DNA from: Candidatus Gracilibacteria bacterium
Lineage (GTDB): Bacteria; Patescibacteriota; Gracilibacteria; BD1-5; UBA6164
Direction: 5' to 3'
Assembly: GCA_010119145.1 (NCBI GenBank)
Contig: JAACSU010000007.1
Coordinates: forward strand, 577,869-641,868
Length of the DNA stretch: 64,000 bases
Shown: positions 1 through 64,000 of the stretch, piece by piece
Position numbering within the stretch: the first letter of the stretch is position 1
How the letters are laid out: each line of letters starts with the position of its first letter
Program-made: the position numbers and the translations under genes
The notes under the pieces: generated by a model
Database searches by the model: none
What the model was told of the DNA's origin: nothing
The model's input: only the letters and a program-made list of their open reading frames with translations

Positions 1-367
1 TTGATCACTTTCTCATGACTGTACAGTAAGCTCAGACAAGGTTCCCTCTATCTTTCAGATTGTAAGTATGATTAACTTCTCCTCATGAGACTTTAAAATC
101 GTCATTGGTATAAACGGCATCTACTATGTGATAATCATATAACTTATTTGCCTGAGCAGATTTTCTATATCCATCTCTTCAGATGAAAATACTTGCAGGT
201 TTATCTTTATATTTAACGGCCCATATTTCTTTAAGAAATGGACTGAGTCATGTACTCTTCCCTACTCATACAAAAGTTTCAAACTCTGGATCTGTAAGAT
301 CCTTTGCATAGATATCTTTTATGGTTTGTAACTGGGTTTTTTCTTCCCACTTTATGATTTGTGTCAT
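1..367 (-). CDS. recT: RecT/Bet-family phage recombinase, 3' part outside window
   Basis: Single-strand annealing recombinase of the RecT/lambda Bet type, which pairs complementary ssDNA during phage recombination. About 122 N-terminal residues are visible; the gene runs off the window edge. The family signature is clear: TIKDIYAKDLTDPEF (about 15-29), then GLSPFLKEIWAVKY (about 40-53) and IFIGRDGYRKSAQ (about 60-72). The start is the ATG at 367. Six TGA codons fall in the visible part, several at conserved glycines, for example the first glycine of GRDGYRK. It is the last visible gene of a minus-strand series of tiny genes, as expected for an early operon of a phage-like element. The family call is known biology; phage function is inferred from context. 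Confidence 0.9.
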
Positions 368-455
368 AAAAAAATTTTATAAAAAAATTAAAATTGATTT
401 TTTATGATTTTCTCGCTATAATTGAGCGAGAAAATCGCTTTGCTTTGTGGTTTTT

Positions 456-599
456 CTAAACAAGAACTTCTTTCGGGAGTTCTTTTTTATTTGATTTAAA
501 AATCTTTAAATCAATCAGATCCTGAATAAAGTCATCAAGCTCTTCCCTACTGAGAAGCATCTTTTGTTTCTTGTATTGGATCATGTATTTAGTCTCCAT
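456..599 (-). CDS. small hypothetical protein (47 aa) in phage-like operon
   Basis: Forty-seven residues beginning METKYMIQYKKQ and ending KELPKEVLV, with a helical, charged middle (REELDDFIQDLIDLKIF). It contains no TGA codon. I chose the ATG at 599 because it overlaps the end of the upstream gene (589-711), giving translational coupling; an in-frame TTG at 638 would overlap that gene much further. It lies between that gene and recT in the minus-strand series. I do not recognise the family. The DNA at its 3' end can form a hairpin (about 467-487). Confidence 0.6.
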   Translation of the reverse strand: METKYMIQYKKQKMLLSREELDDFIQDLIDLKIFKSNKKELPKEVLV

Positions 600-711
600 A
601 TGTGTATTGGTTTTGGTAAGTAAGATTCTCCAATTCAATCGTTTGAGTTTCGATATGTCCTACTATTCCGTAGATCACGAGGACAAGCAGCGTTATTCCT
701 ATAGCTTTCAT
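589..711 (-). CDS. tiny membrane protein (40 aa)
   Basis: Forty residues: one hydrophobic helix right after the start (AIGITLLVLVIYGIVG) followed by a short polar tail. Its ATG overlaps the last codons of the upstream gene (699-845), and its own end overlaps the start of the next gene (456-599), so the three form an overlapping chain. It looks like a small single-span phage protein; I cannot assign a function. Support comes from the overlap pattern and the clean transmembrane segment. Confidence 0.6.
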   Translation of the reverse strand: MKAIGITLLVLVIYGIVGHIETQTIELENLTYQNQYTYGD

Positions 712-845
712 AATTTTAAAGTCATCATGTAAAGTCTTTTCCAATCGTTAGGATCAGGTTTTGTTTTCTTTATTGAGAAAAATGTTCAATTTCTTTCGAT
801 GTATTTTTTGTTTTCAAAAACGGTTATTTTTCAACTGGCTGTCAT
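699..845 (-). CDS. small hypothetical protein (48 aa), UGA-containing
   Basis: Forty-eight residues beginning MTASGKITVFENKKYIERNG, with two TGA codons in its body read as glycine and a third near the end (TLKLGKL). The start ATG at 845 lies inside the 3' end of the upstream gene (824-1060), and its stop overlaps the next gene's start. Under the standard code this gene is invisible. No family recognised. Basic, probably soluble, in the same presumed early operon as recT. Confidence 0.6.
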
Positions 846-1060
846 TCTTTCATTGGTTCAAATAAATCTAAAGTTTTTGTGTTGATATCTATTACTTTGT
901 GTTCGAGCAAAAATGAGTAAATCCTAAATTTTGTAGTAAAAGTTACGTCTCACCCATTTGCTGCTTTATCAATTGTTTTTGTGGCCATTTTTTCCGTTTT
1001 GCATATCAAATATGAAAGTCATCTCTCTTTATCTAATAATTCTCTGAATTTTGTTTTCAT
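824..1060 (-). CDS. hypothetical phage-operon protein (78 aa)
   Basis: Seventy-eight residues starting MKTKFRELLDKERGLSYL, with a central stretch NGGDVTFTTKFRIYSFLLEHKVID. Three TGA codons are read as glycine. It is the first gene of the minus-strand series leading to recT and is divergent from the regulator at 1297, so 1061-1296 is probably their shared control region. A later in-frame ATG (residue 25, MATKTIDK) is a possible alternative start. Family not recognised. Confidence 0.6.
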
Positions 1061-1186
1061 CTCAATCTATTATAGATATACCATTATTTTGTCATACATA
1101 TAAGCAAAAAAATATATATTAATTCCAAGCAAAACTTTATTGCTTGAACTCTGATTTTAAAGAGCAGTTTTCTTATGTGCAATATA

Positions 1187-1210
1187 AATATATCATTTAA
1201 TTGATATATT
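1187..1210. promoter_or_regulatory. palindromic operator candidate
   Basis: A perfect inverted repeat with 9-bp arms (AATATATCA at 1187-1195, TGATATATT at 1202-1210) and a 6-bp centre lies in the spacer between the divergent minus-strand operon and the plus-strand Xre-type regulator. A symmetrical site beside a phage-type regulator gene is a likely operator, but in such AT-rich DNA a palindrome of this kind could arise by chance. Confidence 0.45.
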
Positions 1211-1244
1211 GCAAATAAATTTATATCTTTTTATCATTTTATCA

Positions 1245-1273
1245 TTGACAAATATATCTTTTAAATATTATAT
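1245..1273 (+). promoter_or_regulatory. sigma70-type promoter of the Xre-family regulator
   Basis: TTGACA (1245-1250), a 17-bp spacer, then TTATAT (1268-1273). The predicted start near 1280 leaves a leader of about 17 nt before the ATG at 1297, with no obvious Shine-Dalgarno sequence. Confidence 0.6.
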
Positions 1274-1296
1274 ATATCTATAATGTAATCAAAAAT

Positions 1297-1722
1297 ATGT
1301 TAATAAAGGCAAACTCCGACATAATTAGAAGTTGAACAATATGACAACATCTAAAAAATGTTATTGAACAAAAATCGTTTACAGTTTCTGAGGTAGCAGA
1401 AAAAATGTGAATCTCTCAACCAGCACTCAGTAGAGTTTTAAATTGAAAGGTTTGATGAAGTGATAACTTTTTTACTAAAGCTTCAAGAGCAATCGGACTC
1501 TCCACTAAAGAAATGCAGGAAATATTCAAAGCTGCAGATCAAGAAGAATACAAATACAAATATGGTGAAGAGATAATATCATGAGAAATCGATATAGAAA
1601 CTTTGAGTGATGAAGATCTCGAAGATGTTTTGTTGTCTAAAAATTGAATTATCTCTGAAGAAGCTCAGAAAGATTTGAAGAGTTACATTGCTTTCCTGAG
1701 AACTAAATACCCAAAGAAATAG
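1297..1722 (+). CDS. Xre-family HTH regulator (phage repressor-like)
   Basis: DNA-binding regulator of 141 residues. An N-terminal helix-turn-helix of the Cro/CI (Xre) type spans about residues 16-70: the segment SFTVSEVAEKMGISQPALSR is the classic scaffold-plus-recognition helix, and NGKVGGSDNFFTKASRAIGLS completes the five-helix fold. The C-terminal half is acidic. Seven TGA codons are read as Gly, including the turn glycine of the HTH. It is divergent from the recT-side operon and followed closely by 1726-2295. By position it resembles a lysogeny or element-maintenance regulator, or an antitoxin; that role is inference. Confidence 0.85.
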
Positions 1723-1725
1723 AAA

Positions 1726-2295
1726 ATGACTGAATCAAATTTAATACCTTCAGAAATATATGATGCAGCACTAAACGATGCTGTTGAGTATTATAAGTTA
1801 AATAGAGAATTTCATTCACCATATCTCTGACAGGTAAAAATTACTAAAAAATGATTTCAACACTTAGAAAATAAATGATTTAAAAATCAGAGAAAAAGAA
1901 ATCCAAAGGATGCATATGTAAGATTAAAATGTTTCCCACATGTATGAACTTTATTAAGAAAGTTATGATTACCACAAGAATATAAGTGTGTTATGGAAAA
2001 TGTGACCGTTAAAAGATGATCTAGATTAGTTACTGAGAGAAGACAGGTACAATATTATGCTTTCATTTGAATTCTATATAGCAATATGAGAGTTAAGATT
2101 GTAATTAGAAAGCCAGATTGATACGAAAAGTCTGAATTTCATAGCATACAGCCAGCTTGGGTCATGAATTCTTATCATGATATGCAAATGAGATGAGATA
2201 TGTTTATTGAAGAAGTAGAATGAGAAGAAGACAATCTTGATGAATTTATAGATGAACTTGTTGAAGAAGACACAAAAAAAGCTAATCCAAAGTAG
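1726..2295 (+). CDS. hypothetical protein, possibly PBECR-like nuclease
   Basis: A protein of 189 residues starting 3 nt after the regulator's stop, so the two are very probably co-transcribed. The middle holds KITKKGFQHLENKGF (about 39-53) and the C-terminal half RVKIVIRKPDGYEKSEFHSI, followed by QPAWVM and a strongly acidic tail (EEVEGEEDNLDEFIDEL). The pattern of an HL after KITKKG, dispersed basic residues and a late KIVIRK...FHSI strand loosely recalls the phage-encoded Barnase/EndoU-like (PBECR) nuclease superfamily. With the HTH gene it could be a toxin-antitoxin-like pair. That similarity is weak and by eye only. A hairpin (GCTAATC/GATTAGC, 2281-2301) spans the stop codon. Confidence 0.6.
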
Positions 2296-2590
2296 ATTAG
2301 CTTATCTTGAGTAAGATCTGCACCGAATCAGAGATATGTTCGAGTGTGAGGACGTGCCAAACAAATCTTACAGGTACATAGTATATGAAATTAGACTTTT
2401 TGTCAAAAGTTTTATACATAATATTAATATATGTCAATATATATAAACTGCCTAGTTCAAGGCTTTTTAGCTAAAAATAGATATAAAATGACATAAAAAA
2501 AATATAAATTTAGATATAAAAATATACATATTTAGCTTGATAATAGTTAAATAATAATTTTGAATAACATTTAATAATAATTAAATATAA
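2296..2590. other. 295-bp gap without a convincing gene
   Basis: The first 80 bp are less AT-rich than the rest and read open on the plus strand without a start codon (a remnant is possible). The remainder is very AT-rich. I see no RNA gene or strong promoter; an unrecognised promoter for the gene at 2591 is likely here. Confidence 0.4.
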
Positions 2591-3436
2591 ATGAAAGAAT
2601 TTCCATTATACTATTATGATCTAAATTTACTTTGAAACCCTATAGATATTGATCAAGTTGTTTCCACTTTAAATAAGATTGCATTTTGATCTATTGATTG
2701 ATACAAAATTGAAAAGGTATGAGAAAAAAAATTCTTCTTTACTCTCATTCAAAAACATGATTCTGAAGTTCTATATAAGAAATGAAAATGAAACAATGTT
2801 GGTGTTGATGATTTAGAATCTCTCTGATTACTTGAAGACGAATCTCTATATGCAGATATATATATGTATATTGATTTTTCTTCAAACAATCCTTTTATGA
2901 ATTCATTATGAATAATTTCAGTATTAAAGTGATGAAAGGAACCTTCATTAGCTCTAATATGAAAATTCTTTTGTACAATACTTTGACTTAAAAATACCAT
3001 TACTTTAAAAACCATTGAATATAAAAACAGAGAAAAATATTTTAATGAAAATCTGATTAGATCTTATTCTTTTGAAATAGCTACTATTAAAAATCAAAAG
3101 AATTTATGAGTTAGTTGATGATTAGATCCAGTATGGGATTTAAAGGAACAATTTTGATGAAAAAAAATGAAATTTACTGTTTTGGATAAAGATGGTTTAG
3201 ACAAGGACAAAATACTATGATTTCAGAAAGATCAATGACACAATTTTGCAAATTCTGCAACCATTGAAGTTGATGAAGCTGGGAAAAAAGTACAACAAAA
3301 AATAGACAAAATTCGCTTTAAGTCTGCAGTTTCTATACAATTATATAATAAAGAATTGAATCCAGAGATAGTTCTAAGTAAGATGCAGGAAAATTATTTA
3401 CAAGAAATTCCTAAAATACGAGAAGAATATAAATAA
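2591..3436 (+). CDS. hypothetical cargo protein (281 aa)
   Basis: A 281-residue soluble protein starting MKEFPLYYYDLNLL, with more than 20 TGA codons read as glycine, so under the standard code it disintegrates and only an antisense frame remains visible. A mixed alpha/beta N-terminal half (GSIDGYKIEKVGEKKFFFTLI, about 34-54) is followed by a lysine-rich C-terminal half (VQQKIDKIRFKSAVSIQLYN). I do not recognise the family. Neighbours are a four-helix membrane protein and an ImmA/IrrE peptidase. Position between regulator and integrase marks it as cargo of the element, and a host-takeover or defence role is possible but unproven. Confidence 0.7.
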
Positions 3437-3460
3437 TTCTTAATTTCTTATTTATCAAAA

Positions 3461-3910
3461 ATGAACTTACTAAAATTAATTTGAATTGATGATAGATTTA
3501 GATCCTACATATACAGTATTATTATTGCAATAACTATAGTATTAATTTTAAACAAATATAAGATTATAATTGATCCAGAGGATTTGAAAAACCTTTCAAA
3601 TACTATAATTTGAGTATCTTCTATTTTTGCTAGTTTTTTAATGGCATGACTTGCAATTATTTTACAAAGTCCTGAAAATGAAAATATAAAAGCAATGCAA
3701 AAATTGTGAAAATTTAAACTATTTATTAGATATTTTAAGGAAGCTATATTCGTATGTGGTATTACAGCGATAATATCTGTATTTCTATCACTTTGATGAG
3801 CTATAAATTTAATTAGTACTTTTATCTTTATTCTTTGAATACTCCTAATGATTTTTCTTAATTATAGAGTATTTCATTTTCTTTTTAAAACTCTAGAAGA
3901 TTTAAAATAA
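3461..3910 (+). CDS. cargo membrane protein (149 aa, about 4 TM)
   Basis: A 149-residue integral membrane protein. Hydrophobic segments lie at about 17-31 (YIYSIIIAITIVLIL), 49-68 (IIGVSSIFASFLMAGLAIIL), 95-112 (FVCGITAIISVFLSLGG) and 117-135. A soluble loop after the second segment carries QSPENENIKAMQKLGKFK. TGA encodes several intramembrane glycines. It begins 24 nt after the previous gene and ends 1 nt before the ImmA-like peptidase gene, indicating one operon. Family not recognised. Confidence 0.7.
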
Positions 3911-3911
3911 T

Positions 3912-4295
3912 ATGTTACAACTGCCATCTACAACTATAAAAATGATTCGAAGTCATAAATTAACTGTTGATATATTTCCTATGAATAAGATTTTGAATGG
4001 TTTTTTGCTTTCTGGGAGACATATTGCAATTAATAAGAATATATCATGGTATGAACAAAGATTTGCAGTAGCTCATGAGTTAGCACATAAAATATGTAAT
4101 CATACATGTGAATGTAAATGGAATGAACAAGAAGCTGATGAAAGAGCATTTAAACTACTAATTTCAGACAACGAATTACTGGAGTGGTGAGAACATTATG
4201 AATGGGACACAAATCTAATTTCTATGCAAATTTGAATATCTGCAGAAAGAATTTACAAGAGACTTTCTAAAATTACGAAAAAATGAAATTTATAA
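3912..4295 (+). CDS. ImmA/IrrE-family zinc metallopeptidase
   Basis: Short (127 aa) ImmA/IrrE-type peptidase. The zinc motif HELAH (HExxH) sits at about residues 56-60 in AVAHELAHKICNH, with the downstream acidic ligand in EQEADERAFKLL typical of the family (E-A-D/N-x-FA). Relatives of this family cleave Xre-type repressors to induce integrated elements or stress genes, and an Xre-type regulator is encoded at 1297, so it may be the substrate (inference). The C-terminal 36 residues follow a TGA and are lost under the standard code. The start ATG at 3912 lies 1 nt after the membrane-protein stop; the 3' end overlaps the next small gene by 13 nt. Confidence 0.85.
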
Positions 4296-4426
4296 AAAAT
4301 ACATTATCAAAATTTGAAATAAAAGAGGAAAATTTTGATGAAGATATAGTTTTTTTTATTTGAATATGAATTGCTGCTTTAATTATAATTTCTGCAATTT
4401 TTAGAGCTTATATACCAATGATATAA
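4283..4426 (+). CDS. tiny single-span membrane protein (47 aa)
   Basis: Forty-seven residues: a charged N-terminus (MKFIKNTLSKFEIKEENFDED) and one C-terminal transmembrane helix (IVFFIGIGIAALIIISAIF), with two intramembrane glycines written TGA. The start lies inside the end of the ImmA/IrrE gene and the stop is 1 nt before the recombinase ATG, a tight translationally coupled arrangement. Function unknown. Together with 2591, 3461 and 3912 it forms the cargo block of the element. Confidence 0.6.
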
Positions 4427-4427
4427 A

Positions 4428-5903
4428 ATGGATCTTAATTTTTGATTTTACAGGAGAAAGAGTACCAATTCACGAAACACTCAACAATTATCTCTAGAGA
4501 ACCAGGATAGTTGGAGAGATCGTGAAGTTCTTTCTAATGGCTATAAAATTTCTGAAGAATACACTGAAGCTGAAAGTGCTACTAAAGTATCATGACGGCC
4601 AGAATTTTACAGAATGATTGAAGACATTCATGCATGAAAAATCAACGCAATTATTACCTATGAGGTAGATAGACTTGCTCGAAATTTTACAGAGAATTCA
4701 ATTATTCAAACTCTTTCCCAGGAAGGAAAGATAAAAATACTTGTAACTGCTTCATGAAAATTTTTACCTGAAGATATTCTTCATCTTGGAATGAAGTCTC
4801 TTTTTGCAGTCTATGAATCTCATCAGATGAAAAAGAAAATGCAAGACGGGAGAGAACAAAAATTAAAACTATGAAAGAGTCTTTGAGGATTTAAGTATTG
4901 ATATGATACAAAAAATAAAGAATTAGTAATAAATGAATCTGAAGCATTTTTTGTAAAAAAAATATTTGAGCTTCGAATGCTTGGTGAACCAGTAAGATCT
5001 ATCGTAAAAATTATAAATGATCTTTGATTTAAGAATAGAGATAGATTTACAGTAACTTGAATAAGAATACCTGGATGATCACTTGTAAAATCTAGCTGCG
5101 AAAGAATATTACAAAATCCTTTGTATTATGGAGTCATTTCTTACGACTGAGAGATATATAATTGAACTCATGAAGCAATTGTATCAAAAGAAACTTTCGA
5201 TGCTGTAAACAAGAAAAAAAAGACATTTAAGAAGTCTTTAGTTTCTCCTCTGAAGGGAAAGGTATTTTTTGAGTGAAAACCGTTAACGGTTTCATTGATC
5301 AAACAAAAACATATTTATTTTCACAAGCATTCAGAAAAAGCCTGAGAAAAAATTTGGTATAATCAGAAAAATATAATTAAAGAGTTCGATAAAAATATCA
5401 ATCTTTATAAAATGCCGAAAAAATATGAGAAGGAATGCCGAGAAAGTTTAAAAAATTTGTATGAGGAAGAAATGTGAGACATAAAAAGAATCAGAATAAC
5501 TCTCAATAAAAATCATGCTGAAAAAACGAAAGAAATAGATGGCCTCATATCAATGAGAACCATGTGAGAAATAGACCAGGGATTATTTATGCCTAGAAAA
5601 AACAAACTCATGAGTGAAATTCATGATATAGAATTGAAAATGTTTAAACTCACAGAGAGTAATGATAAAATGCTTGAGTATCTTAACTATTCCGTCGAAC
5701 TCCTATGTAACATAGATATATACTGGAAAAAATGGGATGATGAGGTTCGCTCGATATGGATAAATGATATCACCGTCGAACTTAAAATAGACAACAAAAA
5801 AAGGCTCTATATAGAGGAAATTCCTACTATGAAAGCCTTTAGAGAGTTCAATTTCAATGAATGGTGGACCGACCGGGGCTCGAACCCGGGACCTAAGGAT
5901 TAA
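4428..5903 (+). CDS. large serine recombinase (integrase) ending in tRNA-Lys
   Basis: Site-specific recombinase of 491 residues that integrates or excises the element. The N-terminal resolvase domain shows FYRRKST (catalytic Ser near residue 12) followed by SLENQ, and the DRLARN helix near residue 85. A Recombinase domain follows (SLGGFKYGYD, RILQNPLYYGVISYDGEIY), then a lysine-rich coiled-coil region typical of large serine recombinases. Many TGA codons encode Gly. The last 14 codons are antisense to the 3' half of tRNA-Lys, and the TAA stop lies in that tRNA's anticodon arm, so the reading frame crosses the element/chromosome junction. The start ATG is 1 nt after the previous stop. Recombinases of this class rarely target tRNA genes, which makes the junction notable. 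Confidence 0.9.
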
Positions 5904-5937
5904 GAGTCCTGCGCTCTACCAACTGAGCTATCGATCC
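5862..5937 (-). tRNA. tRNA-Lys (anticodon CTT)
   Basis: A 76-nt cloverleaf on the minus strand: acceptor GGATCGA/TCGGTCC (one T-G pair), D-arm GCTC..GAGC, anticodon loop CTCTTAA giving anticodon CTT (lysine AAG), T-arm CCGGG TTCGAGC CCCGG, discriminator A and an encoded CCA. Its 3' end faces the phage-like element and forms the junction with the recombinase gene, so it is the probable attachment site. Confidence 0.95.
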
Positions 5938-6100
5938 ATAATAGATTTTGCAAAAATGCCCGCACAGTCTATAAATAATTAGGGAAAAATCAAATAAAAG
6001 TAAAAAAGAAGTTTCTTATTTTACAACATAGAAAAGAAGCTATAATACGAGAGTATCCTTAGAGTGCAAAGGAATAATTTTATATTCTAATTGTGTGATT

Positions 6101-8065
6101 ATGAAAAATATATTTTCTGGTTTCAATAAGGAAGAACTTCAAAAAAAGATTCAAGTAATAATATCACGTTTTCCATTTGCCGTAGTCTATAGTACTGTAT
6201 TAACGATATTATTTTTTGTACTCATATATAATTCGTTTGAAAATCAAATACTCATTGAGAGAATTATGAGAGTTATTTTTACGTGAATCATTACATTTTT
6301 TTTATCAGTCTGAGCAACTCTCTTTGTAGAGTCGCAAGATACTAAGTATAATCATTGAGATATTATATCTCAAGTTGGAGTATTAATATTTTGAGCATTG
6401 TTTTATTACTTTTTGAGTGCAGACTTAGAGAGTATGAATAATATTATTTTCTTTGTCTTGACGCTCTTTTGAGTCACAAGTTTTTTATTTTTTGCTCCGT
6501 ATATCAACAATATTATAGAAAATTCTCAAATACAGGAAGAATACTATATCTATTTTTATAGTGTGTCAGTCGTATTTTTTATATCTTTTATAGTGTGATG
6601 AGCACTTGCGCTCCTATGAAATGGTGCAATACTTGCAGTTGATACCCTATTTGATATAAATAATTCTGGATACTCAGATACATACTGATATTGGACGGTA
6701 CTGTCACTCGTGTTTTTCACCCCATTATTTTGACTGACACAGTTACCTACTCGAGACCAATTTTATGACAATAATTTTAATGAAAATGTATTTTTCACAT
6801 TTCTAGTACGCTTTATTGCTATTCCCTTTATATATGTTTATTTTATTATTCTCTATGCCTATTCTATAAAAGTATTACTCAATTTTTGAGATTGGCCTAA
6901 ATGAGAGATAAGCTGGATGGTAATACTGTTTTCAATATTTTGATATATCACGTATATATTTTCATACTTTTTTGAATTTAACAATAAGCAGACGAATTAT
7001 AGTTTTATTCTCACGTTTCGAAGACTCTTCCCTTTCGTAGTGATTCCACAACTTGCCATGCTGTTTTACGCGATTTGACTCAGAATATGACAATACGATC
7101 TCACGATTAACAGATATTTTGTTTTCGTATTTGGGATATGGTTATTGGTTATTTCGTTGTATTATATTATTTCACGAAAAAAATCACTGGTTTTTATCCC
7201 AGCAATTTTAACGCTCTTTATAGTTATAATATCTCTTTGACCATGGTCAGTATATGATCTTCCACTCACTCGTCAGATTTCTCGACTAGAAAATAACCTA
7301 CGAGATGCTAGAATTCTTACTGACAGCATAGAATGAAGAAGAATCACTCCTCTTGAAAATTACGCTGATATTGATGAGAATCTCTCAAAACAAATCTATG
7401 ATGGGATAGAGTACACCTGTAACTTTGATAATTGTGCTAAAATAAAAAAATTATTTCCAGAAATTACGCAAAAGTTAGATGCAAAAGATTTCAAGGATTA
7501 TACTGAAAATAATTGAAATTATGAGTATTATGGAAGTAAAGATTTTATAAATAATGGTTGAGAAAAACCAAGGTATCCTGGTGTTTCTAACTGGGAGTAT
7601 ATAAGTAAAATTACTGATTCTATAAAAGTTAAGTCATATATAACTTGAATTGTAGATACTAATACGCTCATAAATATTTATAGAAATGATTATACAGATA
7701 TATTTCCAATAGATGTACGCGGATATGAGAGTATAGTTAATCTGTGATTTCCTAATACATCTAAAAATAATATTTCTATAGATATTTACTCAGAATCTCT
7801 TATAATCTCGCAAAATTGAGGTGAAGAAGAGTCTATTGATATCTCATCAATATTTAGTTCACTCAGAGAGTTACAATTAAATACGAGTAATGGTTGAATA
7901 GATGGAGATAAACTCAGTTTTGAAATACAGTGAAAAACTAAAACATTTAAACTCCTTATCTGAAGTGCAAATATCCCATATGAGAAATGAGCGATTAATA
8001 ACACAACTCAAAGAGATAGATTGTATGGAAATATTGATTGATATATCCTCATAAAAAATAAATAA
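6101..8065 (+). CDS. DUF4153-like polytopic membrane protein
   Basis: A 654-residue membrane protein. The first 400 or so residues hold about ten hydrophobic segments beginning FPFAVVYSTVLTILFFVLIY (about 26-45). The C-terminal 250 residues are soluble and mostly beta-like, with text such as DIRGY-type strands and SSLRELQLNTSNGG. Overall order and the N-terminal signature match the poorly understood DUF4153 family. I chose the ATG at 6101 over the GTG two codons upstream. TGA codons are abundant in the membrane part. No operon partner upstream; trmB begins 11 nt downstream, so the two are probably co-transcribed. Function unknown. Confidence 0.75.
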
Positions 8066-8076
8066 AACAAGAAACA

Positions 8077-8733
8077 ATGGTTATACAAAATCCTTATAGG
8101 GAACTCGTGCTTGCTGACAACGATATATTGGTAGAGCTTGAAACTATCTATGCTCAACAGTGAAAATGGTCAGAATATATATGAAATACTAACCCAGTTG
8201 TTTTAGAAATAGGAACATGAATGTGAAACTTCTTTTCTAAACAAGTCATCGAAAATCCAGAAATCAACTACGTTTGAATGGAAATACGATATAAAAGACT
8301 CTTTCAAACAGCTGAAAAATCAAGAAAAAATAATGACTCAAGTGACAACTTTGTACTTCTCAAAGATTTCGGTCAAAATATAGATAAAATATTTTGAGTT
8401 TGAGAAGTGTTTGAGTCATATATATTTTTTCCAGATCCCTGGGGCAAGAAACAAAGTCAGAAAAAAAACAGACTCTTGCAAACTGACTTTTTAACACATC
8501 TCTATACTATAACTCAAGATGGAGGAAAACTCTATTTCAAAACAGATCATAGAGAATATTTTGAAAGTGTACTAGCTATAATTGAAAAACTCTGATTATG
8601 GAAAATAGAAAAAATTATAGATAACTATGAAAGTGATGAGATTTTTGATATGTGAAATATAACAGAATTCGAAGCTTTTTATAGATGAAAAAACACTGAC
8701 ATCAATTACCTCGAACTTGTAAAAACTCTGTAA
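8077..8733 (+). CDS. trmB: tRNA (guanine-N7-)-methyltransferase TrmB
   Basis: Forms m7G46 in the tRNA variable loop using S-adenosylmethionine. At 218 residues it has the usual family length. The SAM-binding motif VLEIGTGMGNFF (about 42-53, two of its glycines written TGA) is followed by NYVGMEIRYKRL, and the family's catalytic signature FFPDPWGKKQSQKKNRL lies at about 117-133, with the late FKTDHREYF motif. The usual proline in DPWPKK is replaced by glycine. The start ATG lies 11 nt after the upstream stop. Confidence 0.9.
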
Positions 8734-8822
8734 GAAAAGTTATAGATTTTACATCGAAACCTTTTACATTTTTGACTTATTTACTACAATACGTGTCACA
8801 CACTATTTTTAATATTACTATT

Positions 8823-9242
8823 ATGAAAATCTTTGCTTCTCTCCTATTAACTACACTTATAGTTTTAACAGGATGTGCATCAAACAACTCAGATTTAGAA
8901 GATACTGTCACAAAGGAAGATGCTAAAACAGATAAAGCAGAACTCTTTCAAGCTTGATTTGAATGAGTTGGAATAGATCCAGACTTTGCTTTTCGATTCT
9001 CAGCAGGTAAATTTAATTGGCAAGAACCTGGCTCAACAGGAGCTGACTCATATACTGCTACTGGAAGCTCTACACTCGTAGAAGAAAACCAAAACGTTGT
9101 CATCGAAGCTTGAGACTTCAGTGCAATACTAAATCCAGATAATTGTACTGATGGAGTAACAGAAAATGAATACGGCTACAGTGTTATTCTTAAAAAATGA
9201 GACAAAGAATATACTGGATGTGCTCGAGAATACACCAAATAA
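8823..9242 (+). CDS. small lipoprotein, COG3650-like
   Basis: A 139-residue lipoprotein precursor: signal peptide with lipobox LTGC (cysteine about residue 18), an acidic linker, then a compact beta domain with SAGKFNWQEPGSTGADSY and two late cysteines (NPDNC..., YTGCAREY). The GC-containing C-terminus resembles a small heme/lysozyme-inhibitor-like beta domain seen in COG3650 proteins; this is by eye. The ATG at 8823 was chosen because it starts the signal peptide directly. It converges with the gene at 9243, only one base separating the two stops. Confidence 0.7.
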
Positions 9243-10595
9243 TTACTCGTCTCTTCATAAAAGTTTTCAAATCTTTATAAGTTGAGACTCAAGTCTTATA
9301 AGTTTATCGTTGATTCTATCAATCTCATCATAATCTCACGAAGCAAATGCTTGTCGTTTGAGATCATCAAGCTCAAAGAAATATTCTTTGAGCTTTTCAT
9401 AATTTCACTCGAGTGTGTTTCAGGGATCAATTTGTTCTTTTTCGTCTTCTTCCTCATCTTCATCTTCTCGCTCATTATCTTCTGCATATATTCAAGCCAT
9501 ATCATCTTCATGTCAAAAATGAATATCCGATCCAATAAAATGAGTTCAAGACTCTAGTATTTTTTCGAGCATTCATTCTTCTAGTTGTCAGTCAGTTTCT
9601 GAAATAATTGAACTAATATTAGCTGTAGCTTTTTCTCATTTGAGTATTTTCTCTTTTTTTTGATCTGCGTCTTCTAAAATACTTGTAACTAACTCTTTTT
9701 CTTCTTTTGCGTGAAATGATGTTTGAGCTTCATCATCCTCTCCAATGATTTCAAAAAGTTTGTAGAAAAGTAAGAAAAAATCTTCAAAACTCTCACAATT
9801 ATCAAATTGTTGTAATACAGATTCAATATCAAAACTTCAAAACCTGATTCAAAGCATTTTCAGCAGTGCTATCTTCCAAGTTCGCCTGAGTCTATTTTTA
9901 TCTTTTTCAAATCGATTTTTTGGTTTGTAGTATGATTTTGAAACAAAAGATATAACAGGTGCAACTTTGTATCCTCTTTTTTTTAAGTTTTGTATAGGAA
10001 CTGAAAATTCTGACTCAAATAATTCTTTTCTTTCACTAAAATTTGTAGCTGAGAGCTCTCCTATTTCTCATTTCACAGCTTTTTTAGATGTGCTTGAAAT
10101 ACTCTCGAGTGAATCAGTAAATGAACTGTGTTTATTATAATGATGTTGTAATAACAAAAATTCTTCACCTGAGATTTGTCAGTCCTTAAATATATCCTCT
10201 AAAATAGGGAATAAAGGATCTCTTTGAATATTTGATTGAGGGAGTACTTGAGAAGAGTTTAGTGATTTCCCATTTACTTGAGAGAGGAGTGAATGAGCAA
10301 GAATATTTTTGATATCCCCATTCAATGGAAGAGAGTTACAGACCTTAATGATACTCTTTTTTAGTATATCTTCATTACTTGTTTCTGTTCAAGAAGCCAA
10401 GTTTTCAGAGTGTTCTATAGTAAATACAAGTGCTATAGATTTTTTGGTACCTAAAATATCATCAGGAAGAAGAGTATTAAGTGCTTGTTCATACTCATCT
10501 TCAAATATTTTTTTAGACTTCTCAAATAACTCTCTTGATTCTAGAGAGAGTTTTTTCATTCGCAGTTCATAGTTTTCGAAATCTTTTGAGAGCAA
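9243..10595 (-). CDS. hypothetical acidic coiled-coil protein (450 aa)
   Basis: A soluble protein of about 450 residues. It has a predicted helical N-terminus (SLESRELFEKSKKIFEDEYE), a basic middle (SKSYYKPKNRFEKDKNRLRRTWKI, about 250) and a very acidic C-terminal third with a run of D/E near residue 390, ending in a charged coiled coil (LKRQAFASGDYDEIDRIN). TGA encodes about 20 glycines. The start is uncertain: TTG at 10595 gives the longest frame after the stop of the upstream gene; an ATG 12 codons later (MKKLSLES) is a good alternative. The upstream gene ends in the same frame only 9 nt away, so the pair may once have been one gene or be co-translated. Family not recognised. Confidence 0.65.
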
Positions 10596-10604
10596 AATAA
10601 ATTC

Positions 10605-11087
10605 TTAAACAATAATAATATTTTCTGGTTCAACTATACCATCTTGTTGATATCTAGCTCAAATTTCTTTCACCAATGATTGTATTCAGGAATAATCTCA
10701 AGAAGGACAAATTGACATCAGATTATGTATTTTTTTTCTATATTCATCTCTTGCAAGATCTACAGCATGTCTTACATCTAGCTTATTTTTAAATAAATGA
10801 GCCCTTTCTATGTTATTTTTTTGAATAAGTTTTTCTCAAAATATTTCATTTCAATCAAGTGAAATATTTTTAATAGTGACGTCAAGTGTAGAATTTGTTC
10901 ATAAATCAAATTGAAGCTTTGCTCAAGAGTATTCTCACTCTAAAACTTCAAAAGTTATTAAATCAGAACCATATTTAATGATTTTAAATTTTTCTAAATT
11001 TCATGAAAAATCTTCTACATCAACGATTTTTCAAACTGCATTATTGAGTGACTCCAACCTATCAGGTCATACAAGGTCATTTTCCAT
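10605..11087 (-). CDS. hypothetical protein (160 aa)
   Basis: A 160-residue soluble protein beginning MENDLVGPDRLESLNNAVG. An N-terminal beta-like part (KIIKYGSDLITFEVLEGEYSG) is followed by a helical C-terminal half (HAVDLARDEYRKKIHNLMSICP). Ten TGA codons read as Gly. It lies between ligA (downstream of ligA in transcription) and the acidic protein at 9243, all on the minus strand, and stops in frame 9 nt before the latter. No family recognised. Confidence 0.6.
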
Positions 11088-11152
11088 AATAATCATAATA
11101 AAAATCTATATATTAAATTATAACATATAAATAATGAATATAAAAATATGCA

Positions 11153-13207
<2,055 letters not shown>

Positions 13208-13450
13208 AGGGTATTGGGTTGTTTAAATGAGTCTTATTTACAAGTTTTTAACATTCTTACAGTGTTCTTACTCTTTGTGTCATTTATTTGTACAAGACTA
13301 AGTTTTAGTGCTCATTTTTTAGAGTATTTTAGATGTATTTCAAGGAAGTATTTTAAATTATCTTCACCTTTTCTTCACAGTAGTTCTTCCCTATTTATAC
13401 ACAAAAAATGATGTTTTAAAAACTTTATTTATAAAAAAGTACACAAATAT

Positions 13451-13479
13451 TTGAGCGTATGGAGAATATGAGATATAAT
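13451..13479 (+). promoter_or_regulatory. sigma70-type promoter of candidate ncRNA
   Basis: TTGAGC (13451-13456), spacer of exactly 17 bp, TATAAT (13474-13479). Predicted start about 13486. The preceding 240 bp (13208-13450) hold nothing I can identify and are probably the ligA promoter region plus spacer. Confidence 0.7.
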
Positions 13480-13485
13480 AGATAT

Positions 13486-13984
13486 GTAAGTTACATCTGT
13501 AATTTACTGATGTTCCTTACATAACAGAATCTTACTTCTCGAGTATGGGTCTTGTAAAAATCTAACAAGCAACCCGAAACCCACAAAAATTTTGTTTAGC
13601 CTTTGGTTAAATAAACAAAAATAAAAACAAAAACGTGAGAAAGATTATACTTGCTCTCAAGATTATTTCAAAGAAATAGTTTTAGGAGCAAGTATAACAC
13701 CAAAAACTCACATACAAAAAACAAAAAAAGTTCTTTACTGAACAAAAATAAAAACAAATAAGGATGGTGAATACCTTTTAAATAATTACCCAAGGGAGGT
13801 TTGATTCTAGAAATTCAGAAACGTTCGAAAGAATCGCTATGAATTTCATGAAAAACAAGGATTAGTTTTTCAAAACCGATCCTTATTCCCCTGGACAACA
13901 AACAACCATATTTAACGTCACAGGAAGTGAATCTGGACACTTAATGACTGAGTCAATTTTACCCAAAATACTCAGTCTTTTTTA
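13486..13984 (+). ncRNA. large structured ncRNA candidate (about 500 nt)
   Basis: No protein reads through this stretch, but it is bounded by a near-consensus promoter and an intrinsic terminator on the same strand. Stable hairpins visible: CTTGT/ACAAG (about 13551-13568); GCC/GGT within GTTTA...TAAAC (about 13594-13616); a long one with arms TTATACTTGCTC (13666 region) and GAGCAAGTATAA plus an inner 10-bp helix, closed by GTGAG/CTCAC; AAGG/CCTT (about 13760-13777); and AAGGAT/ATCCTT (about 13857-13883). Hairpins are separated by A-rich linkers of the type AAAAACAAAA. I looked for hallmarks of RNase P RNA, tmRNA, SRP RNA and group I/II introns and did not find them. Identity unknown. Confidence 0.6.
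13946..13984 (+). terminator. intrinsic terminator of the candidate ncRNA
   Basis: Stem GACTGAG (13946-13952) with CTCAGTC (13971-13977) and a following T-run (13978-13983). Confidence 0.8.
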
Positions 13985-14067
13985 TTGTCTAGATTTTTGA
14001 ATTAGCTTCACATTTATCAAAAAATTTCTATACTTATAGAGATTTTTTTATTATTTAAAACTGAACT

Positions 14068-14105
14068 TGCAGCTTCTTTCCCTTGAAAAGGGAGAGAATT
14101 CAAGA
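14068..14105. repeat. solo copy of the DUF559-flanking palindromic repeat
   Basis: TGCAGCTTCTTTCCCTT, a short loop, AAGGGAGAGAATTCAAG. This matches, with few changes, the right-hand inverted repeat of the DUF559 unit (41625-41674). It lies directly upstream of nrnA, and its purine-rich end may serve as that gene's ribosome binding site. Confidence 0.65.
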
Positions 14106-14112
14106 GAGAGTT

Positions 14113-15114
14113 ATGCAAAACGAAATACAAAAACTCTGAGAACTTATTCATAATTCTCACAAAATACTCCTTATAAATCATATAAGAATGGATTGAGATG
14201 CCTGGGGAAGTCTTGGATGACTTGCTCTAATACTAAAAAGTTTAGGAAAGGAAGTAGTATGAATAAACGACTGCCCTGTCCCTCCATTTCTAGATTTCCT
14301 ATGAAATACTGAAATAGTTCAAGCCGAACTTGATGTTGAAGCTTATAACCCTGATCTTATTATTTCTCTGGATGCTGCTGACGAAGATAGACTTTGAAAT
14401 ATTTATAAAAAATATAAAAAATATTTTCAGACTAAAACACTTGTGGTGATCGATCATCATATATCAAACCCTGCTTTTTGAAATCTTAATATTATTGATA
14501 CGAAAGCGAGTAGCGTATGTGAGATGATGGTACAAATTATAGTAGAGCTCTGACTTGAGAGTCACGTAAGCCCTGAAGTAGCAACTTTTTTCTACACAGG
14601 ACTTCAGACTGATACGAATATGTACTTTACGAATAATACCAGAAAAGAAACGCTTTTAGCTTGAGCAAAACTGATAGAACTTTGAGCTGATTTTAGACTC
14701 CCAATTGAAAAATGTTTTAAATCTCGAAGTATTATAGAAATAGAACTGTGGAAAATCGCGCTGAGAAATTTAAAACAAAACGACGCTCAAACATTCTCCT
14801 ACAGTAGTATCTCAGTCGATGATTTACGAAGTATAACTTGAATAAATAAAGAAGATATTGGATGATATCTCAAATGATTTATAAACGATGTCCTTATAAA
14901 TATAGAAGGAACAAAAATCGCATTTCTTCTCTATCCTCTTGGTTTAAGTGAGAATAAAGTATCAATGCGGAGTCAATCAGGGTATGATGTAAATGCTATT
15001 TGTCAGACATTCTGATGAGGTGGACACTTACAAGCAAGTGGTTTTCAAAGTATAGATTCACAGGAAGAAATCATTCAGAAACTCCTGAAAATAACGTCAA
15101 ATATTCTCGATTAA
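14113..15114 (+). CDS. nrnA: NrnA-type DHH phosphoesterase (oligoribonuclease/pAp phosphatase)
   Basis: Bifunctional degradation of short oligoribonucleotides and 3'-phosphoadenosine 5'-phosphate. At 333 residues it matches NrnA. The DHH domain shows INHIRMDGDAWGS (about 22-34, metal-binding DGDA-like), IISLDAADEDRLG and the signature VIDHHISN near residue 112. The C-terminal DHHA1 domain ends with the nucleotide-binding glycine cluster GGGGHLQASGF, two of whose glycines are TGA. The usual NHxxPDGDA has an M in place of P. Start ATG at 14113 behind a purine-rich stretch supplied by the palindromic repeat. Confidence 0.9.
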
Positions 15115-15216
15115 AATAACTCAAAGTACTTCATTAAAAATAAACTGTCTAAAATTTTACTTTTTTAAAATAATAGATTACATTTAGTATCCCATTATTT
15201 AATATCATATATTTTT

Positions 15217-16116
15217 ATGAAAAGTTTCGACAAAAAAAGTGCGTTTACATTGATTGAGCTCGTAATAGTTATAACTATTTTATCTCTCTTATCTACTATG
15301 GGATTTATATCCTATATCAATTTTTCTAAGGGATCAAGAGATTCTGTTAGAATTACAGAAGTAAGAAATATTCAAAAATCCCTTGAACTCTCTGCAATTG
15401 ATGAATGAAGATTTCCAATCCCAGACAAAGCTCGTGAAATAACTCTGAGTTGAAGTGTGGTTTGGTACCAATGAACATTTTGAGATAGTGCTCACAAAGC
15501 TGTAAAAAGGCTTTCTAAAAAACCCGTTGATCCATCTCTCGGGATTGAGTATTCTTATTCTCTTCTCAATAATTCTCAAGAGTATCAAATTTCAACTATA
15601 TTTGAATGAGAAGAAATTACCAAATCCCCTTTTATCTCACATACCTATGCTGCTGAAATCACAGCATTTAATATTTGAAACTATAATGAACGAGTAAGTT
15701 ACGTAAAAAGTGACGGTAGGGATATAATTGTTGCACTTCCTAGTATAACATCGAGTGATGATAGCAGTAATGAACTGCTTGAAATTATTCAAAGTAATAA
15801 TCTCGTAATTCACTGAAAATATAATCTTTCTGATAGCTACAATACCTGAGAATATAATCAATCAGGATGAGTAAAAAGCGAAGACATGAATGCTATTGTT
15901 TTTTCTGGAAATTTAAATGAACTCAATGAGTACGAGAATCAAAGAAAGTTTTTGGAAAATCTTATTGCTTCATATTCTCAGATGAGTGACGTATCTCAAA
16001 AAAGTACAGATGCCGTTGAGAAACTGAATCAAATTAATCTTGATGACTCAGAAGCTGTACAAGAATATACAAATTTTTTGATGCAAAATAATATTGGTGG
16101 ACTTCCAAGATTATAG
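15217..16116 (+). CDS. type IV pilin-like (pseudopilin) protein
   Basis: A 299-residue protein with a class III prepilin leader. SAFTLIELVIVITILSLLSTMGF (about 8-30) gives the prepilin peptidase site just before F and the conserved Glu at +5, followed by the hydrophobic assembly helix. The rest is a polar, extracellular domain with EYSYSLLNNSQEYQIST, typical of CPR pseudopilins, and a helical C-terminus. Such proteins are processed by PilD and form pili or competence/secretion pseudopili. A second prepilin, with a propeller domain, lies at 35625. Convergent with the HAD-like gene at 16135. No pilus assembly genes lie in this window. Confidence 0.88.
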
Positions 16117-16134
16117 AAAGTGGTACAATAAAAA

Positions 16135-16830
16135 TTAGACTTTATAAATATTTTGTTCTATTGAATGTATCTGTTTCATCATTCAAGGAGGATTTAAAAA
16201 TACTTTATCTACAACTATCTCGGTTTTTGGAAGCAGTTGTCTGATTGATTGCATTTCTCATTCAAAACATTCTGGTTTATCTTCGTAAATAATTATTTTT
16301 CAAGGAACATACTTCAGTGTATCAATAATATATTTGATAAGTTCTAGAGGTTTTTTTAGAGCAAAATCAACCGTAATAAGCGCAACACTCTCTCTACATA
16401 TATCAAGTGAATCTACTTTTAATTCTTGTAAATCTTGCATCCCAGCAGTGAGAATAAGTGATGTATGAGTTTCTGTCTGAGACTCTACAACTCATAAGAT
16501 TTTTTCAACGGCTCTGGATCTGGAATAGAATTTCTCTATAAATTTTCTAAATCAAAAATTTTCTCGTACAAATTTATTTCCCATCTCCCCTCTATTATCC
16601 TGAAAACCTTTTAATTGCAATTGTTCATATCTTGAATATAAAGTATCATCAAAATCTACAACATTCAATGTCGATTCTGCCCTATAATCAAGTCGAGACA
16701 GACGCTCTCATAGAGATAATAAATCTCAAATATTTTTAGAAAAAACACTTACAGGATGCAATAATTTATTTAAAGGTTCATGTGTTATTGAAGATACAAT
16801 TCTATCATTAAGTCAACGTAATTTTTGCAT
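16135..16830 (-). CDS. HAD-like hydrolase (paralogue of 46546)
   Basis: A 231-residue protein with HAD motif I VDFDDTLYSR (nucleophile D59, D61), motif II SLILTAGMQDL, and an acidic motif IV-like IIIYEDKPECFEG near residue 196. The gene at 46546 shares exactly this layout (SDLDDTLFGR, IILTAGMVEL, IIVYEDRPEYF), so the two are paralogues. The substrate is unknown; the architecture recalls Swiss Army Knife RNA repair-type HAD proteins. It converges with the pseudopilin gene. TGA encodes about 9 glycines. Catalytic core is visible; function is inferred. Confidence 0.75.
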
Positions 16831-16939
16831 ACCAATTCTATGTAAATCATATTTATAAATATTGTCTAGTATTATAAATAAGTTTTTGAAAATTACAATT
16901 ATTCTTTATAATCCTGAGTCAATTAACATACAAAACTTT

Positions 16940-18721
16940 ATGCAAAACACTCAAGACATTCTCGACCTAATCATCAATGCTGGGCTTATTCAAGTTGAGA
17001 AGGATTCAGGATTTTCAAAACAAGCCTTTCATAAAATAAAAAATGATATTTATAAGAGTTATGACGTACCAAAACCATTTCCAAGTATCAGAATCTTAGA
17101 ACGTTATGATAACCGAGTAATAGCTTGAGAATTTCCTGAAGATGAAAATTTCAGACGACTCTTACGAAAACGAGGGGTTCGAAGTCTCTCAGGTGTCACT
17201 GTAATATCTCTGCTTACAAAATTTTGGGGATGTCCTGGACTCTGTGTTTACTGCCCAACTTTTGAAGGTCTCCCAAAATCATATATCCCACATGAACCAG
17301 CTGTGATGCGAGCTGAGCTCAATAAGTTTGATCCAATCCTTCAAATTCATAATCGACTCCGAGCTCTTGAAGTAACATGACACAAAATAGAAAAAAATGA
17401 TATCAGAATCATAGGTGGAACTTGGTCATTTTATCCACATGGATATCAAGAAGAATTCATGAAGTGAATATATGATGCTTTTAATAGCTACGAAGCGATG
17501 AAGCCTCATATAGAAAAAACTGATTTTGAACATGATAGATTTGCGAGTTTTAAACTCAGAGAATGATTTAAAATGTATGAATCAGCTGATTTTACAGAAG
17601 CGAAAAAAAATAACGAATCAGCGAAGAATAGAATTATTTGAATCGCAATAGAGACTCGACCTGATTGGATTACTCCTGAGGAAATAGTGAGACTACGAAG
17701 TTACGGAGTAACCAGAGTAGAAATTGGATACCAAACAACGGATGACGCAATTAATGAACTCAATAAACGAGGACATGGGAACTATGAATCTATTGGAGGA
17801 ACAAAAATGCTTAAAGATGCTGGGTTCAAAGTAGTCGCACATATGATGCCAAATCTTATGGGTGCAACACCTGAGGGTGATATAGCAAGTATGAAGGAAT
17901 GTTTTGAAAACCAACTTTATAGACCAGATGAGCTAAAAATCTATCCGATGATGGTAACAGATAAGTCTGAACTCACAGATATCTGGAAAGCTGGATGATT
18001 TACTGCCTATGACGACGAGACGCTCATCGACCTTATGTGTGAACTGGAGATGATTATCCCAGAGTATGTTCGAATCAACAGAACGTATAGAGATATTCCT
18101 GCCAGTGAAATACTTCATGGATCTACCCTCTCTAATCTCCGTCAACTGGTTGAGGATAAACTGCTCGCTGAATGAAGAATCATGACAGATATCCGAAGTA
18201 GGGAAATTAAAGATAAAACTAATAATCCTCAAGACGCAGAGCTCAACGTATTTGAATACGAAGCCTCAGATGGAATAGAGTATCTTCTCACTTATGAAGA
18301 CCCTGCAGATAGAACCATATTTTCTCTCCTCAGACTCAGAATCCCAAGTTTTATTGTGAAACCAGAATCGCAACAACTCTATGACATGACAACAGACGCT
18401 GCAAAATCGCAAGCAGAAAATAGAGACCCAAACAGAGTACTCTTAAACGACATCACTGACTATATTCCAGAACTCAAATGAGCTGCAATTGTCAGAGAAA
18501 TACATACTTTTGGAGACCAACTATCTATCAATCAAAAGTGATCAAGTTTCGGGCAACATATAGGGTTTTGAAAAAAACTTCTAATAGAAGCTGAGAAACT
18601 TGCAGCCAAACATTCAGGAGTAACTCGAATGGCTGTTATTGCTGGAGTCGGAGTACAAGCTTATTATGAAAAACGAGGATATCATCTCGAATGAACTTAT
18701 ATGATTAAGGAATTTAGTTAA
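16940..18721 (+). CDS. elp3: Elp3-type tRNA uridine(34) acetyltransferase / radical SAM
   Basis: Elongator subunit 3 homologue: a radical-SAM domain joined to a GNAT acetyltransferase domain, which adds a carboxymethyl-type group to the wobble uridine of tRNA. At 593 residues it has the typical length. The iron-sulphur signature is CPGLCVYCP (about 98-106, CxxxCxxC). Downstream are GGTWSFYP, IAIETRPDWI and VEIGYQTT, all Elp3 landmarks. The C-terminal GNAT part includes HIGFGKKLLIEAE and VAYYEKRGYHLEG-like text (about 555-585). A TTG at 16862 extends the frame but lacks homology value; the ATG at 16940 is preferred. Standalone bacterial Elp3 is common in CPR. Confidence 0.93.
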
Positions 18722-18741
18722 TATTTACATATTTTTTCTAC

Positions 18742-19284
18742 ATGAAAATAGCAATCGGAACCACGAGGCTTCCAAAATTAGAATGAATTAAAAAATGAAT
18801 TTTAGATTGCCCGTATTTTCAAGATATACTTTCAGAAATAGAGTATTTTCCTCACAATGTAGCAAGTGAAATCTCTGATATGCCACTCTCTCTTGATGAA
18901 GTTATGCTGTGAGCTAAAAATAGAGCTACAAATCTCAAAACTCTTGAAACTGCAGATTTTTATATTTGAATAGAGTGAGGTACAAGTAGTATTTGAAATA
19001 AAAAATACATATTTTGAGTCGTATACATTGAAAATAATCAATCTGAGTGACACTATGGTTTTTCTCCTATGATGGAAGTTCCAAGTTTGATTGAGAAAAA
19101 ACTCTATCAAGAATGACTCGAACTCTGACCAATAATGTGAGAACTTTCTTGAAATACAGATATTCGCAGTGAAAATGGCAGTATGGGAGCCTGGTCCAAT
19201 GATATGCTTACCAGAACTGATGAATTCTCAGCAGCATTCAAAGCTGCTATTGCTCCGTTTTATAATGAGTATTATAAGATATAG
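18742..19284 (+). CDS. inosine/xanthosine triphosphatase (DUF84/YjjX family)
   Basis: House-cleaning NTPase that hydrolyses deaminated purine triphosphates. It has 180 residues, the usual family length. Seen: N-terminal IAIGTTRLPKLEGIK (family IGTxNxxK pattern), the acidic catalytic region PLSLDEVMLGAKNRA, and DFYIGIEGGTSS (YxVGIEGG in the family) with three TGA glycines nearby; then GAWSNDMLTR near the end (GxxSxGxxTR in the family). It starts 20 nt after elp3. Confidence 0.85.
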
Positions 19285-19378
19285 TATTTTTTTTAGTAGG
19301 AGAAATTTGTGAATAAAAACTTTATTTTTAGGCAATATTTCCTAAAATAGAGAGACTATTTCATTCACTTTTAATCTT

Positions 19379-19825
19379 ATGCGACAAGTTGTACGAGCAC
19401 TTCTGAAAAATGAAGAATGAAAATACTTGTTGGTCCAACATCATAAGTCTGATATTTGGACTCTGCCTGGAGGACATGTGGATGAGTGAGAGACGCTCCA
19501 TCAAGCAATGAAAAGAGAAATTAAAGAAGAGTTTAATTTGAAAATGAAGTTTTTAGGAGCAAAGGATGATTTTGAACTTGAGAACATCAAGAGCCAAGTT
19601 CTCCCACTGGCTATGTATAAAATCTATTATAATTCAAAGAAATTTTGAGAAGTAAAAAAATGTGAATATATATTTCACGCGGAAGTAAAGCAAGAATCAA
19701 TGCCAAAATTTAAAATACAAGAAAAAGAAATCAAAGATTATTGATGGTTTGAAGTAAGAGAAATTATAAAAATGGAAAGTATATTTCCTCAAATACCTAA
19801 ATTGTTCTCAAAAATAACTGCTTAG
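19379..19825 (+). CDS. Nudix hydrolase
   Basis: A 148-residue Nudix enzyme that cleaves nucleoside diphosphates linked to another moiety. The Nudix box runs from about residue 31 to 53: GGHVDEGETL, then the REIKEEF core with the metal-binding glutamates. The first glycine after VDE is TGA. Beta strands VVRALLKNEEGKYLLVQHH precede it. The precise substrate cannot be told. It ends 3 nt before the membrane protein gene that follows, so they are likely co-transcribed. Confidence 0.88.
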
Positions 19826-19828
19826 ATT

Positions 19829-21607
19829 ATGAGATTTACAAAATACTTATTTTTGATTCTCTGTGCATTGATACCAATTATCCATGCAAAGATTTTGCCT
19901 ACTCTCTGAATTCCTCTGTACTTTACAATCAATGGAAACTTTGAGTTTACAAAAGTAATGTTTTTTAATATCGTTGTGAGTCTTATTTTACTGGTATTTC
20001 TCTATGAGAAATATTTTTTCAGGAATCTCAGTCAATCTGAAAAATTGGCTCAAGTTCCTCATAATAGTACTACAATCTTCATACTGGTATTTGTACTGAG
20101 TATGTTATGACTCTCCACCTATTTCTCCATTTCCCCATTTACTTCATTGATTTGAGATACTGAAAAATGACATACAGCTTTGATGTATTTCAACCTCTTA
20201 CTACTCTATTTGATTCTCAGACAATTAGAAGTAACATTCATTAAAAAACTATTATATGTTAGTATTATAAGCATATCAATAGCATCACTCATTGGCTTCA
20301 AGGAATATTTTATGCCTAGCTATGATTATGGTGAACTTACAAAAAGAGCTGTTGGGACCTTTTGACACCCCAATTATCTTGCATGAATAATTGTTATTAT
20401 TATTCCACTTACAAAAAGTGTAAAAAATAAGTTTCTCAAGAATTCTCTTGTAATATTATTTACTCTCACAATATTACTTACAAAATCCTTTACAGCCTAT
20501 ATTATACTTATTCTCTACTATGGATATATAATTTCATTTTCAAATAGAGAGTTCATTGATTCTGTTTGTAGATTGTTCAATAAAAAATTAGTACGTGTTT
20601 ATTTGTGTTTACTTTTTATATGAACACTTTTATTTTTTTGTTATGTGATGATTGTATTTCTTCCAGAAAAACTTCACTCTTTTCTTTCTCGTTTTTATAT
20701 TTGGAAAACGACACTTCTTATTATTTTCTCAAACTTAAAAAATATATTTATAGGAGCATGACCTGAAACTCTTCCCTATTATTTTAATGCTTTTAAAGTC
20801 CCTGAACTCTACATCTTTGAAAACTATGGATTTACAGCAGATAGAGCTCATAATAGTTATTTAGATATATTCTATAGCTTCTGATTACTGTGAATTACAT
20901 TTGTTATGTTTCTTTTTTATTTCCTCATTCAAGAAATAAAAAAATGACTCAGTCCAAAAGTAATTGCACTTATAATATTCTGTATATTTTGAATATTTCA
21001 TTATTTTTCTATAGCTTCATATGTACTCATCATTCTTATTATTACTTCAATAGAAAAAGACAATATTTATAATAAATTTGGAGATGTTTCAAATGAATGT
21101 GATCAAAAAAAGAGAATATGACTCCTCACACTCTTTTCCCTCATTTCTCTGCTTTGAGCTATTTGATGTTTGAATTTAGTACAATCAGAAATAGCACTTG
21201 CTCAGTGAAATAGTGAAAAATCTATTCAAATATTTGCGACTCCTGCAGCCCTCTTGCAACAATGAGAATACGATTCAGCCGCAAGGCTCGAATGACTTGT
21301 AAGTCAAGAAAACATCAAAGTCCAGATTATAAATGAGGCTAATAGACAAGAACTCTGTAATACACTCGTATCAGAGTTTTCATCAGCTGAGAATTATTTC
21401 TTTTGTGCTACTATATTTGAAAATCTCGGAAAGCAAGAACTCGCAAAAACATTCTATACACTCTGAATTTGAGAGTTACCAGATCTCTGGAACAAAAATT
21501 CAATATATTGGGATAATTATTTCATAAAAAAAACTATTACAGGAAATAGATTTTTTTCTAAAAAATATTCAAATATAAGCCAAATAGTAGAAAAATATTG
21601 AAAATAA
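19829..21607 (+). CDS. O-antigen ligase-like membrane protein (Wzy_C)
   Basis: A 592-residue polytopic protein with about 11 transmembrane helices over the first 400 residues and a soluble C-terminal tail with repeat-like helices (VSQENIKVQIINEAN, TIFENLGKQELAKTFYTLG). The family's periplasmic landmarks are visible: RAVGTFGHPNYLAG (about 172-185) and TADRAHNSYLDIFYSFG (about 338-354), where the RAHN/HNxYL motif carries the functional His. Members ligate or polymerise glycans on the outer face. It suggests surface polysaccharide or glycoprotein glycosylation; the acceptor is unknown. Confidence 0.8.
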
Positions 21608-22141
21608 TTATCATATGACTTCACGAATTTTTTCAAGAACTTGAGCTTTGTAGCTCGTGAGATGTAACTCAATTTGTCATTTCTTTGCAATTTCTTTTGC
21701 TTGAGGAAAATATTTTTTTAAAAAATTCTCTAAGCTCTCTCTCACTCTATTTTTTTCTCAATCATACGTAAGTACATGTTGCCTCAGAGATTCAAAATCA
21801 GAATCAAACTCTCAATCACTATAGGGACTCAAAATATCTCACAAAACTTTCATAAGGTCTTCTTGTTTAATTCAATGTTTTTCCATAAAAGTACGTACTT
21901 TGGGTTTTTGTCCGATTGATTGAAGAAAATCTTTGTAAGAAGAAAATTTATTACAGACTCATTCTAAAGTATTTCATCATAAATACATAAGAGCAAATGT
22001 TTCCTCTTTTTCAGAAAAATATCCAATGAGTGGAGAAAGTAGACTTGTTTTAAAATCTTCACTAAAGCCTGTTCACTGATTAATTTGAAACATATATAAA
22101 ATATATTCCTCTGGAGAACTTGTTTGTTCAATGGACTTCAT
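21608..22141 (-). CDS. hypothetical helical protein (177 aa)
   Basis: A 177-residue, mostly helical, soluble protein beginning MKSIEQTSSPEEYILYMFQ and ending AQVLEKIREVIG. TGA encodes ten or so glycines. A short segment KHGIKQEDLMKVLGDILSPY (about 88-107) might be a helix-turn-helix-like turn, but this is not diagnostic. It sits between two plus-strand groups and has its stop next to the ligase-like gene's stop. Family not recognised. Confidence 0.6.
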
Positions 22142-22205
22142 ATTTTACAATAAGATAATATTGAATATATTTTAGCATATAAATCACAATAATTAAAATT
22201 GTACC

Positions 22206-22802
22206 ATGAATAATGAAGTTTTACAAGATGCTCTCAAAATGCAAGAAGCTATGAAACTCAAATTTACCTATCGTTTTTGAAACAGACTCAAAGGTGACAA
22301 AGAATCAGTCGCAGCACATACTTGGAGTATGTTTCTTATTGCTGATTACCTGGAAGAGAAACTACATCACCTAGCTCCATGAAAATACGATTTAGATATG
22401 AAAAAAGTTTGCAAACTTATAATGTATCATGATCTTATAGAAGCAGAAACGGGTGATGAGGATTTAGATCCGAGTAATAGCGAAAATCACAATGCTAAAT
22501 GAGAACAAGAAAAGCATGCTATGGAGACTTTTCCTACCAAACTTCCAAAAGAAATACAGTCAAAATTTGTTTCAGCATATAATGAGTATGAAGAACGAAA
22601 ATCACTTGAAAGTAAGTTCGTAAAAATAGTAGATATTATCGAAGCAGAGTTCTTTTGCTTTAATAAATGATATTTATTTAAAAACTGGACAAAAGATTAT
22701 CACGAGTCAAAGAGACTCCATCACTACTTAGACTTTCCAGAATTACTGTATATTCAAGAAGCATTAATTAAAAATGCTCATAATAATTATTATAAAAAAT
22801 AG
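22206..22802 (+). CDS. HD-domain hydrolase (YfbR-like nucleotidase)
   Basis: A 198-residue HD phosphohydrolase. The metal-binding H...HD...D set is visible: VAAHTWSMFLIADYLEE (about 35-51), IMYHDLIEAETGDEDL (about 73-88) and a late FVKIVDIIEAEFF aspartate (about 141). The order and length resemble YfbR-type 5'-deoxynucleotidases, which are also similar to YqeK/HDDC2. It overlaps nothing; murI begins 1 nt after its stop, so the two form an operon. Confidence 0.85.
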
Positions 22803-22803
22803 T

Positions 22804-23478
22804 ATGCTTAAGATTTGAATTCTAGATTCTTGAATGGGTGGACACTATGCCCTACTTGATATAAAATCTCACTTTCCACAATATAAGTATGAGACCTATC
22901 TTGACCACAAAAATGCACCCTATGGAAATAAATCTGGAGAAGAAATCTACAAACTCGCAGAAGCTTGATGTTTAGATTTATGGAAGAGAGATTGTAACTT
23001 GATACTCATTGCCTGCAATACCATTTGCGCTGAAACACTCAGACATTTACAAGATACCTATCCTGATAAAAAAATACTATGATGTATTATTCCATCTGTT
23101 GAAATTGCTGTGATGATTTCACACAAAAATATAGGGCTTATCGGGACTAAATTTACCGTAAACTCTTGAAAATATGAACGAGAAATTGCAAAACTTTCAG
23201 ATCATCACACACTCATAGCACTTGAAACTCCAGAACTAGCAGGATTTATAGAAGCCTGAATGCAAGAACATAAATATACCTTAGAGTACCTCGAGCGTAG
23301 AATCGACTCACTTATTTTACAGTGAATTGATAGTATTATTCTTGCTTGTACACATTACACGGTATTTTACGAACATATAAGTTTGAAGTATCCAAAAATC
23401 AAGATAATAGACTCCGCGAGAACACAAACTATTAAACTTGGCGAATATCTCATTAGACATCCTGAACTTTGAAAATAA
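22804..23478 (+). CDS. murI: glutamate racemase MurI
   Basis: Makes D-glutamate for the peptidoglycan stem peptide. It has 224 residues, slightly shorter than most MurI. Motifs: IGILDSGMGGHYAL (family DSGxGG, about 5-18), NAPYGNKSGEE (PYG motif), LIACNTICAE with catalytic Cys (ACNT) and IILACTHYTVF with the second catalytic Cys (ACTHY). Three conserved glycines are TGA. It fits with PBP1A and the LCP protein in this window, showing a functional wall-synthesis route. Confidence 0.93.
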
Positions 23479-23495
23479 TATTTAAGAACTTAAGT

Positions 23496-24053
23496 ATGCA
23501 ACTTCCCAAAATAGACGATATCATAGAAACTCCTAGATGTATTCTAAAAATACCTCAAGAATCTGAAGCTGAGAAGATGTTAGAGTTAATAAATAAAAAT
23601 ACACTTGAGTTTATGCCTTGGAGTAAATGCAAAAGCATAAAAGAACAACAAGCACACATTAAAGAACGACATAATTGAGTGAGAGAATCTGTATCTTGGT
23701 CTGCAGCAATCTATTTAAAATCTTGAGAAATGATTGGAAGTTTTTGAGTTCCTAGAACTATGGAAAAAACAAAGACTATAGAAATTGGCTACTGGTTATG
23801 AGAAAAATATCAATGAAAGTGATATATGTCAGAAGTTTTAAAATTATTTGTAGATTATATATATTGTAATTTCAATACTGAAAATATAATTGTACGTGTA
23901 AATATCTTAAATAAAAATTCATGCAAAGTCGCAGAAAGATGTAATTTTAAAAAAGACTGAATTCTAAGAAAAGATGATATTATTAGGTGAAAATACGAAG
24001 ATATAGCTCATTATAGTTATACAAAAGAGGATTATTTATCACAAATAGACTAA
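23496..24053 (+). CDS. RimJ/RimL-type GNAT acetyltransferase
   Basis: A 185-residue acetyltransferase. The acetyl-CoA binding motif is IGYWLGEKYQGKGYMSEVL (about 88-106, pattern Q/R-x-x-G-x-G/A), preceded by the beta strand MIGSFGVPR and followed by the family's NxxS-x-x-vaEr segment (ILNKNSCKVAERCNF). Substrates in this family include ribosomal-protein N-termini and small molecules. The ATG at 23496 is preferred to an upstream in-frame TTG that overlaps murI. Its stop overlaps the next start (TAATG), a coupled pair. Confidence 0.85.
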
Positions 24054-24670
24054 TGCAAGATATAAATCAAAAAAGTACGACTCAAATATACAATGACTGA
24101 GCTATTCAATACAAAAAAAGCTGTGAAGACTTTGTGTTTCCAGGAAATATGTTTGAGTATTTTTTAGATGAACTCTCAGGAAAAAAAATATTAGATGTAT
24201 GATGTGCCTTTTGAAGAGATGTTATGAGACTCAGAGCAGTTTGATATGAGGCCTATGGGATTGATATATCTCAAGAACTTCTAACTTTAGCAGATAGCTC
24301 TGTATCACATTTTCTATTTGAGTGAGATATAACTAATTTGGATAAGCTCTATTCAAATTCAAGTTTTGATTGAATAATTTCATCTGTATCAATTGTTCAT
24401 TTGGATAAAAATATAGCACTAAAAGCGTTGGAAGATATTTTTAATCTACTACAAAATTCTTGAGTATTTTTTCTCACACTCAAGATTTCTGAATCTTGAG
24501 ATACTATATTTAAAAATAGTACTTCACTTCCAGGAGTTCAAAAGAAATATGTATATTACAAAGAATCTGAAATACTTAAAATATTAGAAGAAATATGACT
24601 AAATATTTATAAAACTCATATATATCATAACGAAACTGATGATTGGATGAGTATAATTTGTAAAAAATAA
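24053..24670 (+). CDS. class I SAM-dependent methyltransferase
   Basis: A 205-residue methyltransferase. SAM motif I is KILDVGCAFGRDVM (about 45-58, two glycines TGA), then YEAYGIDISQELL (motif II acid) and FDGIISSVSIVHLDK (motif IV). A late KYVYYKESEILKILEE supports a small-molecule methyltransferase of the UbiE/Coq5-like superfamily; the acceptor is unknown. Start overlaps the acetyltransferase stop by the shared TAATG. Confidence 0.85.
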
Positions 24671-24673
24671 TTT

Positions 24674-25144
24674 ATGGAAATAATAAAAATATCACCTGAC
24701 AATTGATTTGCATCAGAATACGAAAAACTTATTAAAACAACTTGGCCAAGAGATTTTAAGGAAGATTTTAACTGAGAAAAATTTTCAGATAAAACTGGTA
24801 TTCATGAATGTGATATTTTAATAGCTCAAGAAAATTGAGTTTTTTTATGATGAGCAATTATATCTAAAGATATTTTTATAAATCAATTTAGTACAAAGAA
24901 AAAAATAAAATATAAAAAGTATTTACAAGAAAATTGATACAAAGCATTAGTGTATCTTATTATTAATCCAAATTATAGATGAAAAAAGATAGGATTTAAA
25001 ATCCTAAATTATATCTTAAATAATTATGAAAAAATATGGCTCAGTTATGAACCAGGAACTATTCTATTTTATGAAAAATGATGATTTAAGCATTATTTAG
25101 ATCCAATATCAAATGATATTACAGGTATCATGATTAATCAATAA
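24674..25144 (+). CDS. GNAT-like acetyltransferase
   Basis: A 156-residue protein with a GNAT fold pattern. The strand ALVYLIINPNYRGKKIGFKIL (about 94-114) contains the acetyl-CoA pyrophosphate-binding R-G-x-x-I-G, and near the end FYEKGGFKHY resembles the family's terminal YxkxGF. A large share of its glycines are TGA. It begins 3 nt after the methyltransferase stop and is followed in frame by the cupin-like gene. Substrate unknown. Confidence 0.75.
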
Positions 25145-25156
25145 TTTATAATCTCT

Positions 25157-25501
25157 GTGAACAGACACACAACAAAAGAAAACGAAGCTTGAGTTATGCA
25201 TACGAGTATTTCTTGATGAGTCGTACTCTATGATATATTTACGAGAATGTGATTTTACAGATGAGGGAAAATATATTTTTCAGATAAAGTTTGTAAGATT
25301 ATCTCAGGAAAAGCTGAGCTTATATCAGAGCAAAATTGACTTGAAGTAAGAGAAATACTGAGTCCTAAAATGTGAGAAAAAATAATTCTATCAGGAATTC
25401 CTCATGTATTTTATTTTCATGAAAATTGTAGAATGCTTGAGTGGTTTCCAGAATGAACAAAGAGTGAAGAATTTAAAAAGTACAGAAATATGAAAAAATA
25501 A
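25157..25501 (+). CDS. cupin-like small protein
   Basis: About 114 residues rich in beta strands: FYRGGKIYFSDKVCKIISGKAEL, then LSPKMGEKIILSGIPHVFYF and MLEWFPEGTKSEEF. The pattern of KxxxG..(strand)..PHVFYF..ml.wfP is the second half of a cupin barrel, as found with nucleotide-sugar enzymes. It starts with GTG at 25157, 12 nt after the upstream stop and in the same frame; an ATG 13 codons later is an alternative start. No metal-ligand histidine set is obvious except PH, so binding is uncertain. Confidence 0.6.
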
Positions 25502-25565
25502 TTTCCACTTCACGATAATATTTGATATACTAGAGAGTGTAAATATTTCTTTTAATAAAAAAATT

Positions 25566-26678
25566 ATGGCTACAAAAGTTAAAACTGATGATATAAAAGA
25601 AGAATCTAAAATATTAGTTTCAAGCACTGAATCAGTCCCTTTATCTGCAACAGATAAAGCTGAAATAGAGCAAACATTTACTGAAGCAAAGGATTTCAGA
25701 CAGCTTGGAGAAAAAATCACAGCTCCCCTTGATAGTATAATATCTGAAACGGCAAAAATTATTGACAGCGACCCTATTATGCAGGTTTCAGATGAACTTG
25801 CTGAAATGAACAAAGATGTACAGTCAGTTTACAAGGATATCATCAACAATGATGGAACCGTTATGAAAATAGCTAAGTCTATTCCACTTATCGGTAATCT
25901 AGCAAAGACTTTGGACGCTAAATGGGATGAAGCTAAGTTCAATATTAAATCAATGGAAGGAAAACTTGAAGCAATATTTGACGGTTTTGACCAATCAAAT
26001 ACTTCGCTTAATACTTCAATCGACATGCAAAAAGCATTTCTTGAAGGAATTGAAGCTAATTTATGAAAAGTCGTTGCTTACAAAGACTTTTTACGAGTTA
26101 AACTTGAAGAATTTAAAATTAAGTCAGAAAATGTCGAATCAGAAGATGAAAAAATGAAATACGATATGTTTCTTCGTAATGTAGAATATTTTGTTTCAAA
26201 TCTAGTAGTTCTTATTGGAAATCTAGAAATGGCGAGAAAGAGACTCCTTATGAGACTTGATAGTGCTTCTAAACTCTCACTTGCGATGAGCTCAAGTCGA
26301 CCTATCTTTAAAACTCTACTCTCTACTGCGCTTATTGAAACAAGTTCACAAAAAGCACTTGACGCAAGTATGAAGGCTCTCAATGTCATGGGAGAAACTA
26401 TTGATAAGATGTCCTCTGAACTTACTGACAAAGCTATTGATTCTGCTAAAAGATCTGAAGAACTTTCAAGTAAACCAGTACTCTCAGCTTCTGTATTTGT
26501 TGAAAATGTAACAAAATTAAAAAATCACTTTGATCAAATCGAGAGTTATAGAGCTCAAGTAAAACTTGAAGCAGAAGCAGAGAATAAAGCATTTGCTGAC
26601 GCAAAGGATAAACTAGAAGAAGTAAAAGTACTTTCGGCTCAATCTCAAGAAGAACTTGCAGCAGAAATCAATAAATAA
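25566..26678 (+). CDS. telA: TelA-family (toxic anion resistance) protein
   Basis: A 370-residue TelA/KlaA-like protein, all alpha and coiled coil. Landmarks: IPLIGNLAKTLDAKWDEAKF (about 103-122; family P.gnk....f.ky), SIDMQKAFLEGIEANLG, and LLMRLDSASKLSLAMSSSRPIFKTLL (about 223-248). The role is linked to resistance to tellurite and colicins, and stress-linked neighbourhoods, but the biochemical activity is not known. Only one TGA codon occurs in 371, far below neighbours. Followed by a strong terminator. Downstream on the opposite strand is the giant SLH protein. Confidence 0.85.
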
Positions 26679-26692
26679 AAAATGAACATCTA

Positions 26693-26723
26693 AAAACCTC
26701 AAGAAAATTCTTGAGGTTTTTTT
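26693..26723 (+). terminator. intrinsic terminator, probably bidirectional
   Basis: AAAACCTCAAGAA pairs with TTCTTGAGGTTTT, followed by T residues. It sits between telA and the oppositely directed giant surface-protein gene. Confidence 0.85.
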
Positions 26724-26732
26724 AAAAATATT

Positions 26733-29700
26733 TTACTTGTAGAGTTTTACAAAAGTATCTACAAAACTTACAAAATCTTCCCTCGTAAATACAGAGTTTG
26801 GGTTAAATAATTGTTTTTCCATATATGGATCAAAGAGTCAAAGAGATTCTCAGATTTCTACGTATTTTTTTTGCCATGTATTTCAAATATCAGTGTAAAG
26901 TGTAGGAATAGTTTCATTAACTTCTATCGCACTGAGATTCAGTAAGATTTTAAATGCTTCAGCTTTACTTATATATTCATTTGGTCTGAATACAACATTA
27001 GATCGTGAATCTAAACTTCATCTCACGATTCATAATCACTGAGCAAACATAATTGTCCTCGCTTGCCATGAATTTTTATCCACATCACCATAGGTAATTT
27101 GTGAAGTATCTTGATTAGAATAATCATAACAATGTGATTTTAATATAGTTTTCAGAAACTCAGCTCGTGTGATTCACTCTTGGGGTTTAAAACTTCAGTC
27201 ATTAAATCAATTTAGAATTCACAACTCTGAAAATTTTCTAATTTGTAATCTACTTCCAGATTTTCATTCATCAGTAAAAGCAAAGTCTGTTGAATCACTT
27301 GTTTTAAAACTACTTTCTTGTAAATATTTTATAACATTACATTTGCTCACATAATCAACACCTTGAGAGTATTCCACTTTAGTAGGATTGTTAAATAATC
27401 ATACAAATTCTTTTAATTTTTCAGATTCAATAGTTTGATTCTTCATTCATTCACCCAGATTTATTATTGCGTTGTTTTTTCTCTTGAGTGGAATAAGTTT
27501 TGTAGAATCCACTTTAATTTTCTCAATTTCTGGAATCCTATTAACAGGAATAACTGGATTCTGAGATATCGGATTTAGTTGATTAGAATCAGGTTTATTT
27601 TCATCGGATTTGGAAGATGTTGTTCAATCTGTTGAACTCCCCTCTCAAGAACTAGTGTTTTGTGGAGTAGTATTTTGTGAAGTAGGAGTTACTCCGTCGC
27701 TAGAGCTCGTATTTTGTGGTGTAGTAGTTCAAGATGAAGTAGTACTTATAACTTCTGGAATAGTAGTTCAAGATGATGTAGTATTATTTAATACTGGGAC
27801 ACTGCTTCACGTTGCAGTAGTTGCAACTCAACAAGTAAGTGAATTATTAGTGACACAGTTTTCTTTTTCATTTACATCTAAGATTCAATCCTTATCACTA
27901 TCAAGAGGAAGAATAACATCACCAAATTTAAATTTTAGATATTCACTTCCAGCATCAATCATTCTTACACCAGCATTTTTAATAGTGCTCTCACTTTTAA
28001 GTCTATAATCATATATTTCAGAATTTCTAAAATTTGATGCATAAGTATCCATAGGAGCCGTGAAATTATTTCCGGATCTCACTCATGTTTGATTAGTAGA
28101 GAAAGATTTAGTAGCAATATTGTTCTCAATAACAGAATTCAATGGAGCTGTTCCATTTTTATGGTTAAATATTTTAACCCAAGGTGCTTTAGGATCAACA
28201 CTGTCTATATCTACGACTGTATTATTTCGAATTTGAACATTATCAGCTCAATATACAGCGATTCCATGCCACATAGAAGTCATGATGAGGTTATCTTCAA
28301 TAACGAAGTCTTTATACATACCATCAAAGAGTCAAATTCATTGCATTTCTCTCCCATACAAAGGATTATTTGGATCATCATATAAAAGACAAACGTTTCA
28401 TTTAAGTATCATTCTTTCTACTGTTCATTTTCAAACTGAGCCATCAAGTGTTGACCAAGATTGAAAACAATCATCATGATTAGAATCTACTTTAACAGAA
28501 TTTTTTACAAAATTATTAAGTACTTTTGTATCATTTCAAAATGCACGTATACCATCAACTCTAAATCTGTTAATTGTATTGTTTTGGATTATTGCATTAT
28601 CTTCAAACACGGTAATACCACTTGCTACATTCTCGATATAGTTATTGAGAAGTTTAGAATTTTTTCAAGATCGAATATAGATTCAGTTTTTAGCGTTATT
28701 TAGCCAATCGCTCGCTTTCCAGTTTGTGGAATCTCAAAAAGTAATAAAATTATTTTCTAGTGCTACATTATTTCCTCATAATACGTATATTCAATTGCTC
28801 TTAGCGGAATTTGGAGTAATTTTTAAATCAGTAATTTTTATATTTGAGGTTCTAACATCAAACGATATTACTTCAGCTTTGTTATTTTTATCAAGGGATG
28901 TTATTGTAACGCTACTTGAGTAAGATTTAGAAATAGTAACACTCTCATATTTTCAAGATTTCAAATAAATAGTTTCTCATCCTATAATTGAATCTAATGC
29001 TGATGTAAGTTCGAGAGAATTTGTCACGGTGATTGAGTTTGTACTTATTTCTGGAGTATTTGTAGTCGGACTTGGTATATTCTCTTCAGGAATTGTTGTA
29101 ATTATTTCTGGCTTAGATTCTTGAGTGACACCAAAGTTAAAATACGGAGTTTTATTTGTGACGTCTTTTAAAACTACAAGATTGTTATTTGAGATATCGA
29201 TATCAAGAGATTCTACGAATGGATGAAAGCGAATTTTATGCACTGAAGTATCTCCATAATTAGAAGCAGGAACTAACATTCAATATTCAACTGAATCTCG
29301 AAGTGAAGTAAGAATAGAACCATTAATAATTTCTCAAGTTCTCACTTTAAAGCTTGATCTATTTTTTGAGTTATTTATTTTTACTCTCACTGTGTCTTTA
29401 TCTAATAGAGAATATGAATCAATTATAATATCACTTGGGAAACCTGAAAATCATCAGTTTGTAAGTTGATATGGAAAATAACTCTGAACATTTTCTACAA
29501 ATCATTTAATAGTTTGAGCAGGACTATAGGTTTGATTGAGAAGTAATCTATCATCTATAAGATTCCCTTTTAAACCTCAAAAATTGATATCTAAACTTCC
29601 TGATTCATTATATTGGTATGAACTTATGTATGGAGTTTGTGAGTATCACTGTGTCATTATATCGTAGAGTTGATATCCCATATTTTCTCACATGATTCTA

Positions 29701-32210
29701 TATCAAAGACTACTGAGATGTCCTCCAACTGAGTCAGTATTTCTTTGCGGAAATTTTATATTATATGCGTATTCTGGATATCAAAAATGTACATCAGATC
29801 TATCACGAACGAGTTTTGATTGAGCACTTGGAGTTGTAAAGGCATATCTTGATACTTGATTAATCATAGATACAACTTTTACATCTTTGGAATAAATAGT
29901 ACTGAGATCTGACTTGAGCATATCTATAATATGACCAAGATAAAAGTCATATCAGTTTGGAATAGCTCCTGTATTAGATTGTCACTGAGTCCAGTTAAAA
30001 AATACAGTAGTATTCAGAGAAATCCCTTTTTGGTCAGCAATAATTTTACTTTTTTTAAATTCTGAAATCATATTACCATATCAAACTGGTTCAGATTTTC
30101 AACTTACTGATATAGCAGGACTCGATGTTCCATCATCTATATAAATATCATAATTTGTACCATTATAAAGGGCAAATACATATTTAGTCTCAACCGCATT
30201 TGCTGCAGCTGCTAATGTTCACGATTTAAAAATATGCTCAGGTCTCACAGCAAGTTCTTGAACTGTTCGCCCACCTATTCCAGAGTTTTGACTCAGAAAA
30301 GAGGGAGAATCACCATAATTATTTATAAAATTTTGAACCGTTCGTTCAAGCATTCCTTGATCATGACTTCTAAAATTAGTAGAAGCAAGTGTGACAAAAT
30401 CATTTTTTTCATTATTAAGTGTGAATATACGATTACTCCAAACGGTATTTTCTGGTCCATGAGCATCTGGTGAGAGAATTCAACCGGCTCATACTGATAC
30501 AGATTGTCCATATGAAATGACTGGAACACTTGGAAAATTATTAAAAGATTGCTGGGGAGTATCACTAGAGTTAGTAGTATTTGGAGAATTTGGAATAGAA
30601 ATACTCTTATCCAATAGAGCTTCATTATTCGTAATATATTTATTCCATAAAGCGTCAGCAAGTGGCACTCGGTATCTTGAATATGCTCAGGCATCTTTAT
30701 CAGTTCCGTGTAGTTCAGGGTATCTCCCTATTCCATCACTTGAATCTGTATCGAGTATACAACTTCCCTTTCCATCAGGTCAATATGTGATTCATCTGTT
30801 AGAGATATTCCCATCAAAAGGGGCACAAATATCTCAACTGGTCCATTTTCCATGTTCTACATATCTGTACGTAACATCGATATTATCCTGATCATTCCAT
30901 ACACTTTTAAGTTCCGGCATGAGTTTAATGGCTACAACATTTGCTTTCCATAATGCTGCATTGATAGGTATAAGATAAGAGTCTCACGCTCTTGGACCAC
31001 CATCAATCAGTCCGTAGGGATCTTTGTTTGTTCTAAAACCTGTTCCATCTTCAACAAGTGTCCAGTACTGTTTTTCACTCCCACCACTCTCATCTCAAAG
31101 GAGTGCTATACCTTTTCAATTATTAGCTTTTTGACTAAAATATGAATGATCATTTTCTGAAAATACATTATTTGCAGCATTTTGAACAATATTTTTCATC
31201 TCAGTATCATTGAGAAGGACTCACGCATAGGTTAAAACTATTTTTCTTCAGTTTTCATGTCCTCCATTTCAAGGAAATCTCGTTCACGCTTCCAGCATCA
31301 TCCCTTCTAAATCAATAGCATACTGTACAATTTGAGTCACTGCTGGAACTTTGTCTTGAGTAGCATCATCAAACATAGTTCTTAAAATTGCTGTTCAAAT
31401 AAGTCTGTTCATATCTCAACCATACGCTGGCATATGAGCAATCGGATGAATATTTCTACTTTGATAATCTGTAATATGATCAAGCCAAGGTCTTTCAAAA
31501 TATCAAGCAACTGTTTCTAAACTAACGATACTTCAGCCATCCTTTAAGTAATTTGGGATATCAGTACCTGAGTATACAGGAAGTGTTATATTTCAAACAT
31601 CAACTTGTGGGAGCAAACTCCAATTAATATCACCAAGTGTATACTCTCTTTTATTATTTCAAGCATAAGCAGGTCTAAATGCGTCGTCACTAGGAGCCTG
31701 TGATACTACCGTTAATATAGACGCTTCTTGAGTACATGGCCTACAAGTAGAAATACCACCATCAATTGATACTGTTTTTAAGAGTGATGTACCAGCTGAA
31801 GCTATATACGGGAGTGAGAGAAGTGTACCAGAGTTATACTTTGGACTTCTTAGGTCAAAGGCTTGCGAGGTATCAGACATTATGTTTACCTCAAGTCCAT
31901 TGAGTCCATTGACCGAATCAGGACTGACACGTACAATCTCTACTGGTCAAACGACCCAGTATCATCCAGAAATATATTTTCCATATTCAGCAGGTTCCTT
32001 AAGGGTCCAAGTGATTCCATAATCAGTAATTTGACTCGTCATACCAAGTCAACTTGCTTGTGTAGTTTTTGGAGTTATATCAATAGATACATCAAAAAAA
32101 GCAACTGGTGATACAAGTAAAACTGCGAGTAACCAATGGAGATGGAGATGTTTGTTTCAAAAGACACTTCTAAAACCATCTCTATATAATGTTCTAATTT
32201 GCTCTAACAT
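26733..32210 (-). CDS. giant surface protein: beta-helix plus SLH domains (1825 aa)
   Basis: One open frame of 1825 residues, unbroken by TAA/TAG. The N-terminus has a basic stretch and a hydrophobic helix (WLLAVLLVSPVAFFDVS, about 27-43). The first 900 residues are a helical/mixed region with PIAHMPAYGGDMNRL and PGNGGHENGRKIVL, which I do not recognise (a polysaccharide-lyase-like fold is one possibility). Then a right-handed parallel beta-helix (about 1080-1370) with DNAIIQNNTI, VIEDNLIM and VQIRNNTVVD coils. A Ser/Thr/Gly-rich linker (about 1450-1540) follows, with EF-hand-like DSDKDGILD just before it. The C-terminus carries SLH repeats (ITRAEFLKTIL, YISKAEAFKILL, FTREDFVSFV) for wall or S-layer attachment. 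Likely a carbohydrate-active or adhesive surface protein; inference. Confidence 0.85.
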
Positions 32211-32399
32211 ATTTCATATGTAAAATAATATTACATTAAAAATATCATATAATTAAATTTAAAATGATTTATATACAGGTAAATTAAGAATTTCACATTG
32301 ACAAAATAGTGAAATAGTATGAGTATTTTATAATTTTGAATGATTTATTTATAATAATAAAATATTTTTCATATAATATAAGAATCCTAAAACAAAAAT

Positions 32400-33605
32400 A
32401 TGAAAACAAGACACGACGAATATTCTGATGAACTCCCTCAGGTTCTTCAAATACCAAAATCCGTACAGGATGATATTACTGATAAATGATTTCATCTCTA
32501 TAAATGGATCAGTCCTGATGAAGTAAAGCTCTCTATAGAACGAGATTTTTTACGTACTCTTAAAGTGATATGAATTCCATTAGCTGTTATTTCAGTTCTA
32601 GCCTGACTCATTAGCTGAATAAATATATGGGTATTTTTTGCAACCATTGCTACTTGAGTTTTCTTTGTATTTCTCTACCTTTTTTTTATATCTATCAAGA
32701 GATCAGCTCTGCTTTCAAAATCTGCATTTGTAATTATGACAGATAGTTCTATTTCTCTTTGAGGAAAGATTCATAAACTTTCAGATATCTGAGGTTTAAA
32801 AAAAGATATAGACGAAGTATCTAAAACCTTTGAAGAAGACCTGTTTTGAGAATCAAAACTCTCTGGAGCAAAGGAAAATCTTATGAAAGAAGTAATGGAT
32901 CAATTATTTTGATGATACAAAATTATTATGAGCTGAATGTCACGATGAGGTTCATCACGTGATTCTGAAAAAGCAGTTTTGCTCGTAATTTGACTCTACA
33001 CAGCCTACGCAGCAATTATGGCAAGTGTGTATTTCGTCTGAGTTTTATTTCTCTGGGTACTTGGAAGTTTTATTACGTGGATAAATACGAAATACCTCGT
33101 GAGAAAATGACACACAGTAATTAAAATAAATCAATTATTCTCAAGTCTAGATATATCCTCAGAAGATATCTACAATGAAAAACAAAGTTTAGAGCTCCTA
33201 CTAGAAGAAGCGTACAACAATAATTGGCAAGACGGCTTGTTGTTACAAATTAATCAATGAATTTGACATATAAACTCAAAAACTCAAAACGCAATCATAC
33301 AAGTCTTGGATCTTAAAAATACTATCTCGCAGTCTAAATATAGTGATATGTTCTCATTTCCAGTTTATAATTCTTGGATAAAAAAACAGATACTGACTCC
33401 CCTTGAACAAATTTTGGCACTCTTAGAAAAAAACCTCTCTCTCCTCATCCAAACTTCAAAAGATATAGAACAACAAATAACTCAGACTCACAAAATTGAA
33501 TACAAATCGACTCTTGAATTACAGCTCCAGAGAATAGAGTTACAAAAACGAGAAATACAAAGATACATCCCTCAACTTCAAGAGTCGATAGATAAACTCA
33601 AATAA
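32400..33605 (+). CDS. membrane protein of AAA+ cluster (401 aa)
   Basis: A 401-residue protein with two hydrophobic hairpins: about 57-98 (VIGIPLAVISVLAGLISGIN ... FFVFLYLFFISIK) and about 196-228 (AVLLVIGLYTAYAAIMASVYF ...). Between them lies a cytoplasmic helical part with FEEDLFGESKLSGAKENLMKE. The C-terminal 150 residues form a coiled coil (LLIQTSKDIEQQITQTHKIE ... RIELQKREIQRYI). It heads a plus-strand trio with a coiled-coil protein and an AAA+ ATPase, the genes separated by 57 and 4 nt. Family not recognised; membrane anchoring for the ATPase is an inference. Confidence 0.75.
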
Positions 33606-33662
33606 TTAATTTAAATCAATTTATTTAAAACATATACAGATATAAATTTTAACTACATATTT

Positions 33663-34214
33663 ATGCAAGAACATATACTCAAAAAATCCCACGAAGAACT
33701 CGAAAGAACTCATCGTTTAGTTAACTCCTACAAAGATGTAAGTATTATGGAGAAATTACAGTGAATATTTTGAAAAAGTTTCAAAAATATTCTTATAAAA
33801 TATGCAGAAAAAAAAGAAGAAATACTTCTTAATTATTCTAATCTGTACTCAGATATTTGAAAAGATATTATCGATACAAAGGCTAAAGCTATCGATTGAG
33901 AAAATATACGACAGTGTATAGATTATATTACTGAATCTATAAAAGATTGCTGAGATATTCTAGAAACTCTTATTTCACATAATACAAAACAAGACGACAT
34001 CATAGAACATGAAAAGGTGTTTTTCGTTGACCTACTTTCTAGTTTTCATACCGATATAAAAAAATGGATTGGGGCCCATGAAAAAGAGATTTTTTGAGAA
34101 GTTACAGAGTTAGAATCAAAGTGAAATAATTCACCTCTCATCGAAGGAAAAGCTCTTTTAGAACTTCAAAAAAAGAGACTAGAATCTCATATGCAAAATA
34201 TTAATAACTCATAA
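33663..34214 (+). CDS. coiled-coil protein between membrane protein and AAA+ ATPase
   Basis: A 183-residue soluble, helical protein (MQEHILKKSHEELERTHRLV ... LLELQKKRLESHMQNINN). TGA encodes eight glycines. The middle (RQCIDYITESIKDCGDILETLI) contains two cysteines. It probably works with its neighbours at 32400 and 34219; the ATPase begins 4 nt after its stop. Family not recognised; an adaptor role between membrane protein and AAA+ motor is a guess from context. Confidence 0.65.
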
Positions 34215-34218
34215 ATTT

Positions 34219-35508
34219 ATGACACAAAAAGACGCGTGATTTGATGCTTTCTTTGAAGCAGTTACCACCACTCCAGAATTTAAAAAAGTAGTTCAAAAAG
34301 ATTGGAGTTGAGATTTTTCAGAAACTCTCAAAAAAATGGAAGCCTCAGTTGCAAAAGCTTGAGATATCACAAAAGCATTTCATGAAACATTTGCAACTCC
34401 TGAATCTATAGATGCGTGAAATAATATCTCTACTCATAGTTCAGATACTAGTTGAAAATCAGCAAAAAATGCGTGAGATGATGAAGCTCGAAAACTTATA
34501 GTAGAGCCTGAGTATTTCGTGATGAAAAATCCTGATACTTGGGGATTTAAATGAGTTGCTGGAATGCAGAAACTCAAAGAGGAGCTCACTGATGGTTTCA
34601 TTAAACCACTTCAATTTTTGTTTTTAGTTCGTAATCTCAAAGAGAAATACGACCTTATGTCAGAAACTGAGATTGATACAAAAGAAGAAAAAAAAGAAAA
34701 AATGCTCGTTGATCTCTACGCAAGTTATGAAGCCTTTCAAGTATGAATCCCAACAGGAATGCTTCTGTACTGACCTCCAGGAACAGGAAAAACATTTATC
34801 ACTAAAAAACTCGCTCAAGAATTATGAGCAGGACTCATCACAAAATCAGTGTGAGAATTTGGTTCAAGCTATCTCCATGAAACAAGTAAAAATATTAGAG
34901 AATTTTTCGCTGCAGCAAAACTAGCGAGTGAAAAATGACCAATTATTCTGTTTTTAGATGAGATTGACTCACTCGTATCCAAAAGAGATAACAAGGTGGA
35001 CGCAAATAAAGCAGAGGAAGTCTCTCAGTTTCTCCAAGAGTTTAACAAACTGGAAGAAGCTCCAAATCTTATAGTTATAGCCGCAACGAATCGTCCTGAT
35101 CATCTTGATAGTGCAATCTTGCGTTCTGGTCGACTCGATAAAAAATACTATATTTGAGCTCCAGATACAGAAGCCCGAAAAGAACTGTTTGAAATATTTA
35201 TAGCAAAACAAAAACGTCCTCACTGAAAACTTAATTACAGCAAACTTGCAGAGTTTACAGATGGATATGTAGCCGCTGACATAGAGGCAATAGTCGAGGA
35301 AGCAAGTAGAGACGCGAGTAAAAATATCATAGAATTAGCAGAAAAAATACAAGCGCATGATGGAGATATCAGTGATTTTAAAGACGCACTTCAAAATCAT
35401 GAAATAACACAGTGACTTCTCGAAATAGCTATTTCAGAAACAACTCCTTCTCTCAAAATGGTTGATATGTCTGTCTTTGAAAATTGGGAAAAGACAATTG
35501 ATACATAA
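34219..35508 (+). CDS. AAA+ ATPase (FtsH/p97-like single domain)
   Basis: A 429-residue AAA+ ATPase. The first 180 residues are a helical, partly disordered region. Walker A GPPGTGKT (about 184-191; its first glycine is TGA), Walker B IILFLDEID, sensor-1 ATNRP and the arginine-finger region SAILRSGRLDKK follow, then a C-terminal lid (KLAEFTDGYVAADIEAIVEEA, sensor 2). The SRH with R-S-G-R-(L/F) is of the classical AAA clade that includes FtsH, p97 and spastin; no protease domain (HEXXH) is present. Substrate unknown; the membrane neighbour suggests an extraction or remodelling machine. Confidence 0.88.
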
Positions 35509-35624
35509 ATAAAAAAATAATTTACACTATAAAATAATTTATCATCAAGCAGTAATTTAAAAAAAAACTTACAAGATTCTCACATAAAGTTATATTACAT
35601 AGAACTTATCCTTAAGATAATTTA

Positions 35625-38357
35625 ATGAATAGTGTATTAAAAAAACAAAAAATCACTGCTTTTACTCTCGTTGAACTCATTGTGGTGATAACTATTCTTG
35701 CAATACTTTGAACCATTTGATTTATATCTATTCAAAAATATGCTCAATATGCTCGTGAGTCTACTCGACTAGCAGATATGAAAACAATAGAAAAATGACT
35801 CGAGTTTTTCCGAACCACTGAGTGATACTATCCTGATCCAGAAAATGCTCAAGCCGTAACTTATAGTTGAGCTACTCTATTTGAGCAATGAATACTGTGA
35901 GAAAAAACTGCAGGAATTATTAGAGTAAATCCTCTTCCTGTTGATCCAATTTCTAAACTGCCCTATGCGTATTCTGTATCCTGAAATAGAGGCGAATATC
36001 AAATAGCTTGAGTATTTGAAAATCCCGTTACAAGTTTATGACTATTAGGAACTAACGAAACATACGCTGCTGCAAAAAGAACATGATATGTGAGATTATG
36101 AGGGAAGTATAATGGAGTATTGACTCTTACTAATATTGCTGGAACAAGTTTTATTCTTGCTCTTCCCTCTTTGTTTACTTCAGATATTACAAATCCAGAG
36201 ATTAGTAGTATCTTTGCTAGTAAAAATATACTTATAAATGGAGGAACAAATCTACCAGCTCATTATTCGAGTCTAGCTTCTTCTGATACTCTCTCATACA
36301 CTATGACGTGAGCTGTAAATTTCTGAAGTCCTGATTATATAGTATTTTCTTGAGACTTAAATGATCTAATAAATGAAGCTCCAAGACTAACTTTTTTTAA
36401 AAAATTATACAGTATTTATACAAGTTGAGATACTGCTTGAAATAAATACTATGATGAAATAACGAGTCTTAATCCAAGTGTTAATCCTACTAGAGCAAAA
36501 AATTATGTTGCTGATGTTATTTGATACTGAGTTGCAGGAATTTTTGTTGAAAACTTTAATGAAAGAGTGATTCGTTGAGCTATTGACTGGTTTAATATTT
36601 TTAGTTTTTGAGACATTGGTTTATTGTCTAACTGAATTGAATCCATAGCAGAATGAAACAATGGTGAGATGGTTTTTTGAAGTGATGTTTGAGTAAGTAT
36701 ACTCAAAGATAATGTCTGGAAAAATTTAACAGGAAGTAATACGGCAAATGGACTTAAAAATGATGTAGTGAGGAGAGTATATATTGACCCTGATACATGA
36801 GATTATTATTTTTCTCATAATTTATGAGTCAGTAAGTATGATGGAACGGATTGGACTCAGTATCAATTTGGAGGTTTAATTTGAACTTCATGAGCGTGAA
36901 ATGTCACAAAAGATAAGAATTGAAACTTTTGGATACGAACATGAAAATGACTCATCAAAATAGAAAATGGCACTATGACAGCAATCACGACAACATTGGC
37001 TGATCCAAATTTATCATGAGATTTTATTATAAACCCAGCTAAGGATACTCTTTATATTCCTTCAAAAACTTGAGTGGTAGTTTACAATATAGATGCAAAC
37101 ACTTCTACTATTTACAATTATACAAACTCAGATGTATTTTGTGAGACCTGTGGTTGAAATAATGTAGTGTATGAACTACTGCTTTGAAATAACTGAGATG
37201 TTTGGATGGATAAGCATTATCAAGAATTATATAATATGAATCTTACGACAGGGAGTGGTACAAGATATACAGATCTCAGAAATGGATCAACATTTTGAAG
37301 AACAAACAGAGCAGACTTAGCAAAGGATAATGCTTGAAAACTTCATTTTCCTACCTGAGAAAATATTTCCACATTTGATGGAACAAGCTGGTGACTCATT
37401 ACTCCAGCAGATGGTATGGTAGGGTGAGAGAAATCATTCGCTTTTTTCGATAAAAAAAATGAGCTTTGGGTTTGAAGTAGATCAGAATGAATCTCAAAAT
37501 TTAATGGTTCTAACTGGACCTCTTATTCAATAAATGAAGCATTAGCAACCAATACTATTCATGATATCTACATTGATGCTAGTTCTAAAGTATGGATTGG
37601 TACTGATATATGAATCTATATAATTGATACAGATAAGACTTGGAAGCTCTATAACACTGCAAATCTTAATTTACATAAAAGTGAGACGAAAGAGTTTCAT
37701 GAGTATAATGGCAAATTATTTATTTCCCATTGATTTTGAATATCGATTGTAGATCCAACTACGATTACCGTTGATAAAACAATAAATACGTGAGGATGAA
37801 CATTTTATACAGATAAAGTATGAGATTTATGGATTACAGGTTCAAGTCAAATTAGAAAATATGATGGAACAAACTTTATAACCGTTTATAAAAATTCAGA
37901 CGGAGATGGCATATTATGAGGTAATACCTATGATATGACTCAGGATGCAGAATGAAATTTTTGGTTTGCAACGCAACAATGAGTGAGTAAGCTTGAAGGA
38001 ACTAATTGGATAAATTTTGCCTGAGATAATACTCATGAAATAGAATTTTATAATGGCAGTATTTTTGCTGGAGGATTTAATGGAGTGAGAAAATTTAATG
38101 GGACAGATTTTACCGTATATCCAACTAGTGCCTGATTACCTTCAAATACGCTTACTGATATGATAATAGATGATAAAGATAATTTATGGATAGGAACAGA
38201 TAAATGAGTTGTAATTTATCTTCCAGAAACTGAAACCTTCAAAACCTACGATAGCTCAGTGGGAATTATAAACGATTCAATAAATTCAATTTTTATAAAA
38301 TGAAAAGAAGTCTGGCTTGCAACTGCTGGATGAATAGCAAAATGAATTCTAAAATAA
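35625..38357 (+). CDS. prepilin-like protein fused to beta-propeller
   Basis: A 910-residue fusion. The N-terminus is a class III prepilin leader, ITAFTLVELIVVITILAILGT (about 9-29), with cleavage just before F and Glu at +5. About 300 residues of polar pilin-like domain follow. From about residue 320 to the end the chain consists of repeats of the two-component-regulator propeller type: NNGEMVFGSDVGVSIL, NELWVGSRSEGISKF, SKVWIGTDIGIYII, NFWFATQQGVSKLEG, DNLWIGTDKGVVIY, KEVWLATAGGIAKG. That is a seven- or more-bladed (roughly 14 repeat) propeller. No kinase or DNA-binding domain is attached. It would place a propeller on a pilus-like structure for ligand or surface binding; function is inferred. 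Confidence 0.85.
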
Positions 38358-38422
38358 TCCCTCATACACTTCTCACACAAATGTAGTCTAGACTACTATG
38401 AAATATTTCATAAATAAAAACT

Positions 38423-38683
38423 ATGTACGAAATGACTGAGTATCTACAAAATCTGTATAATGCACTGAAAGCGAAGGATATAGAAAAGATTCAAGAAATT
38501 TGAGTATATGTTGAAAATGATGATCAATATGATTATGAAACACATGATGTGAGAGAAATAAATCTACTCGTGGATGATTATATAGAAAATAGAAACGATA
38601 TTAGTCGTGAAAAAGCACTTATTCTCATTGATGAATTTGATACATGAGATAAAAAAGATGAATTTGCAACGACTGACTATTAA
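38423..38683 (+). CDS. small acidic hypothetical protein (86 aa)
   Basis: Eighty-six residues, very acidic and helical: MYEMTEYLQNLYNALKAKDIEK ... INLLVDDYIENRND ... ALILIDEFDTGDKK. Two TGA codons. It stands alone between the propeller protein and the ilvA leader. Acidic helices of this kind occur in small binding partners, but I cannot assign a family. Confidence 0.6.
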
Positions 38684-38709
38684 AAGTTTTGTAAATACTG
38701 TTTTTTATC

Positions 38710-38895
38710 TATAATACTTCAAAGCGTTAGAGCAGCTATCACCTGCAAGCTTGAGGAAGAACAGATAATAATCTCAGTAGAACCTCACGAAGTCGAAATA
38801 CTTCGATAAAAAATAAATCAAGCACAGCTTTAGGTGGTACCTTCATTGCAAAATGACCTCAAAGCATACAAACTCTTATTTTGTATGCTTTTTTT
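38710..38895 (+). promoter_or_regulatory. T-box-like leader of ilvA with overlapping terminator
   Basis: A leader of about 175 nt starts after a -10 box TATAAT (38710-38715). It contains a hairpin CGAAGT/ACTTCG (about 38788-38805), a GAGG/CCTC-closed domain with inner AGAT/ATCT (about 38753-38787), then TTTAGGTGGTACC (38830-38842), close to the T-box consensus AGGGTGGnACC that captures an uncharged tRNA acceptor end. An intrinsic terminator follows (AAAGCATACAAA/TTTTGTATGCTTT, 38870-38892) and the ilvA ATG lies in its T-run. Stem I looks shortened, so I cannot name the specifier codon. Most likely Ile- or Thr-sensing because it controls threonine dehydratase. Confidence 0.55.
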
Positions 38896-40131
38896 ATGCT
38901 TACTCTCGAGAACATCACCGCAGCAAAACATAGATTTTGAAGAGTTGTAAAAGATACTCCTTTACAGTATAGTGACCGACTTTCAAAAAAATATGGAGCA
39001 GAAATTTACCTCAAACGTGAGGATCTTCAAAAAGTGAGAAGCTACAAAATTAGAGGAGCCTATAATCTCATCTCTTCCCTTTCAGACACCGAAAAACAAT
39101 CTTGAGTAGTTTGTGCAAGTGCTGGAAATCATGCTCAAGGTTTTGCACTCTCATGCGCTGAACTCAAGATACAGTGAGTCGTCTATATGCCTGTAACCAC
39201 TCCAGAACAAAAGGTCTATAAAACTCATCAATTTTGAGGGAAATACATTAAAATAGTACTTATAGGAGATACCTTTGATGAAGCACTTTCTGCTGCAAAA
39301 CAGTACGAACAAGATATGTGAGCTATTTTTGTTCATCCATTTGATGATATGCGTATCATCACTGGTCAAGCAACGATGTGACTTGAAATTTATGAAAAAC
39401 TCCCTGAACCAGATATGATTATTTGTCCGATTGGAGGAGGTTGAGTTATTTCAGGAATTATAACTGCCAGAAATGTCCTTTGAAAAACTACTGAAATAAT
39501 CTGAGTTGAACCTGAATGAGCTGCGAGTATGAAAAAAAGTTTAGAAAAAAATGAGAACACAACTCTTTCTAAAATAGATACATTTGTAGATGGTGCCAGT
39601 GTTGCACGAGTATGAGAAAATAACTATGCAATTTGTGAGGCAAATAATATCGAAGTTATCAGTGTTCCAGAAAATAGAGTCTGTTCCACTATTCTCGAGT
39701 TCCTCAGAGAAGATGGAATCGTCCTAGAACCAGCTGGAGCCATTGAATCAGACGCACTGAAATCATTGTCTGAAAGAATAAAAGGAAAGAAAATAATCGT
39801 CATTGTTTCTGGATGAAATCTCGATTTTGAACGACTTCCTGAAATCAAAGAGCGCTCTCTGCGATATGAATGAAAAAAGAGATACTACCTCGTTAAATTC
39901 CCACAGAGACCAGGCGCTCTCAAATCATTTCTTGAGTTTCTCTGACCTGATGATGACATAGCTCGTTTTGAATATATGAAAAAATCAAACCGGAATACAG
40001 CTCCTGTAATGATAGGAATAGAAGCACTGTGAAATCAGAATTTTGAAGCAATTGAGCAAAATATGCAAGCATGAGGGTTTCAGTTTGAAAATATTACCAA
40101 TAATGATCTTTATTTTAATCTTTTAGTATAG
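38896..40131 (+). CDS. ilvA: threonine dehydratase IlvA
   Basis: PLP-dependent deaminase converting threonine to 2-oxobutyrate and ammonia, the first step of isoleucine synthesis. At 411 residues it has a catalytic domain with PLP lysine in [11 protein letters not shown] (about residue 52), [12 protein letters not shown], the phosphate-binding glycine loop CPIGGGGVISG and a C-terminal ACT-like domain ([20 protein letters not shown], about 331-350) for allosteric control. TGA occurs at many glycines, including one in GGGG. Preceded by a T-box-like leader; ridA follows 4 nt downstream, a functional pair. Confidence 0.93.
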
Positions 40132-40135
40132 TGCT

Positions 40136-40486
40136 ATGAAGTATCCAACTGCGCTTTGACCTTATTCTCCCTTTGTAAAAGTATGAAACTTCATATACTT
40201 TTCTGGACAAATTGGTTTATGTCCCGATACTATGAAACTAGAAACTACTATAGAGTCACAAACCAAACAAGTGTGTGAAAATATTCTTTGAGTGTGTGAA
40301 GCCGCTTGAGTCGAGATAGATAATATATTTAAAACAACTATATTTCTTGCTCAAATGTCAGACTTTGCAAGTGTAAATGAAATATATGGAAGATATTTTC
40401 AACACAAACCAGCACGAAGCTGTGTTGCAGTTCGAGAACTACCTGCCTGAGCAAAAGTTGAAATAGAATGTATAGCGTATAAATAA
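40136..40486 (+). CDS. ridA: RidA family (reactive imine deaminase)
   Basis: RidA hydrolyses the enamine/imine released by threonine dehydratase before it damages PLP enzymes, so its place 4 nt after ilvA is functional. It has 116 residues. Family marks: ALGPYSPFVKVGNFIYFSGQIGLCP (about 6-30), ARSCVAVRELPAGAKVEIECIA at the C-terminus with the conserved Arg (R94 in SCVAVRELP is part of the substrate site; the preceding arginine is R90). Glycines near YSP and PAG are TGA. Forms a trimer in relatives. Confidence 0.93.
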
Positions 40487-40494
40487 AAAATAGA

Positions 40495-40710
40495 ATGGAA
40501 AAAGTATGTCAATTATGAGATAAAGTTCTCGATAGTGGTGCAGTGTATCAATTACAATGCTGACTCATACTGGAATATTGTCAGATAGAACATTTAGAAA
40601 GACGCGAAGGAGCAAAAACTTGGGTTCAAAATTTCTCTGCAAAATGTAGAACTATTCTAGAACAATGAGTTCCAGATGAAGAAACCTTAAAACAACAATT
40701 ATACGGTTAA
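40495..40710 (+). CDS. small cysteine-containing protein (71 aa)
   Basis: A 71-residue protein with four cysteines (VCQLG, LQCGL, EYCQIE, AKCRT). An N-terminal beta part is followed by helices (EYCQIEHLERREGAK). Three TGA glycines. It is the third gene after the leader and begins 8 nt after ridA, thus in the same operon. The CxxG-type start may bind metal, but no family was recognised. Followed by a copy of the palindromic repeat and tRNA-Ser. Confidence 0.6.
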
Positions 40711-40716
40711 GTATAT

Positions 40717-40777
40717 GTCCGAAAAGACATAAAACTAGATTCCTTTCCTGTAAGCCTAAAGGAAAGGGGCTACAATT
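40717..40777 (+). repeat. palindromic repeat copy upstream of tRNA-Ser
   Basis: Two linked elements. The first, ATGTC/GACAT-type hairpin (40715-40730, text GTCCGAAAAGACATAAAACT), recurs at 41791-41810. The second (40739-40777) has arms CCTTT/AAAGG and ends GGGGCTACAATT; it matches the left-hand repeat of the DUF559 unit. Confidence 0.6.
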
Positions 40778-40783
40778 GATTTT

Positions 40784-40874
40784 GGAAGGGTGGCTGAGTG
40801 GTTGAAAGCGCACGCCTGGAAAGTGTGTAAACGGTATACCCGTTTCGCGAGTTCGAATCTCGTCCCTTCCTCCA
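40784..40874 (+). tRNA. tRNA-Ser (anticodon GGA)
   Basis: A 91-nt class II tRNA: acceptor GGAAGGG/CCCTTCC, anticodon loop CTGGAAA (anticodon GGA, codons UCC/UCU), long variable arm (GTAAACGGTATACCCGTTTCGC region), T-loop TTCGAAT and an encoded CCA end. The last 20 bp are repeated at 40920-40939. Confidence 0.93.
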
Positions 40875-40939
40875 TACATACAAAACTAGGACGTGATGAG
40901 AAGTTTATGCCCTTGGGTAAATCTCGTCCCTTCCTCCAT
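40856..40939 (+). repeat. direct repeat of the tRNA-Ser 3' end
   Basis: The 20 bp AATCTCGTCCCTTCCTCCAT occur at 40856-40875 (end of the tRNA) and again, unchanged, at 40920-40939, 44 bp later. A duplicated tRNA 3' end is what attachment-site recombination leaves; no integrase is present between the copies, so this may be a scar or an empty site. Confidence 0.7.
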
Positions 40940-40958
40940 TTTACAACTAAAAAAATAT

Positions 40959-41192
40959 ATGACTGCAGACTCCTACTCTGATTTCCTCGAAAAACTTCGA
41001 GAAGCTCTCGAAAACAAACAAAAACAAAGTGTTGATTACCTTCTTGAATATGCTTTTAGTGGAGCCCTTGCGCAAGACGAAGTTGAAGCACTTGAGGATA
41101 TTATCTCAGAAGCGACGCTCTACCTCGAACTCTGAGAAGATGACTATAGAGAAACAGCTATTAAATATATTGATAAGCTTGAAGAAAAATAA
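40959..41192 (+). CDS. small helical hypothetical protein (77 aa)
   Basis: A 77-residue acidic helical protein, MTADSYSDFLEKLREALENK, with text EVEALEDIISEATLYLELGED. Only one TGA. The ATG at 40959 starts 20 nt after the second tRNA-end copy. It ends next to the left inverted repeat of the DUF559 unit. Family not recognised. Confidence 0.6.
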
Positions 41193-41194
41193 AT

Positions 41195-41247
41195 ATTCCT
41201 CACTTGAATTCTCTCCTTTTAGACAAAAGGAAAGAGGCTGCATAATT
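41195..41247. repeat. left inverted repeat of the DUF559 unit
   Basis: About 50 bp. It reads ATTCCT, 3 other bases, TTGAATTCT, one base, TCCTTT, a short loop, AAAGGAAAGAGGCTGCA and AATT. The reverse complement of 41625-41674 has the same blocks in the same order, differing only in the short spacers and one added TA. Confidence 0.8.
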
Positions 41248-41267
41248 TGTTCTTGAATAATATAAAC

Positions 41268-41645
41268 ATGATAGTACCTGATATTATAAAACAAGCTGCG
41301 AGAGATTTACGTAAGAACATGACTCCAGCTGAAAAAAATTTATGGGAATATATAAAATCTTGAAAGTTAGAGTGAAAAAACTTTTTGAAACAAAAACCTA
41401 TATTTATGTTTGAAGAAGATTCCTGATTTCCTTGATATGTAATTGCTGATTTTATTTGTCTTGAATATAAACTCATTATAGAGATAGATGGGAATATTCA
41501 CTATACTCCTGAAGTATTAGAACTTGATTTATATAAACAAGAAATGTTACTTGAAAAATGATTTACAGTATTACGATTTAGAAATGAAGAAATACTAAAT
41601 AATATTGATAAAGTTTTGAGTAAAATTGCAGCCTCTTTCCTTTAG
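41268..41645 (+). CDS. DUF559 endonuclease-like protein
   Basis: A 125-residue protein of the DUF559 family (restriction-endonuclease-like fold, similar to very-short-patch repair and TnsA-type nucleases). MTPAEKNLWEYIKSGKLEG (about 18-36) is the family's N-terminal signature. The nuclease core PGYVIADFICLEYKLIIEIDGNIHYTPE (about 54-82) gives the D...ExD/K-type catalytic set (D62 and the EIDG acid), followed by LEKGFTVLRFRNEEIL. The stop codon lies inside the right inverted repeat. The gene is tightly enclosed between repeats 41195-41247 and 41625-41674, as in a small mobile unit. Role: nuclease of a selfish or mobile cassette (inference). Confidence 0.88.
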
Positions 41646-41674
41646 ACTTAAAGGAAAGAATTCAAGATAGGAAT
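41625..41674. repeat. right inverted repeat of the DUF559 unit
   Basis: Mirror of 41195-41247: AATT-type end, TGCAGCCTCTTTCCTTT, loop, AAAGGAAAGAATTCAA and AGGAAT. It overlaps the last codons of the DUF559 gene. Each repeat is itself a hairpin (TCCTTT/AAAGGA). Confidence 0.8.
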
Positions 41675-41682
41675 GGTGTAAT

Positions 41683-41810
41683 ATTCCTCACCTGAATCCT
41701 CTGCTACGCTTTAACTTCAGAATAGTTGTTACACTCCTTTCTTCGCTTATCCTTTTTTACAAAAGGAAAGGGGCTACACAGAGAGAGTTAGTCCGAAACG
41801 ACATAAAACT
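41683..41810 (+). repeat. further diverged copy of the palindromic repeat
   Basis: Begins ATTCCTCACCTGAATCCTC like the left repeat of the DUF559 unit, then about 47 bp of unrelated sequence, then TATCCTTTTTTACAAAAGGAAAGGGGCTACA, again matching the left repeat. It ends with GTCCGAAACGACATAAAACT (41791-41810), also seen at 40717-40736. It may be the deletion remnant of another unit. Confidence 0.6.
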
Positions 41811-41840
41811 AAAATATTTTAAGTTAATTTTATAAATAAG

Positions 41841-41990
41841 ATGAACACAATGATTACAGATTTATTAAATTCATTTACCCCAGTGGTTATAATATTCATA
41901 ATAGCATTAATGATAGTTGTTTGGTTTATAGTAAAAGAAAATCATAAACCATCTAAAGATAGAAAGTTTTTTGAGAATAAAAATAAATAA
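41841..41990 (+). CDS. tiny single-span membrane protein (49 aa)
   Basis: Forty-nine residues with one transmembrane helix (TPVVIIFIIALMIVVWFIV, about 13-31) and a basic C-terminal tail (ENHKPSKDRKFFENKNK). No TGA codon. It starts 31 nt after the repeat copy and ends 5 nt before a lipoprotein gene, so it may head that operon. Function unknown. Confidence 0.6.
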   Translation: MNTMITDLLNSFTPVVIIFIIALMIVVWFIVKENHKPSKDRKFFENKNK

Positions 41991-41995
41991 AACTT

Positions 41996-42952
41996 ATGAA
42001 AAAAATACTAATAATAATTGGGATTATTCTATTATCTTCATGTACGACTTTGAAGTCTCAAAATAACTCATTTTCAGAGAACGATAGTCTGTCAGAAAAA
42101 ACAGAAAGTACAGAGTGAAATCTTGAAAGTTTGAGTGAGAAGGAAAAAATTTGAAAATTACTAAAAATATATTGAATTTGATTAGAAAAATTCGATGTTG
42201 AAGTATTTTATGATGATTTCTTAACTATAAAATATAGTGCTGATGATTGAATAACAAATAGAATTTACTCAGAAAGCTGAACCGAAATAAGGATTAAAAA
42301 AATTGTAGAAAATATTTATGAAATAAATGCACATAAAGAATTTGATAATTATCTCAGTTCTGTCTGAGATATAAAAAATATGAAACAAATTTATGAAATC
42401 CCTGGCTATGATTGAGTAAGTTGAAATAGTTTTAAAAGTATACTTTACACAAATAAGTTCGTATATGACTTAGATAAGTGAGAAATAATTGGTAGTGAAG
42501 AAAGAATAAATACATACCTTACGCATACTTTTGAAATTAATCAAAATAAAGAAATAATTATAAGAGATATCTCCGATGGAAAAAAATATATGCTTAAATG
42601 AGATATTTGAATTGATGATATGTGGAATTATTTTATTGTTAAAGATTGATATATAGCATTATTATCAAAAAATTCTGATAAAGTATTTTACGGAAAAATT
42701 ACTGACAATGAAAATATTGTTTTAAAATCATATAATTTAGAGTACGAAGAATTAGATTGTGGAGGATGATGAAGCATTGAAATGTATCAGTGATATATTT
42801 ATATAAAAAATTGAAAAATAGTAACTAAATGAAGTTGCCCGATGTTTTTAAATCATACGATATTTAATTTAGAAGATGAGATATTAGAAGAAAATAATAA
42901 GTGGTCAATTGAGTGAGTTTATAATAATTTTTGAGAATTTTATCTTTACTAA
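41996..42952 (+). CDS. lipoprotein (318 aa)
   Basis: A secreted lipoprotein: signal LIIIGIILLSSC with cysteine near residue 16 (lipobox LSSC), an asparagine/serine-rich linker, then a beta-rich domain (KYMLKGDIGIDDMWNYFIVKDGYIALLSK). About 24 glycines are TGA, an unusually high share. A run GGGGS (about 255-259) lies in the C-terminal part. A similar, smaller lipoprotein follows at 42962. I do not recognise the fold; a beta-propeller-like repeat is possible. Confidence 0.7.
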
Positions 42953-42961
42953 ATATTTATA

Positions 42962-43441
42962 GTGAGAAAATTGATCCCCATAATCTGAATATTAATATTT
43001 ATTACTTCTTGTTCAAGTTCTAAATACTTAGAAAAAAGTAATGATTCTGAAGATAATTTTTCTAAAAAAATTGAGTGTTCATTATTATATAATGATGTAT
43101 ATAGTTCTTTAGAAGAGAAGTATTGAATTATTACTGATTGAATTGATGAAAGTTGAGAGTATCAAATTGAAAATCCAAAGATTTATTACACACCTAAGTT
43201 AGATTCTTGTATAGCATACACTGAGATAATTAAAAAAGTTAAATCAGAAAGGGTTAATTTAATATATAATCTAGAAATTACTGATATTTTAACTAAAGAA
43301 ATTATTGATTGAATAGTTTGCTATATGAATAATAGTTGAGAAAAAATAAACTGAATACCACAATATACTTCAAAAGATTTAGAAGACTTCAATAATTGTA
43401 CCAAAATTATAAATACCAAATTAGAAGAACTTAAAAACTAA
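42962..43441 (+). CDS. small lipoprotein (159 aa), GTG start
   Basis: A 159-residue lipoprotein: basic N-terminus, hydrophobic core IPIIGILIFITSC with lipobox cysteine about residue 17 (TSCSSS), then an acidic domain with six more cysteines or so (IECSLL, LDSCIAY, IVCYMNN, NNCTKI), suggesting disulphides. GTG at 42962 is chosen because it places the charged residues and hydrophobic core correctly. It begins 9 nt after the preceding lipoprotein; ileS begins 12 nt downstream. Family not recognised. Confidence 0.65.
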
Positions 43442-43453
43442 CCCCACTCCCCT

Positions 43454-46400
43454 ATGAAATTCCCAAAAGTAAACCAAAAACAATCATTTCCAGCTTTGGA
43501 AGAGGATGTACTAAAATTCTGGAAGGAGAATAATACCTTTCAGAAATCTATAGACCAGAGACCAGAATCAAATCCGTATAGATTTTATGATGGACCTCCA
43601 TTTATTACAGGGACTCCACACTACGGTTCCCTGCTCTCAAGTATCGTAAAAGATATCGTTCCACGATACCACACGATGCAAGGTAAACGCGTTGAGCGAA
43701 AATGGGGTTGGGACTGTCATGGTCTGCCTATTGAGGAAAAAGTACAAAAGAAACTTGGACTCAAATCCAATAAAGATATTGAGGAACTTGGAGTGAAGAA
43801 GTTTGTTGAGGAGTGTTATACCTATACGACTGAAGTATCAGCTGAGTGGGATTGGTATATCGACCATATTGGTAGATGGGTAGATATGGATAATGCCTAC
43901 AAGACGATGGACCAAGACTATATGGAGTCTGTTCTTTGGGTTTTTAAACAAATGCACGAAAAAGGAAAAGTTTATAAAGGTCGAAGAGTCTCGCTCTACT
44001 CTTGGAAACTCTCTACTCCTATTTCAAACTTCGAAGTTGCGATGGATGACTCCTATGAAGAAGTTTCTAATCCAGCTGTAACCGTAATGTTTCCTCTCAC
44101 ACAAAGTCATAAACACGTACAAGAGTGAGACTATATTATCGCGTGGACGACCACTCCTTGGACGATTCCTGCTCATATGAGTATGGCTCTCAATAAAAAC
44201 CTCTCATACTCAAGAGTACAATCAGAAGATAAAGTATATATTCTCGCAACTGCCAGAGTAGAAACAGTATTTAAAGGACGAGAGTTTGAAATCCTTGAAA
44301 GCTTTATGGGAAGTGATTTAATTGGACTCAAATATACTCCTCCATTTGATTTCTATGTAGGAAAAGTAGATCCAGATAAAAATCATAAAATACTCCACGC
44401 TGATTTTATTACAGATACAGATGGGACATGAGTTGGGCATCAAGCTCCAGAATTTGGTGAGGTCGATTTTCAGCTTGCTAGAAAAGAAGGAGTACATATT
44501 TCAACAGCTCTTGATAATGCTGGGAATTATACAGAAGAAATACCAGAATATGAAGGTATGCACTACCAAGCTGCCAATGATGTCGTTTCTGAAAAACTCA
44601 AAGAACTTGGACTCTTATTTAAGAAAGAATCAATCAACCATAGAGTTGCTATGTGTCCAAGATCTGGAACAAAACTCATCTATAAAGCGCAAGATTCTTG
44701 GTTTATCAATATCCAAGAAATGAAAGACAGACTCCTCCAAGAAAACGAAGGAATCAACTGGCAACCAAATCACCTCAAACATGGTCAATTTCTCAAGTCA
44801 GTAGAGTCAGCACCAGATTGGTGTATTTCTCGTACTCGATACTGGGGAACTCCAATGCCTATTTGGATGGGAACAGACGTTGAAGGAAATGAAGTAGATA
44901 TGAAGGTGTTTGGTTCAAAAGCTGAAATAGAAGCTGCATCAGGTATGACTGTGACAGATTTACACCGACCATTTATCGATGAGATTACGTGGAAAGAGGG
45001 AGAAATCACGTATACGAGACTTCCAGAAGTACTCGACGTGTGGATGGATTCAGGATCTATGCCGTATGCTCAAATGCACTACCCATTTGAAAATAAATCT
45101 CCAATGGAGAGTTCATATCCTGCTGACTTTATCGTAGAGTATATCGGTCAAGTACGAGCATGGTTTTATGTGATGCACGTCGTTTGAGTAGCCCTCTTTG
45201 ATAAGCGAGCGTTTACGAATGTTATTACAACAGGAATCGTAATGGGGAGTGACTGACGAAAAATGTCTAAGTCATACGGAAATTATCCAGATCCAAAAGT
45301 AACGATTCAAAAATATGGAGCTGATGCGATTAGATTTTATATGGCAAACTCCCCTCTCTTAAATGGAGGAAATATGGATTTCAAAGAAGAAGGAATCGTA
45401 GAAGTTATCAAAAAAGTCATACTTCCACTTTGGAATACTTATAGTTTCTTCACAACTTACGCAAATATAGATAACTTTGTCCCAACTGGAAAATACACTC
45501 CAGAAAATCCTCTTGATGTATGGATTATTTCAGAAACAAACCAACTCATAGCCGATGTAACTGGGTGAATGGAAACATACGAAGTAACAGAAGCAACTCG
45601 TCCCATTGTCCATTTTATGGATAATCTCACAAACTGGTATATCAGAAGAAGTCGAAAAAGATTCTGGAAATCAGAAAATGACGGAGACAAAATGCAAGCC
45701 TACGAAACGCTCTACGAAGTACTCGTAACACTTACAAAAGTTATGGCTCCATTTACTCCATTTGTCACTGAAAATATCTATAAGAGTCTCACAGGAAATG
45801 AATCAGTTCATTTGGAAGACTTCCCTGTTGCAGATACAAAACTTATTGACTCAGAGCTCAATGAAGCGATGTATATCTGTCAAAAGGTTATTAATCTTGG
45901 GCTTTCACTCCGAACTGCTCAAAAAATCAGAGTTCGACAACCATTACAATCTATTTCTATCGGATTTGATCTATCTGAGTATTACAAAGAAATCATCAAA
46001 GAAGAGCTCAATGTTAAAGCAGTGAATACTGTAGATTCTAGTAGTATCGCACAAAAAATTTGTAAACCAAATGGTCGACTTATAGGTCCAAAATTTGGAA
46101 AAGAGGTGAAAAATATTATCTCAGAAGCGAAAAGTGGAAACTTTGAAATTATTGATGAAAATACGGTAAAAGTATGAGAATTTATTCTTGAGTGAGATGA
46201 ATTTGAAATTGCTTATGTTACTGATGGGGAAAATGATAATATAGAATCAGGATTTGGAATGGTTATCGCGATGGACTTAGAAATTACTCAAGAACTTGCT
46301 GTTGAAGGATATGCTCGAGATATTGTTCGACATATTCAGGAAGCTCGAAAAGAAGCCGGATACCAAGTAGATGATAGAATCAAAATAAATATCATCACTC

Positions 46401-46540
46401 CAGAATTGGATGCTATCATAAACAGCTATGATATTGCTTCTGAGACACTTTCAACACTTGATACGACTCTAAACTCATGAGATATAGAAAAGGAGCTAGA
46501 ACTTGGAGAAAATACTGCTAAAATTATTCTTAAGAAATAA
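43454..46540 (+). CDS. ileS: isoleucyl-tRNA synthetase IleS
   Basis: Charges tRNA-Ile with isoleucine, with post-transfer editing. It has 1028 residues. The HIGH-box equivalent is GTPHYGSLL (about 53-61), the editing (CP1) domain includes AWTTTPWTIPAHM, and the KMSKS loop lies near residue 604 in GSDGRKMSKSYG (its first glycine GGG... and the DG glycine TGA). A C-terminal anticodon-binding domain and a beta-rich tail complete the eukaryote-like (IleS2) type; the length and DWCISRTRYWGTPMP resemble that mupirocin-resistant group. Only 8 TGA occur in 1029 codons. The HAD-like gene follows 5 nt downstream. Confidence 0.95.
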
Positions 46541-46545
46541 AATCT

Positions 46546-47148
46546 ATGCTTACTCATGAAGCAATGCTTACAAAAATGAAAAAACTTACTGATAGACCAC
46601 TAGTACTTAATTTTTATATAGAAGAAGTAAAACACTTAGAAAAAAAAGAGAGTGCACTTCGAGTTTCAGATTTAGATGATACACTCTTTGGGAGAGGAGA
46701 TCAACTCGAATCAGAAGTAAAGCTGAGAGAAAACAGAGGAGCTTCATGAATAGATGTGATTATAAACGATTTATGATTACATACATTTATACAGGAGCAG
46801 TATCATACTGATTTTCCTAGAGATATCCTTGATTTACTCGATCCAAAGATTGATATAATTTTAACTGCAGGGATGGTAGAGTTACAGCGTATGAAAGCTC
46901 AGAAAATGCAATTAGATAATTATACCGTTAAAATAGTTGATACCTGAATTGACAAAATTATGGCAGTAATACAATATGTAATTTTTGAACTTAAATATAT
47001 ACCAAGTGAAATTATAGTATATGAAGATAGACCAGAGTATTTTATAGAGTATAGAGAACTTATGGAATCTCTGCTTTGAACGAAGCTTACAATTATGTTT
47101 GTTGAAATGAATGGGAATGATGGATATAAAAGTATTCAAGAAGTGTAA
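46546..47148 (+). CDS. HAD-like hydrolase (paralogue of 16135)
   Basis: A 200-residue protein. HAD motif I RVSDLDDTLFGR (D42, D44), motif II-like IILTAGMVELQ (about 102-112), motif IV region IIVYEDRPEYF (about 160-170). It shares this layout with the gene at 16135, so the two form a paralogous pair. It starts 5 nt after ileS and probably shares its transcript. The substrate is unknown. TGA encodes four or so glycines. The transcript ends at the terminator at 47151. Confidence 0.75.
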
Positions 47149-47149
47149 T

Positions 47150-47440
47150 AAAAAAGAGGACCCAAGTGGGGTCCCCTTTTATTCTACTCGCTATGTTGAA
47201 GCTTTTATTGCCCTACATAATCTTATTTTTACTGGTTTATTCCAGAAGGGCCAAGATTGCCAGTCCTGACTTCCCGACTCAGTTTGTACTCAAGCTCGAC
47301 GGCTGTTTTCCATACTGCGGGCGAGACAAGTGATCACCTCCGATCAAACCAGGATTTCTTCCGAATTATTCAGGTTGATTGAAAAATTTTTCATAATCAT
47401 CTCCATTTTTGACTCATACCACCGTGATATAAGTTTAGGC
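47150..47440 (-). ncRNA. unidentified structured ncRNA candidate (about 290 nt)
   Basis: This stretch has clearly higher GC than its surroundings and no plausible gene, yet it has a near-perfect minus-strand promoter (47447-47475) and ends at an intrinsic terminator. On the minus strand, CTGGTTT (about 47335) can pair with AAACCAG (about 47232), enclosing hairpins such as GATC-GGAGGT-GATC and the GC-rich GGAAGTCAGGACTGGC section. It lacks the signature sequences of RNase P RNA, tmRNA or SRP RNA as I know them, though the size would suit a divergent RNase P, 6S or SRP RNA. An open plus-strand frame of about 67 codons here is probably chance. Confidence 0.55.
47151..47182. terminator. bidirectional intrinsic terminator
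   Basis: AAAAGAGGACCC pairs with GGGGTCCCCTTTT around a short loop; a T-run follows on both strands. It ends the ileS/HAD transcript (plus) and the candidate ncRNA (minus). Confidence 0.85.
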
Positions 47441-47446
47441 AAATTT

Positions 47447-47475
47447 ATAATACGATTTATTGCCAAGTAAGTCAA
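47447..47475 (-). promoter_or_regulatory. sigma70-type promoter of the minus-strand ncRNA
   Basis: On the minus strand: TTGACT (47475-47470), spacer of exactly 17 bp, TATTAT (47452-47447). Predicted start about 47440. Confidence 0.7.
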
Positions 47476-47490
47476 AGTATTTTTAATAAA

Positions 47491-47520
47491 AAAACTCAGA
47501 ATGAATTCTAAGTTTTTTTT
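47491..47520 (-). terminator. intrinsic terminator of the beta-CASP gene
   Basis: AAAACTCAGAAT/ATTCTAAGTTTT, one mismatch, with T-runs; downstream of the minus-strand stop at 47526. Same CTCAGAAT core as the terminators at 49832 and 63311. Confidence 0.75.
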
Positions 47521-47525
47521 TATAA

Positions 47526-49757
47526 TTATTTTATAAAACCGTTATTAACTATTTTTTTAGACCTTGGAAATGGAATTTCTATAATATCTCAAGGAGCTGG
47601 AATTTTAATAGATTTTTTATTTCTAACTAAAGGATCTACAGCAAGTTTAAATCTATCATTTCAACCATGAACTATAGTAGTGACTCTTGCAGCACTAGAG
47701 TTTAAATACTTAATTAAAGTGGACTTTCAAGCATGTCATGAAAATCAAGATATATCTTGTATTCTAGATCTTACATTAAATATTTCTCCATCAATAATAA
47801 CTTGGGAATCAGTTTTAAGCTTTCAACCTAAAGATTCTGGTGGAGCATATCAAGTAAAAATAATTGTTGAATCTACCTTACTTGTTAATCATTTTAAATG
47901 TTCAACTACAGGTCCTCATTCACACATTCATCCAGATGAAACATAAATCTTTGTTCTTCTATCTTTTTTCTTAGAATCATTTATATTTTTATAATCATCA
48001 ATAAGAAGTTTAGATTCTTTAGGTTTTAAAAATTTTATTTTTTCTTTTCAAAATCTTTCTAATTGTGATTCTGGAGTTAGTTTATCGTAAATGTCAGGTT
48101 TAAATACTTGAAACACTGTTCATAATGCGTGAGAAAGAGGACTATCAGAAATAATCGTTATATCTAGTCTATCTATCTCTCATTCATTGAATTGGATTTT
48201 TTCTTGAATCACATGAATTTCAGCTTGTATTGTTTCTAAGATCTCAAATTGTTCATCTGAAATATTTTCATTTTCAGTTCAATTATTACTTTCACCATGA
48301 GATTTTTTGAGTTTTTTAAAATCCTTAATATCTTTTTTATAATTTCTATTTTCCTCAATGAGGGCTTTTCTTCTAGGTTCAATAATATGTTCTATATAAT
48401 CTAGAAGCAAGAGTAAAGTATCTTGTGTTCGTTGTAGAGCGAATGTAGGAAGAAGAATATGTTTTCAAGAATCAAGTAATACATCAAATAATTTTTGAAT
48501 AGATTCTAAACTATCTGGATGTTCCTTATCAGCGTATGTCCCTTCAACTTCTAAAAATTCGTATTCTCAGCTTGGAAATTGTATATTTCAAGCATTATTT
48601 CAACCGTGTTCTCGTCATAAATCTCATGATATTCTGTATCTTAAATTTTGTTCTCTCGTTTCTTTTCAAAAGTTTTGAGTATTATCTCATTTTAAGACTG
48701 ATTCAACTCTTACAGTAAACTCAACTTGTACTGATCATAAAATATGTCACGCATCAAAAAGTTCTAAAAATATTTCCCTTATTTTTGGAGTTTCTTTTAA
48801 ATCTTTTGCTCAAACATGTGAAGAAACAAAATCTAATTTAATTATCTGTTCTGGACTCAATGTTACTATTGAGTGAACATCTCAAGAATCTTTAGGAATT
48901 CTTCAATTTAAATCATCTGAGATTCTAACATCAGAATTTGTTTCAAAAAATTCTTCATACTTAGTCCCAGCAACATTTCATGTCGATAAAATATCTTCAT
49001 CATTCACCAATGCGTCCTCTTCGATATCATCTTTGATTCAAAATATATCATTGAACAAAGGTTCAGTGAGGAGAAATCATTTATCTCAAGTAAATAAAAA
49101 TATAACATCATTCTTTGAAAATAATGGTTCAATTACGTTTCATAAAAGTAGACTAATATCACCATCTACCCCTTCAATATCTCAAATGAATTCGTTGAGT
49201 TTGTCCTCTCAAAGTTCATTTAAAACATTAGTATTTTCTTGAGATAACTTATCTTTTACTCATTTTTTAAGTCAGTTATCATAAAGTTTCTTTAAATTGG
49301 TTACATATTTTTTTACTTTTCTATATCTATCCCCGTCTCGTTTATTTTGTTCAATCGAATTTAAGTAATTATCTAACATTAATTTTGCTGAATCTTTCAA
49401 AGAAATTTCAGCTAATGCTTTTGTTTCTGGTGTCATTATAATTTTTCCAGTAAATCATAGTTTTGTAAGCATTGGTAATCTTCAAACATGATCGAGATGA
49501 GCATGAGTGATAATAATATAATCTGCTTTTAAAATTTCTGGATCAATATTTTCATTTAATTCTCATAATTTTTGTCCTCATTGGTACAATCAAAAATCAA
49601 CAACTACTGATATAAACTTTCATTGAGTATCTTGAAATTTTATAATTTTGCATGATCCTGTTAAAGGAGTTTCTTGATTATCATCTTCTATTCAACCTAT
49701 ATATTTTATTTTCATTCAAGCAAAAGTATCTCTAGATTTATTTTTTTTCTCCAACAT
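47526..49757 (-). CDS. MBL-fold / beta-CASP ribonuclease-like protein
   Basis: A 743-residue metallo-beta-lactamase RNA hydrolase, related to CPSF73/MBL-fold RNA-processing enzymes. The N-terminus has IIITHAHLDHVGRLP (about 81-95, metal site HxHxDH, H85, H87, D89, H90), then a long insertion (about 130-330, helical and acidic). Further landmarks are FDAGHILGSVQVEF (motif III His), LLPTFALQRTQ and KIYVSSGGMCEGGPVVEHL (the beta-CASP motif), FSGHAGKSTLIKYL near 665-678 and IVHGGND. The two insertions and 743 residues make it longer than a typical 450-550-residue member. TGA falls at several metal-site glycines. Confidence 0.88.
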
Positions 49758-49831
49758 ATGTTTTATTTACAAAAATACATTATTACTATAAATTATTTAT
49801 ACCAACTGTCAAAATTATTTTATAATATAAA

Positions 49832-49858
49832 AAAATCTCAGAATTAATTCTGAGATTT
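49832..49858. terminator. bidirectional terminator
   Basis: AAATCTCAGAAT/ATTCTGAGATTT around TA; the same core as other terminators in this window. It lies between two minus-strand genes and serves 49876-50622. Confidence 0.75.
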
Positions 49859-49875
49859 CTCTATAAAGTTTGTAA

Positions 49876-50622
49876 TTATTTTTTAGCGTTTCTATTTGCA
49901 TTATGCTCTTTCACTGGATCAAGTTTCATTCCTTCAAGTTCCTCGATATTTGATGTAATCTTTTTAGATTCAGTATCGAGCTGTTTCATATCAGCTTCAA
50001 GCTCCTTTACTTGAGTTTGTAGTTCTGTGATTTGAGACTTAATTTCTTCTTCTTTTTTTGCTTTATTTTCAGTGTCAGAAGCAATAGCTTCTTGTCTCTT
50101 TTGAAGCTTAGCTATAGTAGCAGACAATATATCATTGAGACTTTCATGAGAATCAGAAAGTATTTTAGTTTCAGTATTTTTTTCTGTCACTGGAGCTTCA
50201 CTTTGAGTTTTATTTGAAGTATCATCGCTCATAAGATCCATTCCAAAATCATTTTGTTCAGATTTTTCAGCTACTACTTCGTTGCTAACATTTTGATTCG
50301 TTTCTGGGAGTGTATCAATCTCCTTTGAAAAATCGAGGGAAAATTCTTCATTTTCAGATTCTTCGTTTTCATCTGTAGATTGAGGAATCTGTGAAATTTC
50401 TTCTTTTAAAGGAGCATCTTCCATTTCCAGAATTGTTTCATCAGTGTAAGAATCTTCAGTAGCTTGAGCCTCTGCTTTAGATGTTTCAGTTTCTTTTTCT
50501 GAAGTTGAATCAGTATTTTCATCTCAAAAATCAAAACTAAAATCCATATCCGATGAATCATCACTTGAATCATCGGTTATGATAAGAAGCTCTTCGTCTT
50601 GTGTTGTTCCTGTTTGAGCCAT
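49876..50622 (-). CDS. acidic coiled-coil protein (248 aa)
   Basis: A 248-residue protein. The first 160 residues are very acidic and Ser/Thr/Glu-rich, low complexity (DDSSDDSSDMDFSFDFG). A coiled coil follows (about 165-235) with heptads in IAKLQKRQEAIASD, KEEEIKSQITELQTQVKELE and MKQLDTESKKITSNIE. Only one TGA codon occurs. No family recognised; the layout would suit a structural or scaffold protein. Divergent from ybaB. Confidence 0.65.
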
Positions 50623-50757
50623 AATATGTTTATATTTAAATTATAGATGAGTGTATTGTAACATAATAAATACTTTTGGGCAAAATTCGAAAGTTTATTC
50701 TTGAAAAAAAACAAAAGCAGCCTATAATCACGACATTATATTAATAAATTTGAAAAA

Positions 50758-51078
50758 ATGGATTTTAGCAAAGCTGGTGAACTTATGAAACTGCAACAAG
50801 AAGCAATGAAAGTTAAAAAAGAACTTGAAAACACACTTATCGAAGCTGAAGTAGATGGACTCGTTATTACTGTTAATGGTGAAATGAAAGTTGAAAAAGT
50901 TGAGTTTGAAAGTGATGCACTGATTGGAAATAAAGCTGGACTTGAAAAAGCAATTTTAGAAGCAGTAAACAAAGGGATGAAAAAAGCTCAAGACGTTGCA
51001 GGTGAAAAAATGCAAGGAGTTATGCAATGAATGGGTATGGGTGATATGCTTGGAGGACTTCCAGGTATGACAAAATAA
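50758..51078 (+). CDS. ybaB: YbaB/EbfC nucleoid-associated protein
   Basis: A 106-residue DNA-binding, nucleoid-associated protein forming dimers. Family pattern: GELMKLQQEAMKVKKELENT (about 7-26), then EVDGLVITVNGEMKVEKVEF and LEKAILEAVNKGMKKAQDVAGEKM, and a glycine/methionine-rich tail (GMGMGDMLGGLPGM). One TGA only. Usually next to recR/dnaX in other bacteria, but not here. A strong terminator follows. Confidence 0.93.
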
Positions 51079-51094
51079 TTCAATCTTGACAAAA

Positions 51095-51127
51095 AAAAAG
51101 AGAAACAACTACGTTGTTTCTCTTTTT
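51095..51127. terminator. intrinsic terminator after ybaB
   Basis: AAAAGAGAAACAAC/GTTGTTTCTCTTTT around TAC; a bidirectional stem between ybaB and the bat operon end. Confidence 0.9.
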
Positions 51128-51138
51128 TATGAATAATT

Positions 51139-51873
51139 TTACCAATCCTTTTCTCATCATCTATTAAAAAATGAATCAAAAGCTTTTTGAAAATCTGATT
51201 CCTGTACTTCTTTGTTATAAAATCTCTGATTTTGAGCTTGATCACGTTTAAGCTCCTCAATGCTTTGTTCTACTGCTTCTCGTTCAGATTCTGTCATTTG
51301 TTCTATTTGTTCGTTTTCACCTAGTTGATACTCGTCTGGTCGTGAGTTTTGTATAGTTCCATTTCCGTTGTTTTGAGATTCTTGACCATCAGAGTTTTCT
51401 CACGGTTCTGAACTTTCTTGTCCCTCGTCAGATTCTTCTGGTTCTCAGTTGTTGTTTTCATCTCATTCATCCTGTTGTTTTTGATTTTGTGGTTCTGGAT
51501 TTTGTTCCTGTTCAGGTTCTTGCTCTTGGCGTTCTAACATATCTAAAAGAGACTTTGTATAGTCATAGTTATATTGAGTTAATTCGTTGTCTTCAATCGC
51601 GAGAGAGCCAGAATAAGAGTCAACAGATTGCTGTAAAAGTTCAAGAGAATCTATTTCTTCCTGCTGATTAAATTGTTCATAAAATATATTTCATATATTA
51701 TGTAGATTTTGTGCAGACTCCTCAAGTAATCATGCTTGCTGCAATGCTGATTCATACTCTCAGGCATCATATAATCTCTCAAGTTTTTTTTCTTGAACAA
51801 AATCTACAAGAATACTGATAGAAATAAATCACAGTACAATAAGGGTGATGACTAGTATTATATTTTTTTTCAT
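51139..51873 (-). CDS. BatC-like TPR membrane protein
   Basis: A 244-residue protein with one N-terminal transmembrane helix (NIILVITLIVLGFISISILV, about 4-23), a TPR-like helical part (LERLYDAGEYESALQQAGLL), and a long low-complexity Glu/Gln/Asn region with about 20 Q/E/N/G repeats. It ends with a helical part (ERLKRDQAQNQRFY-like). Position last in the MoxR-DUF58-BatD-BatA-BatB series and the short TPR suggest BatC/BatE. Starts 3 nt before the batB stop, so coupled. Confidence 0.75.
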
Positions 51874-51875
51874 TT

Positions 51876-52703
51876 TTATTTTCGATTTTTAAAATATATA
51901 CGATACATCCAAATTCATATATAGAGCCCCCAAACTAAAAAGCTTATTAAAAAAATGAGTGATACATTCATATTTTTATTGAGTTTTCAGCCTATGGAAT
52001 CAATTTGAATTTTTTCTCAAAGTGCATAATAATTTCAGTTTAATTGTTGAGCTAATAATTGAAGAGAGTCAGCATTCAAGCCTGAGATGACCGTTTCTCA
52101 ATTATAGGTCACAAAAGGTTCTAATCCACTTGTTTCTGGAATATATCAGCCATCTTTTGATCATACTCAGACTATAGAGCTACTAATATTAGCATCGGTA
52201 AATATAGTAACTAATTCTGGGCTGAGTTCTACTTCATCTTCATCACCATCAGTGAATAATATAAAACTTCATTGCCTAGATTCTCAAAATGAATCTAATA
52301 CATCCTCAAGAGCAGCACTTATATCACTTCACTGTATGGAGACATTTTGATTATTTATACCATCTAAAAATGTAGCAACGAGCGATACATCTGTAGTAAA
52401 CGGAATAATTCTCTGAGATTCACCTGCAAATATATTGAGTGCAAATTCATATCATTCATTTTCAATCATGATCTCATATATTTCGCGTTTTGCTGCATTA
52501 AGACGTGAGTTTTGATTCACGTCTAATACATTCATACTTTTAGATACATCGAGCACAAAAACGAGAGAATTTTCACTGACTCAAGTACTATTTTGAGATG
52601 ACTGAACAAACTCTAAATATATTCAGGCAAGTAATAATAGTCCAAATATTAAAAGAGATATTTTCTGAACTACCAGCAGATTTATTTTTGAGAAATATTT
52701 CAT
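51876..52703 (-). CDS. batB: VWA-domain protein BatB
   Basis: A 275-residue membrane-anchored von Willebrand A protein. One N-terminal helix (KISLLIFGLLLLAGIYLEF), VWA domain with MIDAS motif VFVLDVSKSMN (DxSxS, about 49-59), the T-loop and FILFTDGDED (about 146-155), and a C-terminal transmembrane helix (VSLIFLISFLVWGLYIGIWM). Known Bat proteins act at the membrane in stress or aerotolerance with a MoxR chaperone; exact role unknown. Its start overlaps batA's end by 22 nt. Confidence 0.88.
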
Positions 52704-53698
52704 ATCTGTACTCTAAAAGTAATATAAATTAAAGGAAATAAACTGAGAAGCATAAGCATTAAAACCATAAATCGAAGAGATGATTGGAGCTCTACGCTCT
52801 GTGTTTCTATTTCTTTTTTCTCTAGAGTTGCAATAGTACTCAGTATCTTTTGGAAACTCTCTTGTGAGTCGGCTCGACCATAAAATCATCAGGTCTCGCT
52901 CGCTATTTTTTGTAAAATTTCTTCATCGACTCAGCTCACTGAGACTCTCTGTGTAAATCCCCCATACGTAGGTAATTCAATCGTAGTATCTCACTGTTTC
53001 CCTACTCATATGGTATATACTTTAATCCCTTCTTCTTTTATATATTTCAAGGCGAGCTCTGGATCGATTCATTTATTTGCCTCTCCATCTGTGAGTAATA
53101 TGATTACTTTTTCTCTTTCGTTTTCCTCTCGACTCAAGGCGTCGCTAGCGACAATCAACCCATCTCAGATTGCCGTTCCTTGTAATTGTGAACTTTGTTG
53201 ATTTATTGTATCTATTTCAAGATCTGAAATGAAGGACTCTATAAAGCTGTAATCATATGTTAGTGGAATAGACTGGAATGGTTTTCAAGAAAATAACACT
53301 AATCAAACCCTATCATTTTCTACTTGGCTAATAAATTCACTCAGCACAGATTTGGCAGCTTGAAGTCTATTTGGAAGTATATCATTGGCAATCATCGAAT
53401 AGCTCAAATCAAAAACTATCTCTATATCTATCCCGTTACGTTTAATTTTTTGTGTTTGCTCACTCATATATGGATTTGCAAGATACACAAAAAACAAAAA
53501 TGTCATTAAAAAACAAAGAGTTAAAAACAAATTATATAAATAATTATTTCTTTTATATACTTCCGCAAGAAGTTTATACTCAACAAAATTTTCTTCCTGT
53601 TTTCGAAAAAAATAATATAAAAATCATACTACACAAATAATTGCACCTGCAGCAAGAAAGAGAGGATACTGAAATCAGAATGTTTGGAATATATTCAT
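52682..53698 (-). CDS. batA: VWA-domain protein BatA
   Basis: A 338-residue membrane-bound von Willebrand A protein. Two N-terminal helices (FLAAGAIICVVGFLYYFF, LTLCFLMTFLFFVYLA), VWA with MIDAS motif IVFDLSYSM (DxSxS), GTAIGDGLIVASDALS, IILLTDGEANKG and the C-terminal helix LMLMLLSLFPLIYI. Its stop lies inside batB (22-nt overlap because UGA after RVQI is read as Gly), a coupled pair. The ATG shares its T with batD's TAA. Confidence 0.88.
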
Positions 53699-54630
53699 TA
53701 TTTTTGAGAAAGTAACTGAACAAGTTTATTTACAAATACTGTTTCTTCATCAATTGATAGATCTCTGTCAGCAAACTCTTTATAGTATGTTTCCTGAAAG
53801 AGATTAAAAACTGGAGATGATTGTAAACTATTGGTTTTCATCATTTCACTGAGCGTAGCTTTTTCAGCCAAAGAGTTTCATTCATGCCTGAGTATATCAC
53901 GGATGATGTGGTTATACTTTCTATAAAATTCTTGTTGTCTGAGTCATCACATATTAGATTCTAAGCGACGGAGTTCTCAAATTTTCTGTTGGTAATAACT
54001 AGGAGGAATAACTGGGCTTATATTATTTTCCTCAACAAATCCCTTCCTTTTTTGTTTAAGAATAAATCCAATGAGAAAATAAAAAGCTATTAAAAATACA
54101 ATAATTCAGAGAACTATAAGACTTAATGGAAAATTTGATCTTCTCAAATCTTGTATATCTGAATCTATATTATCAGTTGGAGCTACATCCTGAGTATTTT
54201 GATTGGGTATAACTGGTGGAGCTGGAGAAAGTGATCATATTTCTCAGACCGTCACAGTAAATAATTCATCATCTATAAATTCATTTCAATTTTTTAAAAC
54301 ACTTACAGGTCATACCACGTATTCTCAAACTTCTGAGGTATGAAGTTTTACACTATACGCTAAAACTGAGCTCGTAACTCAATTTATTGTTCGAATACTT
54401 GTAGCCTGAGATTGAGAACTTATTTTAAAATTCTCAAGTCCATTCACTTTTATCTGCATATTTTGGCCTTGAGAAAGTTCTCAGTTTAACTCTATTGCTA
54501 CATCAAAATCCTGTCAAACCTCCAAATTTGCTCTTGAAACCTGTAAAGTTATATCCTCATTGGCAAATACCCCGTTCACACTTAACAGAATCATGAGGCT
54601 GATGAAAAATAATGTTAATTTTTGAAACAT
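53698..54630 (-). CDS. batD: BatD-like membrane protein
   Basis: A 310-residue protein. Signal peptide (LTLFFISLMILLSVNGVFA), an extracellular beta domain with QVSRANLEVGQDFDVAIELNG (Oxygen tolerance/BatD pattern), a transmembrane helix about residue 172-192 (SLIVLGIIVFLIAFYFLIGF) and a cytoplasmic helical tail. The bat order MoxR-DUF58-BatD-BatA-BatB is the known one for this system. Its stop overlaps the batA ATG by one base. Confidence 0.8.
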
Positions 54631-54639
54631 AATGTTAAT

Positions 54640-55485
54640 TTAAAATATATTTCTTTGTTCTTTTGCTTTCATGAGTTTTAAAAACTCAGCAAAAAGTGAG
54701 CTTTGTTCATGTAAAAATAGAGTATCAACTCATATCAAATGCATAGATTTTTGAAAATCCTTTAGTTTTTGTTTTCTTTTCAATTGGTATTCTTGTTTCT
54801 TCGTTTCGTCAGAAAGATTCATTCAAAGAGAAGCAGTTCAAGAAGAAAATACTTCGATTCACGTTCCTTCTAATGTGTTTTCAAAGTATGTTGAAATATG
54901 AATATATATTACATCGTGTTTATGACTTAGTATTTTAATACTTCTCTCATCTACAGTGAGACTATCACTCAGAACAAATATAACTGATTTTTTAAGCGAA
55001 GACTTATTTATTTGGCTTAAAGAAAATTCTGTTTTTGTGTTCCTTGGAGAAATTTCGGTAAATCAGAGAATTTTATGCAGTGAAATAATAGATTTTTTTG
55101 CTGGTATATATTTTAGCTCATTTTCTCAAATAATATATCATCCAAAATTTTCACCAGATTTTATACTTGCCTGTCATATGAGTTCTAGTATATCTTGAAT
55201 GAGCTTAATTTTTGGATTCCCAGCTTCATAATATAGACTCTGAGAATGATCAATTATTGTTAAAATTGTCCCCTGTTTGTCCTCTCTATATCTCCTCATA
55301 ATAGTTGTTCATTCTTGACTTGAACGAGCCCAATCAATATATTTCGCGTCATCTCATGAACTATATTCTCTGAAATCTTGAAACTCAATTCAACGACCTG
55401 AAAAAGCAGCTTTAAAATTTCCTATAAAGAGTCACTCCATAAGCTTAGAACTCTTAAAACTTATATGTTTGTGTCCTTGTTTCAT
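54640..55485 (-). CDS. DUF58 protein
   Basis: A 281-residue DUF58-family protein (von Willebrand A-like, with no MIDAS set in this family). The family motif is complete: GIEFQDFREYSSGDDAKYIDWARSS (about 33-57) with MRRYREDKQGTILTIIDHSQSL after it. It lies between moxR and batD, as is usual, with 3- and 9-nt gaps. It is thought to be a MoxR partner. Confidence 0.9.
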
Positions 55486-55488
55486 GTA

Positions 55489-56427
55489 TTAATCGAGTTT
55501 GGTATCTTTTAAAATATTTCTAATAATATCCTCTGTGACGATTCCATCAGCAAGCGCTTCATATTGAAGAATAATTCTATGCCTCAGCACTCCATAAGCC
55601 ATAGTTTTTACGTCTTCTGGGATTACAAAATCTCTTCCCTGCATGACAGCAAGTGCTTTTGAAGTTCGTAGGAGTGCAAGAGATGCCCGAGGAGAGGCTC
55701 AATAGGCAATCTCGGGGTGAAGTTCAGTATCTCTCGATGCAAAAATTATATTACATATATAATCATAAATACTTTCTGATACTTGAATATGTTCTATCAT
55801 TTCACGAAGTTCCAATATTTCTTTTTTTCAAAAAATTGTACTGAGTTTGGTAGTATCCCGAGAGATAGCTTTTTGGAGAATAATTTTTTCTTCTGCTTTT
55901 GTTGGATATTCAACTATAGTCTTTAAAAGAAATCTATCCAATTGAGCTTCTGGAAGTTGAAAAGTTCCCTCTTGCTCGAGAGGATTTTGAGTTGCAAGTA
56001 CCATAAATGGAGCGTCCAGTGGAAATGTTTTATCTCCTATTGTTACTTGTCGTTCTTCCATAGATTCCAAAAGTGCAGACTGTACTTTACTTGGTGCTCG
56101 ATTGATTTCATCAGCCAGCACAAAATTTGCAAAAATCGGTCCTTTTTTAACCTCAAATATCTTCGCGTCAGGATCATATATCTTAGCACCAATTAAGTCA
56201 CTTGGAAGTAAATCTGGAGTAAACTGTATTCGTTGAAAAGACAGTTTAAGAGCTTGTGCGTAACTTGAGATAGTTCGAGTCTTTGCAAGTCATGGTGCTC
56301 ACTCTAGCAATATATGTCCCCCCGATAATAGTGCAACAACTATATCTCTCTTAAGGTTCTCTTGACCTACTATTATTTTTCAAACTTCATCTTGAAGTTC
56401 TTGTATTTTTTGTGCTATTTCTATCAT
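55489..56427 (-). CDS. moxR: MoxR-family AAA+ ATPase
   Basis: A 312-residue AAA+ chaperone of the MoxR family. Walker A ILLEGAPGLAKTR (about 40-52, canonical GxPGxAKT; the leading and third glycines are TGA), Walker [21 protein letters not shown] (about 102-121), sensor 1 [24 protein letters not shown] and the C-terminal [12 protein letters not shown] lid (sensor 2 Arg). It heads the bat operon. Known role: chaperoning VWA proteins; here the BatA/BatB pair. Confidence 0.95.
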
Positions 56428-56572
56428 AATTATTTTATTTATTATATCTCGCCTATTGTAATGTAAATAGTATATTTTAAAAGTAAGAAGTATCTAAGAA
56501 ACACTATATTATTTGACTAAGTTAATTAAATAACTATTAAAACAATATAAGAATAGTATTTAATAATTTGTT

Positions 56573-57139
56573 ATGAATAATTCAAAATCTAATATGCATT
56601 GATCAGAAACAATTAGTAACTCCCCTGAAGCTATTAATCATTTAGATGAATGTAGAAAAAATGTATCCTGAATAATTTGAAATGTTGAAACAGAATTATT
56701 TAACAATACCAAAGGGCTTAATTTATCAAATACTTTAATACAATTACGCAAAAGTGGTATACAAGAAATAAGTGCCAATGTGTGACAAAACTTAGTGAGC
56801 AAATGCTCAAACTTTTCAGAACTCATTCAACTAAATTCTCTCTATTCTATTCCTAAAAGTAAGAATATATTTTTTGCTACAATTTTTTTGATTCTAAAGG
56901 ACTGAGAATTGGACGATTGTTTGAAAGAAAAATATTTAGAACTTATTTTAAAAGAATTATTTTTACTTATAAGAGAAGAATTTAAAAAGAAAAAATGATG
57001 AAATCTTTCTAAGATATATAAACAAAAAGAATGAAGAGACCTAATATTACGATTTGAAAAAATTTTAAAAAATCCAAATATTCCTGAAACCCAAAAAAAA
57101 TTAATTTTACAATTAATTCAAGATTTAGAACAATTGTAA
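56573..57139 (+). CDS. hypothetical helical protein (188 aa)
   Basis: A 188-residue helical protein, MNNSKSNMHGSETISNSPEAI..., with a hydrophobic stretch NIFFATIFLILKDG (about 99-112) that is too polar-flanked to be a sure membrane helix, then highly basic helices (REEFKKKKGGNLSKIYKQKE). Eight TGA glycines. Divergent from moxR and ends at a terminator shared with sod. Family not recognised. Confidence 0.6.
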
Positions 57140-57142
57140 AAT

Positions 57143-57169
57143 AAAAATCCTCACTACTGAGGATTTTTA
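57143..57169. terminator. bidirectional terminator between 56573 gene and sod
   Basis: AAAAATCCTCA/TGAGGATTTTT around CTAC, with T-runs on both sides. Confidence 0.85.
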
Positions 57170-57174
57170 TTGTA

Positions 57175-57750
57175 TTATTTAACTTTAGATTCTAACATTT
57201 TCCAATTTACAATGTTAAAGAAATTATCTATGAATTTTTTTCTATCGTTTCTATAATCAATATAATACGCATGTTCCCATACATCACATCCTAAAATGGC
57301 TTCTCCACCTTCTGTAAGAGGATTTTCTCCATTTGGAGTAGAGTAGATTTCAAGTTTTTGATCTTTTTGAACAAGCCATACCCAACCAGAACCAAATCTA
57401 GCAAGTGCTTCTTTTGTAAAAGTTTCCTTGAATCAATCAAAGCTTCCAAAATTTTCTGTTAACATATCAGCTAATCTCCCCATAGGTTCTATACCATTAT
57501 TTACTTTCAGAGTATTCCAAAATAAGTTATGATTCCATATTTGAGCTGCGTTGTTAAAGATCCCACCTTTTGATTTTTTTATGATGTCTTCTAATTCCAT
57601 ATCTGCAAATTCTGTCCCCTGAATAAGTTCATTAAGTTTTGTAACATATGCTTGATGATGTTTTGAATAATGATATTCAAGAGTTTCCTCTGACATGTAT
57701 GGTTCAAGAGCATTTTTTGCAAAAGGAAGTTCCATTAATTCGTGTTTCAT
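57175..57750 (-). CDS. sod: Fe/Mn superoxide dismutase
   Basis: Disproportionates superoxide. It has 191 residues, the usual length. Metal ligands: H27 in LEYHYSKHHQAYV, His in NHNLFWNTL (about 74), Asp/His in GCDVWEHAYYIDYRND (about 155-170). One TGA occurs near residue 106 (FDGFKETF). The G-x-D-V-W-E-H-A-Y-Y pattern is standard; I cannot decide Fe versus Mn by eye. With AhpC and the bat operon, it shows exposure to oxygen. Confidence 0.95.
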
Positions 57751-57938
57751 AATCTATGTATATTTATCTAATAAAGTATTGAGTTACTATTGTAACAAAA
57801 TATCATTTTATCACAAATTTGTAAGAAGAGTGTAAGGAAAAAATACAGGAAAGTGAGATATTTTTCTTTTTGATAATTTTACTTTTTTGATTAAAGTATG
57901 CACGCAAAAATTAACATAAAACTAATCTGATACAACAC

Positions 57939-59321
57939 GTGTTTTTTAAGAAAAAAAAGATAGCTTCACAAAAGAAAAAAATTCAAAAAACTCCTTATAT
58001 TTTGTGAGCTTTTTGAGTTCTAAGTATTTTGTTTTTGGGGACTTTTGTAGTGCAAGCTATGAATGCAATTCCATTTCAAATTTTTGAATTTGCTGGAGGG
58101 AGTGGGTCAATCCTAAATTTTGGAAATAAAGAAGATGAAAATACTTTAGATGAAAATGTATACATACTTGTTACCGGTAGATGAGGTGGTAATCACGATG
58201 CTCCAAATCTTACTGATACCATGATATTAGCTTGAATAAACTCAACACAAGAGACAATTACACTTCTTTCACTCCCTCGAGATTTATGGGTTTCATATCC
58301 ATCTTGAAGAAAATGAAGAATTAATGGTGTGTATGAAAATGGTCTGTTAGGTACACCAACAGAAGCTATGCAATGATTAGCAGAAGTAGTAACTAACATA
58401 ACATGAAAAAAAATTGATCATTATGTTAACATAGATTTTAACTGATTTATAGAAATAGTTGATACGCTCTGAGGAGTTGAAGTCACACTTGAAGAAAACT
58501 TTGCTGATTATGAGTATCCTGATGCAAACAGGGGTTATAAAACGTTCATACTGAAAAAATGAACTTGGAATCTCGATGGTGAAGTTGCCCTTATGTACGC
58601 GAGAAGCCGACATTCAACAAGTGATTTTGATAGGTCACTCAGACAACAACAAATTATTTCTTCTCTCAGAGAAAAAGTATCGAATCTCTGATACTTTAAA
58701 AATCGAAAGCAAATCGTAGAACTCTACGATATCTTTACTGAATATGTAGAAACAGATTTAGCTTTGACAGATATGGTTAAACTCTGACTTGCAGTAAAAT
58801 GATGGGAAGATCCTCAAACACTCAGTTTTAATCTCAATGATAGTTGTTATAGCAATAGTCCAAGCTGTATGCCATGAGGATTTATTTATACACCAAATAG
58901 AGCATTATTTTGAGGAGCAAGTGTTCTGCTGACGAATGGATGAACTGGAACCAATCCGTGACTCTATCCAGATATACACCAATTTGCAGATTATATCTAC
59001 GAAAGTCCTGATATGTACTCTAAACCCAAAAGTATCGTAATTTACAATGCTACTAGTCAATGATTCCTCGCTCAAAAACTAGCAGAAGAGCTGAGACCTT
59101 ATGGATTTACTATAGATTATGAAACTGGGACTCAAAGCATGAAAGAAAAAGAGTTTGAAAATTCTATTTTGTATTATAATGGTATAGAATCCAATGATTC
59201 TACTTTAACAGCACTCAAAGACTTTTTAAATATACAACAAATTGAAAAAGTGGACGCTCCTGTATTTAGTGGGAGTTGAACTACAATAGAGATTATTCTC
59301 AATGACACTAACAGTTTTTAA
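57939..59321 (+). CDS. LytR-CpsA-Psr (LCP) family protein
   Basis: A 460-residue membrane protein of the LCP family, which attaches glycopolymers to peptidoglycan. N-terminal basic stretch and transmembrane helix (ILGAFGVLSILFLGTFVVQ, about 21-39); LCP domain with DTMILAGINSTQETITLLSLPRDLWV (about 97-122) and INGVYENGLLG, plus the LMYARSRHSTSDFDRSLRQQ motif (R/H for pyrophosphate). A C-terminal LytR_C-type domain (SIVIYNATSQGFLAQKLAEEL, about 354-374) is present. GTG at 57939 is the only start ahead of the helix. PBP1A follows 9 nt later. Confidence 0.9.
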
Positions 59322-59330
59322 TAATACAAT

Positions 59331-62300
59331 ATGGCATTTCAAAAAAGAAGAGTTGCAGCAGTAACTCCAAGTAGTTATCGAAATAGAAACTACAAAAAAA
59401 TCAAAACTTCTACTCAATCGTGAGGATGAGTGAAAAAACCAAAAAAACCAATAGGGAAAACATTACTCTATATTATTTGAGGGCTTTTTATATTCTGACT
59501 TATTGGAATTATTGTTCTCTACCAAAAAATTATAGCCCCTCTTCCATCTATAAGTGAACTTGAAAATTTAGAAATTTCAGAATCATCAACTATATATGAC
59601 AGAGAAGGTTGAGAATTGTATAGTATTTTTCAGGAGAAAAGAAGATATGTTACCTTTGATGCGATTAATAAAAATATGATCAACGCAATCGTAGCATGAG
59701 AGGATAAAAGATACTGGGAAAATCCTGGAGTCGATTTTATAGGACTTGTGAGGGCAGGAATATACTGAGTAATAGGTAAAAATGAATGATTCTGAGGTAC
59801 CTCAACACTCACTCAACAACTTATTCGTAACACAATTATTGAGAACCGAAGTTCTGATGAAACTGTTTTTGATAAAGTAGAACGAAAGATCAAAGAAATA
59901 TATCTCGCGTTTAAACTGACAAATGGAGTTTCAAAAGAAAAAATTCTTGAGCTCTACTTAAATAAAATAGCGTACGGAAGTAATGCGTATTGAATTGAAC
60001 AAGCTTCTAAGACATTTTATTGAAAAAGTGCAAAAGACTTATGAATATTAGAAGCTTCTATGCTTGCTTCTCTTCCAAAAGGACCGACCTATTATTCTCC
60101 ATACAATAATTTCGATAGGCTCGTTGGATACCCATATGTTTATGAAAATAATGATAGTGAAAACTCTATATTTGTTATATCTAAAAACTCTATAGAAGAA
60201 AATAAAGATGCAGTAACAGCTCTCACTGATTTTCTTGATGGACTCAAGGCTCAAAGATTTGATGGGACAAAAGCACTACTATGTGGCCTGAAAGAAGAAA
60301 ATTTGAAATCAAATATTTCTATTGATTGAGATGGCTGTAGTGTTATTAGTTATACAGACTTCCTCACTCTCTTAAATAATATTAAAATTGAAGTTGGAGA
60401 TAAAAATGTAGAATATCAAATCTGAAGAAAGGATTTTATTCTAGGTCGTATGCTTGAGGATGAATATATTACATTTGAAGAATATAAAGATGCTGTAATA
60501 TGAGGTATAGGATTTGAGTTTCAAAAATATACTGAGGATATCAAATCTCCGCATTTCGTGTTTTATGTCAGAGAATATTTAGAAGAAAAATACTGAAAAG
60601 ACTTACTTGAGACAGGTTGATTAAAAATATATACTTCACTCGATCCTAAACTTCAAGAAGAAGCTGAAAGAATAGTTTCTGAAAGAGCTGCTGCTAATGA
60701 AACAAAATTCTGAGCTCAAAATGCTGCCCTTGTTTCACTCGATAATAAAACTGGACAAATACTAGCAATGGTATGAGGACGTGATTATTTTGATGAAAAG
60801 AATAAATGAAATATCAATATGACCACAGCTGCTTTGCAACCTGGTTCTTCATTTAAACCATTTGTCTATGCACTCGCTATTGATCAGGGTGAAATAGGAA
60901 CAAAGACTCCTATATATGATTTAAAAACAACATTTCCTTGAGATTATACTCCCAAAAACTATGATTGAAAATTCATGGGAAAGATGACTATTTCAACTGC
61001 ATTAAACTATTCTAGAAATATACCAGCAGTAAAAATGTTCTTTCTAGCAGGTGGAGAAGAAAATATTCTCACATTCATGGAAAAGCTCTGAATTGATGGT
61101 ATTCGTAAATTTAGAGATGAATATACAGCAAGCTCTTGAACTAAGTATACTTATTGAGCATCAATGGCACTTTGAACAGTTATGATGACTCCACTAGAAA
61201 TGGCTCAAGCATATAGTGTATTTGCCAATTTATGAGTAAAAAGAGAATTAGTTCCTGTTATTAAGATACTTGACTCAAAGGGATTAGTAATTGAAGAAGC
61301 AGAAGAAAATAATTGAGTTCAAGCAATAGATGCTGCAACGGCCTATATATTAGATTATATTCTTTCAGATACTTCAGCAAGACCGTCAGGTTGGAATAAC
61401 TATCTCTCTCTTTCTTGAAGAAATGTAGCTGCAAAAACTGGTACATCAACGAAGGCTTCTTCAAAAGATGGGAACGAGGTACTAGCCAGAAACCTGTGGA
61501 CTATATGATTTACTCCACAAATTACTACAGTAGTATGGGCTTGAAACAATGATTGAAGTGAAACTGGTACGAACTGAAATTGACTTGAAGCTGCTGGATC
61601 CATTTGGAAAGAGTTTATGGAAAGTGCCCATGTATGAAAAGAAGTACTAAATTGGAAGCGACCAAACGGAGTGAAGGAAGCAAATATATCGAGAATATCA
61701 GGGCTATTAGCTCCTGGTAGTCTCGATTCTAGCCTTATACTCTCTTCACTTTTTAAAAATGCCCCTACAGAGTTTGATCAAAGTCTTCAACCAATAGAGG
61801 TAGATCTCTTGTGTAATGGTACCATTACAGAGAATACTCCTGCTTCAGCAATTTGAACTGTAAACTTATTAGCACTTCGTTCACTCCAGCCAAATAACCC
61901 AGCATGGGAAAATCCTGTGAGAGCTTGGGTGAATTGAGGTGGGTATACCAGTGAAATTTGAAATGTGGGGTCATTTATAACTTATATTAATCCTGAAGCT
62001 TGTGAAAGAACAGGATTTGCATGAAATATTTCTGTATGAGCTAATATAGAATCCTGAGCTACCTTTGTAAATGGTTCAAATTATATTGAAATAGCGTATC
62101 AAAGTTCTACTCCTATCACTCAAATAGATGTGTTTTTATGAGAGAAGAAAATTAAACAAATAGATTTAGACTCAAAAAAAGAATGAGTTTATAAGTGAGA
62201 TGTTACAATACCCAGTGGAACACTTTGAATAGAATCTCTTATAGTAAAAGCTACAGACACAGAATACTATTCACAATCTAAATCATATAGTATAGACGTA

Positions 62301-62603
62301 ATAAAACGAGATAATGCAGCTCCTGAAATAACTGTTTCAAACCCATCTAATGGCAAAATATCACTCTATGCGTGAGACTTCTTTAACTTACGAGGTTCTG
62401 TAAGTGATATAAGTGTTATTCGTTCTGTAAATATTTATATAGATGATAAACCCTATAAAATAGGGATCCAATGACGAGACTTTGCACAAGAGATTGATAG
62501 TTCTGAAATAGAGATTTGAGAACACGTCATTAAAGTTGAAGCTGTCGATATGGATTTCAATATTTGATCTCAATCAATACAGTTAGATGTATTAGAACGA
62601 TAG
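59331..62603 (+). CDS. class A penicillin-binding protein (PBP1A-like)
   Basis: Bifunctional peptidoglycan synthase of 1090 residues, anchored by one N-terminal helix (LLYIIGGLFIFGLIGIIVLY). Glycosyltransferase 51 domain: AGEDKRYWENPGVDFIG (about 121-137), GTSTLTQQLIRN, RKIKEIYLAFKL and LNKIAYGSNAYGIEQAS. In the first motif the usual His of ED..(F/Y)..H.G(v/i)D is Asn. Transpeptidase domain: SSFK (catalytic Ser in PGSSFKPF, about 504), SRN and KTGT. The C-terminal 300 residues form Ig-like or Big-type beta domains (EITVSNPSNGKISLYAG) near 1005. An unusual 100-residue insert separates the two domains. Confidence 0.93.
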
Positions 62604-62681
62604 TTTTCATGTATAATTTTATTGACCTGATGCAAGATTTTTATAGACTACAACAGCTTAATAAATTTAAATTAAAAATAC

Positions 62682-63296
62682 ATGTACGAAAATATGCAAG
62701 ATTACTCTATTGTAAAAATAGATACTCCAGCTCCTGGTTTCCATCTCCCTTACTATTGTCCTATAAAAGATGATGAAGGAATGATGGATTTGGCTGATTT
62801 AAAATGAAAATGGGTGGTTCTATTTTTCTATCCAGCAGATTTCACATTTGTATGTCCTACAGAACTCAAAGATATGGCTGATAACTTTGATGAGTTCAAA
62901 AATATGTGAGTAGAAGTGCTAGCTGCGAGTACTGATACAGTCTACTCTCACAAAGCCTGGGTACAACATGAATTGCTTATGAAGAACTTCCCTTTCAAAA
63001 TGCTTGCTGATCATAATTTAGGAACAGCAGATGCATATAATATTCTCGATGAAGAAACAGGAATTGCTGGAAGAGGTACCTTTATCATAGATCCAGAAGG
63101 AACATGTAGAGGAATAGAAGTTACTTCAGGACCTTTAGGTCGAAATTCTGAAGAACTCCTACGAAAAATAGAAGCTCTTCAATTTATGGGAGCGAATCCA
63201 TGAGTTGCTTGTCCAGCTCGTTGGAAATCAGGTTCTAAAACTCTCACTCCATCCATTAAAATATCTGGTCAAGTTGGAGAACAACTTCAAGATTAA
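62682..63296 (+). CDS. ahpC: 2-Cys peroxiredoxin AhpC
   Basis: Reduces hydrogen peroxide and organic hydroperoxides. It has 204 residues. The peroxidatic cysteine is C58 in [11 protein letters not shown]; a resolving cysteine near residue 177 lies in VACPARW. The conserved Arg and GTFIIDPEG are present. The length, the VCP motif and the late CPA motif fit the AhpC/Prx1 group. A second ATG four codons later is a possible start. It lies after PBP1A with its own 78-nt leader and ends at the terminator at 63311. Confidence 0.95.
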
Positions 63297-63310
63297 AATA
63301 TATTACAATA

Positions 63311-63340
63311 AAAAAGCTCAGAATAAATTCTGAGCTTTTT
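63311..63340. terminator. bidirectional terminator after ahpC
   Basis: AAAAAGCTCAGAAT/ATTCTGAGCTTTTT; lies between ahpC and the minus-strand gene at 63360, ending both. Confidence 0.85.
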
Positions 63341-63359
63341 ATATTTAATAATTTTAAAA

Positions 63360-63830
63360 TTACATTTTTTTAAAATTTCTTTTAGTTTCTTTTTTAAGTT
63401 CTTTTACCTCTGAATCAGCTTTTGCAAGTTTTCTTTCAGCTGAATCTAGAGAGTCATCTGCAGAAGATATAAGGTCCCTAACTGAGCTTAGAAAACTAGA
63501 AAATAATCCTTGTGCTTTTTCTTTTCCGACTTCTTTATTTTTTTGTAATTCTTCAATAAGTTGTTGCCCTTGTTTTTGATATTTTTCAGCGTATTGTTTA
63601 AAATCAGCCTTTTTAGCAGCTATTTTTTCTCTATTTTCATCTGAAACATATTTTTGTTCAACATCTGAAATAAAGCTTTTTTGAGTCGCAAGAAAATTAT
63701 CGACCATAAGTTTTACGTCTTCTTTAGATTGTACTTTTTTTATAGTATTTTTGTTCTTCCCATACATAGAAGCCACGACATTTCAAGCTATATACCCGCT
63801 TGCTAGGAATAAAAGTTTTCTTCAAAACAT
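63360..63830 (-). CDS. membrane-anchored coiled-coil protein (YtxH-like)
   Basis: A 156-residue protein: a short N-terminal glycine-containing hydrophobic segment (FGRKLLFLASGYIAGNVVASMYG), followed by a long basic/acidic coiled coil (AKKADFKQYAEKYQKQGQQL ... SAERKLAKADSEVKELKKET). Size and layout match YtxH-type stress proteins. The true start is the ATG at 63830; under the standard code the first 18 residues, which hold the membrane segment, are lost because of two TGA codons. Confidence 0.75.
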
Positions 63831-63980
63831 AAATTTAATAATGAGAAAAATAAATTGTACAGCTATATTACTTCCTTGCTGTAAGAAAATAGTATATAAT
63901 TGATTATATTATTTAAGCAACGAGATGCAATTGTATTTTTTAACATAAAAGCACTTGTATTGCTTTACAACACTTAGTAT

Positions 63981-64000
63981 ATGACTACACTATCACAGCT
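63981..64000 (+). CDS. start of a gene cut by the window edge
   Basis: ATG ACT ACA CTA TCA CAG, six codons (MTTLSQ) before the edge. The preceding 140 bp are AT-rich, hold no other gene and include promoter-like TATAAT-type text. Too short to judge. Confidence 0.3.

Follow-up and report, generated by a model that had tools for sequence, protein, structure and literature searches.

DUF559 is a common protein family "of unknown function", and, to our knowledge, many REP-type palindromes have no known mobiliser. The EDxHD homing endonuclease I-Bth0305I is intron-encoded and has an extended DNA-binding region. The closest known kind of system to the one described here is the REPtron, which consists of a RAYT plus REPs (Di Nocera et al. 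2013, PMC3733652). Rickettsia palindromic elements (RPEs) are palindromes located in protein genes with the frame kept, as cited in that same paper, and Caulobacter VsrA, the one studied DUF559 protein found in the open-access literature searched, was read as a mismatch-repair enzyme (PMC12907096).

The stretch of DNA analysed here (64,000 nucleotides, hereafter the window) belongs to a genome that decodes TGA as Gly, as long genes are open under table 25. It contains a DUF559 gene between two inverted arms of 48 nt each, which are 88% complementary and spaced 384 nt apart (Table 1). This enclosure by inverted repeats, proposed in the first-pass annotation, was confirmed by an inverted-flank score of 58; 1,009 placements of the same geometry in the rest of the window reached 31 at most. 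Under table 25 (TGA=Gly) a single ORF lies between the arms; its TAG stop (41643-41645) falls in the right arm, as also described in the first-pass annotation, and its last codons are read from the arm as well. The arms are hairpins with a covarying stem. Among 14 distinct arms, taken from the window and from five loci of congeners, the stem of 9 bp was paired in 95% of cells and four pairs were altered on both sides; paired cells, double-changed cells and the covariation score all exceeded 500 of 500 shuffles and all slid controls.

Table 1. Coordinates of the DUF559 unit and of related solo repeats in the window.
Feature	Position	Strand	Details
Left arm	41195..41242	+	REP-like palindrome; inverted repeat I1; outer tail ATTCCTCACTTGAATT, stem 41211-41219 with 41226-41234, inner tail AGGCTGCA; stem covariation in 14 distinct arms of the genus
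DUF559 gene, 125 aa, TGA = Gly	41268..41645	+	ATG start, TTG 41247 alternative, TAG stop
Right arm (left arm inverted)	41627..41674	-	inverted repeat I1; stem 41650-41658 with 41635-41643
Solo arm-family copy, direct orientation	41683..41780	+	direct repeats D3, D4; outer part 41683-41705, hairpin 41746-41780, extra sequence between
Solo copy of the arm's hairpin part, upstream of tRNA-Ser	40739..40776	+	
Solo arm copy, 27 kb from the unit	14067..14112	-	

The repeats had been taken as the ends of a unit. They do enclose the gene, but they are not unique to it: pattern, DNA, protein and covariance-model searches of the genome found solo arm copies both in the window and elsewhere, with nine matches altogether for the covariance model. 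The same genome has exactly one DUF559 gene. Two further repeats were observed in the surroundings of the unit. The 3′ end of tRNA-Ser (CTCGTCCCTTCCTCCAT) recurs about 46 bp downstream (40858-40938), in some congeners too, and resembles an old duplication, partial or of the att type. Next to the DUF559 repeats, at 40714-40740 and 41788-41813, lies another small palindromic repeat, of the GTCCGAAACGACATAAAACTAA type, again with counterparts in congeners.

The protein encoded in the window matched Pfam DUF559 with E=1.9e-28, and its AlphaFold model reached a pLDDT of 93.4. The structure closest to this model was 3hrl, followed by I-Bth0305I (PDB 3r3p; Z 11.1, 2.4 Å over 91 residues), a likeness also found by sequence, and then by Vsr (Z 9.5). 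The model thus gives a confident Vsr fold; of the two kinships suggested earlier, with Vsr and with TnsA, the latter is the more distant fold match (Z 7.0). The residues E22, D61, E72-x-D74-G, H78 and D87 (window numbering) are conserved. Judging by Pfam and structure, which both point to DUF559 and the Vsr fold, the predicted product is not an HUH tyrosine transposase (RAYT). Vsr and Caulobacter VsrA share the fold and the DUF559 domain, but they are known as resident repair genes and not as genes of palindrome-ended elements. A role as a defence system was rejected, as PADLOC returned no match.

PF04480 was found in 60 of 99 relatives. Matched inverted flanks accompanied 75% of the 95 DUF559 genes in relatives vs 2.8% of 177 other ORFs of 80-200 aa from the same loci, and over 117 loci the inverted-flank score had a median of 45 for a gene's own partner arms vs 21 when flanks of different loci were paired. 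Scanning 84,980 species genomes yielded 80 DUF559 loci in Pseudomonadota, Bacteroidota, Cyanobacteria, Chloroflexota, Planctomycetes, Acidobacteria, Myxococcota, Spirochaetes, Clostridia and others, and 65% of these passed the inverted-flank test vs 1.4% of shifted controls. The majority of arms across phyla were like CCTCACCCTAACCCTCTCC..GGAGAGGG or TTCCCCTCC..GGAGGGGTG. Repeats are therefore present around most DUF559 genes elsewhere, a point on which the first-pass interpretation depended, while matched arms are missing at about one quarter of the loci.

Between genomes, arms were more alike the more identical their nucleases were (Mantel 0.20, exceeding each of 500 permutations), and units within one genome were no more similar than units from different genomes. 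Arm sequence, by these comparisons, follows the nuclease lineage and not the genome, and because of this the arms seem to travel together with the gene. Repeats of the window type occurred in 19 of the 25 genomes with DUF559 and in none of the nine without; considering only DUF559 of the window's clade, the numbers were 17 of 19 genomes with it vs 2 of 15 without (Fisher 1e-5, uncorrected for phylogeny). Such a match between repeat type and nuclease clade is a pattern known for REPs and RAYTs (PMC3733652). In E. coli K-12, the DUF559 gene ycjD (L298 802-1155), located between sapF and fabI, adjoins a CCCTCTCC..GGAGAGGGTTAGGGTGAGGG palindrome of the same kind, and ycjD is present in 3,365 of 5,426 E. 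coli genomes (62%). Strains lacking ycjD were rejected as a clean empty site, as those examined have an efflux operon there. Acinetobacter loci, with nested palindromes, yielded no empty site either because they represent one shared locus.

Within the genus, units are located near ileS in genomes G000, G004 and G006, at another locus in G002 and G007, and at a third in G005. The G006 unit may be a separate arrival, since it is not the sister of the G000 and G004 units on the tree. The gap orthologous to the G005 locus is empty in G001, G003, G006 and G000, and the one orthologous to the G002 locus is empty in G006. Empty-site alleles, on which the idea of a mobile unit had also been made to depend, thus exist for other copies, namely at these two loci and in a recG loop described below. 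Upstream of ileS, the interval in G002, G003, G007 and G008 is too diverged and was rejected as a source of an exact empty site for the window copy.

A relative, G036, harbours at least nine units of 570-600 bp that are 88-99% identical and possess 23-bp terminal inverted repeats starting with GGC (ends GGCATAATCTAAATTTTGGTGGA). Target-site duplications, suggested earlier as a further sign of mobility, were found here: both ends could be read in seven copies, and the duplication is a perfect 8 bp in five of them and 7 of 8 bp in one, while none was visible (by eye) at the window unit, nor at its congeners. The extra outer terminal repeat is likewise absent from the window unit and congeners. 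With it, the G036 version looks like a product of DDE transposition, and judging from its ends such units may also be carried in this way. It resembles DDE MITEs and mobile insertion cassettes in its terminal inverted repeats and 8-bp target duplications, but no transposase partner was seen between a pair of these ends in G036, where many of the ends lie at contig breaks, and the window version is without those ends. A 144-bp MITE in G036 (L169, G036:C28, approximately 1501-1644) has the terminal repeats of the DUF559 units and one inner hairpin but no gene; it is probably a deletion derivative of a DUF559 unit.

DUF559 domains are also found inside conserved genes. About 32 of 123 lie in ORFs that are open for at least 150 codons on both sides, and Pfam detected split halves of RecG, RecQ, PriA, IleS, LeuS, MiaB, MnmA, TsaD, RsmB, MgsA and others on either side of the domain; in other phyla, halves of HsdR, MetG and RecG flank it. 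In trees of the domain (approximately 110 columns, with soft deep forks), all 21 DUF559 of one well-supported clade are intragenic, with host genes intermixed among sisters, such as LeuS with RecG (100/88) or PriA with RecG (100/94). As this mixing shows, the intragenic domain has moved from gene to gene. An in-frame stop occurs in none of these 21, and an ATG precedes the domain in five; of the 27 domains in the clade of the window, by contrast, an ATG is present in 26 and a stop in 18. The target duplications in the relative, together with the host-gene hopping on the tree, strongly support that the DUF559-unit family is mobile. The mobile nuclease cassette proposed from the window alone is thus partly supported: family mobility is well founded, whereas an exact empty site for the window copy was not found and we infer that the nuclease drives the movement.

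The recG gene offers several states of such an insertion. Its loop between the Walker A helix and APTEIL is uninterrupted in seven relatives and in the window's own genome. The recG genes of G003 and G041 carry the full arrangement of hairpin, DUF559 and hairpin in frame, and recG of G011 has an in-frame inverted hairpin pair alone, without DUF559; the G011 arms differ in type from those of the full G041 allele. At a second RecG loop (after DEQHRFGV), DUF559 units were observed in L137 (G056) and L222 (a betaproteobacterium), i.e., in very distant phyla; a shared target or a tolerant loop are both possible. In the Bacteroidota loci L261, L248, L258 and L237, DUF559 is preceded by translated palindromes (SPPLEGWLKAGVV repeats) arrayed in tandem and in frame, and the downstream half is HsdR-like in L258, L261 and L228. 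Other insertions were found in IleS of G056 (Ser_hydrolase and His_Phos, L136) and in LeuS of G014 (NUDIX, L092). These have no flanking palindromes and were rejected as cargo of the same system, there being no matched repeats.

A homing gene borne by an intron or intein was also rejected, since Rfam at gathering cut-offs found no self-splicing intron around the gene and the Pfam tables contained no intein domain. I-Bth0305I is similar in its catalytic fold, in the conserved E, D, H, D order and in its insertion in conserved genes, but the DUF559 units have no intron (Rfam) and no extra domain, and they have hairpin arms. The in-frame palindromes inside protein genes recall RPEs; these, however, are palindromes alone in what PMC3733652 says of them, whereas in DUF559 units the palindromes enclose the coding sequence of an entire nuclease domain.

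We consider it somewhat likely that the unit is a small mobile element whose ends are two inverted REP-like hairpins and whose single gene encodes a nuclease of the Vsr/EDxHD type, with the nuclease acting in its movement. The DUF559 nuclease would recognise either the hairpins at the unit's ends or a conserved target and nick or cut there, after which break repair or strand transfer would copy the unit in. The solo hairpins dispersed elsewhere would then be by-products or incomplete copies, comparable to REPs in RAYT REPtrons. Within the intragenic lineage, copies that lack stops and keep the host frame would be retained by selection, so that the nuclease would be produced solely as a domain of the host protein. 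As in REPtrons, one gene is flanked by inverted palindromic repeats and solo repeats are dispersed, some of them inside genes; solo repeats abundant where the gene occurs are a feature of REPtrons that is found for the window-type repeats, too. Unlike REPtrons, which carry an HUH tyrosine transposase, DUF559 units carry a Vsr-fold nuclease, and one DUF559 clade inserts whole and in frame into conserved genes. The reading of Caulobacter VsrA as a mismatch-repair enzyme was counted against nuclease-driven movement, as were the absence of a visible target duplication at the window unit and its congeners, the DDE-like outer repeat that accompanies the clean 8-bp duplications in G036, and the roughly one quarter of DUF559 loci with no matched arms.

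Alternatively, DUF559 could be the cargo of a non-autonomous MITE or mobile insertion cassette that is moved by a DDE transposase in trans, making the nuclease dispensable for movement. This model is kept alive by the G036 ends, which combine 23-bp terminal inverted repeats starting with GGC and 8-bp target duplications, and a gene-less 144-bp relative exists in the same genome. We regard this explanation as rather unlikely, however, considering that the window unit and its congeners lack the outer terminal repeat, that a transposase between a pair of these ends was not seen in G036, although several of them coincide with contig breaks, and that the recurrence of one nuclease family between palindromes over many phyla would be left unexplained. 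It appears improbable, too, that the hairpins are an independent REP family whose inverted pairs, already in place, serve as the target into which the nuclease gene homes by break repair, instead of being its own ends. The arms-only inverted pair in recG of G011, the commonness of solo arms and the relatedness of the nuclease to I-Bth0305I would fit such homing, whereas the tracking of nuclease lineage rather than genome by the arm sequence and the different arm types of G011 and the full G041 allele argue against it, and the empty recG alleles of congeners suggest full insertions with arms at previously repeat-free sites.

That the hairpins are ordinary terminators or REPs with DUF559 as a resident repair nuclease among them, and hence nothing moves as a unit, is very improbable and already contradicted by the controls. 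The arms are indeed hairpins and intergenic in the window, and REPs are often located downstream of genes (PMC3733652), but matched arms are absent from other small ORFs of the same loci, in-frame hairpins within coding regions are not terminators, and empty alleles, target duplications and host-gene hopping all speak against immobility.

Returning to movement by the nuclease, the element family is widespread and apparently undescribed; in the open-access literature searched, no description of a DUF559 version of a REPtron-like element was found. We tentatively suggest, at somewhat less than even confidence, that these elements may form a separate class of autonomous, transposase-free nuclease-palindrome units in more than 12 bacterial phyla; the Vsr-fold nuclease of such a unit would mobilise the hairpins at its ends and seed genomes with REP-like repeats, and one lineage would exist as an in-frame, unspliced domain in essential proteins. 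If the nuclease drives these units, this would provide a function for the DUF559 family and an origin for a large class of bacterial repeats, and it would point to an intein-like way of life without splicing.
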